Shown: piece by piece, positions 1 to 64,000 of the stretch
Layout: the number at the start of each line of letters is the position of its first letter
How positions within the stretch are numbered: position 1 is the first letter of the stretch
Origin: Cornus controversa
Taxonomy: Eukaryota; Streptophyta; Magnoliopsida; Cornales; Cornaceae
Assembly (NCBI GenBank): GCA_026545225.1
Contig: CM048845.1
Coordinates: 125,910,533-125,974,532, forward strand
Length of the DNA stretch: 64,000 nucleotides
Direction: 5' to 3'
Notes under the pieces: model-generated
Databases searched by the model: none
What the model saw: the letters and a program-made list of their open reading frames with translations, nothing else
What the model was told of the DNA's origin: nothing
Position numbers and translations under genes: made by a program

Positions 1-3000
1 ACATCCTCTTCCCTTAGCATTACTGTGCCATTCTTCTGTTCAACAAATATCACTTAATGCCCTAAATGGGAAATTTAGCAAAACAAATGTACTTATGTAT
101 ACACATGCATATAGAAAAATCTGTACAAGTACCTGTGAACAAACAATATCTTGTGCGGTAACATCTTTGAAATTTTCAGTTTTGTCCTTTGGAACAGCAT
201 ACTCGTTACAAAACTGCCACAGAGAAAGGAAACATCATGGCTTAAACTTCACCTTATACAATGCATCAGTGTCTACAGACCAATATACTTAATATTGTGA
301 AAGTATCGGACAACAAAAGATACTGATAGATTACTGTGCTTAACTGCAAGTGACCAGTGAGTTGAAGCAAAGAGAATGCGGGAAGTAAGAACCAGAATAC
401 CTGATATAAATCCCTCCTCCGAATGCGTAGGATCAAATCCCTAGATTCCCTTAATTCTTGATCTGGAGCAGTCTCAATGGTTTTTATTATTGTGTCATCT
501 AACTGTATCTCGAAGAATGAAATCAGACTTAAAAATTCTATAAATAAGCAAGAATTAACTAATCAGATAACAATAATAGACAGCTCTCAAAACCTTCCAA
601 TATTGAGAAGGATCCTGAATATGAGATGTAATGTCTAGATAATCATTTGCTTTCAATAGGGCATCTACAACCATGAGCTCTATTGCCTGAAAATAGTAAA
701 CACAATATCAAATACCAAACAATATGGATTAAAAATAACATTATTTTTTTTTGGAATTGCATTCACGGAAATCTATTAAATAGAAAAGGAGATAGCTGTC
801 ACACCTTTACTTTTGCATGTGTATAGACTGTTCTGTACAAATCAGCACGAGTGGCAAATAACTTATGGATTGTTAGATCTGTAAAAATTATCAAATCATA
901 AGCAGAAGAAAGTAATCAAGAGCAAATGCAACTATAATGAGTGATTTCCAAAAGGATACTGACAATCCTTAGCACGATAGCATATCTCATCGCCCAACAC
1001 CCGCATTGTCTCCATTAACCTGCAAGCAATGGAGAAAAACAGAATGATGCTGGACAATTTTCTTTTTGTTATGATGATTTTATATTTTTCACTTAGTTAT
1101 ATATATACATATATATATAATTGAGGTTGTTAAGAAATTCTAAAAACAACCTCTGGAACTGAAAGTTGCATCCTAGACCACAGGCACGGCAGTCACGGAC
1201 GATGTAATCAAACCTGCAAGTTACTTAAGTTGCCAAGTTATTATTAACCTCATGTACCAACATCACATTTACAAACAACAATGCAGACCTTGAATTAGAA
1301 ATTAAAAAAAGAAGGAAAAATATGATATTCCAATATGTAAATATGCTCGCTATTTTTAACTGACTTGTCAACATCGATTCCATTTCGACCATTTGCGACA
1401 ATATCATACAAGAATTGCTTCTCCCTTGTGCTCTACATATTACACGTGCAAAATAAAGATTAAACTATACATGCATGAACCGGAAGGAAGATGATGAAAC
1501 AAGAAGTGAAAGCATTAGAAGAGTCAAAAAGGCTCCACCAGAGCGAATGGAGTGTTAGTAAGACTTACTTTTGGCAGAGAGAATTCAGAGCTAGCGAGTA
1601 TCATTTCCTGCCAATGATAAATATAATTTAAGGTCAGGGAAAGATTTTTAGTTTCTATTATATGATATCAATCTACCAGTTTACTCTATTGGATCTTTTC
1701 TGTAAGTAGACAGCCAAAAACAAACATTTTGTTAGGATCAGAGCAAAGTTAATGATAGAACACTGGCGAAATGGATTTTCAGTCCTCCAAGAAAGAATGT
1801 CGTATACATAAACAATAAGGATTATGCAGCCACCACCAACAAATTACAGCTATCACAATTTGAAAAAACAAAAGGCTCACTGAAAACATGGCATGCTTCA
1901 ATTCCATATCCCTGTAGACAGGGGGAAATTTTTTTCCCTATCCCTTCTAAATGTAGCTTATTACATAAAATCTTTGAACCCATTATAATAAACTATTATT
2001 TTCTTCAATTGCATATATAATTTATACTCCAAAAAAAAATATAAGATGACTGTTACAAAAGAGAGTAACTTAAGTTCTATATAATCGATACACTCATCAT
2101 TCCATTGAAATGACTAAAAACTACTTTCCAACTTTAAATTTCACTTTGTAAAAAAAATACATGAAAAAGAAAGTGATAATTTCAATGCGTATGTTGTAAT
2201 ATTTCAAGCTGACTATAGACTTCTGAATTAGAATAGCTGAAAACAATCTCTATTTAGCAGTATTTAGGACAAGCTCATAAATAAACGAGCAGCTTTTGCC
2301 ATGGTTAGATATTGCTAAACAAAAGTGGAAGATTCAAAAGAAGTGGAAATGAGTTTGATTTCCCAACTGAAGTTATTCGTTTTAATAAATGCCATCACAT
2401 GAATACAAGCTTGGAGTGAGACAGAATATGAAGAGATGCAACAGCATAAAATACTTGCTAGTATTGATTATTTGCCAACTGAAATGATATCATGGCAAGA
2501 ACACAACACAACGATAAAGAGCCAAGTCTGAGATTATATGCAACATCCCCGTGAACACAAGTTCTTGTAAATGAGGCCACAGAAACCATCAACAAAAACT
2601 TACAACTATAGTTTGAGTACATGAAGAGATTTCTTTCAGAAATATCTCAGTAACAGATACTACCATAATATTAATTGAAAATAGAATATGATAAACAACT
2701 TACCAACTCATGACAAGGTTTATTTCCATATCCATTAAACATTTATGTAATTTTTTTGCATTAATTTTCATGTTCCAAATCATTGTAGTTGCTAAAATAA
2801 AGTATATTAGACATTGCCAACACTTAAACCTTAATTGTATCACCTTACCTTAACTCTTTTAATGGTTTCAGAGTTGATCTCAATATGGTGATTATCGACA
2901 ATATGGTCAATCATCTTCACTGACATTTGCTCATGTGACCTAAAATGAACACAGTTAACATAAAATTAGTGTAAATTCTACCAGATAAATGATTGACAGA

Positions 3001-5656
3001 AAGGCAAATTGCAAAGCACAAAATTAGGAGGAAAAAAATTTGCAAAGCACAAATTTGGACTTTGAGCTTGTAACTGAAAACAAGATTTAATTTAGGGTAA
3101 ATTACACTAACATCCCCTCCAGTTAAGCGAAATTAGATAGACCTCCCCTATATATTTTTAAAAAATACACTCACTACTCTTCAGGTTTATGTTTGGCTAA
3201 ACACTTTCCCCCCTTCCATTAACGGTTTAGGCTGGTCAACATCAAAAGTTTCTTAGGTCAGCAAAATATTTATTTAAAATGTCTTTTTTGCATTTGAAAT
3301 GCGTGTAAAGATAATTAAAAACTATTTTACACATAAGGGCAAAATTATTAATAGCGAGACCTGAGGAAAACAAAGATATACTTTGAAGCTAAAGCGCATC
3401 AGATTGTTTAACCTTCAGATGATCATATCGTGACCCTTCAACAAGGAGATCATTAAGAAAAGAGTTCCCAGGATTGAAGTATCTAAATTATAAGGGTTTT
3501 TTTTTCTATTAAAAATATATATACACAAAAAATTTATTTTTTATAAAAAAAATCTAGAATTATCAGTCTCAAATAAATTTCTCTTTTTTTCTAAATGGAA
3601 AATATATTTTTCATCTATGAACAAATCATTCATTGTTGAGAAAGAGTCCAATAAGGAAAAGCACCATATGCTGGTTGTTGACCTCCATATCACTGTATTC
3701 TTCTAATATACTATTTTTTCCCCAATTCTTACTTTTTAAATTGGAGCCTTGAAAGATATGAAACTCACTTATCAGCATCCAAAAGAGATTTTTAAAGTTT
3801 GAAACAGCACTTTAAAGGAGACGTTACAAGTAGAGTGGCGAAAAATTAAAACACAATCACTAAAAGCAGATAGTTTGAATATGTATATATGAACAATGTA
3901 AAACTTACTTTCTCTGATTTTCACTAGCCAGTTCTATCATACCATAAAAATGCAGCAGAATATAGTACTATTTTTCGGCTTGAACAGATTACTCTCCTGA
4001 TGTCCCTGGTATATTCTAAGAGAAGAAGGAATATTGCATTCTACTGCAGCAACAACAACAACCAAGCCTTTTTCCCAACTACTTGGGAATGACTACATGA
4101 ATCCTATGATTATATTGCATTCCACTGAAGGGTGTAAAATTTACCATTTGGAGCCATTGAGAACCCGCGGAAGAAAGTCGCGTTCAAACAAATGACTGAA
4201 AGGCCCATGGCCTACATCATGCAAGAGTCCTACAAATTTAAGCAATAATAGATGGATCAAATAACTTGAAATAAAGGCAGTTTACAAAATTTAATGATAG
4301 TTACCCGCAAGTTTCACTGTTTGTATATCAAAGTGATCAATACCAAGCTCATAGCCCTGCAGGAATGACAGGCATGTAAACAAAAATCCCTCAATCTTTT
4401 TCATATTGCAATTAAAATGATCAGTGCATGCAGATTCCATACTTGGTGACTTTTAAGTTTGTGAACAGCTTCACCAGCAAGCCAATACACCCCAAGAGAA
4501 TGTTCAAACCTGGAATGCACAGCCCCTGGATAAACCATGTGTGCCAAACCTGGAAATACACACACACAAAATATATATATATATTTGTCTTAAAATAAAT
4601 TTAAACCTTTCCAAGAAACACAATAGATAATGTATTAGATACTTCATGCTCAGGATACACTCATGTTCCATTTAATATCAAAGCCGTCCACATGGTCATG
4701 TACTGAGTGAAATACAAGGAGTAAAGGAGAAAAAAGAAAGAGATTATCTATCCATAAGCAATTAAGCATATATCATTTCCACAACGTTAAGAGAAGCTTC
4801 AAGCTCAGAGGAATTGATAAAATATCATTGATGATAGCCATGGTGGGTGAGAAGCAAACCATAAAAGTCAATAATAATTTCCTATTATATAAGCTATTCA
4901 CATCTTCAACATTTAGATGGAATAACTAGTTAGGAATCTGGTGTGGTATATATTCAAGTGTCGGACAGTCAAATTCTCAAACAAAAGGACACAAGAACAT
5001 TGCTAAATATTCATCTTATTTAATATTTTTATTTTACTTTCTAGATTAAAATAATGTCATGTAATATAGTGTTCAATGCATTTCACTCATTTTGAAGCAC
5101 TAGTATAATAAGGTGCATGTCCAACCAAAAACATTAGATGCATATCCCATACCTAGTAACCCAAGTCCAAGTATTGTGTCCCCAACACAGGTACTTCAGC
5201 TACAATTGAAGAGTCCACATAACATCTTTGACAACTCCCAATATTATGCATTACTCCCAAAAACAAAAACAATACAAGTGATGTTTCATAGCAGCTAGGA
5301 ATTTCATTTTGTTAATTAACTTTCTGAAATAAACAAAGACTAAATTTGCCACAAGAGCATAAGATTGCCACAACAACAATGATATATAAATAAATTATAC
5401 CAAAAAAAGAAAGGAATAAAAAATGAAATGAAAAAAAGAAAGAAATGAAGGAAAAGACCTTATGTTCATGCATCAATTGTTAAAGCCAGAATAGTAAATT
5501 AAACTCAAAACCAACCAAAATAAGAGATCGAAGTAAGAACATGTTAAAATCTGCCTTAACTAATATAGGTTGAATGCTTCAGTGGAAAAATAATAAATGT
5601 CACCAGAGAATTACTTGTCATCTAAATTTTTATTTTTATTTATTTTGTGTGTGTGT

Positions 5657-5689
<33 letters not shown>

Positions 5690-7707
5690 GGTGTTGTTGC
5701 GGGGTTGAGTACTTCAACTCCTGTAAGGATTTGTTTTTTTGCAAGTCATAAAGAGGGTTCATGGATCTACAAATTACCCATAGAATATAGCTAAGAAAGT
5801 CATCCCTGGACTAAATTAAAAAACAAAGAAGGTAGGGGTGTAGGGCCAGCTTTCAAGCCAAAAGCTGTTAGCATAAAGAACATTAATAATTAAACCACTC
5901 AATAAGGCAGATATCAGTAAAAGGGACAACAAGTCCTCCTGCAAAGATCTTATAACATAACCCACCTATATTGTCTGCATTATTCCAGCAAAAACATACC
6001 ATTCATGAAAACCTACAAACTCAGTATCTATTTATGTGATCAGACATAATATCCAGTGATTTAAACATAATCCTTAACTGGACCTACATCATCTGTCATA
6101 ACAAATATAGATTCCTTCAATGAACAAACCACCTTATCATATTCCTCAGTACAAGTACTAGATTTTATTTCTATTAACAATAATAGACACACACATTCAT
6201 AGAAGAGAGATTAATATACTTATTGTTCCTCTTAACTTTATTCCAAGTTTTAACATTAAACTTGGCAAATACTACTACCTTAATGAAAATTTTACTTGAA
6301 AATTTTAAAAATAAAAGAGCAAATGATGAATTTTCAAATAATGACTCCATGATACCATCCAAAGACATCCTTAATCCATCTCCTTATAATAATTGTGCTT
6401 TTCTGGCACATCAAATTATGCCTTTTCAACTATATTCTGAATCATAACATGATAGAGTGCCGAGAGACATAATTTGGTGAGGTTTAAAAATTAGTAGGAC
6501 TAAACTGAATATATGGAATATAAATTTAATAAAGAGTCCAATTTTGATAATATAATGATCACGCTTCAAAACCAAAAGATTGTCCACAATGACCATTTTC
6601 AATACTTAAGAGTCTATAATACAAAAAAAAATGGTGAGATAAATGGTGATATAATTAGTATAATTGGAGCATGTTGGACAAAATGGAGATATGCTAGTGT
6701 GATTTTATGCAATAAAAGAGTAACAAATAAATTAAAAAGGAAAACTTCATCGAGCAGTTATATGGTTCAGATTGATGGACTTTAAAAAAAGAAAAAAAAA
6801 ATTCATATGGCCGACCCCATTCATATGAGATTAAAGTAAGGATGATGATAATGAATTATATACTGAACCATCTAAATTACATTATCTTTTGAGCATTTAC
6901 TTTACAATGATTTGGCTCTTAAACTTATTTAAATAGAGTTCCTAACACAATTTCATTAATCAACTAGAGTGAAGCCAAAGGATAAGCCTAAAACTGAATT
7001 CATAACTATAAGAAATGCAGTGGGCCAGTGGCAATAGTTAGTTATGACCAAATTCTTAATGTTTGTGTAAGATGGACAACATCGGTAAACAATTCTCACA
7101 AGAATGACCAATTACTACATTTCAAACCTCATTGGAGAACGATTTCAATGTCAGGAGGATATCAAACTCACCAAGTTGTTTAAGTTCCCGAAGTCTGAAA
7201 TATAGCAATATAATCAAATCATTAATATCATTTCAATAAGTTGTAAAAACTAGCATAAGAGTCTCCCTGAAAAAATATCAACAACAAAAAAACACGGAAA
7301 ACAGAGAAAAATAAGCAGTAAAAATTAGGCAACTAATCTAAAACGTTATAGAATATAAACTCGCCTTTGAAATTCTTCAGTGTCTACGAACTTCAGAAAA
7401 AGCTGCAACCATAACAAAAACAGATATTAAATTATATTGACTGCCATAAAACTTAAGTTATAATTATAATAGTAATCAAGTTACAAATATACACCTGATG
7501 TTTAGTTGCAGCTAGTAAGTATAAATGAAAACATTAGAATAAAGAAACCAAAGGTAATCTAGTGAACTACACTCATGGGCTCTATACCTTAATCTAAATC
7601 CTTGACCTTTGTATATATGCTTGCTCTAATAAATGCACCAAATAACAGAAGTATATTATAATCAAGGCGCGCGCACACGGGCGGAGGGAGAGGGGGGCAA
7701 TGAAAAG

Positions 7708-7748
<41 letters not shown>

Positions 7749-9184
7749 AAAAAAATTCAAAATTTTTGTTATACCCTAAAAAAATAGTTGTTTTGCAATA
7801 AGCCCAATTTTTGGTTTTTTTAAAACAATTATTTATTACCCTAAAAAATAGTAAGCTTGAAAATAAATTAACTTGTATTTTTCTAAATTCATAAAATTTT
7901 TAACTTGCATCTTTTTACCCTTACTTTTGAAGTACAATCTTGTGAAATAAAAATGTAAGTTCATTATTATGGTAAGGTCTCACTATAACATATCATTATT
8001 ACATTTACAATAATATACACACATGTATGATATCAATTATATGAATTCAAGAGAGAAAAAGGAGAATATTACACTAACCTCCCTTCTTGTTTAATAAAGA
8101 TACATCAACCTTCTTTCTCAAACATTTTATTAGAGGGTGTCTAAATAGAAAAATATATTTAATTATATACTAATCTCCATCTACGAGTCTTTGAAGCATT
8201 GGGAATAAGAAAAAACTAAAGTGTTATGATACCAAGATGGCAAAAATGCAAATAAAAACAATGATATCATATATGTTAATATTTTTAGTTGTCACGTATT
8301 AAATGAAAAATTCTATAAGTACTCCTGGTATAAGTTATTAAAGTACTTCTATAACTACTCCTGGTATAAGTTATTAAAGTACTTCTCTAATCGTGTTTTA
8401 TTAAAACTTGCTAGATTTTGTTTAGTTAAAATAGTACTATTTTATTATTAATCTGTCATCAAGGTAATAATTATATATCTTTCTCAAAGTGGAATCAAAG
8501 TACTCAAATTTTACATGTAACTTATCGTTTTCTCTTTCTATGTGCTTTCTTTCTCTACTAAATTTCTATTTCTATTTATTTCGATTGCATTTTTCTCATT
8601 TTTTGAATTATATTTTCCTCAACAAATATACCAAACTAATTTTGTAAGAAAAATTATATTACAATTGATTTATAAAATTTTCAAATCTTAAATTACACAA
8701 TTTTAGTTTGGCCCCAATTCAAAATTTCTGACTCAACCCCTGCACACACACTAAGTTGAATTCTTTTTGGTGAAGTATTTACTTCTAGAACTATCTTACC
8801 TGCTATTCATATTTCTTTTTTCAGCTTTTTTTTTTAAGAACAAAGGACATGTAATGATTCTAAGGCTGTCCATTCAAAAGAAAAACACATCAATCTTGAT
8901 TCCACCCGAAGGCAGATAATTAACAATGAATTACCAAGTGATAACAATAATCATAATAATCTATGTAACAATTATGTTTATACATACACATATGTGTGTG
9001 TGTTTGTGTGTGTGTGTATGCATTGTATTGGAAAGCGAAATTTTAACAGAGAGAATGTTACTGGATCAAGATAAATGTTGCCGTGGACGTTGTCGTGGAC
9101 ATGCTTGGAGAATCTTTGATCTTGTGAAGAGGAAAAGGTGTAATTCGGAGAGGAAATGAAGTCGCCGTTGCAATAAGCTCCCAT
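1..9184 (-). CDS. SAMHD1-like HD-domain dNTP triphosphohydrolase (3' end off window)
   Basis: Plant homologue of SAMHD1, which hydrolyses dNTPs to deoxynucleoside and triphosphate. Exons (minus): 9062-9184, 7365-7402, 7172-7194, 4443-4549, 4305-4356, 4145-4229, 2849-2939, 1569-1607, 1365-1432, 1151-1213, 964-1019, 805-878, 594-686, 401-502, 133-213, and 35 to beyond base 1. About 376 codons are visible; the family is usually near 470. The metal-binding HD residues are all present: His78 in RFEHS, His118-Asp119 in LLHDVGHGPFSH, and Asp211 in FDYIVRD. The start was chosen at MGAYCN because the frame upstream does not look like protein; an in-frame Met lies 10 codons earlier. Intron 2 appears to begin with GC (AG|GCGAGT), since only that junction gives the family sequence EEFQRLRELKQLG. 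Exon 3 is a 23-bp microexon. Introns 1 and 3 are long and hold LINE and hAT debris. Enzyme activity is inferred from the family. Confidence 0.9.
4047..4111 (-). mobile_element. Short LINE/SINE 3'-tail insertion with target duplication
   Basis: Read on the minus strand, about 65 bp end in a (TTG)n tail preceded by a small inverted repeat, CCCAAGTAGTTGGG, as at the 3' ends of plant RTE-type LINEs and their SINE partners. It is bounded by a 16-bp direct repeat with one mismatch (4031-4046 and 4112-4127), the mark of target-primed insertion. It lies in intron 6 of the SAMHD1-like gene and is strongly 5'-truncated. Exact family is uncertain. Confidence 0.6.
5659..5688 (+). repeat. Poly-G tract of 30 bases
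   Basis: An unbroken run of 30 G follows a short (TG)n stretch inside intron 3 of the SAMHD1-like gene. On the transcribed RNA this is poly-C. Long poly-G tracts are rare in AT-rich plant DNA, can form G-quadruplexes, and their exact length is often an assembly estimate. Confidence 0.95.
6446..6856 (+). mobile_element. Internally deleted RTE-type LINE fragment
   Basis: A 90-aa frame at 6513-6785 reads like the C-terminal part of plant RTE-clade reverse transcriptase (EYKFNKE, FQYLRVYN, NGEINGD, GACWTKWR, VTNKLKRK). The 3' tail follows at once (GGCCGACCCCATTCATATG, then GATGAT repeats), so the segment between them is deleted. An imperfect 15-bp direct repeat flanks the unit at 6431-6445 and 6857-6871 (13 of 15 match), supporting a retroposon insertion. 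It sits in intron 3 of the SAMHD1-like gene, antisense to it. Strongly 5'-truncated and not functional. Confidence 0.75.
7670..8748. mobile_element. Probable non-autonomous hAT-like element with internal poly-C
   Basis: The left end (CGGGCGGAGGGAG) and the reverse complement of the right end (CAGGGGTTGAGTCAG) resemble the degenerate CAGGGGCGGA-type termini of plant hAT elements, and both sides are flanked by CA-rich sequence that could include a target duplication. The interior is AT-rich and non-coding. It lies in intron 1 of the SAMHD1-like gene. Ends and family are tentative. Confidence 0.4.
7708..7746 (+). repeat. Poly-C tract of 39 bases
   Basis: An uninterrupted run of 39 C, followed by a poly-A run, just inside the left end of the hAT-like element. 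On the transcribed strand of the SAMHD1-like gene this is poly-G, with quadruplex potential. It is the second long G/C homopolymer in this one gene, 2 kb from the first. Confidence 0.95.
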
Positions 9185-11330
9185 ACTCTCTGCTCCTACA
9201 GAAGAATACTGCACACGCTGATATTGATTCAGAACTGGAGTTCCGAAAACCTAATATATGAATGTGTGTTTGTGTGTGTATATATATCATCAAAAGTAAC
9301 ATTGATATTAGGGATTCGATGAAACTAAAAGAGACAACGATAGAAATTTTACTGAGCGTTACCTGGCGGAAAACAGAGAAAGAGAGAGAGAGAGAGAGAA
9401 AAGGTACGAATTTAATTTGCAGAACTTTTGAAATGTGTGGTGGAGTAGTGCCGCTAGAGCGTCAGTGATTTTGATTACTGAGCGAGGACTCGTTACTTGT
9501 TAGAGTAACTGAACTGGTTAGGTAACGGCATTACGCGAAGGAATTGTGGAGGAAAAGAAAAGGAGAGTTTATTAATGTTAATTTGGTTCAGTTTTTCCTT
9601 ATAACAATTCTTTATTTGTAGAATTGAAAAAGAAAAAAATAACTCAAATCCAATTTAATTGATAAAGTCAGAAAATTTAGTTAAAAAAAAAAAAAGATTT
9701 AGGAACCATTTATTATTTTTAGAAAAATACATTTTGTTTTTAAATTCCTTTAAAATTAAGTTAGATAACAAAATCAAATCAACCATTTTTTTCCTCCAAG
9801 GAAATGCTGAAAAAATATTGGATAAAAAAAAAGAGTTAGTGACATGCATTTTATTCACATTTTTAGCATGGAAAGAATAATTTTGCATGTTGAATGTAAT
9901 TTTCAAATCAATCAAGCATTTTAAGGTCGTAGCTCTAACTTATAGAACATGATTTCTTTGGAGAGGTTGAGAATTTGAGCCGAGTAGAGTATGTTGTGAG
10001 AAATGAAATGTTATGTTTAAGAGGATGGAATTGAATGGAGTGGTTGAAATTGAATTTAGAGAAAATTTACCAAGCCATAGTTGCACTGTGTAATTTGATC
10101 TCTCCTGTCACCTCATGACGTGGATTAGGGACACGTTCTCAAGGACTAGTCCCGCGTGCATGGTCACCTCCATGAGTACTAGAAACTTCAGCAATACAAA
10201 TGATGGCTATTGGCTTCAGTGGAAGTGAGGAGAAAAATCAAGGGCACGCACGCACTCAGTTGGTTGGTGGGCTTCTTATGCAAGAATCAATTCATTGGGC
10301 CCCTTCTCATCTCAAGCGCTCAATTAGAAGAGACATAGTGGCTCCACAAATGTTTTGCCAAAAAAATTCTAGCTCATGTCACTACCAGACTCTATTTTCC
10401 AGAGGGTTGGTTATGTACTCAATCAAGATTGGCTCCATCCATGCCTTGCCATAGAAAACCTCATTACTTCGAAAACAAACTTTAATGTATTGTACCACGT
10501 ACAACGGTTATGATGTAATTAATACTTACTCCCAGAAATAGGCCTGGATAATCACAAATTACTGGACACATTAAGTGCGAGAGAAGGACGGCCCCTCCTA
10601 GTAATTGTCATGTATATACTTCGAATTAGTGATTCGTTTGGTTAATGTGAAAATGGATGAAAAATAATGTAAATAAAGTCACAACTTCGAATCAAATGTT
10701 ATCATGGATAACAGACATTATTTAGATATTGGTTGTTGCTTAAATGGCACACTTGGCGATTGCTTCTCAATGTAAAACTGTGCAAAGAGATGCAAGTGCG
10801 ACAAGTCAATGAGCCGCTTGTCATAACTCATTTTCCATTTGATTTCACACTGTAGCCAATGACAGGAATCAATTAAAACTTCAACAAAAATAAATAAACT
10901 CATAATTAAAAGAAAAAAAAAACAGTTCCTTATCCCAGAAATAATTAAAAATTACTTCATTTAAAGAATAAAAACTGAACAAAATTGCATCTTAGGAATA
11001 ATATGAACACCAAGGTGATATATTCTGTAAGTGGCCACAGGACCAATTGGCAATTACACAACCTGTAAATGACATTCCAGATACCCCCTCAAATCTGCCA
11101 GATATTGTCGAATTTTTATATTTTTCAGAATACAATATACTTCAATCTCAATAAATAAGACAGTTGAAAGAGTAGGTTATTTTCCTCTTTCCCCTTTTAT
11201 TTCATATTTACCATTCAGCTAGTGAATTTGTGAATTTTGGGACAAACAAACTAGACTAAATGAACAGATCAAAGAAAATTATATATGATAAACAAAAATA
11301 AGAGAGAGAACTGGCACAATATTCATATAT
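9185..11330. other. Spacer between the SAMHD1-like and OB-fold genes
   Basis: The part next to 9184 should hold the promoter and leader of the SAMHD1-like gene; it includes a (TG)n/(TA)n stretch near 9262-9290 and a (GA)n run near 9378-9403. The rest, to about 11330, is AT-rich. Short frames at 10200-10454 and 10718-10903 match nothing I recognise and lack support as genes. Confidence 0.5.
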
Positions 11331-11665
11331 ATAATATTCCATAACAAGAGCAATCCATGTCGCAATATAAATAACCACCAAAGCAAGTTCCATTTATCAA
11401 ATCTGATTGCGATTACCAGTGGTGCTAGAGCCTACTTTGTTCCACCAGCCACCTTGACAGCCACCGAAGAACAATCAGACTTTCATTTGTAGTAATAACT
11501 CCAGATAACTTCTTCCTAAACAAGAGTTTTCCTGGACATCATGCAAACAAGATGACCTGGAAAACAACATAAACTCACTTTGCCATCTCATAAACCACAA
11601 TCCACATCTTGCCTGATTCAGTTGTTTTGGCCCCAAAATAACTGAAATGACTGCATTTCAACAAG

Positions 11666-14239
11666 TCACTCTTCCACAACATTCACCAGTTCGTATTCAA
11701 CCAAAGACAGGTTGTTATCTTCCTTAACAGTGAAGCTGGCAGGTTCAGTCACTTCAACACGACCCCACTTGTCCACTGCAAGTCTCATTGACCCTTTGAA
11801 CATGTCAATTTTTGCATTACGCAGAATTATGGTGGCATCAGGCTTCATCAAGTCAACTGCAAATAACAGAGACAAAATTGAACTCATCGCAACAGTATAT
11901 TGCACTGAAAAAAGAGCCATACGTAATACACCATCAAGTTCAATCTAACAATGTCTAGGCCATAATCATCAAATATTTCTGAAGGTCGATGAAATACAAA
12001 TGGCACCTATAAATCCTGCTAGATGATCTGTAAATGCGTCCACAGCAAATAATAAAAAAAAAAAGCAGTTCTTATAAAATGCACAATGAACACTTGTATG
12101 AGCATGTATAGGAAGGTGAATAAGGAAAAATTTACATTAGTATACATTTAGGTTGATATATAGATGTGTATTGTGTATGTATGTGAGTATTTAACAATAT
12201 ATATGTGGTCACTTATATAATAACATTTAAGAAGACGTATGTGTGTGTGTGTGCGCGCGCGCACATATGTAATATATTCGCATTATGTCTGTGTACACAT
12301 CTATGTTTATACACATGACAATTTTAGGGCAAATGTGTTTCAAATATAACTTTGGAAAATGACTCGGTAAAAAAAAAGGGTTGTAAGCCATCTTCTGGTT
12401 TTAGAACCTACTTTCATTTTCCCGAAATAGCGTATGTGTATATGTATATACTATGTTACATGGATTCTTCAAAAGTTGTGGAGTACCCGTGTCAGACACT
12501 GAGACACAATGCTCGAACATGGGTATGGGATATGTTTCCGATACTTGTGGTTGAACATGTACCAAAAGAGCATATCCAATAATTCAATTTCATTATATTA
12601 TTACTTCCAAATAAATGAAATGCCTATATTAAACATTATGTTACATAAAGACATTATTTTGATTTAGAAAATAAAATAAAAAATATTAAATAAAATGAAT
12701 ATTTAGTCAGTGTACATGTGTCCTTTTGTTTGGGGATTTGACACTTCTAACACGTAGATACATACCCGTACCCAACACATATCCAAATCCATGTAATACA
12801 GGGTATATATATGTGACGTCCCACATCGCCTTGGGGGGAAAGGTTGATGGCACTTATATGTGTGAACATCTCCTAACTGTGTAGACACATTTTAAAAATT
12901 GTGAGCACCGAGAGGAGAGAGTACAAAGCGAACAATATCCACACAACATGGGCAAGTCGTAACAAATGGTATCAGAATCAATCCCCAACCGAAAATGGGA
13001 GGGAGTGTGCACAAACCCACGAGGGTCAAGCCAGCGAAATGATCCCAAGAGGAAGTGACTGTGGCATCCCACATCGCCGAAGGAGGAGTGATTGTTGGCA
13101 CTTGTATGTGTGGACGAACACCTCCTAACTGTGTAGAGGCGTTTTGAAAACCGTGAGCACCAATAAAAAAGTGTGCAAAGTAAACAGTATCTACACAGCC
13201 TGTGCAGGTCTTGACAATATATAAGAACCATACAACTACAAAACCTTCTTTAAGAAAACCTGATGTTTGAGTTTGGGCTACTACTTCAACCGTTTAACCT
13301 ATCAAAGATTATCATTTAAATTCTTGGGGCAACTGTGAAGGTTTGGCCTTCAGTTCTCTCTATTGAGATGGTCAAGCATGTTGGCCTTGAGAAAGCATAA
13401 ATTGACTAGCAGATTTTGGGACTGAGAGTCATTTATGTAGAATTGGTGTAAAATAATTTTATTGGTTTTGTGTGCAGCCAAAATGCAAAATACATTTTCT
13501 CAAAAGTTGGAGAAGCCAGGTTACTAAGCAAATCAGGGGCCTTCGGCAGTAGCACATTGCCGTTACAACTGACTAGTAACTTCAATAGCAATGTCAAATA
13601 ACACTGACCCAAATAACAGGTAATAGAATAAATGGAATTGGAAAAATCTTTGCAAAGTGCTCAGATGTTGGTCAATTATAGAAAAAATAAAAAAAAAGAA
13701 GAAGGAAAGAAATTTAAGTTCACAGGAGTCTTGCTTTGTAACATGATTTATAACATGAAACACTGCGATCAGTAACCATGTACATATATCAAGCAATGCA
13801 GCTGAGATAGCTGGGTACAAAACCCCAAAATATGGAATAAAAAATGAATGTAATAGGGAAGGGCTTAGGAGATCACCAACATAAGGAAAGATGAACAACA
13901 TTGTATATGATGGATTGAAAAAAAAACTAATAAAGCTGATGATTATGCATCAGAGTGGACGTATAAAACCATAAATACCATGAGCAAGAATTTAGTAACA
14001 AAAGATTTTTAAGTACCTTGGTCATTCCTGGCAGTAAATACAATAGTCCCAGTTTCATCTCCAACTACGCACTCAGCAATCCGCATTCGACGTACTTGGG
14101 GCCCATCAGGGCGACCCTTCTGTAATACTGTCTTTGCACTAACAACCTTTACTGTTAAATTATGGCCACCAGTGCCTGGTCGTAGCTGATCAACCTTGGT
14201 GAACACAGGTTTCCTCATAGTTGATTTAGCTTCAGCCAT
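11666..14239 (-). CDS. OB-fold nucleic-acid-binding protein, SOSS complex subunit B type
   Basis: Two coding exons (minus): 14017-14239 and 11666-11856, giving 137 aa, normal for this small plant family. The product is a single OB fold that binds single-stranded nucleic acid; animal relatives (SOSS-B/hSSB) work in DNA double-strand-break signalling, while the plant role is less clear. Visible signatures are the N-terminal VDQLRPGTGGHNLTVKV strand, RIAECVVGDETGTIVFTARN, and the C-terminal MKPDATIILRNAKIDMF segment. The intron is phase 1 with clean GT and AG borders (CAAG|GTACTT and TTTGCAG). At 2.2 kb it is large because it contains a TRIM element and other repeats. A second intron probably interrupts the 5' leader just upstream of the ATG. 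Family assignment is firm; the exact orthologue is not. Confidence 0.9.
12812..13216 (+). mobile_element. TRIM (miniature LTR retroelement), both LTRs present
   Basis: A 405-bp non-coding LTR element. The 5' LTR is 12812-12964, the 3' LTR 13060-13216, and only 95 bp lie between them. Both LTRs begin TGTG, run TCCCACATCGCC near the start, and end in CA. A primer-binding site matching initiator tRNA-Met (TGGTATCAGA) starts at 12967, and a purine-rich tract precedes the 3' LTR. A 5-bp target duplication (ATATA) abuts both ends at 12807-12811 and 13217-13221. The LTRs differ at roughly one base in four to five by eye, so the insertion is old. It lies in the intron of the OB-fold gene, antisense to it. 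Confidence 0.88.
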
Positions 14240-14249
14240 TTGTAACAAA

Positions 14250-15053
14250 CTATGCAATATCAAAATATACAACCATTTTAGTCATATATATATATATATA
14301 TAAACAAAAGAGTTTATAGTTAAAGACTTAAAGTGGCCACTCCCTCATAGGTACAATAGAAATTTACTAGAGAGGTATAGAGAGAAGAAAGTACACAAGC
14401 AATGTTCCATGAGAGGTCACAAGAGGAAATTACACCGGAAATACAATCCATCGTTAAGAATGAGCCATTATGCAAAACGGATCCATCAATAAGATTAGGA
14501 GCCGTGCTGATTTCCTCACATAGTTATAAGTTGAATTTATAACTTCCAGTAACAATATATATATACTCATACATAACAATATATATACAAATTCATCGCC
14601 AAAATATGAGAAAATTCCAAACATATTATATGGAAACATGGAGAAAAATCAAATATAGTGTTAAAAACGCAAAATCGAAAACAAAGTAAGCCATTCCAAT
14701 GAAGATACCAAGTAATCGAAACAAATCACATTAAAATGTTCAACACATAAAACCAAAATATGAGAAAAGCCTAATCACAAAAAATCGAAAAAAACAGCGA
14801 CAAATATCCGACTACAACGAAATATAAACATGCTTTAATCAACTGTCAATTCAACGAAACTCAACAAAGAAACCTCTATGTACAAACCAACGCGCGATCC
14901 AATTAAAGAAAAACAAAAAAACTTAAACAAATGAACGACCTTGCAGATGCAAAAGAATCGAAACCCTAACTTTCAGATCCAAGACAGCGAATTAATCATT
15001 GGAAACAATTAGTATATCATCGCTATTATAATTTAAATTCGGAAATTGAATAC
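14250..15053 (-). other. Probable 5'-leader intron of the OB-fold gene
   Basis: On the minus strand a good donor (CAACAAAG|GTATTC) lies at 15054/15053 and an acceptor (TTGCATAG) ends at 14250, ten bases before the start codon. The interval is AT-rich, non-coding and includes (TA)n stretches. The non-coding first exon would lie near 15054-15200. Inferred from splice motifs only. Confidence 0.55.
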
Positions 15054-15325
15054 CTTTGTTGTGTTAAAGGTAAAGATAAGAATTGAAAGCTGCAGTGAAG
15101 AGAATAGAGATCGATCCGCTTTTTTGCAGTGAAGAGAAATGTGCTTTGGGACTACCCTCGAAATCGCCTCTTGAATGAGAGGTTACTTCACGGACGACCG
15201 TAGATCTTCCACATTTTATGAACAAATCTCCACTGTACACGTTTAAGCCAATGAACGGCCTGATACAAAGCTTTGGACCTAAGTTTCCCAAAAACTGCAA
15301 TCCCTTTTGTTAAAGGCCTTTACGA

Positions 15326-15885
15326 TAGGGATGCAACTCAACTTGGTTCAATCAAAACGGAATCTTAACTCGATCTTCAACTATAATTACTCATCAAGTC
15401 CAATTATTCTTAAGTTTTTAAAGCGGAGGGGCCTGGAATTAAATTTTGGATTAGAAAATAAAGTTAATTCAAATTGTCTATACGATCTACTACTATTGAA
15501 AATTTAATGTGATCTTAAGATAGTTTCAAACTTCTAAACCTACAAATTTTCAAAAATTTAATGCAAAATTTTAAAATATTAGAAACAAATTCTTAAAAAA
15601 TTAATTCTCCAAAATGTTAACCTATAATAAATTAAGATTTACACAAAAAAAAATTTGAAAAGAAAAGAGTTATCATAATTTGAATATATATATATATATA
15701 TAATTAGAATTCGAGTTCGGTTACTAGCATTTCAATCCAAATCCAAATCCAACCCTAATTAAATTTAAGTTAAATTTTTTCAACTCAAACTCAACTCTAA
15801 TTATAAAAATAATTGTTCTAAGTCTGTGAAAAATCAAACTAGGCTCGGGTTGGGTTCGAGTTAGCCCGCCCAAGTTGCTCCCCTA
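15326..15885. mobile_element. Non-autonomous hAT-like element
   Basis: The ends form short inverted repeats: TAGGGATGCAACT at the left, and TAGGGGAGCAACT when the right end is read on the other strand. These are typical plant hAT-type termini. The flanking 8-mers CTTTACGA (15318-15325) and TTCTACGA (15886-15893) agree at six of eight positions, consistent with an aged 8-bp target duplication. The 560-bp interior is AT-rich with no coding content. Confidence 0.65.
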
Positions 15886-16579
15886 TTCTACGAGTGAAAA
15901 TGATAAGAAGTGAAATGAAAAAATAATAACAATAATAATAATAAATTTGAAAGAAAAGAAAATAAATTTTTTGTATGTAATTGATTAGAATGAAGATTTT
16001 GTAAAAAATAAAATAAAATTTGAATAACTCAGTTTAATGTTTTGGATAACATTTGTTTATATCAATTATCCTTATTTATATTAAATAGAATTACAAGTCT
16101 AAAGGAATTTTTCAAATTAATATATTTTTTGGTCCTTTTTAATAATATAAATGTAATGTGAAGCTCCACATAATAATTTTCTATCCAAAGAGAGAAATAC
16201 AGAAAATTGTAATATTATTTTTATATATATAAAAAAATCCACAATACCAATTTATTTTGAAGTGAAAAAGAAAAAAGAAAAGGCATAGTTGTAAATTTAT
16301 ATAACTTTTCCAAAAAAGTTTCCAAAAAATCTTTTTGAAGAAGTTAAGTAGTTATGAATTTTTTTTCTTTTAAAAATTTTCTTTTTCATACCATCCAAAC
16401 TCGTTAAATATTAAAATAAAAAAATCATTTTCAAGAGAATGATTCATGTCATAAAACAAATCCGTTTGATTATAATTTCAGTTATATGCAAAATTTATAC
16501 TATAATTTAAAATTTTATTTAAAAATAGAGGTTTTATTTTTCTTCCTAACAAATACATTATACATTCATTTTGCCTCCC

Positions 16580-16637
16580 TTTAGGTGTAGAGGTAATACT
16601 AATACCACTTTAGGTGTAGAGGTAATATTAATACCAC
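16580..16637 (+). repeat. Head-to-tail 29-bp direct repeat
   Basis: Two adjacent 29-bp units (16580-16608 and 16609-16637) differ at one position. They lie in the AT-rich spacer 15886-17256, where I see no gene. Confidence 0.9.
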
Positions 16638-17256
16638 TGAGTCATAACTTTGATATTCTTTTTTTTATTATTATTTAAAAAAAATGTATATTCTTTAATA
16701 GATACACCTTAAGTTTAAATTAAATATATTAAAAGTCAGAAGTGATGAAGTTAAAGTTACAAAATACTCCGTATAAATGACTATGTGGAGAAGCATAATT
16801 GATTTGAGTGAAGGTTCTTGAGACAATTCTGATTCTTGGATGAATTTGTACCATGAATTGTTGTGGAAAAAAAGAATCAATTTCACATCCAAGTTTTTAC
16901 GAGAGTCCAAAGTCCAAACTGTAAGAAACGGATTTGCAAAAATAAACAGCTTTAATGGAATACCTGATTGATAGAACCAAAACTCTCTCCCAAAATCATA
17001 AACTCATACACAAACACACTGCATTAACCATACCGTGTTCACAAAACATGTACATATATATATATATATATATACAAAGTAGGTTGAGATTAAAACCTAC
17101 ATTATTTATTACTTGGCCTGCTGCTGAGAACAATGTCAACTAGCAGACTCCATTTTTTTGTTAAGAAGCAAAATGCAAGAAAACATTAGCAAAAGAGGAC
17201 TTGAAGAAGTTGTAGCCAACTTATGAGCCTTATTAGCAATTAGCATCCTCTTTCCA

Positions 17257-19334
17257 TTAACGGTACTGGCTTGCTATTTCGCCGTCCTTGACAATGTAAT
17301 TTTGTGGAGGAAAATCTTCTCCCTTGAAGTACCTATCCAGCATGTCCTTCACTCCAGCCGCATATCGCAACTGCATCATTTCAATACTTTTATTTGAGTT
17401 ACAAACAAGGAACACAAGAAAAGAAGCAACGATCTTGTAATACAATAAAAAAATATTTAAAAAAAAAGCTTGAATACCTGCCCATCAATGGTAGTGCCAG
17501 AAATATGAGGGGTCATAGCTTGGTTTGGCATGTATCGCCATGGATGGTCCTTTGGAGCAGGTTGTGGGTTCCAAACATCCCCACTATAACCTAACAAGTA
17601 ACAATAAAAAGGAAAGCAAGCACCAGTTGAAGGGACAAGAAGATACTATTTCTGGTAGCTACTGGATTAATTTTGACATTGTTTATAGGAGAATTAAATA
17701 TGTTGATACCATGCAGTAAATTGTAAAAAAAAAGAAATCAAAAATGAAGAAATTACCTCCAATTTGTCCACTAGAACAAGCATCAACAACAGCTTGTGTA
17801 TCCATGATTGCTCCCCGAGCATTGTTAACAATTAGAACTCCCTTCTTCAGCTTAGCAATCCTATCTTTGTCAAACAGTCCTCTGAAGAAGGCAAACAATT
17901 AATCATTGATCAGAGTTGGTTTTGATTACAGTATAAACATGTTGCCTATGGTGTTAACAATAAGAACAAAAGATGATCATCATTTGATACAAATTATGGA
18001 TCAAAAGCAACTATCAACATATCATATCATATATATATATATATGTAGTTGAATGGAGATTGGGTGAGTATGAGAAGAAAGGATTACTTAGTTTTGTCCG
18101 TAAGAGGCATGTTGACTACAATTATGTCACATTTAGGAAGCATTTTGTCAAGATCCTCCTCAAACTTGGCCCCTGTTTGATTCTCGAAATCTGGATCCAT
18201 CTTGATCCGATCATGATATAGGAGATTACAGTTGAAAGGCTTCAAGCGTTGGAGTAAAAGCTTGCCAATTCGTCCGGCACCAATAGTTCCGACAGTCTTT
18301 CCTTCAAGATCATAAGCTCTGTAAGCAATACCTGCAACATTCCACTCTCCATTGACAACTTGACGTTGTCCCGGCACGAAATTCCTGACGAGAAGAAGGA
18401 TTCTCATGAGTTCATCCTCTGCAACTGACACTACATTGCTTCCGGTGATCTCTGCAACTGTTAAACCAGCAGCAGCTGCAGCCTTCAAATCAACATGGTC
18501 AGACCCAATTCCTGCGGTCAGCAGCAGCTGCAACTTTTTGGCCTTCTTGATCCTTTCAGCTGTCACATAGGCCGGATGGAAAGGGGTCGTTATCAGCACA
18601 TGGAGATCGGGAATATGCTTTTCAAGTTCTGCAACAAATCAAAAAAAAATAAAAATAAAAATAAAAACATAAGATTTGATTTAGTCTCAAATAATATATC
18701 AATAAGACCCAACTATTTTTAAATTTGAATTATGTATTAATTAATTAATTGTTTGTACAGACACACTAGTTAGTAGTTACCACAATCAGGTCCTTCTTTG
18801 TCATCAGTGACAATGTACTGGTGACCTTTTGATTCCAACCAGTCCCCTATGCCCAAGGCTCGTTCTACACAACCCACAAAATTGGGATTCAACGAAGCAT
18901 ATTCATTTGCTTTGTAAAACACACCAACAATCTTTTTGCTTCCAGGAGAGGACTGTTTGTTTGCAGTGAGAAAGAAAGATGAGCACACCACACCACACCA
19001 CACCAATCATAAATAATGAAAATTGAAAACTGCAGCAGACCTTTTTAATTACTTTGACAATTTGATGAACAAGTAGCTAAAAAAAATCATCTGTGATTCA
19101 GGTCCTAGAATAATACTATATAATTAATTTTGAGATTAACATCCATACATACATACATACATACATACATTTGGACGAGGATCGGAATTAATTTTGAATA
19201 GCAAATTGATAATCAAAATTGAGATTGGGAGTGATATAAAAATGGCTTACATGAAGGTGTCTAGTAAGAAGAGATGAAGATGAATTTCGGGACAGAGCAC
19301 AAGCACGAATAGCAGACGCAGCTACACGATTCAT
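17257..19334 (-). CDS. FDH: NAD-dependent formate dehydrogenase, mitochondrial (copy 1)
   Basis: Oxidises formate to CO2 with reduction of NAD+ in mitochondria. Exons (minus): 19251-19334, 18781-18952, 18088-18628, 17757-17881, 17478-17590, 17257-17370; 382 aa, the usual plant length. The first exon encodes an Arg/Ser-rich presequence ([17 protein letters not shown]) lacking acidic residues, as for mitochondrial import. Family key residues are present: Ile126 in TAGIGSDH, Asn150 in [10 protein letters not shown], the NAD glycine motif GAGRIG 202-207, Asp225 in LYHDR, Arg288 in NNARGA, Gln317 in NPQPAPKDH, and His336 and Ser338 in TPHISG. All introns are GT-AG. First of three tandem copies; it has C and L (RACALSR) where copies 2 and 3 have AFASPGIS in the presequence. 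A (GA)n run precedes the ATG. Active-site numbering is by analogy to Pseudomonas FDH. Confidence 0.95.
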
Positions 19335-19408
19335 GGCTACCCTATCTCTCTCTCTCTCACTCACTCTAAATTCTCACTTGTGTTATGATTGAATCCATTC
19401 TAACTATC

Positions 19409-19416
19409 TTTTTATA
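19409..19416 (-). promoter_or_regulatory. Putative TATA box of FDH copy 1
   Basis: CTATAAAAA on the minus strand, about 75-80 bp upstream of the start codon, followed by a (GA)n-rich leader. Copies 2 and 3 have TATA-like motifs at matching distances, which supports the call. Confidence 0.5.
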
Positions 19417-19419
19417 GCC

Positions 19420-20768
19420 CACTCAATTACCAGCCTCTTTTTCTTCTACCGGATCTCTCCGCTACACTTTTGGAGGACAAAAATCCATTGAATCCGTATT
19501 AAAAACGTACGAGTGTTGTATTTTTTATTAATCAAAGAGATCAAAAGTGTTGTATTTTTACTTTAACCATATCTCACTCTTCATATTTAACCACAAATTT
19601 AAAAAAGTCTAATGGCATTATGTAGCAAGGGTAGTTTAGTCATTTAGGGGGGCTACCTTTGGGTAGATGTTACCTGTGAGTGGACACGTCCGGCCCCACC
19701 TTGCGAGTGAATCACGTGTATTTTGCCGCCGGTAGTCGGTATGACTATTAGCTGACTGAAATATAATAATATTAAAATTACACAAACCTCCTCTGCTTCG
19801 CATAAAAGGATATCTTCAATATATCCTTATCATATCTGTAATTGCTTTCAATAAGATAATTGTAGTTTTAAATACTTTATAACATCAGTAAAATAATAAT
19901 TCTTTTTAAATAATAAATTATGTTGGTTCTAATTTATACCAGAGTTTTAAAATTAATTTTATTAAGATAATAAATTTCAAAAAATTTCTTATAAATTTCA
20001 CTTATTATATAAGTTAATAATTTGATAAAAAGTACATATAAAATTAAATGTGATATTTTCTTAAAATATAATATTGAATAGAATTGATTAGATGAGTACA
20101 ATGCATTGAATTTTTAATTTATTAAATAGTAAGTCCAATATATTGAATTTTTAATTAATTAAATATATTTTTTATTTATTAGATTAGTACAGTATATTAA
20201 ATTTTAATTTTATTAAATAAGTACAATGCAATGTTTTGAAAAAAATATATAAGATACATAAAATATTTTGTTAAATTATAAATTAATATTTTATTTATAC
20301 TTGTACAAATGGGGTAAGTGATGGGACGAGAGTGAGTATTTGGCAATAATGAGGGGGCGGCGAAGTCTTTTTCATGTTGAGCAGTGGCGGCGAATTCCCC
20401 AAACTAATAAGTGTTGGGTGTAATGAGTGGGGACATAATTATTATTCTAGATAAGAGATATATATTTCTATATTGAAGACAACAGTATAACTTTTTTTTT
20501 AAAATTATATTGAACCGTTGAAATAAAATATTTATTTTATAATATAATATTCTATATATAATATTTATTACTACTGTGTTGCACAGCTTACAAGACTATT
20601 GCGCACTTGTAATCATGATCATTAGATAGAGTAATTTTAAACCATAGATAACAAAAGCTATTTTCAAGGCAAATTAATTTTTTAACCAATTGAAATTGTT
20701 GGATCGCGTTGTTTGTCCTTATTAGGACAGTCCTTATTTGTTAAAGTAATATATATATATATATATAT
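19420..20768. other. FDH1 upstream region and AT-rich spacer
   Basis: No gene seen. Near 19630 a stretch around GTAGTTTAGTCATTTAG is shared with the region upstream of FDH2 near 33680, so some ancestral promoter sequence remains. The rest, to 20768, is very AT-rich and ends in a (TA)n run where a TIR element inserted. Confidence 0.5.
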
Positions 20769-21966
20769 GAGAGCTGATATTGACACTCCACCAATATCCT
20801 CTCGCACTCTACTTCTACCTTTTTATAAAGTAAAATTATAAAGGTGTCAATTTACTATAAAATCTTTGATTCTTATATTTTTAATATCATAATTGTCCTT
20901 ATTTGATAAGGTTAGAATTATTGGCTCAAAAACTTCTCTTTCAGTTTCCCTCTCTTTTTTGCCTGAAAAAATTTCAGAAATCTATGAATCATGCAATCCT
21001 AATTTTCAGACTATATTGTTTTAGTTGATTTTAAAAATATTATTCTTCTTATTGAATCAATTTATCAATATTTATTTTAGAAGTAGAAAAGTTTAGGATT
21101 CAATATAATGATTAAGAAAGTATCAATCAAATGCATGTGATTAGGATAATAAAATTTACGTGATTAGATAAGTTGGGAAGGAGTTGTTAATAATAGATTA
21201 TCTAGAGAAATATTTAAAAAAAAAAGTATTTGAGTTGAAAACGAACATTATATCAATGAATAAAACCTATTTGAAAAAAATTAATTGTATTTAAAATAAA
21301 AAGAAAGTTTAATTTCACTTAAATAAAAATTATGATACATAATTATTTAAGGAAACTAAGGAAAGCTTTTTTTATTTTAATAGAGAATTTTTAGAAATAA
21401 AAAGAGAAACATGACTCTATGAAATTATTTTTTCAATTGTAGTTGTGTTAATTTAGCTAATGAGCTTTTGCACCAAAATTTCAAAAAATAAAAATAACTA
21501 ATATGATTTTTTTCTTCCTTTGTTTTTTATTTTTCTCCCTTTCCTTTTTGTTTTGTTTGTTCACAAATTGATGGTATGTTTCTAATTTTTAATTTATGTT
21601 ATTTTATAAATAAGACACATGAAAAATAAATTACACGTTTGGTAAGTAAAAAGACAATATTTTAAATTTTGGATTCTTTTAGTTATATAGGATAGGGACA
21701 CGAACAACAAATTTCAATTAAAAAATGTATAAACTATATTATCTGGCTGGTAATAAATGGAAAACAAGATAAAGTTGGAAAAACATTTTTTTTTAAGAAG
21801 GATAAAATAAAATTAAAATTGAGTTTTGATTTAGAAGGGTAATTAGGGTACTAAAAATATAAGAATAAAAAATGGTCTAACATAGGACCATTTTTGTAAT
21901 TTTACTTTACAAAAATATGGGAGTGGAGTGTCAGAGGATATTGATGGAGTGCTAATATTAGCTCCC
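20769..21966. mobile_element. Non-autonomous TIR DNA transposon, member 1
   Basis: Long terminal inverted repeats: the left end begins GAGAGCTGATATTGACACTC, and the right end, reverse-complemented, begins GGGAGCTAATATTAGCACTC. Similarity extends for more than 70 bp into AAAGTAAAATTA. The interior is AT-rich with no transposase. It sits between (TA)n runs, so the target duplication cannot be read. A shorter relative lies at 22789-23650. Superfamily not determined. Confidence 0.75.
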
Positions 21967-22788
21967 TATATATATATATATATACTAGGGTATTACCCGT
22001 GCCTACGGCACTATACCACAAAAAATTATTAGACTGAAATATAAACTAATTTTATATAATTAACGTGTGAATAAACAAATATTTACAAAATACTATTTGT
22101 ATTAGCTACTGTTTACAAAAAAAAAGAATGAGCACGCGTCTCCTTTTCTACTTCTTCAAAGATAAAATCATTTTCCATGAAGTAATTAGTCATGCCCATG
22201 AATCTTAACTTTTCAAATTTCATGCTTTTACTCCATTCTTGCCACATGAAACCAAACCCAATATCACATCTTAACCTCCAGAAACCCAAAACTAACCGAC
22301 ATCAGCCCATGGACCACAACTGCACAATCCAAATGCCAACCTCCTAAACCCAAAACTAAATTACACACATGTACATGTGTGTAATTAGGGCAAATGACAG
22401 AAAAAGTCAGTGTATTTTATCCAAGAATTTAATAAGAAAAATACAAGCAACATATAATGTGGTTGACATTGTCTTGTACCGATTTATGATATACTAGTAC
22501 ACTAGTTAATCTCATTGTCAAATAGATAAATTCCTTGCTAAGTTGGACTATTATTTAGTGCAATGGGACAAGTTTATATAAATTGATAAACGATAAGACA
22601 AGCATGTTCATGTTCTATATTATCAATCGAGTAAATACTACAATTGTCATCAATTTTGAAATTACCCTTGTCAAATTTTTTCATGCGAAATTGTGAAATT
22701 TTAATCAATGGTTCGGGGAAAAAATGTATATTTGGATGGTTGTATGGTTGCCTATGATTTTTAGATCTTACAATAAGATAAAATCAAA

Positions 22789-23650
22789 ATGAGCAGATAT
22801 TGGCGCTCCACGAATATACTGAGACGTTCCACCGTCTTTTTCCTTTAAAATTAAATTACAAAAGAGTCCTTACATCATAGAATACTTGTTTCTTATATTT
22901 TTAATGACATAATTGTCCTTTTCTTTAACATTAATAGTTAGATAATATAAAAAGCTTATTTTTAAGGATTAAAAAAAATGTATTTGAGTTGAAAGTAAAT
23001 TTTATATCAATGTATTTGAAAGAAAATATTAAATTGAAAGTAAACTAATCTCTATGATAAACCGTAGTCTTTAATTGAATTTTTTTTTCTATTTTTTCAA
23101 AAAAATTGTATAATTGAATTGAAAATCAAATAAAATTATAGTTTTACTTAAATAAAAATTTGTAGTATGTTTTAATAAGCAAGCCAGTGAAAGCTTGTTT
23201 GATTTAAAAAGAAACTTTTAGAAGTTATATTATTATGTGATTTAATTAACTACTTTTCAGTAGTATATAATATAATTTACATATAGTTACAGTGTGTATG
23301 TATATTATATAAATTTGTAAAGGTTGAGACTTAAAACAAAACAAAAATTCCTATCCCAAAATTTCTTCATTAAATCTTCATTAAGATGTTTGATTTCTAA
23401 TATTTGTCTTTTCTTGTCGTGAAGAAAAAAAATCTATAATCTAAACTAAAATGATGCATTAAACTAAAGAAACAAATGAAACGAATCGGAGAAATTCAAG
23501 AATCATGACTTTAATATAGAAGGACGATTATGGTATTAAAAATTTAAGAATCAAATAATATGTGATTTAGAGACATATTTGTAATTTTATTTTAAACGAA
23601 AAAGAGAATGAAGTGCCAGAGGAGACTAATGGAGCGTAAATATTAGCCGT
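22789..23650. mobile_element. Non-autonomous TIR DNA transposon, member 2
   Basis: Related to the element at 20769-21966. The left end contains GAGCAGATATTGGCGCTCC; the right end, reverse-complemented, contains GGCTAATATTTACGCTCC. Both elements also share interior stretches such as GTATTTGAGTTGAAA. About 860 bp, non-coding, nested within the Helitron span. Confidence 0.65.
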
Positions 23651-23651
23651 C

Positions 23652-23685
<34 letters not shown>

Positions 23686-24229
23686 TTTTTTTTTCTGTGA
23701 ATATTTCAGACACTCACTCTGCCGATGTTTGAATATAGAGAAAAAATTAGAAGAAAATTAAAGACTATCAACTTCATAAATATTCGAATAAAATCTCCAC
23801 ATGTATCTGCACCCTTTCATTCAAAGATATCAAATGCAGAAACGCGTATGTGGTCAGATCGAGAAATGTATATATTAATTGGCCTAGATAATAGATTCAA
23901 GCTAATTTATATAACTAATTTAAAGCACGTGAAAAAATAAATTAAAATTTTATTATAACACCAAAAACATTCAAAACTATTATAACACATCCAAACACAT
24001 TAATTAAAACACCCAAAATTATTTTCATTATATAACCTTGGTAATAGAAACTCATTTGTTGAAAAATATAAAACTATAAGTTAACTATTATTAACATGGA
24101 AGGAATCAACTATAAATTATAAGAAATTAAAAGATATAATTCTAACTATTCTTAAACAATCTATTACTATTCTTTAGAAAATTCTCAACACTTTATTCTT
24201 TTTGTATTTCTGAGTTCTTCTTCAAATAA

Positions 24230-24960
24230 ATCATTCTCAAGTGAAACTTCTTTGATAATTGTCACCACAAAACTATTTTTGACTACGATTTTCATTTGCA
24301 ACTTATCATTTTGTCATAAAATTCATTCATCTCATTGTCCTACAAAAAGAACAAATTTATTTTAGTAATATTGATACATTTCAAATCTAATTTATGAGTG
24401 AGGAAAAAAGTATTACCTAATTTTTTAACTCTATTAGCTCATCTAGTGAACAATTTATTAATGATTGAGAATCATCAAATATTGTTAGATATGCATTATT
24501 TGTTATATCTTTGACTCGAAATTGCATCATAAATCTGTATAAATGAGTATACTTCATTGATACATAATAATAAAGAATGACATATTTCTCATATTGTAAT
24601 TTTTAAAAAATAAAATAAAATGTTTAAATATATAATAATACCTTTGAAATCATTTAGCGTATTTGATTTTGCAATTAGTACAACTGAATCCATCCTTTCG
24701 TACTTCAACTTTCTTCTTGTATTGCTTATATGCATTGTACCATGGTTCGAATGCATTTTTAATCTCTACAATTCTTGCTTCAAAAAAGTAATGTGTTTTC
24801 TGCAAGTTGAGTGACAAAATATATTTTTTTAACAGAAATTAATTATAATCATGTGATATAATAAAGAAAAATTAAATGAATATTAAAAAAAAATTAATAC
24901 CTTGAATGCCATTGCTGATTTTTTAATTATGTTTTCAAGTGAAAGTTTCTAAACTTCTTC
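24230..24960 (-). pseudogene. Replication protein A large-subunit-like fragment (Helitron cargo)
   Basis: Minus-strand pieces match the C-terminal region of plant and Helitron RPA1 proteins, in order. At about 24740-24630 there is a zinc-ribbon-like stretch (AFEPWYNAYKQYKKKVE, then DGFSCTNCK), in which two expected Cys of the first CxxC pair read Tyr. At about 24540-24430 there is an OB-fold strand set (RFMMQFRVKDITNNAYLTIF). Around 24300-24240 is a C-terminal strand (FVVTIIKEVSLEN). In-frame stops interrupt it and no long frame survives. RPA1 binds single-stranded DNA; this copy is almost certainly inactive. Confidence 0.65.
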
Positions 24961-25139
24961 AAATAATTGATATATTGAACTTGAAATGAGAATATCTATG
25001 TCTTTGTCATTTACGTTTTCTTCAAACCTATCAAAACTTAATAAATTATTGGAACAATATGTTGTTGATATGTACAAATATACAGACACACAATAATTAA
25101 TTATGTGAGTTGCGCGGTGCGAAAGCGATTGCGAAAAGT

Positions 25140-26230
25140 ATTTTAGAACATAGAGAGGGGTGAATAGGATCACTTGTTCGTTTGCTTAATTTTTAATTAA
25201 TTCAATTTTAAGTCCAATTAATCAAACAAATTAAAGCAAACAAATCAATAAAGTGCAAGTAAATAAAAGAATGCACCAGATATACGTGGAAACCCAAGGC
25301 GGGAAAAACCACGGAGGGAGGCGGCACGCCTCAGGGAACCAATTCACTATGATGAAGCAAAGTACAACAGACTCTATCTCAGTCTCACACCCCTCTTTAC
25401 TCTGTTAAGGATCTGATGCGGAACACCTCAGGCTTATGATTGCGACAACACATCCAACTGCTGCAGACTTCTGGCTAACGTTACCACCCTTACAGAAAGG
25501 TTGCTGGAAGAACCAAAATACTCAGTAAGTATTTTGTTCCATTCGTAGTGCAATCTAGTCACCTTTCTTCCTCAGCAAGTAAGCAAGTGAAAAACCTTCA
25601 ATTCAATGTTCTGATCAGCAAATAGATTTGATGCAATCTCTGAGCAGCTAATCAGAAGTAGAATACCATCCTAAATATCACTCGTGAAGTATGGATGTGT
25701 GTTTTTAAAAATATAAAGCCCTAATTATATTGTATATACTTTCTCTCTCTAAAATAATATTTCAGGGCGTATTTTGTAAAGAAAATATGAATAATATATA
25801 TAGGCAAGGAAGTTCTAATTCTACTTGAAAAAGAAGTTGAATACCAAAATAGAACTTTCCTAGAAGTTTCAAACCCAATAGGAATCAGAATTTTTGTCAA
25901 AATTTGTTTCCTATTTAGAACATGCTAAGTTGGACCAGTGCCAAATAAATAGGACCGATGGGACTTTTTGAAAACCTACAGAAATTAAATTGTCGAGAAA
26001 AACCCTCATATTTTCATAAAAACCCTGATTTTTCAAAATAGGCTCGGAACTAAAAAGTGCAGAGTGTCCTCACCATACTTACTTGTACTATATGGTGTTC
26101 TAACTGATTTGTCGGCTTCCATGCACTTGAGTGTCAGCTCGAAGATGTCGATGATTGATACAAAGAATAAATCAAAAATTATAACTCGATCAATCAAGTT
26201 TTGATCACCGAAATATGCCAATTACAAATT
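25140..26230. repeat. Unclassified interspersed repeat within the Helitron span
   Basis: Base composition shifts to GC-richer, non-coding sequence around 25270-25680, including GTGGAAACCCAAGGCGGGAA and TAGAGAGGGGTGAATAGG, phrases I associate with dispersed plant repeats. No protein match was seen. Family and ends not determined. Confidence 0.3.
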
Positions 26231-27639
26231 TATATCTCACAAATTAGACCTTATTATGGGTTTCATGAACAAAGAATGCTATAATTTTTGTTTTATTTTT
26301 TGTTTGATTTTTTAATTATTAATAGTGGATTAACTTCCACCAACCATGTCCTACCAGTTATGATATTCTTTAAGTAAATAAATAATTAAAACCTAATGTG
26401 AGTAAGAAGAAAATAAATAATCAACCAATATCATAATGCTTTGACTCTTTCAATTTTTATATTAATTTGTAATGTAGATCCCAGTTGTGTTTGAAGACCA
26501 AAACCTGAAATAGAATATTATTTTTTATTTTATGTTCATTTAGATATAATAAAAAATATAAAGTGAATAATCTCAATATTGTGTGATAAGTTTACCTTTG
26601 AATGTGTAGATTGAAAAATGTGTAACTATGATAATACGTCTTTCGTTTATTAGCTTCATTATCAAATTTTCTTTTTTCCCTTTTCAAACATATGCTTCAT
26701 TATTATAATTAGTATATCAATGAACAAAAATCATTTTCCTTGTAAGTGAAGCTTCCAATTAACATTTGTCTTTTTTTAATTATTTTTGTGGACACTTTGA
26801 TATTTAGATCAATGCCTCATCATATATATATATATAACAACTGTAAGTTTCTTCCATATTGTAAATGATGTATATGATCTTAATAGGACATATTTACACT
26901 TCACACAAGTTTATAAGCTTAGTTAAAATATCATCTTAAGTGTAAATGCTTACTTTTAAAATATTGTCTCAAGTTGCTTCCGGATCAAACATGTGGTACA
27001 TAGTTGAAATGGGCCATGAAGGAAGAGAATGGAAACAAACATACTCCGTAACTACTTTATTTTGTAGAGAGAGAGAAGTTGAAAATAAAAGAAGAAAATA
27101 TGGAGGAAAAAAACTGGATCTTCTTTTTTTTTTTTAAAAAAAAAAAAAAATCTCTTTTCCTTTTCTATAGTGAAAAAAGAAGAAGGAAAAATAGGAAAAA
27201 AAGAAGAAGAAAACAATACCATGTAATTTTCTCTGGAGAACAAAAGGTTAAGGCATATTAATTTTTTCTTCCCTTTCAAAGTATTGGCTCGAGTATTATG
27301 TTCTTCATTATTTCTCCAAAGAAGAGAGTGATGATTTAAGTCCCAACGCGTGTCATGTGTTTGGGAGTATATTTACTAATACAAAAAAATATATCTTTTA
27401 ATCTATTACCTTCTCTCTTTCTATATAAGATATATATAACCATCAATGGCCGGGATAACATGATTCATTACAGACGTAAATTTTTATTAAAAAATTTTGA
27501 TTTCAAAAGCTAATAGCAAATAATGAGTAGAAAAAAAAATGAAAAAAAAAAAAACTCACATGTAAGCTGAGACGAAACCAAATCAAATGGTTGTTGATGA
27601 AATTTAAGAGGAAATTGAAAGCTGCACTGAGAGCCGTGT

Positions 27640-28415
27640 TGATGAGAGTCAAGAAGAAGAATGGAGAGCCGTAGCCAAGAGAAAGAGTGATTTTATAGGT
27701 GTTTAGGGTTTTGCGGGTTATAATTCTATTTTTTTAAATTTAGAAATAAAAAGAAAGGGTTTTGCATGGGTAATTCTATTTTTGGAGAGTCGTAGCTAAG
27801 AGGAAGAGTGATTTTAGGTGTTTAGAGTTTTGCTTGGATAATTCTATTTTTTTAATTTAAAAATAAAAAAGGAAAGGGAAGAGTTATTTTAAGTATTTAA
27901 GGTTTTGTGGGTTATAATTCTATTTTTTTTAAATTTAGAAATAAAAAGAAAGGGTTTAGATTGTGTAATTCTATTTTTCTAATTTAAAAATAAAAAAAGA
28001 AAAGATTTTGCTTTTTTAAATTTAGAAATTAGAAATAAAAAGAAGGGGTTTTGCTTTGGTAATTCTATTTTTTTAATTTCAAAATAAAAAAGGAAAGGGT
28101 TTTACTTGGGTAATTCTATTTTTTTTTTAAAAATAGTGTACTAAAACTAAAAAAAAACCCCTTTGTACTTTTAATAGTAGTATAGATTATAAATTAGAAA
28201 TAAAAAAAAGGGTGTTTGGGTAGTTTTATTTTATTAATTTCAAAATAAAAAAGAAAAGAATTTTCCTTGAATAATAAATAAAATTTTTTTAAATTCAAAA
28301 TAAAAAATCAAAGCGGTTTGCTTGGGTAATAAATAAATAAAATTTAATTTAAAAATAAAAAAATTAATGTACTGAAATTTAAAAAAATCCTCTGTACTTC
28401 TAACAGTAGTATAGA
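27640..28415. repeat. Degenerate tandem A/T-rich repeats at the Helitron 5' end
   Basis: A motif containing GGTAATTCTATTTTTTTAAT, then AAAATAAAAAAGGAAAGGG and TTTTGCTTGGG, recurs at irregular 60-120-bp spacing at least six times. The terminal Helitron sequence itself is duplicated (28142-28186 and 28371-28415), so the 5' end appears to have been tandemly copied about 229 bp apart. Confidence 0.65.
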
Positions 28416-28821
28416 TATAAATAGGCTAATTATGAGAAAGTTGTTTATTTATTCAGAGATGACAACAACAATCGTTGACTTCAATTCAAGGTCATTTTGT
28501 ATTTCGCTGAGATTGAAGATAGACGGTCATGTCTTCGAATCCCAGTTGAGGTAAAAGGCCACAATTAACTAGGATCGAACACAATTACTTTTGACGCTCG
28601 TGATAACACATTACGAAAATGAAGTACGAGGCAAAGACTCGGAAACATATGTATATGCATAATTGCATACTGTTATCACTTATCAGGCATACCTCCAGTC
28701 AGTGAAGTAACATTATTCTCTACACTAGAGATATCACTGCAAAGTAGATGAATTCAGGTCCAAATATATAGTTCAAATAATTACCATCTAATGAAAATTT
28801 ATTGATTGGGTAATTAATTTA

Positions 28822-29034
28822 GAGAAATGCTAAACGTCATGAAATTATTTCATGAATTTGTATCATGAATGATGTGGCAGATAACTTGGAGAGTTAACAT
28901 TGGTGGAATTTGGTGATAATATCATGGAACTCTGTGTATGGGGGAAATCCCACCGATACTAACTCTCCACTTTACCTACCACATCATTCATGATACAAAT
29001 TCATGAAATAATTTCATGACGTGTAGCATTGCTC
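28822..29034. mobile_element. MULE-type MITE, copy A
   Basis: A 213-bp element with terminal inverted repeats of about 50 bp: left GAGAAATGCTAAACGTCATG, right (reverse complement) GAGCAATGCTACACGTCATG. It is flanked by a perfect 9-bp direct repeat ATTAATTTA (28813-28821 and 29035-29043). A 9-bp duplication points to the Mutator-like superfamily. Non-coding. Confidence 0.87.
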
Positions 29035-29125
29035 ATTAATTTAGTATGTTTTCATGCTCCAATGGTGATACAAGAGTCTTAGTAAGCTTGAAGATATCAA
29101 TCCTGAGTCTCTGCTTGCCATGCAT

Positions 29126-29440
29126 CTAGGCACCATAGAGTCCAAGCACCAACAATAGTAATCAGACCTTGAAATCTCAAACATTTCATCTGGGGGTCAT
29201 CCTCTCAAGCTCAATTTGCCTCCATTATGCAAAGTTGTTTCGGTTCTGTGGGTCGGTAGCAAGTGGGTAGGGTAGGTCTCCATTTTGTGATCCAACTAGG
29301 AATTTCATTCTCATTTAAAGCCTTGTCGAGATACAGTCCTTGTTTGGATCTTGTATACCAGTTTGAATGTCATAGCTTCAAAATAAAGGCTCAACTCGCA
29401 TATGCTCTAAACAAAAAAATTTACTCCATAACCTTCGACA
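29126..29440 (-). pseudogene. Truncated copy of the exonuclease-like gene (last exon plus part of intron 6)
   Basis: Matches the last exon (49277-49523) and adjoining intron of the gene at 49277-51471, in the same orientation, but no earlier exons are present. Compared with the intact copy there is at least one length change near TCATCTGGGGGTCATCC, extra bases near GTAGGGTAGGTC, and an altered stop region, so the frame is broken. It ends where FDH2 downstream sequence starts. Best read as the breakpoint remnant of the FDH-exonuclease tandem duplication. Confidence 0.87.
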
Positions 29441-29442
29441 GA

Positions 29443-29462
29443 CACACACACACACACACACA
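29443..29462 (+). repeat. (AC)n microsatellite at the duplication junction
   Basis: About ten AC units occur exactly where exonuclease-derived sequence gives way to FDH downstream flank, so it may have aided or followed the recombination. Confidence 0.85.
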
Positions 29463-29817
29463 CTGCAAGAATTTCTCTAAAAATCATAAACTCAGACACA
29501 GACACACTGCATAAACAATAGTTACAATACCATGCTAAAGATAAAACATGCAAGTATTATAAAGTTGGGTGAGATTAAAACAACACGCATTCACTCCTTA
29601 CAGCTATACAATAAGAAGGCAGAAACTATGATATAGAAACTCTATTTGTAAGCAGAAACTACATTATTTATACTTGCCTGCTGAGAACAAAGTCAACTAG
29701 CAGACTCATTTTTGTTAAGAAGCAAAATGTGAGAAAACATTAGCATAAGATGACTTCAGAAGTTCTCACTCTGAGAGGCGAGATCCAATTTATGAGCCTT
29801 ACTAGCATCATCTTGCA

Positions 29818-32800
29818 TTAACGGTACTGGCTTGCTAGTTCACCCTCCTTGACAATGTAATTTTGTGGAGGAAAATCTTCACCCTTGAAGTACCTCTCCA
29901 GCATGTCCTTCACTCCAGCCGCATATCGCAACTGCATCATTCCAATATTTTTATTTGAGTTGCAACAAGAAATAGAACAAAAGAAGCAACAATACTGAAA
30001 TATAATAAAAATGGAAAATTCAAAGCTTGAAGACCTGTGCATCAATGGTAGTGCCAGAAATATGAGGGGTCATAGCTTGGTTTGGCATGTATCGCCAAGG
30101 GTGGTCCTTTGGAGCTGGTTGTGGGTACCAAACATCCCCACTGTAACCTAAAAATTTGGAATCAAAAGGAAAGCACTAGTTAAAGGGACAAGATTGGCAA
30201 GAACTATTGCAGTCCCTATACTCGCAAATTGAATACCTGAATTCAACTTGCTTTCCATATAGATAGAAAAATTAGCTCAATGTTATCATCATTTATTCTT
30301 ATTTTGATGTTTAGATTTGTCATCCATTCAAACCCACGATAATAAAGTGGCATCCAACAAAAAGGAACCTTAAAAAAGGAAGGAGAAAAATGAAGCATAA
30401 TAAATTTCATTTGATAACTAAGATGGAAACAACACCTCATCTTAAGTTGTTTAAAGGAGAAATATGTGGATACTATATAAAACATTCATATCCATAAAAA
30501 TCAAAATGTTGAAATTACCTCCAATGTGTCCGCTAGAACAACCATCAACAACTGCTTGCGTATCCATGATTGCTCCCCGAGCATTGTTAACAATTAGAAC
30601 TCCCTTCTTCAGCTTAGCAATCCTATCTTTGTCAAACATCCCTCTGAAGGCAAACCAGTTTTTTAATTAGTTTTGATTACAGTATAAACCGCCTATGGTG
30701 TTATTTAATAAGAACAAAATATCACCATTATTTGATACAAATTAGAACCACATAATAGATTGAAAGCAACATTAACATATCATATATGTAGCCTAGGTCT
30801 CAGATCATCACCCATTCAAAACATTGCGAGCATTTTGGCCAATTCAAGAGGCTGGATTGAATTCCCACCAATTATTAGATGCCAATATTAACAATTGAGA
30901 CCTATGTTGTTTTACATCTGAAACTTGTCATAACTTTCATTTAAATTTATCATCCATGTATATGGTAGTTTGCCAATTACTAATTGAAGAATTGAAAATG
31001 AACTCTTTAACTATACTAGTTGAAGACAGCTTGGATATGAGAAGAAAGGCTTACTTCGTTTTCTCAGTAAGAGGGGTGTTGATGACAATTATGTCACATT
31101 TGGGAAGCATTGAATCAAGATCCTCCTCAAACTTTGCCCCTGTTTGATTCTCCAATTCTGGATCCATCTTGATCCTGTCATGATATAGGAGATTACAATT
31201 GAAAGGCTTTAACCGTTGAAGTAAAAGCCTACCAATACGTCCAGCACCAACAGTTCCCACAGTTTTTCCTTCAAGATCATAAGCTCTATAAGCAATACCA
31301 GCAACATTCCACTCCCCGTTGATAACTTGATGGTATCCAGGCAAGAAATTCCTGACAAGAATGAGGATTCTCATGAGCTCATCCTCTGCAACTGAGACTA
31401 CATTGCTTCCAGTGACTTCTGCAACTGTTAAACCAGCAGCAGCTGCAGCCTTCAAATCAACATGATCAGACCCAATTCCAGCTGTGAGCACCAGTTGCAA
31501 ATTTTTGGCCTTCTTGATCCTTTCAGCTGTAACATAGGCCGGATGGAAAGGGGTAGTGATCAGCACGTGGAGATCAGGAATATGCTTTTCAAGTTCTGCG
31601 AGGAATCATAAAAACAGAAGATCTGATTAGTCTTTAAGCCAAGAAGCAATAACTTCATAATACTATTACTTTAAACAGTGACCCACTATTTTAACCATAT
31701 TGATTTTTGAACAATTTCAATTAATATAAATTGGAAAAAATTGCTTTTCATTTTCATCTCAGTAATTCGATATTACTTGTTCCATGAACTAACTGGCTTC
31801 TACTGTACTACATGACATGGTGGCTTCCCTGTTGAAGCTTACTCAAGTTAAGATATTATTCAGCTAGGTTTACATGTATGGAAGTGCATACATTATATAG
31901 AGCATTTTTGTCTACACACTTACCACAATCAGGCCCTTCTTTGTCGTCAGTGACAATGTACTGGTGACCTTTTGATTCCAACCAGTCCCGTATGCCCAAG
32001 GCTCGTTCTACACTGCCCACAAAATTGGGATTCATCGAAGCATATTCATTTGCTTTGTAAAAGACACCAATGATCTTTTTGCTTCCAGGAGAAGACTGTT
32101 TGCAATGAGAGAGCGAACAATGACCGCACCAATCATTAATGAAAACTGGAGGGCTTTACTTAGAGAAAGTGTTTTATTCTTAACATGGGGTTAGAGGTAA
32201 ATGCAATGAAATGTCCATGAATGGCCCAAGGCCTCTTGTTTTCAGTCTTTCAGATGGATATACCAAATAATTTATTCTTGAGGTAAATTATAAGAGAGAG
32301 GCTACAATATCATATCATCCAATTGTCAAAAAGCAGATAGCATTCGGTCATCCAACATGAACAAGTACACCGTTTTTGTGATGAAAGTAAATTATCCAAA
32401 ATTGCTTATATCAGAAAAACAGTAGATGATTATCAATATGTCACCCATAAATATACAAGCAGTAATAGTACTAAATTATTTTTTTCAATGAAAAATAATA
32501 TATGTTTAATTTACATGAGGCATGGCATATTTCAAAAAAAAAAAACTAGTGATTTCCAAAAGGTTGATAAGGTCAGCAATTTAAACATTGCAGCCATCAT
32601 TTGATAATTGATTTTCTTTGTAGAAATTACTCTCTAAATTTTAATTGGATAATCTTGATGAGAAGTCAGGTATAATCCAAAAACTTAAAAAGTCACAAAA
32701 GAGTCAAAATAAAGTATTGTAGCTCTCATTTTTACAGAGAGGAGTCTGTGAAAATCGCGATGCAGCATATGTGATTCACGACCTAGAACAACATACAACC

Positions 32801-33307
32801 TGAGCAAAACTGTCAATGTCATAGTCCAAGTACATTTGCATGCTGACAGATCAGGAATTTGAATGTTATTCAATTTCAAGACAATTTTAGCTCGATGTTT
32901 TAAGTCATATCCAGACCAACTATCATTAACCATCTAATGCATGTGATTTGAGTCATATCCAGACCAACTAATTTTCCGTCAGAATCAAACAAATCGATTG
33001 AAACAATACACTCCAAATGAATGATCTTCACCGTCGATGATACAACAAGGCAATGATCGATAACGATGACGATGAATTGAAAAGATACACAGACAGAGAG
33101 AGAAAAAAACAATCGCTCAAAAACAATGATCGAAACAAGTCAACAAAATCGAATTTCCAGTAGCTAACTGATAATCAAATTAAATTAAGATTGAAAAATA
33201 CTAAAATCGCTTACATGAAGGTCTCTAGTAAGAAGCGATGAAGAAGTTGAAATTCCCGGCGAAGCAAAAGCACGAATTGCAGACGCAGCTACACGCTTCA
33301 TCGCCAT
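29818..33307 (-). CDS. FDH: NAD-dependent formate dehydrogenase, mitochondrial (copy 2)
   Basis: Exons (minus): 33215-33307, 31924-32095, 31055-31595, 30519-30643, 30035-30147, 29818-29931; 385 aa. Exons 2-6 have the same lengths as in copies 1 and 3. The start is MAMKRVAAS, with a second in-frame Met two codons later; the presequence is Arg/Ser-rich. All family catalytic and NAD-binding residues are kept: [44 protein letters not shown]-type Gln, TPHISG. Intron 1 has grown to about 1.1 kb, against about 300 bp in copy 1 and 97 bp in copy 3. Position-specific changes relative to copy 1 are conservative (for example [15 protein letters not shown]), so it is probably functional. All introns are GT-AG. 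Its upstream region shares promoter sequence with copy 3. Confidence 0.95.
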
Positions 33308-34861
33308 CTCTCTCTCTCTCTCTCTCTCCCTGTTTCTCTCACTTAACAGTCTTTATCTCAGTCACAGTGGTAACGCACGCTACGTTATATAGGCGAATCA
33401 AAACCCGCTTCTTTTTTTTTTGGCTTTTAGTGTGAAATGTTCAGACACTAGTTTTACAGTTTTGTCTGCTCTCATTTATATATTCTGTAAAATGCTTGCA
33501 GGTGCACAGTAGGAAAGTAGTCCTCATCTTCACACCGTCCGATGATGCCTTCTAGATTAGACGATTGGATGGTGCCTTCTAGTTCTCTTCAAAAATTATC
33601 GAGGAGGTGGCAAGTTTCAATTTGATTTCTCTTGCTGGAGCTTAAAGGGCAATTCGTGAGCAATTTGTTTATGATGAGGTTAGTTTAGTCATTTAGTGAT
33701 CAGATAGGTTTGTTGCGTTTTTGGATTGATGCTACCAAAATGTCCATGTGTTTGACACGTGTCCATAATTTGTGTGCAAGTGGGTGTTCTTTTGGATAAA
33801 AAATATAATAAAATAAATAATAGGAGCAGCCACCTGGCGGATGAGCTGTAGAGTGGATCACTGTTGCGCTGCATACTTTGTCATTGCCACGTCAACATTA
33901 ATGAGGATATCTGATGAAGTAGCTATCTGGTGTGTTGAGAAATGTATAAAGAAAGAAAGAAAGAATTATGGTGAAAATCAGATCAATTTATTTGAGCATT
34001 ACTTTGCACTATATAACTCTCTTGGGATTCTCTATTTCTCTTCTATTAAAACATAGTCCGGTTTCTATCCCATTTTTGTATTGAATTTTGTTGTTCATAA
34101 AAGACTCTTTTACTTTAAAATAAAATACCATTAATTTGAGAATTCAACACCTATAAGTTCAAAGTAAAGATTTTGTATAATTGAAGCAAAATTGTTGCGT
34201 TGCACCCTACCAATTGTATTCTCAACGTTGATGTGTGGGCACTACATTTTCATTAAGTAAATGTGTTGCATAAGATGTGTGGGCACTACATTTGTGTTGC
34301 ACACGTTCTGAAAATAGTGGTGGTGTATTATGCACATGTATAGAAAAGGATCTCATTGATTTACAAGTTTTTTTTCCTTTTTTGCCTTTAACCCAAGTGG
34401 CGGGCTTTTGCATGCACTGTGGTTAGAAAATTTTGTACAAATTTATACTATTATTAAAAATATAAATTGTTTCAAATCATTCACTTTTACAAGAATTCTT
34501 CTATTAATAGACTCACATCTCCACTATAACTCACAACTCCTCCTCCTTGGAATCTCGACTCCTCCAACTTTTTGCACTCCTAATTCTTTCAATCAATTAA
34601 ATTTCAGGTTAGAATCAATTTTTTTCATAATTTTTTTTGCATGTTGTTTTGCTAGCATCTTCCATTTTTTTGAACGACCATTAGGAAGGAATCAGGTAAT
34701 TGATCTAATTTGAGAACGAACATAAATTTCACGCAAAAAATATATATTTTTTCCTTATTAGGTAATCTACCTAATTTGAGAATGAAATTCAATTTTATGC
34801 CAAAATAAATTTTTTCCCTTTCATATAATATATTTTTTTGTCCTTATTAGGTAATTGATCT
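33308..34861. other. FDH2 upstream region and spacer
   Basis: A (GA)n leader lies directly upstream of the ATG (33308-33330). The segment about 33500-33700 (AAGTAGTCCTCATCTTCACA, then CACCGTCCGATG and GAGGAGGTGGCAAGTTTCAA) is shared with the FDH3 upstream region. Farther right, 34690-34861 has three degenerate copies of a unit beginning TTAGGTAATTGATCT. No gene seen. Confidence 0.6.
33385..33391 (-). promoter_or_regulatory. Putative TATA box of FDH copy 2
   Basis: CTATATAACG on the minus strand about 80 bp upstream of the start codon, inside a stretch (CGCCTATATAACG) that matches copy 3 (CGCCTATAAAACG). Confidence 0.55.
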
Positions 34862-36998
34862 TGTCAAGCCCCGAAATCCGAACCACTGGAACTCCCTTGG
34901 TCTAACCCCGAATTTCGAGTGTGAACTTGTTCATTCAACCACATAAACTATTCGAACACCAATCTCACATTGATATCATGTTACGATACTACGCTATCAC
35001 TCCCCGATTTTCGACTCTCAGAAACCGATGATGAACTCCGTCTATTAAGCCCTAATTAACCTTCCTAACTTCTCAAAACACCGCAGAAGTATAATTTTAA
35101 ACACGCACTCATGGGTACGTATACTTATCATCAATCTCCTCAATGGGCCCCACAATAGTCTATATACCTATACATGCTCACTCATATATCAGAAGTCACA
35201 AAATTTCATCCCAGGGTAGTTTTGGTCTGCTGATACTACCTTTCGATCGGTTGAAACCTGAGTTCAGCTGACCTTCAGAAAACTAATTATGTCGGTCTAC
35301 TGGAAAGTGGCTTTGGTCGACCAAAAGGATGCTTTCAGTAAGCTGAATCCCTCTTTTAGCCGTCCAAAACAGGTTCCTAAATTTTAAATGTTTTGGACCT
35401 CACACTTTTGAGCGAATGCTGCTGAGTCTAGGCAATCGAAAGTGTTAAAATGCCTGTAACCCATATTTTTTAAGTCCAAAAGCTCATGACAATAATACAA
35501 AATCATAATCCAGTCCAAATCATGATTAAAGTCCATTAAAAATGGTAAAAATCCACAATTTTCATCTATGAGTCCCAAATGGACACTTTGGGCATGTAAC
35601 CCCCCATTATTCATCTAACGCCTTCTAAAAACCTTAGAATCATCTATACAATGCATCAACATAAAGAGATTTACAATCCCACAAGTCCATACATCACAAG
35701 CCCACCAATTTGGATCAAAACTTACACTTTATACAAATCCCATAATCACAATCCATTTACATTCCCCATCTATCATCCTCATAAGATACACAAATGATTC
35801 ATTCATACATTTCATAACAATGTCTTTACAAGTTCATAGTCATAGTTTGAATTACATGCATATAATCCAAAAGCATCACAAATTCATATATGACTACAAT
35901 TAACATAAATCCTCATGCCATAAGTTGGCACAAGTAGCCAAATCCATAATATCCAAAATGAAGCAAAAATGCCATAAAGTACTCTACTTGAGTCATTCAA
36001 GTCTCGTCCGTTATGAGCGCCTTATCTGTAAATAGTTTGGAGAAAAAGGGGTGAGCAGCTTAATGGTTCAATAAGAATACTCCAACCCACCTAGGTGCCA
36101 ACTCAACACTGACCTACATGAATGTGTGCCATTACACTACATGTCATTTTCAACATTTATATGTTCATTCAAACAATGCATATTGAAAAAAATGCATTAA
36201 AACATATATCATACTCAACATATGATCACATAAGCATAAATATATAATTTTTCTCTCTCGAACCTAACCTATATCCCAACATGATTTGGACTGCTCCGAC
36301 GAATCATGTGACCTTGGACATTTCTGATAGATTTGTATGACTTGGACAATTCCGACAATGTCATACTTTATTGGTAATATGTTGGTTTGCCTTAAGGTGA
36401 GTAGACAACTCTGACAGCTCACCACATATGGATATAATTTGGTTATAGGCTTTAGCCTTGGTATGATGGGACCACTCTGACGGTCATCCCTCATTAATGC
36501 CACTTACATAGCATGGATGAACCTCTCCGACATTCCATACATGGTCCATTTCTCCCGTTCTCTCACACAAACCCCATATATGCATTTCAAACATAATATG
36601 TCTAGCATGTCATTTTCATGTTTCTCAAATGCACAAGCTAGTTCTAAAGGTACATAATATGCATTTCTCACCACATAAACACATATAATCATATATATGT
36701 CAAAACTTGCATATTATTCACATATGCCTACAAACCTCCAATTTAACATATATCGTTCATGCTTCACCAAATTTATATACTTGCTACATATAATTAGCAT
36801 GCATTTTACATTACATCATCAACATATAATCACATACATGTTCATTATTACACATAATCATGTATGCACACAAAATTAGCGTATAGGTATTCATGCTCTC
36901 AACTTCACACATTTCACACGCTAGCCCTCATGTTATACATATCACAAGGTATATCAATTTTTTATAGGAAGAACACAAGGAGAGGAGAAAATATTACA
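34862..36998. mobile_element. Possible LTR-type sequence or other non-coding repeat
   Basis: A GC-richer, non-coding interval begins TGTCAAGCCCCGAAATCCG, a phrase like the start of some plant gypsy LTRs, and could end at TATTACA near 36998 (TG...CA). No matching target duplication, primer site or protein remnant was found, so the class is uncertain. It contains the hairpin series at 36281-36538. Confidence 0.33.
36281..36538 (+). repeat. Series of short hairpins with a shared loop motif
   Basis: Five sites share a core like GGAC-NN-CTCYGAC between arms that differ from site to site yet pair with each other: ATGATT/AATCAT (36281-36307), GTATGAC/GTCATAC (36335-36366), GGTGAG/CTCACC (36396-36423), ATGAT/GTCAT with a G-U pair (about 36463-36486), ATGGA/TCCAT (36513-36538). 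A sixth core near 36314-36330 has no clear stem. Function unknown. Confidence 0.6.
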
Positions 36999-37329
36999 TC
37001 CCACCCCTTTCACTACTCTCATTTATGCAAAACTCACCCATCAGCCCTTTTTCTGCCACGTCAGTAATAACACTTGAAAAATTTTTCTTGGCCCTATCTT
37101 GCTTGAAATTTCATGCTGATTCCAATTTCCCAGTCGATTTTCTTATTTGAAATTTCTAAATAGCTCAAAATGAGATTTCTCACCCCACAATGAGATTTCA
37201 ATTTGGGCCTTCACTCAACAGATATTATTTTTCTTTCTGGCCTTCACTCAACAGAAACTCTTCTTCTTTTCATCGCAATGGTGGTAACAAATAGCGAGCA
37301 TAGTCATTTCAACCCAAAACTAGTGAACT

Positions 37330-40300
37330 TTCCTATAGATACTGTCGCAAATCAGGACATACAATTGAGGAGTACTTCAAACTTACTAAACCTCGTAATG
37401 CTGCAGCTATAGCTACCACGGAGACAGTGTCATCTTATCTTTCTCCTTCTGTACCAGTTACTACTCCTTCTGAGGAGTCCCCATTTACATTTTTTTCTGC
37501 TGATCTGGAGGTAATTCTCAATTAGGTTCTATCCAAGCAATCAGGTTCAAGCTCATCTAACTCTGCCTTCTCAACTACTCCAGGTACACTTAATTCATGA
37601 TTTTATAACTATGCTTACTATAATCATATGACACCTAACCATACTTTGCTCACTACTCAGACTCCTACATCTCATGCACTTGTTATTCACACAGCTAATG
37701 GCCCCACGTACTATGACTATTAGTCACATAGGCACGGTCTCTCAGTCAGATTTATTTATTCCCAATGTTTATCTTATTCCCAATCTTTCTTTTAATCTTT
37801 TGTTTGTTGGTTAATTCATTGAGTTAGGTTTGAATATAACATTTTTCTTTAATGGCTATGCTGTACAGGATTCTCAGATAAGTCAGATCATTGGGATAGG
37901 TCGTAAGATAGGGCTACTATTTGAGCTTTCTTCCTTACATCTACCTAGTTCATCTCTCACACTTACATCTACACGAAGTAGTATACATACTATTGAGTTG
38001 TGGCATTCTCGTTTGGGTTATGCATCGGTATCTCAAGTCAAAAGTCTAGTATCTAAGGGTTTGTTACGATCAGTTAAAATTGAGTCTTTTGATTTTATGT
38101 ATTGTCAATTAGATAAACAATTTGCTTTACCATTTAATAACAGTGAGTCATTTGCTTCTTCTCCTTTTGATCTTGTTCATTCTGATGTTTGGGGACATTC
38201 TCCTGTAGCCATCATGGGTGGGACACGATATTTTGTTATATTTCTGAATGATTTTTCACGATTCACTTAGATATTTTTAATGAAAAATTATTCTGAATTA
38301 CTCAACATCTTTTGTGATTTTACCAAAAATGATTTCAACCCGATTTTTCACAAATATCAAAACTTTTCGTTCTGATAATGCTACGAAATATAGGCAAAAC
38401 GATTTTCAAAATATCTTCAAACAGTATGACACTATTTTTTACTCTTCTTACCCTAGTACATCATAACAAAATAGTCAAGCTGAATGATAAGTGCACAAAA
38501 TTTGCTATTTTATATCCTAAAATAAGTTTTTAATTACTTGTTTATTTTATTTAAATGTTCTTATCTTTTCATTTTATGTTTTATAGGGGTTGATTTCCAA
38601 ATAAGAAGAAAATCAACAAAAAAAGACTGAAAATGATATATGTAACCAAAGATAAACATAAAAAGAATTGTAGAAGAGATGGTATTCTGTGCAATATACT
38701 TTACAAGATGTCTCAAGTTCAAAACTTTATAAAATATTTGTTACACAGTCACGTCTGCAGTCCAGAATTCAAATTGAAGATATGAAGATCAAATATTAGA
38801 TATTTAAATTCAAAATTTTGTATTTTGTATTTTTGTTTTTAAATTTTATATTTTTTTTAGCAAGTTTTATGCATTTATCACTGAACGAAAATTTTGACAT
38901 ATTTTAGATTTGACTCGATCACTTTTTATTTCTTCTTCTGTGGCATCATCTTTTTGGGGTGAAACATCTCTCACTGCTGTCTATACCATAAATCGTATAC
39001 TCACATCACTTTTACAAAATAAAATATCCTATGAGTATCTCTACGAGTAGATTCCTGATTATTGTAATCTTAGAGTTTTTGAGTGTGCTTATTTTGTTCT
39101 TCTTCATCATTGTGAGTGAACAAAATTATAACCTCATGCTCAGCTCTGATATTTTCTTGGGTATGAACTTGACCAAAAGGGATATAGGTGTTATGATCTA
39201 GTTGAGAGACGCCTTAGAGTCTCTTGTTATGTTATGTTATGTTTTGGGAATATAAAATGTTTCATACCTTATACAAATTCTTTTTTTTTACCAATTTCTT
39301 ATTCCTCCTTTGATACATATGTAGATTTTTTTCTAGATTCTCCTCCTACTAGTTCATCAGATATAGTTGACCCTTCTGGCTAATCATATATGGTTGACCC
39401 TCCTGCAGTTGAGTTTTATCACCTGTCCTGCCTGAGGCTCCTGATGCTACCACTGTTTTGGGTTCTCGTTGATCCACTCAGGTAAGAATTTCCCCTACAC
39501 ATCTTCATGACTATAATTGTTATCATGCTCTTGCAACCCTTTATGAACCTCACACTTTTCGTGAGACATTCTCTAACCCTTTATGGTAGCAAGTAATGAA
39601 AGAAGAGTTGGATGCAGTTGCCCAGACTCAGACATGAGATCTAGTTGAATTGTCTCCAGTGAATTCTGTCATTGGATGTAAATGGGTTTGCAAAATTAAG
39701 ACTCGTTCAGATGGGTCTATTGAGCACTATAAAGTCCGACTTGTGGCAAGGGGGTTCACACAGGAGCATAACATCGATTATGAGGAGACTTTTGCTCCTG
39801 TTGCTCGTCTTCCTTCTGTTCGTACTCTTCTTGTTGTGGCTGTTTCCCGTCATAAAATTTTTTAGATGGATGTCAAAAATGCCTTCCTCAATGGTGATTT
39901 GCTCGAGGAAGTTTATATGAAGCCTACTCCAGATTTTGATCATCCACCTCATGAGATTTGTCTGCTTAAGCATGCTCTGTATGATCTTAAACATGCACCT
40001 TGAGTTTGGTTTACCAAGTTTAGTTCTACTATTTCTCGCCTTGGCTATTCTACCAGTACATGTGATTTAACTTTATTAATCTAGCGTACTACAAATGGTT
40101 TTATTCTTCTCTTGCTTTATGTTGATGATATAATTATCACCGGGGATGTTACTCAGGGTATTTAGGAACTTAAGCAGTTTCTCAACTATCAATTTGAAAT
40201 GAAAGATCTTAAACCTTTCGGTTATTTTCTTGGCCTAAAAATTACTAGAGCTACTAATGGTTACTACCTTACTTAAGTAAATTATTATTCCGATCGTCTT

Positions 40301-41084
40301 TTTAGAGCTGACATCACAGATAACAAGATTGCTGATACTCCACTTGAGCCTAATGTGAGACTCACTTCACATGATGGTGAGCTTCTTCGTAATGGTACTC
40401 TATATTGTCAGTTAGTTGGTAGTCTGGTATATCTTACTGTCACTCGTCCAGATATTTCTCATGCTGTTCATATCATCAGTTAGTTCACGACTTCACCGAG
40501 ATCAGTTCATTTTGCTGTTATTCTTCGTATTCTCCACTATGTCAAGGGTATTGTATTTCATGGGTTCTTTTTCTCTCGTTAGTTTTCACTAATGCTTCGT
40601 GCTTATTCTGATGCAGATTGGGTTGGCGACCCAACAGATCGCCGTTCCACTACCGGATATTACTTCTTTCTTGATAACTCACTGATCTCTTAGCGTAGTA
40701 AGAAGTAGTTCGTTATTGCTTGATCTAGCACTGAGGCCGAGTATAGAGTACTTGCTGATACTACTTCTAAGCTTTTATGGTTATGATGGCTTATTCAGGA
40801 TATGGGTGTTTCTTCATCCACTGCTACTCCCATCTATTGTAATAACAAGAGTGTTATTCAGATTGCACACAATGATGTTTTTCATGAGCGAACCAAACAC
40901 ATTGAGATAGATTATCATTTTGTCTGTCATCATCTACTTCAGAATATCTTGCAGTTACAGTTAGTCATTTCACATAATCAGATAGCGGATATTTTCACCA
41001 AATCTCTTCCACTAGGACGCTTTCAAGAGCTTATTTTCAAACTCCAGATGACGTCGTATAACCCATCTTGAGTTTGAGGAGGAG
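37330..41084 (+). mobile_element. Ty1/copia retrotransposon remnant
   Basis: Fossil copia element read on the plus strand in standard order: gag C-terminal-like sequence (about 37330-37740), GAG-pre-integrase (about 37960-38120), integrase start (about 38130-38270) and more integrase after a nested insertion (about 38900-39030), reverse transcriptase (about 39620-40260), RNase H (about 40590-41070). It ends at a purine-rich tract next to a TGTTA that may open a truncated 3' LTR; no 5' LTR was recognised. The element is broken by many changes (well over ten), so it is old. It lies between FDH2 and FDH3. Confidence 0.87.
38485..38880 (+). mobile_element. Solo LTR nested in the copia element
   Basis: A 396-bp insertion beginning TGATAAGTGC and ending GCATTTATCA, thus TG...CA with short inverted ends, flanked by a 5-bp duplication CTGAA (38480-38484 and 38881-38885). 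It interrupts the integrase region of the copia remnant, so it is younger. No internal retroelement sequence remains, as expected after LTR-LTR recombination. Confidence 0.82.
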
Positions 41085-42270
41085 TGTTAAAATATATTAG
41101 TATATTTTATATTTAATCTTTTTCTATATTAAATTAGGATTCCTATGATTGATGACTTATCATGTAGAGGATAACTTGTTCCCTACTCACCTACCTCTTT
41201 TCCTCTTATTCCTAACAAAATGAAAAAGATGAAGATTGAGCAACAAAAAATTAAAGTAGTGGAGATTAAACAGAAGCAGATTGATTTTTAAAGAGAAACA
41301 GGTTGATTGGGAAAGAGAATAATGAATAAGGATCCAAATAATGCTCCAAGATTGACGATAAAAGCATGGATCGAGGCTCAACAAGATGCAATTATGTTGC
41401 GTTTGAGTTAAGAGAACGATTAGATGTAATGTCTAATATTTTCTTTAGATGTAATCTGTATTTTTTTCTCTCTATTTGTGAGAATATATGTAATGAATAT
41501 ATTTTTAAATTTCACAAAAAATATAGCGGTGGGAAAAAAAACAATTGAAAAAATTTATTTTATTAAAAAAATTATTTAATAAATAAAATTAAAAATTAAA
41601 TTAAAAAAAGATATTTAATGAAGAATTTCCCGAGTGTAGGGGTGTTGAGTCCATCGCAACTACCACTATCTGTTTTTTGGTCACTGATGGACCGCTAGAT
41701 CCATGAGTTGAATTTGAAGCATCACAAAATCTCCCAATCGAATCAGCAGTTACGGATGGACGGCTTCAACCACCGATGCTTGGATGCAATTTGTTATTAC
41801 AAACATCTTTTTAGTTTTTGGAATGGAGTTGACGAGATTGGTGGATCCAAAAGTGCAATCTAACATGTGGGGAGAGAAAAAGATGTGATCTTAATTAGCT
41901 CAATCCTCTCATTTTAATTAAGCCCATCTCTCTCGATGTGTGCAAGAATTTCTCTGAAAACAATAAGCTAGCTCATACGTACATCGACACGTACACTGCA
42001 AAAACAATACCATATATGCTAAACATAAAACATGTATTAAATATTAAAACAAGACTGCATTCATTACTACTTACAGCATTCATTATAATAAGAACGGTGA
42101 AAACAATTAATGATCTAGAAACTCTATTTTTAAGCTGCAAGTAGTTTATTTATACTTGGGCTGCAGAGCACAAACTCAGCTAGAAAGCAAAATTTAAGAA
42201 AACTTGAGCATAAGATGACTTGAGAAGTTGTCGCCCTGAACTTATGAGAGCATCCGTCATGTCCCTCCCA
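41085..42270. other. Spacer between the copia remnant and FDH3
   Basis: Includes a possible truncated copia LTR at the left. From about 41935 to 42030 it holds FDH downstream sequence (GCAAGAATTTCTCT, AAACATAAAACATG) shared with the regions downstream of FDH2 (about 29465) and, more weakly, FDH1 (about 16985). No gene seen. Confidence 0.6.
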
Positions 42271-42699
42271 TCAACGGTACTGGGGTGCTATTTCACCCTT
42301 GTTCACAATGTAATGTTGTGTAGGAAATTCTTCACCCTTGAAGAACCTGTCCAGCATGTCCTTCACTCCAGCCGCATATCGCAACTGCATTTTTTTCAAT
42401 TTTATTTATTTATTTATATTTGAGTTACAAACACGTACGAAATACAACATAAGAATTAATCAACAATATTGAAATATAATAAAATTAATTAATTAATTAC
42501 CTGCGCATCAATGGTAGTTCCAGAACAATGAGGGGTCATAGCATGGTTTTTCATGGTTCGCCAAGGGTGGTCCTTTGGAGCTGGTTGTTGGTTCCAAACA
42601 TCTCCACTATAACCTAAATTTTAGAAATCAAAAGGAAATCACTTATATATTACTAGTAGTTAAAAGGGACAAGCTAGGTTAATGGACCAGTAGAAAAAG

Positions 42700-42761
<62 letters not shown>

Positions 42762-43613
42762 ATAAAATTGAAAATGTTGAAGAAACTAGGTACCTCCAAT
42801 TTGTCCACTAGAACAAGCATCAACAACAGCTTGTGTATCCATGATTGCTCCCCGAGCATTGTTAACAATTAGAACTCCCTTCTTCAGCTTAGAAATCCTA
42901 GCTTTGTCAAAAAAGCCTCTGAAGAAGGCAAACCAGTGGTGTTAAACAATCATATATATATTTAGAATAGAATAGAATAGAATAGATTGAAAGCAACATC
43001 AACATCAACATATACTTGCTTTGTTTGCTCCGTAAGAGGTGTGTTGATGACAATTATGTCACATTTGGGAAGCATTTTGTCAATATCTTCCTCAAACTTT
43101 GCCCCAGTTTGCCTCTCCAATTCCGAATCCATCTTGACCCGATCATGATATAGGAGATTACAGTTGAAAGGCTTCAATCGTTGAAGTAAAAGCCTCCCAA
43201 TACGTCCAGCACCATAAGTTCCCACAGTCTTTCCTTCAAGATCATAAGATCTATGAGAAATACCGGCAACATTCCAGTCGCCGTTGATAATTTGCTTGTG
43301 TCCGGTCAAGTAATTCCTCACAAGAATCAGGACTCTCATCAGCTCATCCTCGGCAACCGACACTACATTGCTTCCGGTCACTTCTGCAACTGTTAAACCA
43401 GCAGCAGCTGCAGCCTTCAAATCAACATGATCAGAACCAACTCCAGCTGTTAGCAGCAGTTGTAAATTTTTCGCCTTCTTGATTCTTTCCGCAGTAACAT
43501 AGGCCGGATGGAAAGGGGTCGATATCAACACGTGCAGATCAGGAATATGCTTTTCAAGTTCTGCAACATTAATTTTATCAATTCATTCAATATTACAAAT
43601 CATGACATGCATG

Positions 43614-43661
<48 letters not shown>

Positions 43662-44051
43662 AAGTACGTACGTACGTACGTAGATCACTTACCACAATTA
43701 GGTCCGTCCTTGTCGTCAGTGAGAATGAACTGGTGACCTTTTGATTCCAACCAGTCCTTTATGCCCAAGCCATTTTCTATACACCCCACAAAATTGGGAT
43801 TCATCGAAGCATATTCATTTCCTTTGTAAAACACACCAACGATTTTTTTGTTTCCAGAACCAGACTGTTCGCAATGAGAGAGACAACAATGACCACATCA
43901 GTCGGTAACAAAAATTGATAATCAAATTGAATTAAGATTGAGAGATACAAAAATTGCTTACAGAAAGGTGTCTAGTAAGAACCGATGGAGATGAAATTCC
44001 CGGAGAAGCAAAAGCACGAATTGCAGACGCAGCTACACGTTTCATTGCCAT
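42271..44051 (-). CDS. FDH: NAD-dependent formate dehydrogenase, mitochondrial (copy 3, divergent)
   Basis: Exons (minus): 43962-44051, 43693-43864, 43020-43560, 42794-42918, 42501-42613, 42271-42384; 384 aa, uninterrupted. The donor of intron 3 is GC (ACAAA|GCAAGT), where copies 1 and 2 have GT; using the GT five bases on would shift the frame. This is the most diverged copy: Ile126 of copy 1 is Val (TAGVGSDH), the NAD loop reads [15 protein letters not shown] is NQQPAP, and [14 protein letters not shown] is [14 protein letters not shown]. The catalytic Asn, Arg, Gln, His and the Ser after His are all kept. It may be an active enzyme with altered properties, or one under relaxed selection; the frame gives no sign of decay. 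Intron 1 is only 97 bp. Confidence 0.93.
42702..42759 (+). repeat. (TA)n microsatellite in FDH3 intron 4
   Basis: About 29 TA units without interruption, close to the splice acceptor side of the intron. Likely polymorphic. Confidence 0.95.
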
Positions 44052-44128
44052 CTCTCTCTCACTCTGTCTCTCTCTCACACACCCGCACACACCTGAGACT
44101 GTGATTGAGAGTTGTAACGCATCGTACG

Positions 44129-44135
44129 TTTTATA
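44129..44135 (-). promoter_or_regulatory. Putative TATA box of FDH copy 3
   Basis: CGCCTATAAAACG on the minus strand about 80 bp upstream of the ATG. The segment next to it (ATCAAAACTAATTTCCG) recurs in two to three tandem copies to 44220. Confidence 0.55.
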
Positions 44136-44311
44136 GGCGGATCAAAACTAATTTCCGAAAAAAATATATATAGGCAGAGTCAAAACTAATTTCCGAAACA
44201 AAATATAGGCGAATCAAAACAAGGTTTTTACTTGGCTTTTTTGTGTGAAATGCACACTCCACGAGTTTTACTCCTATTTTGTCTGCCGCTCATTTTTTTA
44301 TCCTCTGTAAA

Positions 44312-44677
44312 TGCTCGCTTGCGTGTGTGCATGGTAAGAAAGTAGTCCTCATCTCCACACCGTCCGATGCCTGCAAGATTTGACGATTGGATTTGGTGCC
44401 CTTTAGTTCTCTTCAAAAATCAACGAGGAGGTGGCAAGTTTCAATTTGATTTCTGTTGCTGGTGATCTATGGCGATTCGTGACCAATTTGTTTTTGCTCG
44501 CTTGCGTGTGTGCACGGTAAGAAAGTAGTCCTCATCTCCACACCGTCCGATGCCTTTAAGATTTGGCGATTGGATTTGGTGCCCTTCAGTTCTCTTCAAA
44601 AATCAACGAGGAGGTGGCAAGTTTCAATTTGATTTCTGTTGCTGGTGATCAATGCCAATTCGTGACCAATTTGTTTT
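44312..44677. repeat. Tandem duplication of FDH3 upstream sequence, 183-bp unit
   Basis: Units 44312-44494 and 44495-44677 are nearly identical. Each carries the CACCGTCCGATGCC and GAGGAGGTGGCAAGTTTCAA segments that occur once upstream of FDH2. This is therefore a recent doubling of conserved promoter-distal sequence. Confidence 0.9.
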
Positions 44678-45058
44678 TGACCAGGATAGTTTGTCAAAAA
44701 AAAAAAAGTTTGTCTGCAAATGGGAGTTCGCGGAATAATATCTATATTACATTTAAGTCTGGTTTAAAATGTATTTGTTTATCTGCAGTCTAAAATTATT
44801 TTATTTCATCATCTAACGATTATGATTTTAAGTGAATTATAGTATTGTAAGCATGAACATACACCAATGATCAATGGCGATTCGTAAACAATTTGTTTTT
44901 GACAAGGATAGTTTAGTTTCGTCAAAATAGAAGAGTTTGCCTACAAATGGGAGTTCACCAAATAATATCAATATTACATTCAAGTGTAGTTCAAAATGTA
45001 TTTGTCTATTTACAATATAAAAATAATCTGTTTAATCATCTAATGGTTATAATTTTAA

Positions 45059-45062
<4 letters not shown>
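44648..45062. repeat. Second tandem duplication upstream of FDH3, about 222-bp unit
   Basis: Units about 44648-44869 and 44870-45062 share ATTCGTRAMCAATTTGTTTT, AAATGGGAGTTC, AATATTACATT and ATCATCTAAYGRTTAT. More diverged than the 183-bp pair, so older. The right unit runs into a (TA)n stretch at 45063. Confidence 0.8.
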
Positions 45063-45097
<35 letters not shown>

Positions 45098-45607
45098 CAA
45101 CCAGAGGACTTTCATATCACAAATTCACAGTGAGAACATCCTGTCCTTCCGTTAATTTGTTTAATTATCCTAATCTCAATCTTAAATGTGTTATATAGTT
45201 GATGAATTAAAGTATCAGGACAAAACTAATATTTTAAAATTTATATTTATTGATGTCAAGAATTTTGTCACGCGACACAGCCCAGCCAACCGTAATTTGT
45301 AAAGGAAGAGGGATTCATACCAACAAATAAACTTTTAAAAGTTCAAGGATTCTTTTTAAAATAAAGAGAAATTCCTGTAATTATGAAAAGAATTTGAATT
45401 AAATTCCAATTATAAATGATTCTAAAGTTGATCCAAATAGTGGGTTTCAAATTGAATTCCAACTCCATAGAAGTAAAATTCTAATACAATTCAATTCCAA
45501 TATCGTGAAGCCAAATGCATCCTTATGTTGCTACATTGAACTAATTTTTTTTCAATTCTAATTCTAATTTCAAAGGTCCAATTCGATGTTCTAAAATACT
45601 ACATATG

Positions 45608-46033
45608 TGTCTGTTTGAAGAAGCTTCTTGGGAGATTGAAACGGATTTCCAAACCCAAGAAATCATTTCAAAAAAATGTTAGTATTTGGTGAAATAAGAA
45701 AAATAGACTTCAAATGAAAGTCGAAATCCTAAAAGTCCGTTCAAAGAAAGTCGAAAAAACTTACTTTTGGAAGGAAACCAGAATTATTTTTAATAACAAA
45801 TTTTATAGACAATTTTGCCTTCTTTCTTTTTGTGAAACTTGCCTGTTAAGAGTAATTATTAAGAATAAATTTGTCTAAGTTAAAATTGTGTTAATTGTGA
45901 AAGGAATTTCAAAAAATGCATCCACTAAACGACTTTTTTTTCTTCTAAATTTCTTTTATTGAAGGCATTCTTCAAAAGCCTTTTAAATGGAAGGATTTTT
46001 AGATTCAGAAAGCTCCTCCAAACAGGAGTGTCG
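45608..46033. mobile_element. Probable MITE with short inverted ends
   Basis: The left end contains CTGTTTGAAGAAGCTT and the right end, reverse-complemented, CTGTTTGGAGGAGCTT. About 425 bp of non-coding sequence. The target duplication and exact ends are unclear, so the superfamily is not assigned. Confidence 0.45.
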
Positions 46034-46380
46034 ATAACTTTAGAGATTTTTAGTACAATTTATCTTTAGGAAAAAAAATATATATCTGAGATTAGGCTTG
46101 AAGGAATTAATCGTTTAGTCCCTTCGTCCGAAGTGTCGATAGTCCTTATGGCTTTAGAATTATCTAAGGCTTCTTAACCCATTAGAGAGAGAAAATATAT
46201 AGGGCAAATGACATTTTGACCCCCTGGTGTCCATTTGTCAACCTGACCACCACGTTTGCAAATATTCGTTTTCACCCATTGTTAGTAATTTTTGGTTAAC
46301 TTTGGTCAACAACATGATGAAATAACTAAACTACCCTACCCAAACACCCCTCTATCACATACATTTTGACAAAGCCCATC

Positions 46381-46640
46381 ACCCAAACACCACCACCACC
46401 ACAACCTGCGACAGTTGCAGCAACAACAACCACTCAAACACTACCACCACCACAACCTGCGACAGTTGCGGCAACAACAACCACCCAAACACCACCACCA
46501 CCACAACCTGCGATAATTGCGGCAACAACAACCACCCAAACACCACCACCACCACAACCTATGATAGCTGTGGCAACAACAACCACCCAAACACCACCAC
46601 CACAACATGCGACAGCTGCGGCAACAGCAACCACCCAAAC
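46381..46640 (+). repeat. Minisatellite of about 60-bp units encoding Pro/Thr-rich repeats
   Basis: Four to five units read TPPPPQPATVAATTTTQ on the plus strand in a 136-aa open frame (46366-46776), and a Val/Gly/Cys-rich frame on the other strand. Units differ by a few bases. The open frames are a by-product of a 3n repeat without stops; there is no evidence they are expressed. Confidence 0.88.
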
Positions 46641-46929
46641 GTACACCACCACCACCACAACCTGCATGAGTAGTAACCACCATTCCCACCACACAACCTT
46701 CACAAAAAACTCAAATTTGTTTAGAAGACCAACCCAACCACCACTGTTAGCCGCTAATACCACCACTCTCTGCTAAAGACCAACCCAACTGCCACCATTT
46801 GCAGTAAAATCTCCGTAGCCACCACTGACAAAGTCACCTTTTGGAGTCCTAATTTGAGTTTGCAATTTTAAAATTCTAATTTAATTTCAAAACCCTAACT
46901 TGTCGCTGCAATCACTGTCAAAGCCGCCG

Positions 46930-47440
46930 CTTCAGCCACCAGCACTGCCTTCGTAGTGATATCACTTGTGTCCGCCCAATGCCTGTCCGGTGGGAAAACA
47001 CTTGTGGCAGATAGAGCACTCGTGAGTCCTACCACCACCGGATGCGACGGGTGCATCAATCGTAGTGGCGGTAGAATTGGATGATTGCTTGTCTCCTATA
47101 ACTGGCCTTGTGACCACTTAGGGCTTGGTAGGAACCGAAGGCCTTATTGTAGATGAGTTTCTTCAAATCAGATGTCGTCGGCTTCGGCGACGGTGGTGAG
47201 AAGTGGTCGCGAATTGAAACGGAGGAGGAGGAAGCGGTGCCGCCATGTATGCGGTCATTTTGATCGCTTTCTTTTGATCCATGACTCAATATAGGGATGA
47301 TGGTCAGAGGTTATGGCTTTTGATTTGTACAGTGGAGTCCATATTCCAACTACCTGACATGGCAGGAAGTTCTTCTCAAGCCCAAGCACCTTCTGGCAAC
47401 TTTTTCGAGGGGATTCATCGGATCCAGTTCCTAACGCCAA
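46930..47440 (-). pseudogene. Captured C2H2 zinc-finger gene fragment (ZAT10-like)
   Basis: Minus strand, in the order expected for plant C1-2i zinc-finger repressors: a basic N-terminal box (IESWIKRKRSK) near 47255-47290, a degraded first finger ([19 protein letters not shown]) near 47090-47145 with the canonical QALGGH changed and the first Cys pair missing, then a second finger ([20 protein letters not shown]) near 46950-47015. An in-frame stop follows GGHK where Arg is expected, and the frame shifts between the basic box and finger 1. The C-terminal EAR-type motif is not visible. It is a decayed partial copy inside the Pack-MULE. Confidence 0.78.
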
Positions 47441-47999
47441 TGGATCGGTGCCGATTTCCAGTTGGAATAGAAGGCTTATTTAGAAAAAGATATAGATTTT
47501 GGGGAATGAAATAGGTGGTTTCTGGTTTGGTGTCTTAGTCTCAACGTGAGACTTCAGATATTTTTGTATTTATTGTATATATTATGGTGTAATGGGAGAG
47601 TTAAGAGCTTGAAGAGACATTAGATCTTGATTATTGTAGATAGAGAGAGAAAGAGTTGAAACAAGGGCATTCTAGGCATTTTTTGGCTATTGTTTGCCAT
47701 AATGTAAGCAATCTGACATTTGACAATGACATGATGCACTAAAGTGATGTATAATTTCAAACTTAAGGGGTGTAAAAGTCAATACGCAAATGTGGGGATG
47801 TCAGGTTGGCGTATGAACATACCTCAGGGGGTCAAAATGTAATTTGCCCAAATATATATCTTAGGCTTCTTAGCCTATTAGAAAGAAAAAATATATGTAT
47901 TATCGTAGCCCAATCCTATCTTTTAAGGCCCACATAAATTTGGTGCACTAGAAGAAGTATAACGGGTTGGGCACTTGCGTTCTAACCCGCCCAAAGTCT

Positions 48000-48290
48000 A
48001 AGTTATCGAATAGTGCTGCATACTTACCCTTATGCAAGCCTTTTCTCATTTAGATCCAATGTGAGACAAGTTAGCCTCTCTACCCACCCGAACTCGTAAC
48101 GCTCTTGTTGCGATCGAGCCACCTTGCCTACCCAGGGCAATCTCAGACTCCTCCCAAAGGGGTGTTTGGCGTGACACTGAATCAAGGATTGAATTTGAAT
48201 AATGCTGCCTTATATGCCCAAGTTCTTCCCCATCTGGATCTGATGTAAAACAAATTAGCCTCTCAAACAAGAAGCTTCTATAAATTTATA
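48000..48290. repeat. Degenerate pair of repeats with a shared TTAGCCTCTC motif
   Basis: Two segments about 180 bp apart share AATGCTGC (or GTGCTGCAT), CTGGATCTGATGTAAAAC (or TTAGATCCAATGTGAGAC) and AAATTAGCCTCTC (or AAGTTAGCCTCTC). This resembles a dispersed plant repeat family; class not determined. Confidence 0.4.
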
Positions 48291-48599
48291 GACGTGAAGA
48301 TGCCTGTTCCTCGTTCACTATATATTATCAATTTGTTTATGTATGAATCTGTGAGAGGTTAGTGATCAATTGCTCTGCGAAAAAGCTATGATTTCTAGAT
48401 CTTACCATCTTTATTAAATCAAAATCTGAAATTAATTATTTACCAAAAATAATAATCTGAAATTACAATAGTGGTGGTCCTTTGCATTGATTTCTAAATT
48501 CAAGCTACTTTTTGCTAAAGTTTGATTAACAAGCACATAGTATGAGGGTTATGGGCCAACGATGACTTCAATTTAAATCCATCCTGTATTGGCTGTGTT

Positions 48600-49570
48600 T
48601 GAAGATCGATTTCACAAATGCTCGAAATCCACACCATCATGTCTTCGAATCCCAGTCGAGGTAAAAGGCCACACTTAGCTAGGATTGAACTCAATTAATG
48701 ATGACGCTCGTGATAACACATTACCAAAATAAAATGAAGTATAAGGCCAATATTTATAAACAAATACTAATTAAAGTGCATGGCTCATTACATATAGTTT
48801 CAGCTTATACATATTTATATGCATGATTGCATAATGTTATCAGCCGTACCTTCAGCAAGTGAAGTTAATTACATTATTTACTACACTCTAGATAATATAA
48901 TGGGAAATGCTTAACGTCATGAAATTTTATCATAAATTGCCTTCATGAATGATGTGGCAAGTGATAATACCATTGACATTCCGTGTATGGGAGGAATTCC
49001 ACCAATACTAACTCACCATTTAATTGCCACATCATTCAAGATAAAAATTCATGAAATATTTTCATGACGTGTAGCATTGCTCTAATATAATATCACTTCA
49101 AAGTAGATGAATTTAGTTCCAGATACATAGTTCAAATAATTACCATTTATGGAAATTAAATTTCCAAGTTTTATTATTTTGTCTACACGTCCATGCATGA
49201 TTAATTTATTATGTTTTTTATGGTCCAATATATATATATATATATATATATGTGAAGCTTGATTGGCATGCATGATCTAGGCAGCTTCCTTGGAGTCCAA
49301 GCACCAACAATAGTAATCAGACCTGGAAATCTCCAACATTTCATCTGGGCTCATCCTCTCAAGCTCGCTTTGCCTCCATTGCGCAAAGTTGTTTCGGTTC
49401 TGTGGGTCAGCAGCAAGTGGGTAGGCCTCCATATAGTGAACTTGGGATTTCATTCTCATGTAAAGCCTCATTGTAGCCACACAGTCCTCGTAAGGATCTT
49501 GTATACCAGTTTGAATATCATACCTATTCGAGATTAAGCCTTCAATATTATATATAACTCTCATATATTG
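48600..49570. repeat. Paralogous block B (partner of block A at 28490-29440)
   Basis: Holds the same sequence landmarks as block A and leads into the intact exonuclease-like gene. Because the gene is complete here, block B is the original location and block A the truncated duplicate. Confidence 0.85.
48902..49082. mobile_element. MULE-type MITE, copy B
   Basis: A 181-bp element with the same inverted-repeat ends as the MITE at 28822-29034 (CTTAACGTCATGAAA at the left; GAGCAATGCTACACGTCATG from the right, reverse-complemented). A perfect 9-bp duplication TAATATAAT flanks it (48893-48901 and 49083-49091). The target differs from that of copy A, so the two insertions are independent. Confidence 0.87.
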
Positions 49571-51471
49571 CTCTAGACCAAAAAAAAAAGAAGAACATTT
49601 ACACCAAATGTACATACAATTAATGCATGAAGAGTACTTGTAAATTTACCCGAGGTATGCTTTTGTTAGGTACTTGAGTGAATTACTCAGCTTGCTTGTT
49701 TTCATCAATGGTGGATATTTTGCTGTATCCCTGTAAGTAAATTGATTAAATGAATATACATTAATTTCCCATTAAATATTGATTTAGGAAAATTGTTTTT
49801 AACTGAAATGGGGTGCTAATTTAGAGGGCTTAATTATTCAAGACCCTTTGATGCAGTGATACCCATTTATCAACACGTGAATGTAATAATAACTCTGTAC
49901 AGTCATAAATTTCTGATTCTTTTCAGATCCCCTAATAACTAGAGTCTAACACTTTTTGGGCCATTCTTTGAGTTGGACTGTGAATAATTTGAAAGCTTTA
50001 TTACAAATTTTTTTGAGCTTGGTTTGGGAGCTTAGTAGCTTACCTTATCAATATTGGCGGGTATTCGAGTTCTAGACTTTTAAGGTCATTATCCAATCCA
50101 TGACCCACGAGGATCCTGGATTTGCCTCCTCTTGATCGGATCTTCCATGTTGGTTCCCCATTGCATAAGAAGTCCTGGATCTTCCTCTGCACTTGCTTCA
50201 CTGACATTGCATCCCTTAACAATTCTGGCCTTAAGCCGCTTGTTTCGTACCTAAAAGGAATTTCAACATTTTGATTGTACTTAATTCTGTTTTTGGTGGA
50301 TTAATTCATTCAAAAACTTTATATATATATATATATATATATCTTCTTATGGTACCTATAGTTTGTGACTGGAAGGTAGGGTTTGACATATGTGTGAAAG
50401 ATGAGGTTTTCATATTCATCAATGAGGCAAACCCTTCCACAAAGATCCAGTGAGCCATCAGTGCCTCCACCAACCATTTTGCAAGCAAGTGCAACTACTC
50501 TTGCTCTACCATCCATCCTCAACTCGTCATAAGTGCCCAGGTTAGCCATGCGATAAAGTACACCCTTCAAAAAATTAAATCACAAAGGGCATGATATGTT
50601 ACAGTTAGATTCCATTAAAAATTACTAGTGTTATATATTGTGTACTAAACAAAAATCTAATTCTAGTTAGGATTAATACGTACAGGGTTTACTCGTGAGA
50701 GTTGGCATGTCTCGCGGTGAACCCTAAGAGCATTACGGCTACTAAGGATGGTTAAGCAAATATCACAACCTCGATCCTTGAATATTCTCTCACATTCAGC
50801 TTTTGGCAATGGCCCTGAGAAGCAAATTAATAATATATATACATATACGATAATGAACAATCCTAAGATTGAAGAAATGCTAATGACAAGGTGTGATATA
50901 TATATATATATTTGAATTGATGGTGCGTACATACGTACTAAATTACCTATAAGATGCTCCCTCAAAGACTCAAATGATCGACAATGTTTCCTACAAATCC
51001 CACACATGGGTTCATGAACCGAGTGATATGAGGTCCTCATGTGTTCCACCAGGTGCTCCATTTTGTTAAACTGTCGATAGCATGCCGCACACTTGTTCCT
51101 GCTCAACGAATTCAGTGATTAATAACACTTGAGATCAGGAGTCATTTAGCAAAATTAATTAGTTTATAGTTTAATTAGGATTGTGTAAAACCTATGATTA
51201 ATTAATTAGCTAGAGAACCTTTTTTTTCTAAATACATACAAGTAAGCTAGTAATACATATACAAGTAGACAAGTACTTTATGTGCTTGTGTGAATGGATG
51301 GAATTCGGATCTCCTCCGGTGTGCACTGGACGATCCAATGCACAAAGGAAAAGCCACTAATTCATCTCATGTATAATAATCTCCACCCATGAGAAGAAAT
51401 GGATTTGTGTGAATGTGTGTGCACGAGAGTGGATATTATATGTACCTGTGACTGTGAGTCTCGGAATCCAT
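49277..51471 (-). CDS. Exonuclease-fold protein with zinc fingers (REXO4/ISG20-like), degenerate active site
   Basis: Exons (minus): 51446-51471, 50947-51098, 50684-50814, 50356-50564, 50044-50250, 49650-49730, 49277-49523; 350 aa, all introns GT-AG. N-terminal zinc fingers: C12-x2-C15-x12-H28-x5-H34, a partial C41-x2-C44-x12-H57, and C76-x2-C79-x12-H92-x3-C96. The rest is the DEDDh exonuclease fold. In active relatives Exo I reads DCEMVG; here it is ACKMVG (Ala130, Lys132). Exo II Asp228 (HGLDND) is kept, and Exo III keeps Asp282 (DPYEDC) but has Gln277 where His is expected. Three of five catalytic residues are therefore absent, so nuclease action is doubtful and a binding role is possible. 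I believe Arabidopsis relatives (At3g27970, At5g40310) share this, from memory only. The C-terminus reads SDYYCWCLDSKEAA. Confidence 0.92.
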
Positions 51472-53430
51472 GATATAGTAGTACTCCAGTAGTGAATCAG
51501 AAATCTAGACGTCCAAAAGAAGAGAAGACTAAGAGGACTTGAAGAAGAATGCGAGGATACGAAGGTATTTATATTAGTTGCAGGTAAAAAACTTTGTCCA
51601 ACTTGAGCAGAAGGAATGATTCCTCAATACCATTACCTTACATGAGCTTTGGATCTTCTCTCTCTAGAATACTTTCAATCGATGTGTAAAACATTCTTGG
51701 TAATCCAAATGCTTTGGGTCCAGCCACTTTCGACAAGAATATTTCTCCTGCTACCGTGAGCCCCTCTCTCCATCTCTATCTCTCTCTCTCTCACTCTCAC
51801 GCCCACGCACACATAGTCTCATTCGCATTTAAAGATTTCTGCTGATAATCAGGTGAATTCTACAGTTAACTATGATTGGATGGCAAACTCTCCTCTTTCT
51901 CATATATACATATACGACATGATACGAGCACAAGTATAATTTTTTTTTTTTTATAAAAGAAATTATAAAATAATAATATAATAGATTAATATATATTAAT
52001 TATTCAAAAAAAAAAGACTACATTAAATACTAGTATTATGAAACAAAAAAAACTTAAACAAAAATAGACAAATGAATTGAAGAACGAGACTTATTTAATC
52101 ATCGACATATATTTAGTTTAAATTTTTAATCATAACTTGGTGCATATAATTTCTTTTCAAAATATTTGAATATACATTACTGCTACGAAATGTCTGACAC
52201 GTGTTCGACACGTGTTCGAAGAATGTCTAAGAAGTGTTCTAAAAAAATGTCAAATTTTTTTAATGAAGTATCCGACACATGTCTGAGATCACACACAATA
52301 TCCGACACGACTACGAGAACTTCATAAAAGTGTCCCTGCTATCTAGTTCTCTATTCATGTAATTTCTATGGTGATCGGCATGATAACTCTGATCGATGGT
52401 ATATTTGACCACCTGTCCCTTTGTTTTTTTTGTTAATTATTGAATATTGATCTTAAAAGTGTAGAACCACAATAGATATATATGGTGCAGCTATATATGA
52501 GTGACATGACAAATGGTGAGATAATATATAGATGCGAGGAGGTGCTACTTATGTGATCATGTGAAAAGTTCAAACTGTACGTTGAGATCAGATGAAGTTT
52601 AATCTTATAAATCCATGCACTTTCGGCAAAAGCTAGCAAATGATATCAGGTTCTGCAGATATATAAGGTCTTAATTTCAACCAGGGTAATGGCAGATCTT
52701 CTTTCTCTGCTTCTAGTGATTATTTTCTGTATATTATCTAGTATCTACACACACGCAGAGACATCGAGAGAGAGAGAGAGAGAGAGAGAGATGGGGGTTT
52801 TGACTTTTGAACTGTGATAGAACGACTATCTTTTTGACTTTGGTGGGGCCCGACATAGTGGTGCTTTGAAGATACCAAGTAGTAAAGCTGCATATGAGAA
52901 AGATCAATACTTACCATGCATTGGTTGTGGTCCACCAACATTGCATAGTTTCCATTTCTATCACTTTCGATCTCCTTCGAATGTCAAAGCCTTGGGGGTG
53001 AAATTGACCCAACTCTATCTAGGGTCCATACGTTTTGAATTTTGATTGCCACGTGACTAATGATTCTAGAAATACTTTAAAAAAATTAAATTTAGTTAAA
53101 AAAAGACTTATAATAGAAAAAAATTAAAAAAAAAAAAAGAATTTACATGACTACCAAAAAAAAAGAAAAAAGAAAGACAAATGATGATCCGACTGAGTAA
53201 TAATTCTAGTATCTTAAAAGTAACCCACCCTAAATCTATATTCTTATATTTGACATTCAAATATAAATATAGTATAAAGTTTCACCTCGAATCCTTTCAA
53301 TTTATTTATTTTTTTAAACTTATATAAAAATATTTGAGAGATGAGAGTATTCTAGAAAATTAAATAGTGTAGATTGAGATGATTTGCACGTATATATATG
53401 GAAGACCTAGTGATTAGCCGGTGAAATGAA
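51472..53430. other. Exonuclease upstream region and AT-rich spacer
   Basis: CT-rich runs at about 51755-51805 and 52765-52790 (the latter GA) stand out. Around 52190-52330 the phrase GACACGTGTTCGACACGTG and its variants recur (also near 12490), a dispersed plant repeat that I cannot classify. No gene recognised. Confidence 0.5.
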
Positions 53431-53439
53431 GAAGATTAG

Positions 53440-53585
53440 TTGTAAGAGAGTGATAATAATAAAACATACTAACATAAGATGATATTATTAAGAATGATTT
53501 TAAAAAGTTAAACATGATAAGAGAAATAATTCATTTGATAGACCCATTCACATAGAATTAAGATAAGGTGATGGTTATAGAAATG
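53440..53585 (+). mobile_element. RTE-type LINE 3' fragment
   Basis: The sequence runs AAGAATGATTTTAAAAAGTT, GATAGACCCATTCACATAG, AATTAAGATAAGGTGATGG, the same order as the 3' end of plant RTE LINEs (compare the tail of the element at 6446-6856). Heavily decayed, non-coding. Confidence 0.5.
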
Positions 53586-54698
53586 AGTTTGTAAATATAC
53601 ACTTTTATCAAAACATATATATTTTTATGTATTTGGGAAAAAAAAAAAAGACTTTATGATATGAGACACTTAATCCTTTACATAGGACTTTGCTACATAA
53701 TTATCATTAGTTCATCTTCTTAATTTTTCATTATCCTAGACCTAGACATATATTAGAAAATCTAAATAATATTTTCAATATTGCCCCTAATTTAGAATTT
53801 TCCCATAACATTTTTATTTTTGCACACGTGCTTTGCATCCACTTTCTTTTTGTGTACACTGCTGCTTGAATTTTCAGATTGGTATCTAGCTTGCATCCAC
53901 TTACAGATTTGCTTTGATTTTTTTATTTTTTATTTGGGTCTGTTGTCTTTTTTTCTCTCTAGTGATATTGGTAGATCAAACCCGAATTTTGACTTTCGGT
54001 GGAGCGTACAGTCATGAATTTTTGTTCCATGTCAAATCCGGATGAAAATTTTTTTGGACATGTAAGGATGAGTCTAAGTAGAAGGCATCACTTTTTGCAT
54101 TGAAAAATATTTCGAACAAGATGAATTGAGACATGAATTGAAATGGTCTTATCGCAATTGTGATATATATATATATATATATGACTTTGCACAATCCAAA
54201 ATACACTGATCATACGCTATTTTTTACATCATAATTCAATAAAAATGAAATTTTAGTTATTTTTATTGAATTATGGAAGAATATTTAATACGAATCAATT
54301 CAATCCCTATCGTTGTCAAAAAGTTTAGTAGTTATACTTTTACTAAATTAATGAATAATAATATAAGCGTGAAATAAATGAGAATTCATACCATATATAA
54401 CATGTGAAAATTAGAAACAAAAGAAAAATGAAAAAAATAAATAAAATAAATATATGTAATTTTATTACCTGAGTTGACTGTTGAAGGACTAGCGGCAAGT
54501 TTTGACTTCTTTAAATAAAAAAACTAGTACCAATTATGGGATTTAATACAATTGGATTGGGTGTCTAAGTGGCTAAGTGGCTTGCATGAAGAGTAAATGG
54601 CCTGATTTGTTTATCATCTTTTAGTTTTGTTTGCCAATTTTAGCGCGTATTATAATCTTTGTACTATGAGAACCTCCTCTTTGCTTTGGACAAACAGA

Positions 54699-54699
<1 letters not shown>

Positions 54700-54754
<55 letters not shown>
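54700..54754 (+). repeat. Compound (TA)n(GA)n microsatellite
   Basis: About 12 TA units run directly into about 15 GA units. In the spacer upstream of the KLCR gene. Confidence 0.95.
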
Positions 54755-54756
<2 letters not shown>

Positions 54757-54969
54757 CCAGGGGATGAGAGGACCATTGCCTGTCGATTCATGAAATATGC
54801 CATGGAGACTACGTTGGGAGTCAGAGACTGGGAGAAATGAATCCATGCACTAAACAATACTTTTCCCCACAACTCTTTCTGTCAACTCTGAAAGAAAAAG
54901 GAAAGGCATTTGATTCTTTAAACCTCTGTCCAAACGGTCAAAAAGCCATTCTATTTACACTTACAAACA

Positions 54970-55446
54970 TACAAGGGTATACGGTACGGTTCTTTACGGT
55001 TTTTGATGAAACCGAAATCAAAACATTTTTCAACAGTTCCTTAATTTTGAAATCGAAATCGGAACCGTTAAATTTAGTTCGGTTCAATTTTTTACAATTC
55101 TGATTTTCCAACCGTTTCTTATTAATTTTTTTATTTATTTATAACATTAGCAAGATATAGATTTATACTTGTGCACCCCTACTTATAACAATAGATTAAA
55201 AGTTATTAGTATTTATTTATCTATCTTATATTATATAAATATATAGAACATTAGAACTTAGAAACTATTAGTATTTATCTATATATTATATATTTTACAC
55301 TTTATATATAAATATATTATATATATATTTTACACTTTATCTATATATATACATATATGTATATATATAGATAAAGTGTAAAATATATATATAATATATT
55401 TATATATAAAGTGTAAAATATATAATATATAGATAAATACTAATAG

Positions 55447-55484
<38 letters not shown>

Positions 55485-55776
55485 CTAGAATTTCTAAACT
55501 ATTATTAGTCATATATATATTATATATTATTATTTTTTTTTCTAACGGTTCCGGTTCCTTAACTTGGAATTGGAACTGTAGTGAACGGTTTCTAAATTTG
55601 GAACTGGAACTGTAGTAAACGGTTTCTAAAATTTGGAATCGGAACCAGAATCATAGTGAACGGTTCCTAAAATTTGGAACCGAAATCGAAATCGTAGTGA
55701 ACGGTTCGATTCAGTTCAGCTACCGTTCCGGTTCTAGTTTCGGTTCCACCGGTTCTTTGTGCACCCCTACATATAG
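54970..55776. repeat. Repeat unit with CCGGTT-rich ends, possibly hAT-like
   Basis: Both flanks carry GGTTCGGTTC-like and GGAACCG-like phrases and the block closes with GTGCACCCCTAC (at 55168-55179 and again at 55765-55776), resembling TAGGGGTG-type hAT ends read on the other strand. From 55541 to 55706 about four degenerate 44-bp units (GAACGGTTYCTAAAWTTGGA) stand in tandem. The palindrome 55263-55448 lies in the middle. Ends uncertain. Confidence 0.45.
55263..55448. repeat. Perfect 186-bp palindrome with no spacer
   Basis: From AACTATTAGTATTTATC at the left to its exact complement GATAAATACTAATAGTT at the right, every base pairs about the centre ACATA|TATGT at 55355/55356. Arms are 93 bp and AT-rich but include non-trivial landmarks such as TTTTACACTTTAT. 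It would extrude as a cruciform or fold into a long RNA hairpin. Confidence 0.9.
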
Positions 55777-55799
55777 CTACTTACAATAGTTGAGACCTA

Positions 55800-56837
55800 T
55801 TCATCCATACCCCTGTCTATTTGTAAAGAGGTGATATTAAACATATATTAATAGTGATGCGCGAAGGCATGGGAAAGGTTAAGGGGCAACTTTCGCTTGT
55901 GAATATAATCTTTAGGCAACGGAAAACTGGATTGTGGTACGGTGGCTTAAGAAAAAGGCTCGTCAGATTGACTAGAAAGAATAATAGACTGAACACATGA
56001 CGTCATGACAACTGTGAAGGATATGTGCCAAGAACTCTATAAATATCGAAGCACTTGTGGCACAAGACGACATTTTTCTGGAAGATCATTAAGGAGCCCC
56101 TTCCAGTCCAATATTTCTTTTGCCTTCTCTCTCTCCCAATTCATCCTCAACTCCCAATCTCCTTTAGTTCTCTCACTGTTCTCTGGTTTAACTTTGAGTG
56201 TGAATCATTCTTCTGAGACTATCGAATCTTAACAATTTATAGTGTTTTTTAAAGGAGATGTTTCGCCTGCAACGATCACTAAGATCCATACAATGTCAGT
56301 TACATTCACCTTCACAATTCCATAATTATATATATACATACACATATACATACATGTGGTGTGTTTTTCTCAGCAAAATATGCAGTTCAAGTTATCACAG
56401 TAATTAAGCTTAGATGCATTGTACAGTTATTACGCTTAATTAACACTACATGTGATTCTGATCATGCCCAACATTGCAGCTAGCTCACTAAATGAAAATT
56501 AATTATGTAATGAGATGACAATATATATATATATATATATATATAAAGGATGTTACGTACCCAGTTTTGGTCATATATAAATATATAAATGTCAAAGATT
56601 ATTGAGATATTACATACATACCTAAAATTCATCCCTCGTGATACTCTTTCATAATTGTTATTCATACCACTTACGTTGCAAATGCTTAGTTTTTTTTTTT
56701 TTTTTTCCAAAGGTAAAGAGCTTGAAATGCTTAGTTTTTCCTCATTTGATATCCTTTGCTCGGATGCAAATTTTTTTTTATTCTCTCTCTCTCTTGTAGA
56801 TAACAGAAATTATTCGAATAACACACTGATGATTAAT
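55800..56837. other. Spacer with a TATA-like motif
   Basis: CTCTATAAATATC at about 56034-56046 is followed by a CT-rich stretch, like a promoter or LTR, but no gene follows it on the plus strand. The 75-aa frame at 56005-56232 spans it and matches nothing I know. (TA)n and poly-T runs fill the rest. Confidence 0.35.
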
Positions 56838-56975
56838 TGTGACATTCCACATCACCTGAGAAGAAATTTCTGACACTAATGTCTATTAATTATTTAAAGG
56901 CGTTTTGAGAATCATAAACCATAAAAGAGATAATATGTAAACGATTCTCGACAAATGGTATTATAGTCAATTTGA
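56838..56975 (+). mobile_element. Decayed TRIM fragment (5' LTR plus primer site)
   Basis: Resembles the 5' half of the TRIM at 12812-13216: TGTGACATTCCACATCACC at the start, AAAGGCGTTTTGAGAATC inside, an LTR end near 56953 (CGACA), then a primer-site-like TGGTATTATAG. No 3' LTR found. Old and broken. Confidence 0.65.
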
Positions 56976-58342
56976 AATGTAAATTTATATTTCACATGTA
57001 AAAAAAAATGAAAAAAATATACACGATTAATCTATTCATATAAAATTAAGACAAAGATCGATGAAGATAGTTGGTTATGCAGGGTGCTGGGGGTATATAT
57101 CATGAGGCCATCATTACACATTGTTCATAATGCCTGACTTCAACTTTGTTCTCCTTCAATGATTTTTCAGTCACATGTAGTCAGTCAAACGGGAAAAGAA
57201 AGAAGGAACCTTTTCAACACAAAAGATGCATGCTTTTCCGACTAAGTAGTGGAACCGACAGATATACAAAAGTACAATATATATATGTATATATATATAT
57301 ATATATGATCTTGTAATTTCATCCGAAACTACTCCAGATTGGATGTCTGGAAGTAACTTTCCTCTTTAGATCTTCTCTAATTACAATTTTTTTTTTTTTT
57401 TTTATAATTTTGCACTGAACCTAAGATCTATCCATCCATTCTTAACGAATTGGAAGCTAACACTGATAGGTTTTGAAAATTTGAGATCACCCCATAAATA
57501 ATGCATGGAAAACAAAATTGAGCATTTGATGGAATCGTATTCTGTATATTCTTGCAATGAATAGTCATTTTCAGAAGTCAAACAGGATAGGAGCATATAT
57601 GGCGATTATCTAATTTAACACACACACACATATGACATAACTTGATTCATAACCAGTAAGTATCCAATATTTCATACGCCACAATTTGACATCCTCTTTA
57701 ACCAATTGAGAGAATTATTTCCCCATCTTTAATTATATAAGTGCATGCTCAAACAAAATTAATTATAAACAACTTAAGGAAAGACAATGTTTTTTCTAGT
57801 GAAGTGCAGATTGTTTAATTGGTTTTGAATATATATATATATATATATATTGTACTTCTATCTTCTGTTGTGGTTGGCTCTACAATTTTGAGTGGGGGTT
57901 GTCAACTTGTCATTGTTTTTTGCCGGTGTTCAACATCTGATTAAGTTAGAACTGAATTTATAAAATACTCCATATATAAAACAAGAAGTTGGTGGTGTAT
58001 GTGTATGTGTATGTGTATGTGTATGATTATCATTCATAGATTCCTTTTCATGGAATTGATAGGCCACCTATTCTCAAACGCAACATTTGATTGATTTGAG
58101 TGACAGCTGATAAGTTGGTCCGCAACTTAATTAATTACGCCATCAGGATTAAGCCCTTGTTAATCACTTTTTTTTACATTTTCAAATATTCTATTCTAGC
58201 TATTCGGAGTAACCAATATCTCATCCTTCAACACTTGATCCTCAATTTTTTTTAGCTGATCATCGATTGATTGAGCCTCCATGAATTTCAAGACTGGCCC
58301 TAACCACCAGGGCAGGGGTTGCACCATTATATAATATGACGT

Positions 58343-58349
58343 GGTTATG

Positions 58350-58384
<35 letters not shown>

Positions 58385-58500
58385 TAATTAATTAATTAAA
58401 ACATGAGTTTGGTTTTAGTTACAGCTTAAAAAATAAATGGTCCTAAATCCATTATCTTCATCTTTAGTTTTTGTTGATATATATATAGAATCTTCCGCTT

Positions 58501-58546
<46 letters not shown>
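58343..58546 (+). repeat. (AAT)n, (ATTA)n and (TA)n microsatellites
   Basis: A TAA/ATA-type run with ATTA units (about 58351-58398) and a (TA)n run of about 22 units (58503-58546), in the otherwise featureless AT-rich spacer 56976-59400. Confidence 0.92.
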
Positions 58547-58548
<2 letters not shown>

Positions 58549-59630
58549 CATTTTCTATAGACTCTATAGTATTATTGGCATCCATTTACCAAATTTCTAC
58601 TTTAAAATATTGCAATCATTTGGTTTTCAATTGTCCTTTTCTTGACATGGTACACAACCATCTTTCCAAAAAAACATGGTACATCATTTGTTAGATGCAC
58701 CTGAAAATTAAACCTCTAATACTTTTGCCTCCATTTCTTTTCTTTTCTTTATTTAAATCAAATCATTTGTTTTCAAATTTATTCATTTTAATCAAATGAA
58801 CTATTAGGAACTTAATTCTTTAAATCTGAGATGTGAAAGAGATTCATCATCAGTTTTCTTCTGATTCTTTTTTTTTTTTTTTAATAGTATTTTCCGCTAA
58901 ACACCTGAAAATAACTACTGGGTCCTAAAATAGGAGTGATTCATGATAGTATGTTTTTCATGTAAAATGTTTCACTGGTGTGGGCCTAAGGCTTTTTTTT
59001 TAGTTTGGGCCTACAACCAGGAAAGCTACTGGGTCCGCTCAACAATTAAAATAGCTGGACTGTCTAAATGTGGAGCCCCACATATCACAGTCAGATCCAG
59101 TTCGAATTTATCTGCCTTGAGAGTGGACGACCAACTGACGTGCTGTATATTAACGAAACCCAAGTAACACCCAATAGAATGAAGCCGCGTAACAAAGAGA
59201 CTGGCCCACTTAAAGAAGCACCAAACTTTTCTGCCACGTGCGAGTACATGATTGAAATATCATGATATTTCAATGACAGTGCTGTCACGTAAATACTTTT
59301 AGCCTTTCCGCGTTGAAAAGCCGTTAATCGCGCCATCTCTCTCCAATGCCAACACAATATACTAGAATCGGCGGTTGTAGGCGGTGGCGTTGGTGGTGGG
59401 AGAGAAGTCGCCTTCATTTTTGCTTCAATATTTAACATCTCTGCAACCCCACACAAATACAAATATATTCTTTCAATTTTTTAACATCTCTTCTTTGCCT
59501 GTCAACTTATATACACACATTTATACATACATACATATATATATATATACCCGTTTCCTCTTTCTATATATTCATAAATCCAGAGAACATAATAATACCT
59601 TGGTCTTCTCTTTCTCCGCGGATTACTAAG

Positions 59631-60248
59631 GTACGGACTCAATTTTCATCCCTCCATTGAATTCCATCTGGTTATTATCGTTTCCGGCACATTGATTTTT
59701 TTGTTTCTGTTTATAATGCTTTCTTTCTACAATTATTGTTGAATTTGTAAGTAGATTTTAAATTTCTGTTACTCCCCATTTCTGTTGTTTGGTTTTTGAA
59801 TTATGGGTTTCAGTTTTTTTAATTTGCTGAGATATGTGGGCGAAAAATTGAAATCCACTCTCTTTTTTGTTTGCTCTTTGATTTATCATTGTATTAAAAA
59901 CTTCATTGAAGACAAATTTTACAAACTAAAGATCAAAGGTTTATTTATTGAACATTCTCTTGGGCCTTATTTACCAGAGAGAAAAAAAAAAAAAAAGTTT
60001 TCTTAGGCTTTGTGAACATTTCATTATTGCTAAGAATTGAAATTGTAACTTTTGGCTATAATGCAAAATTCTGGCAACATTTTTTTTTTCCCCCTGAAAA
60101 TGAACAGTTTAATTGAGTTACTAGTTATGCGTTATGTACTGCATTTTGCTACATAACACATGAAGATGAAGTATATATATATTGATTGTGTACAAAGTTT
60201 TTATAAGAATAAATTGGATTTTGTTTATTTATAGAAACGTTTTTGCAG
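59631..60248 (+). other. 5'-leader intron of the KLCR gene
   Basis: Donor GATTACTAAG|GTACGG at 59630/59631 and acceptor TTTTTGCAG ending at 60248, 45 bases before the chosen ATG. The first non-coding exon would lie around 59400-59630, with CT-rich sequence. Inferred from splice motifs. Confidence 0.6.
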
Positions 60249-60293
60249 CAATTGAGGTGTCCTTGTTCATTCAATTCATATAGAGAAATTGTG

Positions 60294-62634
60294 ATGGAAG
60301 GATCAAGTGGAGAGAGCAATGGAAAGGAAACCAACGGGCACTATGTCCCTTGCAAGGAAAATTTCAGCCTGAGGTCTCCAAGAAGTACATTGAGTACGCG
60401 CAGTCCTGAAAGTGACTCCATTGATCTAGCTATAGATGGGGCTGTTGATACCTCTATTGAGCAGTTATATCACAATGTCTGTGAGATGCAGAGCTCTGAT
60501 CAGTCCCCATCAAGAAATAGCTTTCTGTCATATGGTGAGGAGTCAAGGATTGATTCTGAATTACGCTATCTTGCTGGAGGAAATTTTGGGGAAGTTGAGA
60601 TAACGAGAGAGTTGGCGATTGCAGGAAATGGTGCTTCTGAGAGAGAGAATGGATCGACATTGAAAAAGTCCCGTTTTGAAAATTCTAAGTCTCTTTCTTC
60701 TACACAATCAAAGAGGTTCTCTCGCTTGAAATCAGAATCCGAGGCCTCAAAACTGAATGCAAGAAGCAAATCCTTGATTGAAAGACCTCCTACTGGTAAG
60801 CGGAATGGAAAGAGTTCAAGAAAAACAAATGCAATTTTTTCCATGAAGAATGAAAGGGATTATTTACCTTTAGGAGGGGAAAAGTTGCAGAATGTAACTG
60901 AGGATCCTATGGAGGCAGCATACCTTGGCCCGTATTTACTTAAACAGGCAAGGCACCTGGTTTCATCGGGGGATAATCCTCAGAAAGCTCTTGAAGTGGC
61001 TCTTCGTTCAATGAAATCATTTGAGAGGTGTGGAAATGAGAAACCCAATTTAGAACTAGTCATGTGTTTGCATGTTATAGCAGCACTTTACTGTAGCTTG
61101 GGCCAGCACAGTGAGGCAATTCCAATTCTTGAGCGCTCAATTGAAATTCCAGTTATGGATGAAGGCCAAAATCATGCACTAGCTAAATTTGCAGGGTGCA
61201 TGCAGTTAGGTGATACTTATGCAATGCTCGGCCAGATTGAGAATTCAATATTGTGCTACACTGCAGGACTAGAGATCCAAAGACAAGTTCTAGGAGAAAA
61301 TGACAGCAGATTTGGAGAGACTTGCAGATATGTAGCTGAAGCTCATATTCAGGCATTGCAGTTTGATGAGGCTGAGAAGATTTGTCAGATGGCCCTTGAA
61401 ATTCACAGAGAGAACAGTTCGCCTGCTTCACCTGAAGAAGCTGCAGATAGGAGACTTATGGGACTTATCTGTGAATCTAAGGGAGACTATGAATCTGCTC
61501 TTGAGCATTATGTTTTAGCAAGCATGGCCATGGCTGCGAATGGCCAGGAAATAGATGTGGCTTCCATTGATTGCAGCATTGGTGATGCATATTTGTCTTT
61601 GGCTCGGTTTGATGAAGCTGTTTTTGCTTATCAGAAAGCACTCACTGCGTTTAAGTCAACTAAAGGAGAGAACCATCCATCTGTTGCTTCAGTCTTTGTA
61701 CGTTTGGCTGATTTGTACAACAAGACTGGAAAATATAGGGAATCCAAATCTTACTGTGAAAACGCACTTCGTATTTATGCAAAGCCCATTCCAGGGAGTC
61801 CCCCAGAAGAGATTGCCAGTGGTCTAATTGATATTTCTGCTATCTATGAATCTATGGATGAACAGGAGAAAGCACTCGAGTTACTTCAGAAGGCTTTAAA
61901 GATATATGGCAATGCCCCGGGACAGCAAAGCACAATTGCAGGAATTGAAGCCCAGATGGGGGTCTTGTATTATATGATGGGGAGTTACTCTGATTCTTAC
62001 AACTCCTTCAAAAATGCCATTTCAAAGTTCCGGGTAATTGGAGAGAAGAAATCTGCTCTGTTTGGTATTGCTTTAAACCAAATGGGGCTTACCTGTGTGC
62101 AGCTTTATGCAATAAACGAGGCTGCAGATTTGTTTGAAGAAGCAAGGAGTATTTTGGAAGCTGAATATGGGTCGTATCACGCTGATACACTAGGGGTTTA
62201 TAGCAATCTCGCAGGCACTTATGATGCAATGGGCAGGTATCTACTCTCTTTTGCTACATCTTAGCCTCATTTTTTTTTTCTTTTTCAAATCATTGCATAT
62301 TTGCAGCATTAAGGTACATATGCTTTGAAGAACTTATGCTTTGGTTAACTGCACATTGGATTATTTTTAGCTTTGTTTGTTTTATCTCTCTTGTCTCGTG
62401 ATTTATATTCAATGCAGACCAGTTGATGCAATTGAAATTTTGGAATTCGTGGTTGGAATGAGAGAGAATATACTTGGAACGGCAAATCCTGACGTTGATG
62501 ATGAGAAGCGGAGATTGGCTGAGTTATTAAAAGAAGCAGGCAGGGTTCGAAACAGGGAATCCAAATCTCTGGAGACCCTCCTTGACACCAACAACTCTCA
62601 GACCATTGTAAAAGATGGCATTAAGGTACTATGA
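60294..62634 (+). CDS. Kinesin light chain-related TPR protein (KLCR/CMU type)
   Basis: Two coding exons, 60294-62236 and 62418-62634, joined in phase (GGCAG|GTATCT ... AATGCAG|ACC); 719 aa. The first 200 or so residues are Ser/Arg/Lys-rich and look disordered (for example SLRSPRSTLSTRSPES). From about residue 215 (AAYLGPYLLKQARHLVSSGD) to about 670 it is a series of TPR helices (ALEVALRSMKSFE, AIPILERSIEI, YVAEAHIQALQFDEAE, GDAYLSLARFDEAVFAYQKA, YKTGKYRESKSYCENAL-type units), close to kinesin light chain. Arabidopsis KLCR/CMU proteins sit on cortical microtubules and help hold cellulose-synthase tracks and IQD scaffolds; that role is transferred from the family. The start ATG is the first after the leader-intron acceptor. 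If the coding intron is retained, the frame stops at 62264. Arabidopsis KLCR2 also neighbours an exonuclease-like gene, from memory. Confidence 0.95.
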
Positions 62635-62799
62635 TGCCCCAGTGATGTATTATTTTTACTTAGGTGGCCACTTGGTTTGTTAGATTTGGAAAAATAAAAC
62701 TATCAACAGAAAGGAGAGAATTTTGGTACCAACTGTCAATTATATTATCTTTGGGAGCAAGGGAACAAAATGTCGTCGTCTTTCGTTGTTTTAAGCAGT

Positions 62800-62957
62800 T
62801 GATGAAATTCCTTGTCAATTTGCTCTTTGTAATATCTTATAGCTTAATAAAGAAATGGTGGGATTTCATTTTCCCTTGATGAAATTCCTTTGTCAACTTG
62901 CTCTATTGAATATCATTTAAGTTTGATAAGGAAATGGTGGAATTTCATTTTCTCTTG
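62800..62957 (+). repeat. Tandem duplication in the KLCR 3' region
   Basis: Two adjacent units of about 79 bp (TTGATGAAATTCCTTGTCAA and TTGATGAAATTCCTTTGTCA at their starts, GAAATGGTGGRATTTCATTT near their ends). The first contains AATAAA at about 62845, a likely poly-A signal that the second unit lacks. Confidence 0.85.
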
Positions 62958-63239
62958 TTATTGTTGCACCAAACTGCCTATTACAGAACTTCAACTGCAA
63001 TCCTTTCATACACCAGTGTGATGCTGACCAACTTTCTTTGCTGTCTTACTCTTATCGTTTGATGTAAGGTCGGAAGTGTTTGGACACAAGATTGATAAAT
63101 CTATTTTTTCTTATAATTAATGATAAATGAAACAGTACATAATGTAGGCCAATACCCACCAATACTTATAACATTACAAACACATATAGATAATATTAGG
63201 CAACTGAAAAGTGGTGGTTGTTGATTCATTGCATCATGA

Positions 63240-64000
63240 TTACACATTCATGGAACTATGACAAGCCTTTGAAATTGAAACAGGGGGCTCAGATAGGGTA
63301 CCGTTGAGAATGAGGCTTGTGACCAATTGATTGGCTGCCTCAGAGTAGTGTATGCCGTCCCAGCTTATGTGGCTTGATGGATTATTACATGGATTACCAT
63401 ATACTGTTCCATTCACTATTGCTGTCTTACCACAATCTATGTGATAACCATAATAACTGCCACAACAAAACTTCAATGGATCATCAAATCCTGCCATCAC
63501 AAAACCAAAACAATTAGGTTAGCAATGTATGTCTAATGGACAAATATCATGAGCTTCGTGTCCAATATTCATCGTAATTAGTAAGTTTACCTTGATTCTT
63601 CGTGTTGCTAATTACTGCATATTTAGCAGAATACATATCAACATATGTGAATGCTGCATGTGGGAGCTGTGCCTTTAGTTGGGACACCCTGTCCTTTAGC
63701 TGCCGGTTGAACTCCTGAGCCACCCCATTCTGAGGCTTCACGCATCCATTTTGGTCCAAATTACCAGACTTTGGTTGGTAGTATATAACACTGTATGGCA
63801 AGCAGCCAATTGGGCCAGTGTTATGTACCCAGAAGACTCTTGCCCCTTCTTTGTATAGTTGCTGAAACATGGATTATGACAGACATTAGTTTTGATCCTC
63901 ACTTGATCAAACATCAGATGGTTACAGAATATGAAATGCATCTTGAAATTTGTATCCTACAACTCATGACCCTCCAACAAGAGTCAAAAAGGTGGTGTTG
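63240..64000 (-). CDS. GDSL esterase/lipase (3' part; 5' off window)
   Basis: Two last exons (minus): 63591-63861 and 63240-63490, joined in phase 1 (AATCAAG|GTAAAC and GATGGCAG). The segment 63862-64000 reads as intron. The 173 visible residues contain GPIGCLP, the FCCGSYYGY block, and the C-terminal block V SWDGIHYSEAAN, which supplies the Asp and His of the catalytic triad; the GDSL Ser and the GxND block lie in exons beyond 64000. Two to three NGT sites (NGTVYG, NGTLSE) suggest N-glycosylation of a secreted enzyme, usual for this family. It is convergent with the KLCR gene, 605 bp away. The ENOD8/FXG1-like subgroup is likely but not certain. Confidence 0.93.

Follow-up and report, generated by a model that had tools for sequence, protein, structure and literature searches.

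A row of hairpins sharing one loop core in the long terminal repeat of a chromovirus-like Ty3/gypsy retrotransposon of Cornus controversa: a putative multivalent RNA element

The window, i.e. the whole stretch of 64,000 nucleotides of Cornus controversa DNA that was analysed, carries three exons that resemble one another and encode 2-Hacid_dh and 2-Hacid_dh_C domains, which we take to be formate-dehydrogenase-like and which appear to represent a tandem gene triplication. Between the second and third of these exons lies the remnant of a long terminal repeat (LTR), the subject of this report, and a Copia-type piece adjoins it. Two homopolymer runs in the window are unusually long and are possibly assembly or sequencing artefacts. 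The features are as follows.

5659-5688: pure run of 30 G
7708-7746: pure run of 39 C
18084-18638, minus strand: first 2-Hacid_dh + 2-Hacid_dh_C exon
31051-31605, minus strand: second 2-Hacid_dh + 2-Hacid_dh_C exon
about 34862-37040, minus strand (the element's sense strand): truncated, decayed LTR, Ty3/gypsy chromovirus-like, with its sense 3' end (GGGGCGTGACA-type) at 34862
37815-38270, plus strand: Copia-type gag_pre-integrs piece adjoining the LTR remnant, with similar DNA in locus L010
42962-43582, minus strand: third 2-Hacid_dh + 2-Hacid_dh_C exon
44312-44679: 183 bp unit in two head-to-tail copies (95% matches)

Within the LTR remnant is a row of loop cores close to GTCRGAGNNGTCC on the minus strand. 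A preliminary description, made from the letters alone, had reported five sites at which such a loop sits on a stem and a sixth core without one, and all six are present where it had placed them. They are listed here in the element's sense, with the helix numbers of A1, a set of 40 sequences of the window's own subfamily.

36511..36540, minus strand: hairpin unit A, ATGGA/TCCAT, 5 Watson-Crick pairs in the window copy; core 36531-36519, best Watson-Crick stem 5 bp; unit-model 17.9 bits; A1 helix 1
36460..36490, minus strand: hairpin unit B, GGGATGA/TCATACC; core 36481-36469, best Watson-Crick stem 4 bp; unit-model 37.1 bits; A1 helix 2
36395..36424, minus strand: hairpin unit D, GGTGAG/CTCACC, 6 bp; core 36415-36403, best Watson-Crick stem 6 bp; unit-model 23.1 bits; A1 helix 3
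36334..36367, minus strand: hairpin unit E, GTATGAC/GTCATAC, 7 bp; core 36356-36344, best Watson-Crick stem 7 bp; unit-model 19.6 bits; A1 helix 4
36316..36328, minus strand: place F, a core without a stem in the window; core 36328-36316, best Watson-Crick stem 2 bp, i.e. stemless
36279..36309, minus strand: hairpin unit G, ACATGATT/AATCATGT, 8 bp; core 36300-36288, best Watson-Crick stem 8 bp; unit-model 34.9 bits; A1 helices 5 and 6

Some details of the preliminary description need amendment. The stem at 36288 is longer than it had stated (8 bp, ACATGATT/AATCATGT), and its ATGAT/GTCAT stem consists of four Watson-Crick pairs and one wobble on the plus strand. Unit B in the window is a worn copy; most relatives have GGTATGA/TCATACC. 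The arms do differ from site to site while still pairing, as had been noted, but they are not unrelated; ATGA/TCAT-like arms are common to most units (A3). The view that the sixth core is decayed is borne out, in that several diverged loci have a paired hairpin at place F, for example AGTGTT/AACACT; pairing is found there in the relatives L048, L063, L067, L069 and L077.

Could short stems such as these arise by chance, as the preliminary description had cautioned? Stems of at least 5 Watson-Crick pairs stand at 4 of the 6 loop cores of the window. When the 320-nt region was dinucleotide-shuffled 5,000 times and scored where the six cores lie, 4,088, 843, 63 and 6 shuffles had zero, one, two and three stemmed sites, respectively, and none had four, which excludes chance as the source of the window stems. 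Taken whole, the 320-nt region is unexceptional in its folding compared with shuffles (z -1.90 on the plus strand and -1.05 on the minus strand), and thus the signal lies in the local placement of stems round the cores and not in overall stability.

The preliminary description knew of no named element with this layout, and its author had not seen that the site is the LTR of a retrotransposon; the array is thus one repeated part of a large family. A search of the plant's own genome (771.7 Mb) gave 816 first-look candidates, and all 40 of those that were scored match, the window's own place included. Homology between the window and 20 copies of about 9 kb each runs from ~34861 to ~37040, and extends further upstream in other copies than in the window copy. 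Upstream of the repeat in L022 and L023, stop-to-stop pieces match RVT_1, RT_RNaseH_2 and SH3_Tf2-1; these pol pieces lie on the GTCRGAG-bearing strand, which gives the sense of the element. L009 has RT_RNaseH and SH3_Tf2-1 matches, and the order of the pol pieces upstream of the LTR is reverse transcriptase, RNase H, integrase C-terminal region; the integrase-core piece at L023:2008-2469 has no Pfam match. Matches to Chromo in L009 (E 0.0044, 17.4 bits) and L022 (E 0.022, 15.1 bits) are both below the curated cut-off of 25.1. On the gag side, L025 has a retroviral protease match together with sub-threshold gag matches, and CCHC motifs, every one of them interrupted by a stop codon, occur in pieces of L016 and L025. 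The LTR of L023 (3003-5862; 2,860 bp) starts with TGTAGAGAC and ends with GGGGCGTGACA, i.e. it has the form TG...CA, and in 5 of the 20 large loci an LTR end is followed by a TGGTATCAGAGC-like primer-binding site, which presumably matches initiator tRNA-Met. From the pol pieces, the LTR ends and the primer site, we conclude that the repeat is the LTR of a Ty3/gypsy element. Its LTR length suggests a Tekay-like element; passages of a study of Beta give Tekay LTRs as 2561-3000 bp, one shortened copy excepted (PMC3605345), and the Ty3/gypsy pol pieces and the LTR of about 2.86 kb in L023 agree with Tekay chromoviruses. The word 'hairpin' occurs zero times in the main text of that paper.

The window copy is not an intact LTR, as homology stops near 37040, short of the LTR start. 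It is without ~0.7 kb at its sense 5' end (in L023 the LTR starts at 3003 and the window match at 3660), and this missing part is the one that holds a TATA-like box in other copies. No convincing target-site duplication surrounds the window LTR; we weighed a solo LTR bounded by GTAAT duplications and rejected it, as the sole GTAAT/GTAAT pair does not flank the LTR end common to other copies. In L012, L016, L020, L021 and L023, the sense 3' end of the LTR recurs at a spacing of mostly 131-134 bp; its inner copies terminate in a GGGGCGTGACA-type end, after which a TGGTATCA-like primer-site stretch mostly follows. L022 has the order pol pieces, LTR, primer-site-like stretch, and perhaps one LTR is common there to two tandem elements.

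Where does the array lie relative to a possible promoter? A ATTATAAATATCTAGGG-like motif (at most 3 changes; search of the sense strand) is found in 16 of the 20 large loci and is absent by this search from L018, L026, L027 and L028. In 15 loci this conserved TATA-like box stands 759-1,002 nt before the unit E core, and in L010 the single match is far away; 11 loci in which the start of the LTR could be located as well have the box at LTR position 346-379. For example, L023 has the box at 3349 and the array ~0.8-1.1 kb downstream, at 4135-4458. If the TATA-like box is a promoter, then the array lies in the 5' leader of the RNA, and we infer that it is probably transcribed as part of that leader.

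Genome-wide, the core GTCRGAGNNGTCC occurs 1,096 times (566 + 530), compared with 183 times (80 + 103) for the reversed pattern. We took 40 loci from the first 45 core clusters on the first contig, chosen by exact core with stems disregarded. Their 51 exact cores reach stem scores of at least 4, 5, 6 and 7 in 46, 41, 34 and 15 cases. Shuffling the flank letters gave means of 11.5, 3.8, 1.1 and 0.4 at the same thresholds (maximum 8 at a score of at least 5), and dealing right arms among units gave means of 30.7, 19.6, 10.4 and 3.1 (maximum 28 at a score of at least 5), a control that runs high because arms are common to units. Chance is excluded for these loci as well. Long alignments place 36 of the 40 loci in one group and L051 with L053 in a second, with L084 and L086 each alone. 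The five cores that score below 4 are those of L084 and L086, the sole loci outside every LTR group, and of L055, L071 and L072, which are inside the main group and have a core without a stem. The L051/L053 group has the core and related hairpins, e.g. ACATGATT/AATTATGT and AGTATGA/TCATACT. Many diverged loci have 6 to 8 core-like sites, some without stems; an extra unit is apparent in L074 and L079, and L070, L073 and L081 have one unit fewer, as though fused within a core. From this apparent gain and loss of units, it follows that the arrays have been copied unevenly. A second, more diverged hairpin array is present within one locus (L028:5947-6211).

The preliminary description had called for a search with a covariance model, and such a model, R1, was built from other loci. 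Its 41 units are what remained of 47, none of them from the window, after six had been dropped by hand (one of these lay outside an array); units were chosen from 151 for having at least 6 of 7 pairs, with no left arm represented more than twice. R1 has five matches in the 64-kb window at E up to 1, all in the array. In 244 kb, it has 110 matches at the same E, all in arrays except L020:2072, L026:2177 and L027:294, and six of the 110 are in the second diverged array of L028. Because the large loci supplied 13 of the 41 model units, the window is the sole independent test of R1. Rfam 15 gave 0 matches at the gathering score over the 64 kb, both strands.

Conservation of the parts of the array was compared in A1 and in A2, a set of 38 sequences that combines 28 core loci out of the 40 with ten members of A1, namely the window and 9 of the other 39. 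Between pairs of A1 sequences, identity averages 0.897 in stems, 0.820 over the 11 core positions that are fixed, 0.750 over the two that are free and 0.803 in spacers; the core is barely above spacers in these raw values because it contains CpG. With CpG columns removed, the values are 0.900 (stem), 0.876 (core), 0.793 (free positions) and 0.815 (spacers), and with A/T columns only, they are 0.954 (stem), 0.980 (core), 0.784 (loop NN) and 0.849 (spacer). In A2 without CpG columns, stem and core are both at 0.802, free positions at 0.666 and spacers at 0.673. We read these differences as suggesting that stems and core were held while the family was active. Folding of the sense strand is not weakened when the core letters are shuffled (-8.29 against -7.73 kcal/mol) and is weakened when the flanks are (-4.83); since only flank shuffling has this effect, the core behaves like a sequence presented by a stem. 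A fixed inner GGA/UCC mini-helix on the sense strand was considered and is unsupported, as the core-letter shuffle leaves the fold as strong.

Do the stems change and stay paired? Within the window's subfamily, they do not do so in a compensated way: 91.7% of cells in A1 fall in the class paired in both, and compensation is absent, with 1 double change against 2.8 in shuffles. The preliminary description had held that the stems vary yet keep pairing, and had named genomic copies whose stems vary without keeping it as the finding that would speak against this; the changes in A1 are of that kind. Uncompensated decay is what one expects in dead copies. A2 spans more than one subfamily, and its core loci were picked for long arrays after their stems had been inspected, so that its paired percentage is flattered. 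In A2, 63 cells show a change on both sides, compared with 29.5 in shuffles (reached in 0 of 500), a count on which we do not rely because lineage alone makes many false pairs. The measures least inflated by relatedness are weaker: 13 pairs changed on both sides against 9.5 (24 of 500 shuffles) and 43 further pair types against 40.3 (59 of 500 shuffles). When whole arms are dealt within a place, 1,092.7 Watson-Crick cells (sd 8.6) are obtained, compared with the 1,166 of 1,471 observed, a level reached in 0 of 1,000 deals. A loose scan of all columns passes 182 column pairs out of 39,369, of which just 3 belong to the structure. A stricter scan of all column pairs, which share the same ancestry, passes 68 of 39,369, and 3 of the 40 structure pairs are among them (p 5e-5). 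One of these exchanges, F2 (columns 249-298), was discounted, place F being stemless in one lineage; this leaves 2 of 39 (p 0.002), and the strictest cut leaves one trusted pair (p 0.04). RNAalifold on A2 gave 20 pairs with no array pair among them.

The exchanges seen are single pairs. In A2, the outer pair of unit A is A-U in 17 and G-C in 12 of 37 sequences, the outer pair of unit D is U-A in 17 and G-C in 13 of 37, and pair E7 is U-A in 17 and C-G in 13 of 37; a weaker fourth exchange, D6, is G-C in 10 and U-A in 8 of 37, and is paired in 20 of 37. The two unit D exchanges are double transversions with no wobble step, whereas A outer and E7, i.e. two of the four exchanges relied on, can pass through G-U. 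Genome-wide, the unit D outer pair is T..A in 108 cases and G..C in 48, with 6 in the mixed class, which was counted as G..A alone. Thus, between subfamilies, a few stem pairs were exchanged on both sides, in few events and not 63, and after correction for shared ancestry the signal is modest. The suggestion that structure was under selection finds support in these few exchanges between subfamilies and loses it within the window's own, where compensation is lacking.

Our hypothesis, which we regard as evenly poised, is that the array serves a Ty3/gypsy chromovirus-like retrotransposon as a multivalent RNA element acting in cis. Each short stem would present one common loop, GUCRGAGNNGUCC in the sense; the recognised part would be the loop, with the stem merely holding it open, and stems may therefore change if they are still paired. 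With five to about seven copies spread over some 260-330 nt, each transcript would offer many binding sites and the avidity that goes with them, and the working molecule would be the sense RNA. By analogy with other retroelements, the ligand might be the element's own Gag/nucleocapsid, acting in packaging or dimerisation, an idea that we consider rather doubtful. Only tentatively, and with clearly less than even confidence, do we propose the fuller picture of a hairpin row with one conserved loop on freely changing stems and with growth and shrinkage by whole units, a multivalent site at which Gag or an RNA-binding protein of the host might dock on the transcripts of plant chromoviruses. The evidence base is one genome.

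Measures of strand preference point in both directions. The hairpins could act on the other strand or as DNA, i.e. in an antisense transcript, in minus-strand cDNA during reverse transcription or as palindromic protein-binding DNA sites, and we consider this unlikely. Folding does favour it. The minimum free energy (MFE) is lower on the antisense strand in 187 of 291 units and on the sense strand in 99. Segments of three hairpins have sense z values of -2.72, 0.01, -0.08, -0.87, -0.42, -0.02, 0.60 and 0.86, with -0.75 for the window, and the five segments folded on the antisense strand too have -2.86, -2.87, -0.70, -3.09 and, for the window, -3.09; the antisense z is lower in 5 of the 5 folded both ways, by a slight margin in L048 and L069. 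The array of L061 likewise has z -3.84 antisense against -2.50 sense. An inner UUGGA/UCYGA helix may form on the antisense strand, with a U-G pair that is C-A on the sense strand, and the antisense fold is slightly weakened by the core-letter shuffle (-8.08 against -8.66). Core position 4 is G or A, with 43 A against 10 T at the neighbouring C in A2 and 54 against 33 in A1, counts favoured by the search pattern, which itself allows A there; the position-4 change keeps a G-U pair on the antisense strand only. Against these points, the well-paired stem pairs of A2 show more G-U than A-C on the sense strand (81 against 42 cells, p 6e-4; another count gives 94 against 43), as would suit a sense RNA. 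This excess depends on how it is counted: it is 15 against 10 per pair (p 0.42) and 101 against 119 over all 41 A2 pairs, and in A1 it is 43 against 73 over all pairs and 43 against 40 over well-paired ones. On the tree, Watson-Crick-to-GU changes number 48 against 31 Watson-Crick-to-AC on terminal branches, and 7.6 against 15.8 on internal branches. The TATA-like box, in a search confined to the sense strand, also speaks for sense transcription, and a fixed DNA site has no need of compensating changes.

Two further explanations dispense with a function for the stems, and we judge both to be quite unlikely. The preliminary description had offered an unusual copying mechanism as its second idea, and we keep it as a serious rival in the form of template switching in quasi-palindromes, by reverse transcriptase or a DNA polymerase, which rewrites one arm from the other so that stems change and stay paired; passages of one study describe how template switching can create and keep hairpins (PMC8794818). 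The symmetric double transversions in unit D, with no wobble intermediate, fit such a process, as do the units apparently gained (L074, L079) and lost by core fusion (L070, L073, L081), but template switching would leave unexplained why core and stem are conserved above spacers and free loop positions, the A outer and E7 exchanges can run via G-U, and the 40 A1 sequences hold no matching recent changes. At a similarly low level of probability, the array may have no function, an old inverted-repeat unit having been duplicated in one ancestral LTR and kept by descent only. The ATGA/TCAT-like arms that the units have in common are what this would produce; additionally, much of the apparent covariation tracks two lineages (the 182 of 39,369 column pairs that pass loosely, with 3 structural), and copies decay without compensation. 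Descent alone does not account so well for the conservation of stem columns, and of the core without CpG, above spacers in both A1 and A2, for the enrichment of passing pairs in the structure, or for the rarity of mixed G..A arms genome-wide. The multivalent RNA element is our preferred reading.

That reading has partial parallels. Retroviral and Ty3 packaging leaders, such as HIV-1 psi with its GGAG elements, carry multiple hairpins near the 5' end of the retroelement RNA, as proposed here, and those hairpins differ from one another. Unlike them, the plant array repeats one 13-nt core at least five times on different stems, and does so inside a long LTR; we would describe it as a structured retroelement leader that is unusual in having one loop on many stems. 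In the passages available, HIV-1 NC is described as binding exposed or weakly paired G in GGAG (PMC7395439), and Ty3 NC as having one CCHC finger, with the NC domain needed for packaging of gRNA (PMC4974528). Similar in principle are sponge RNAs of the CsrB/RsmZ type, with serial hairpins, a GGA loop motif, different stems and many binding sites. CsrB/RsmZ RNAs are bacterial small RNAs that titrate CsrA; they belong to another domain of life, and no homology with the plant array is claimed. In template-switch hairpins, the arms change together and stay complementary, as they do in the plant array (passages of PMC8794818), and coding palindromes of Nematomorpha are perfect inverted repeats kept within genes (PMC6649704); unlike the plant array, neither shows a serial shared loop motif in the passages available.

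If our reading is correct, abundant plant chromoviruses have in the array a candidate signal for packaging or docking, and it offers a natural experiment in which a loop is held while its stems drift. Array data might also serve to tell selection for pairing apart from template switching as the reason why stems stay paired. No description of such an array is among the matches listed for the open-access literature, a coverage that leaves subscription papers mostly outside; the exact core string occurs, among the matches listed, in one unrelated paper on E. coli.
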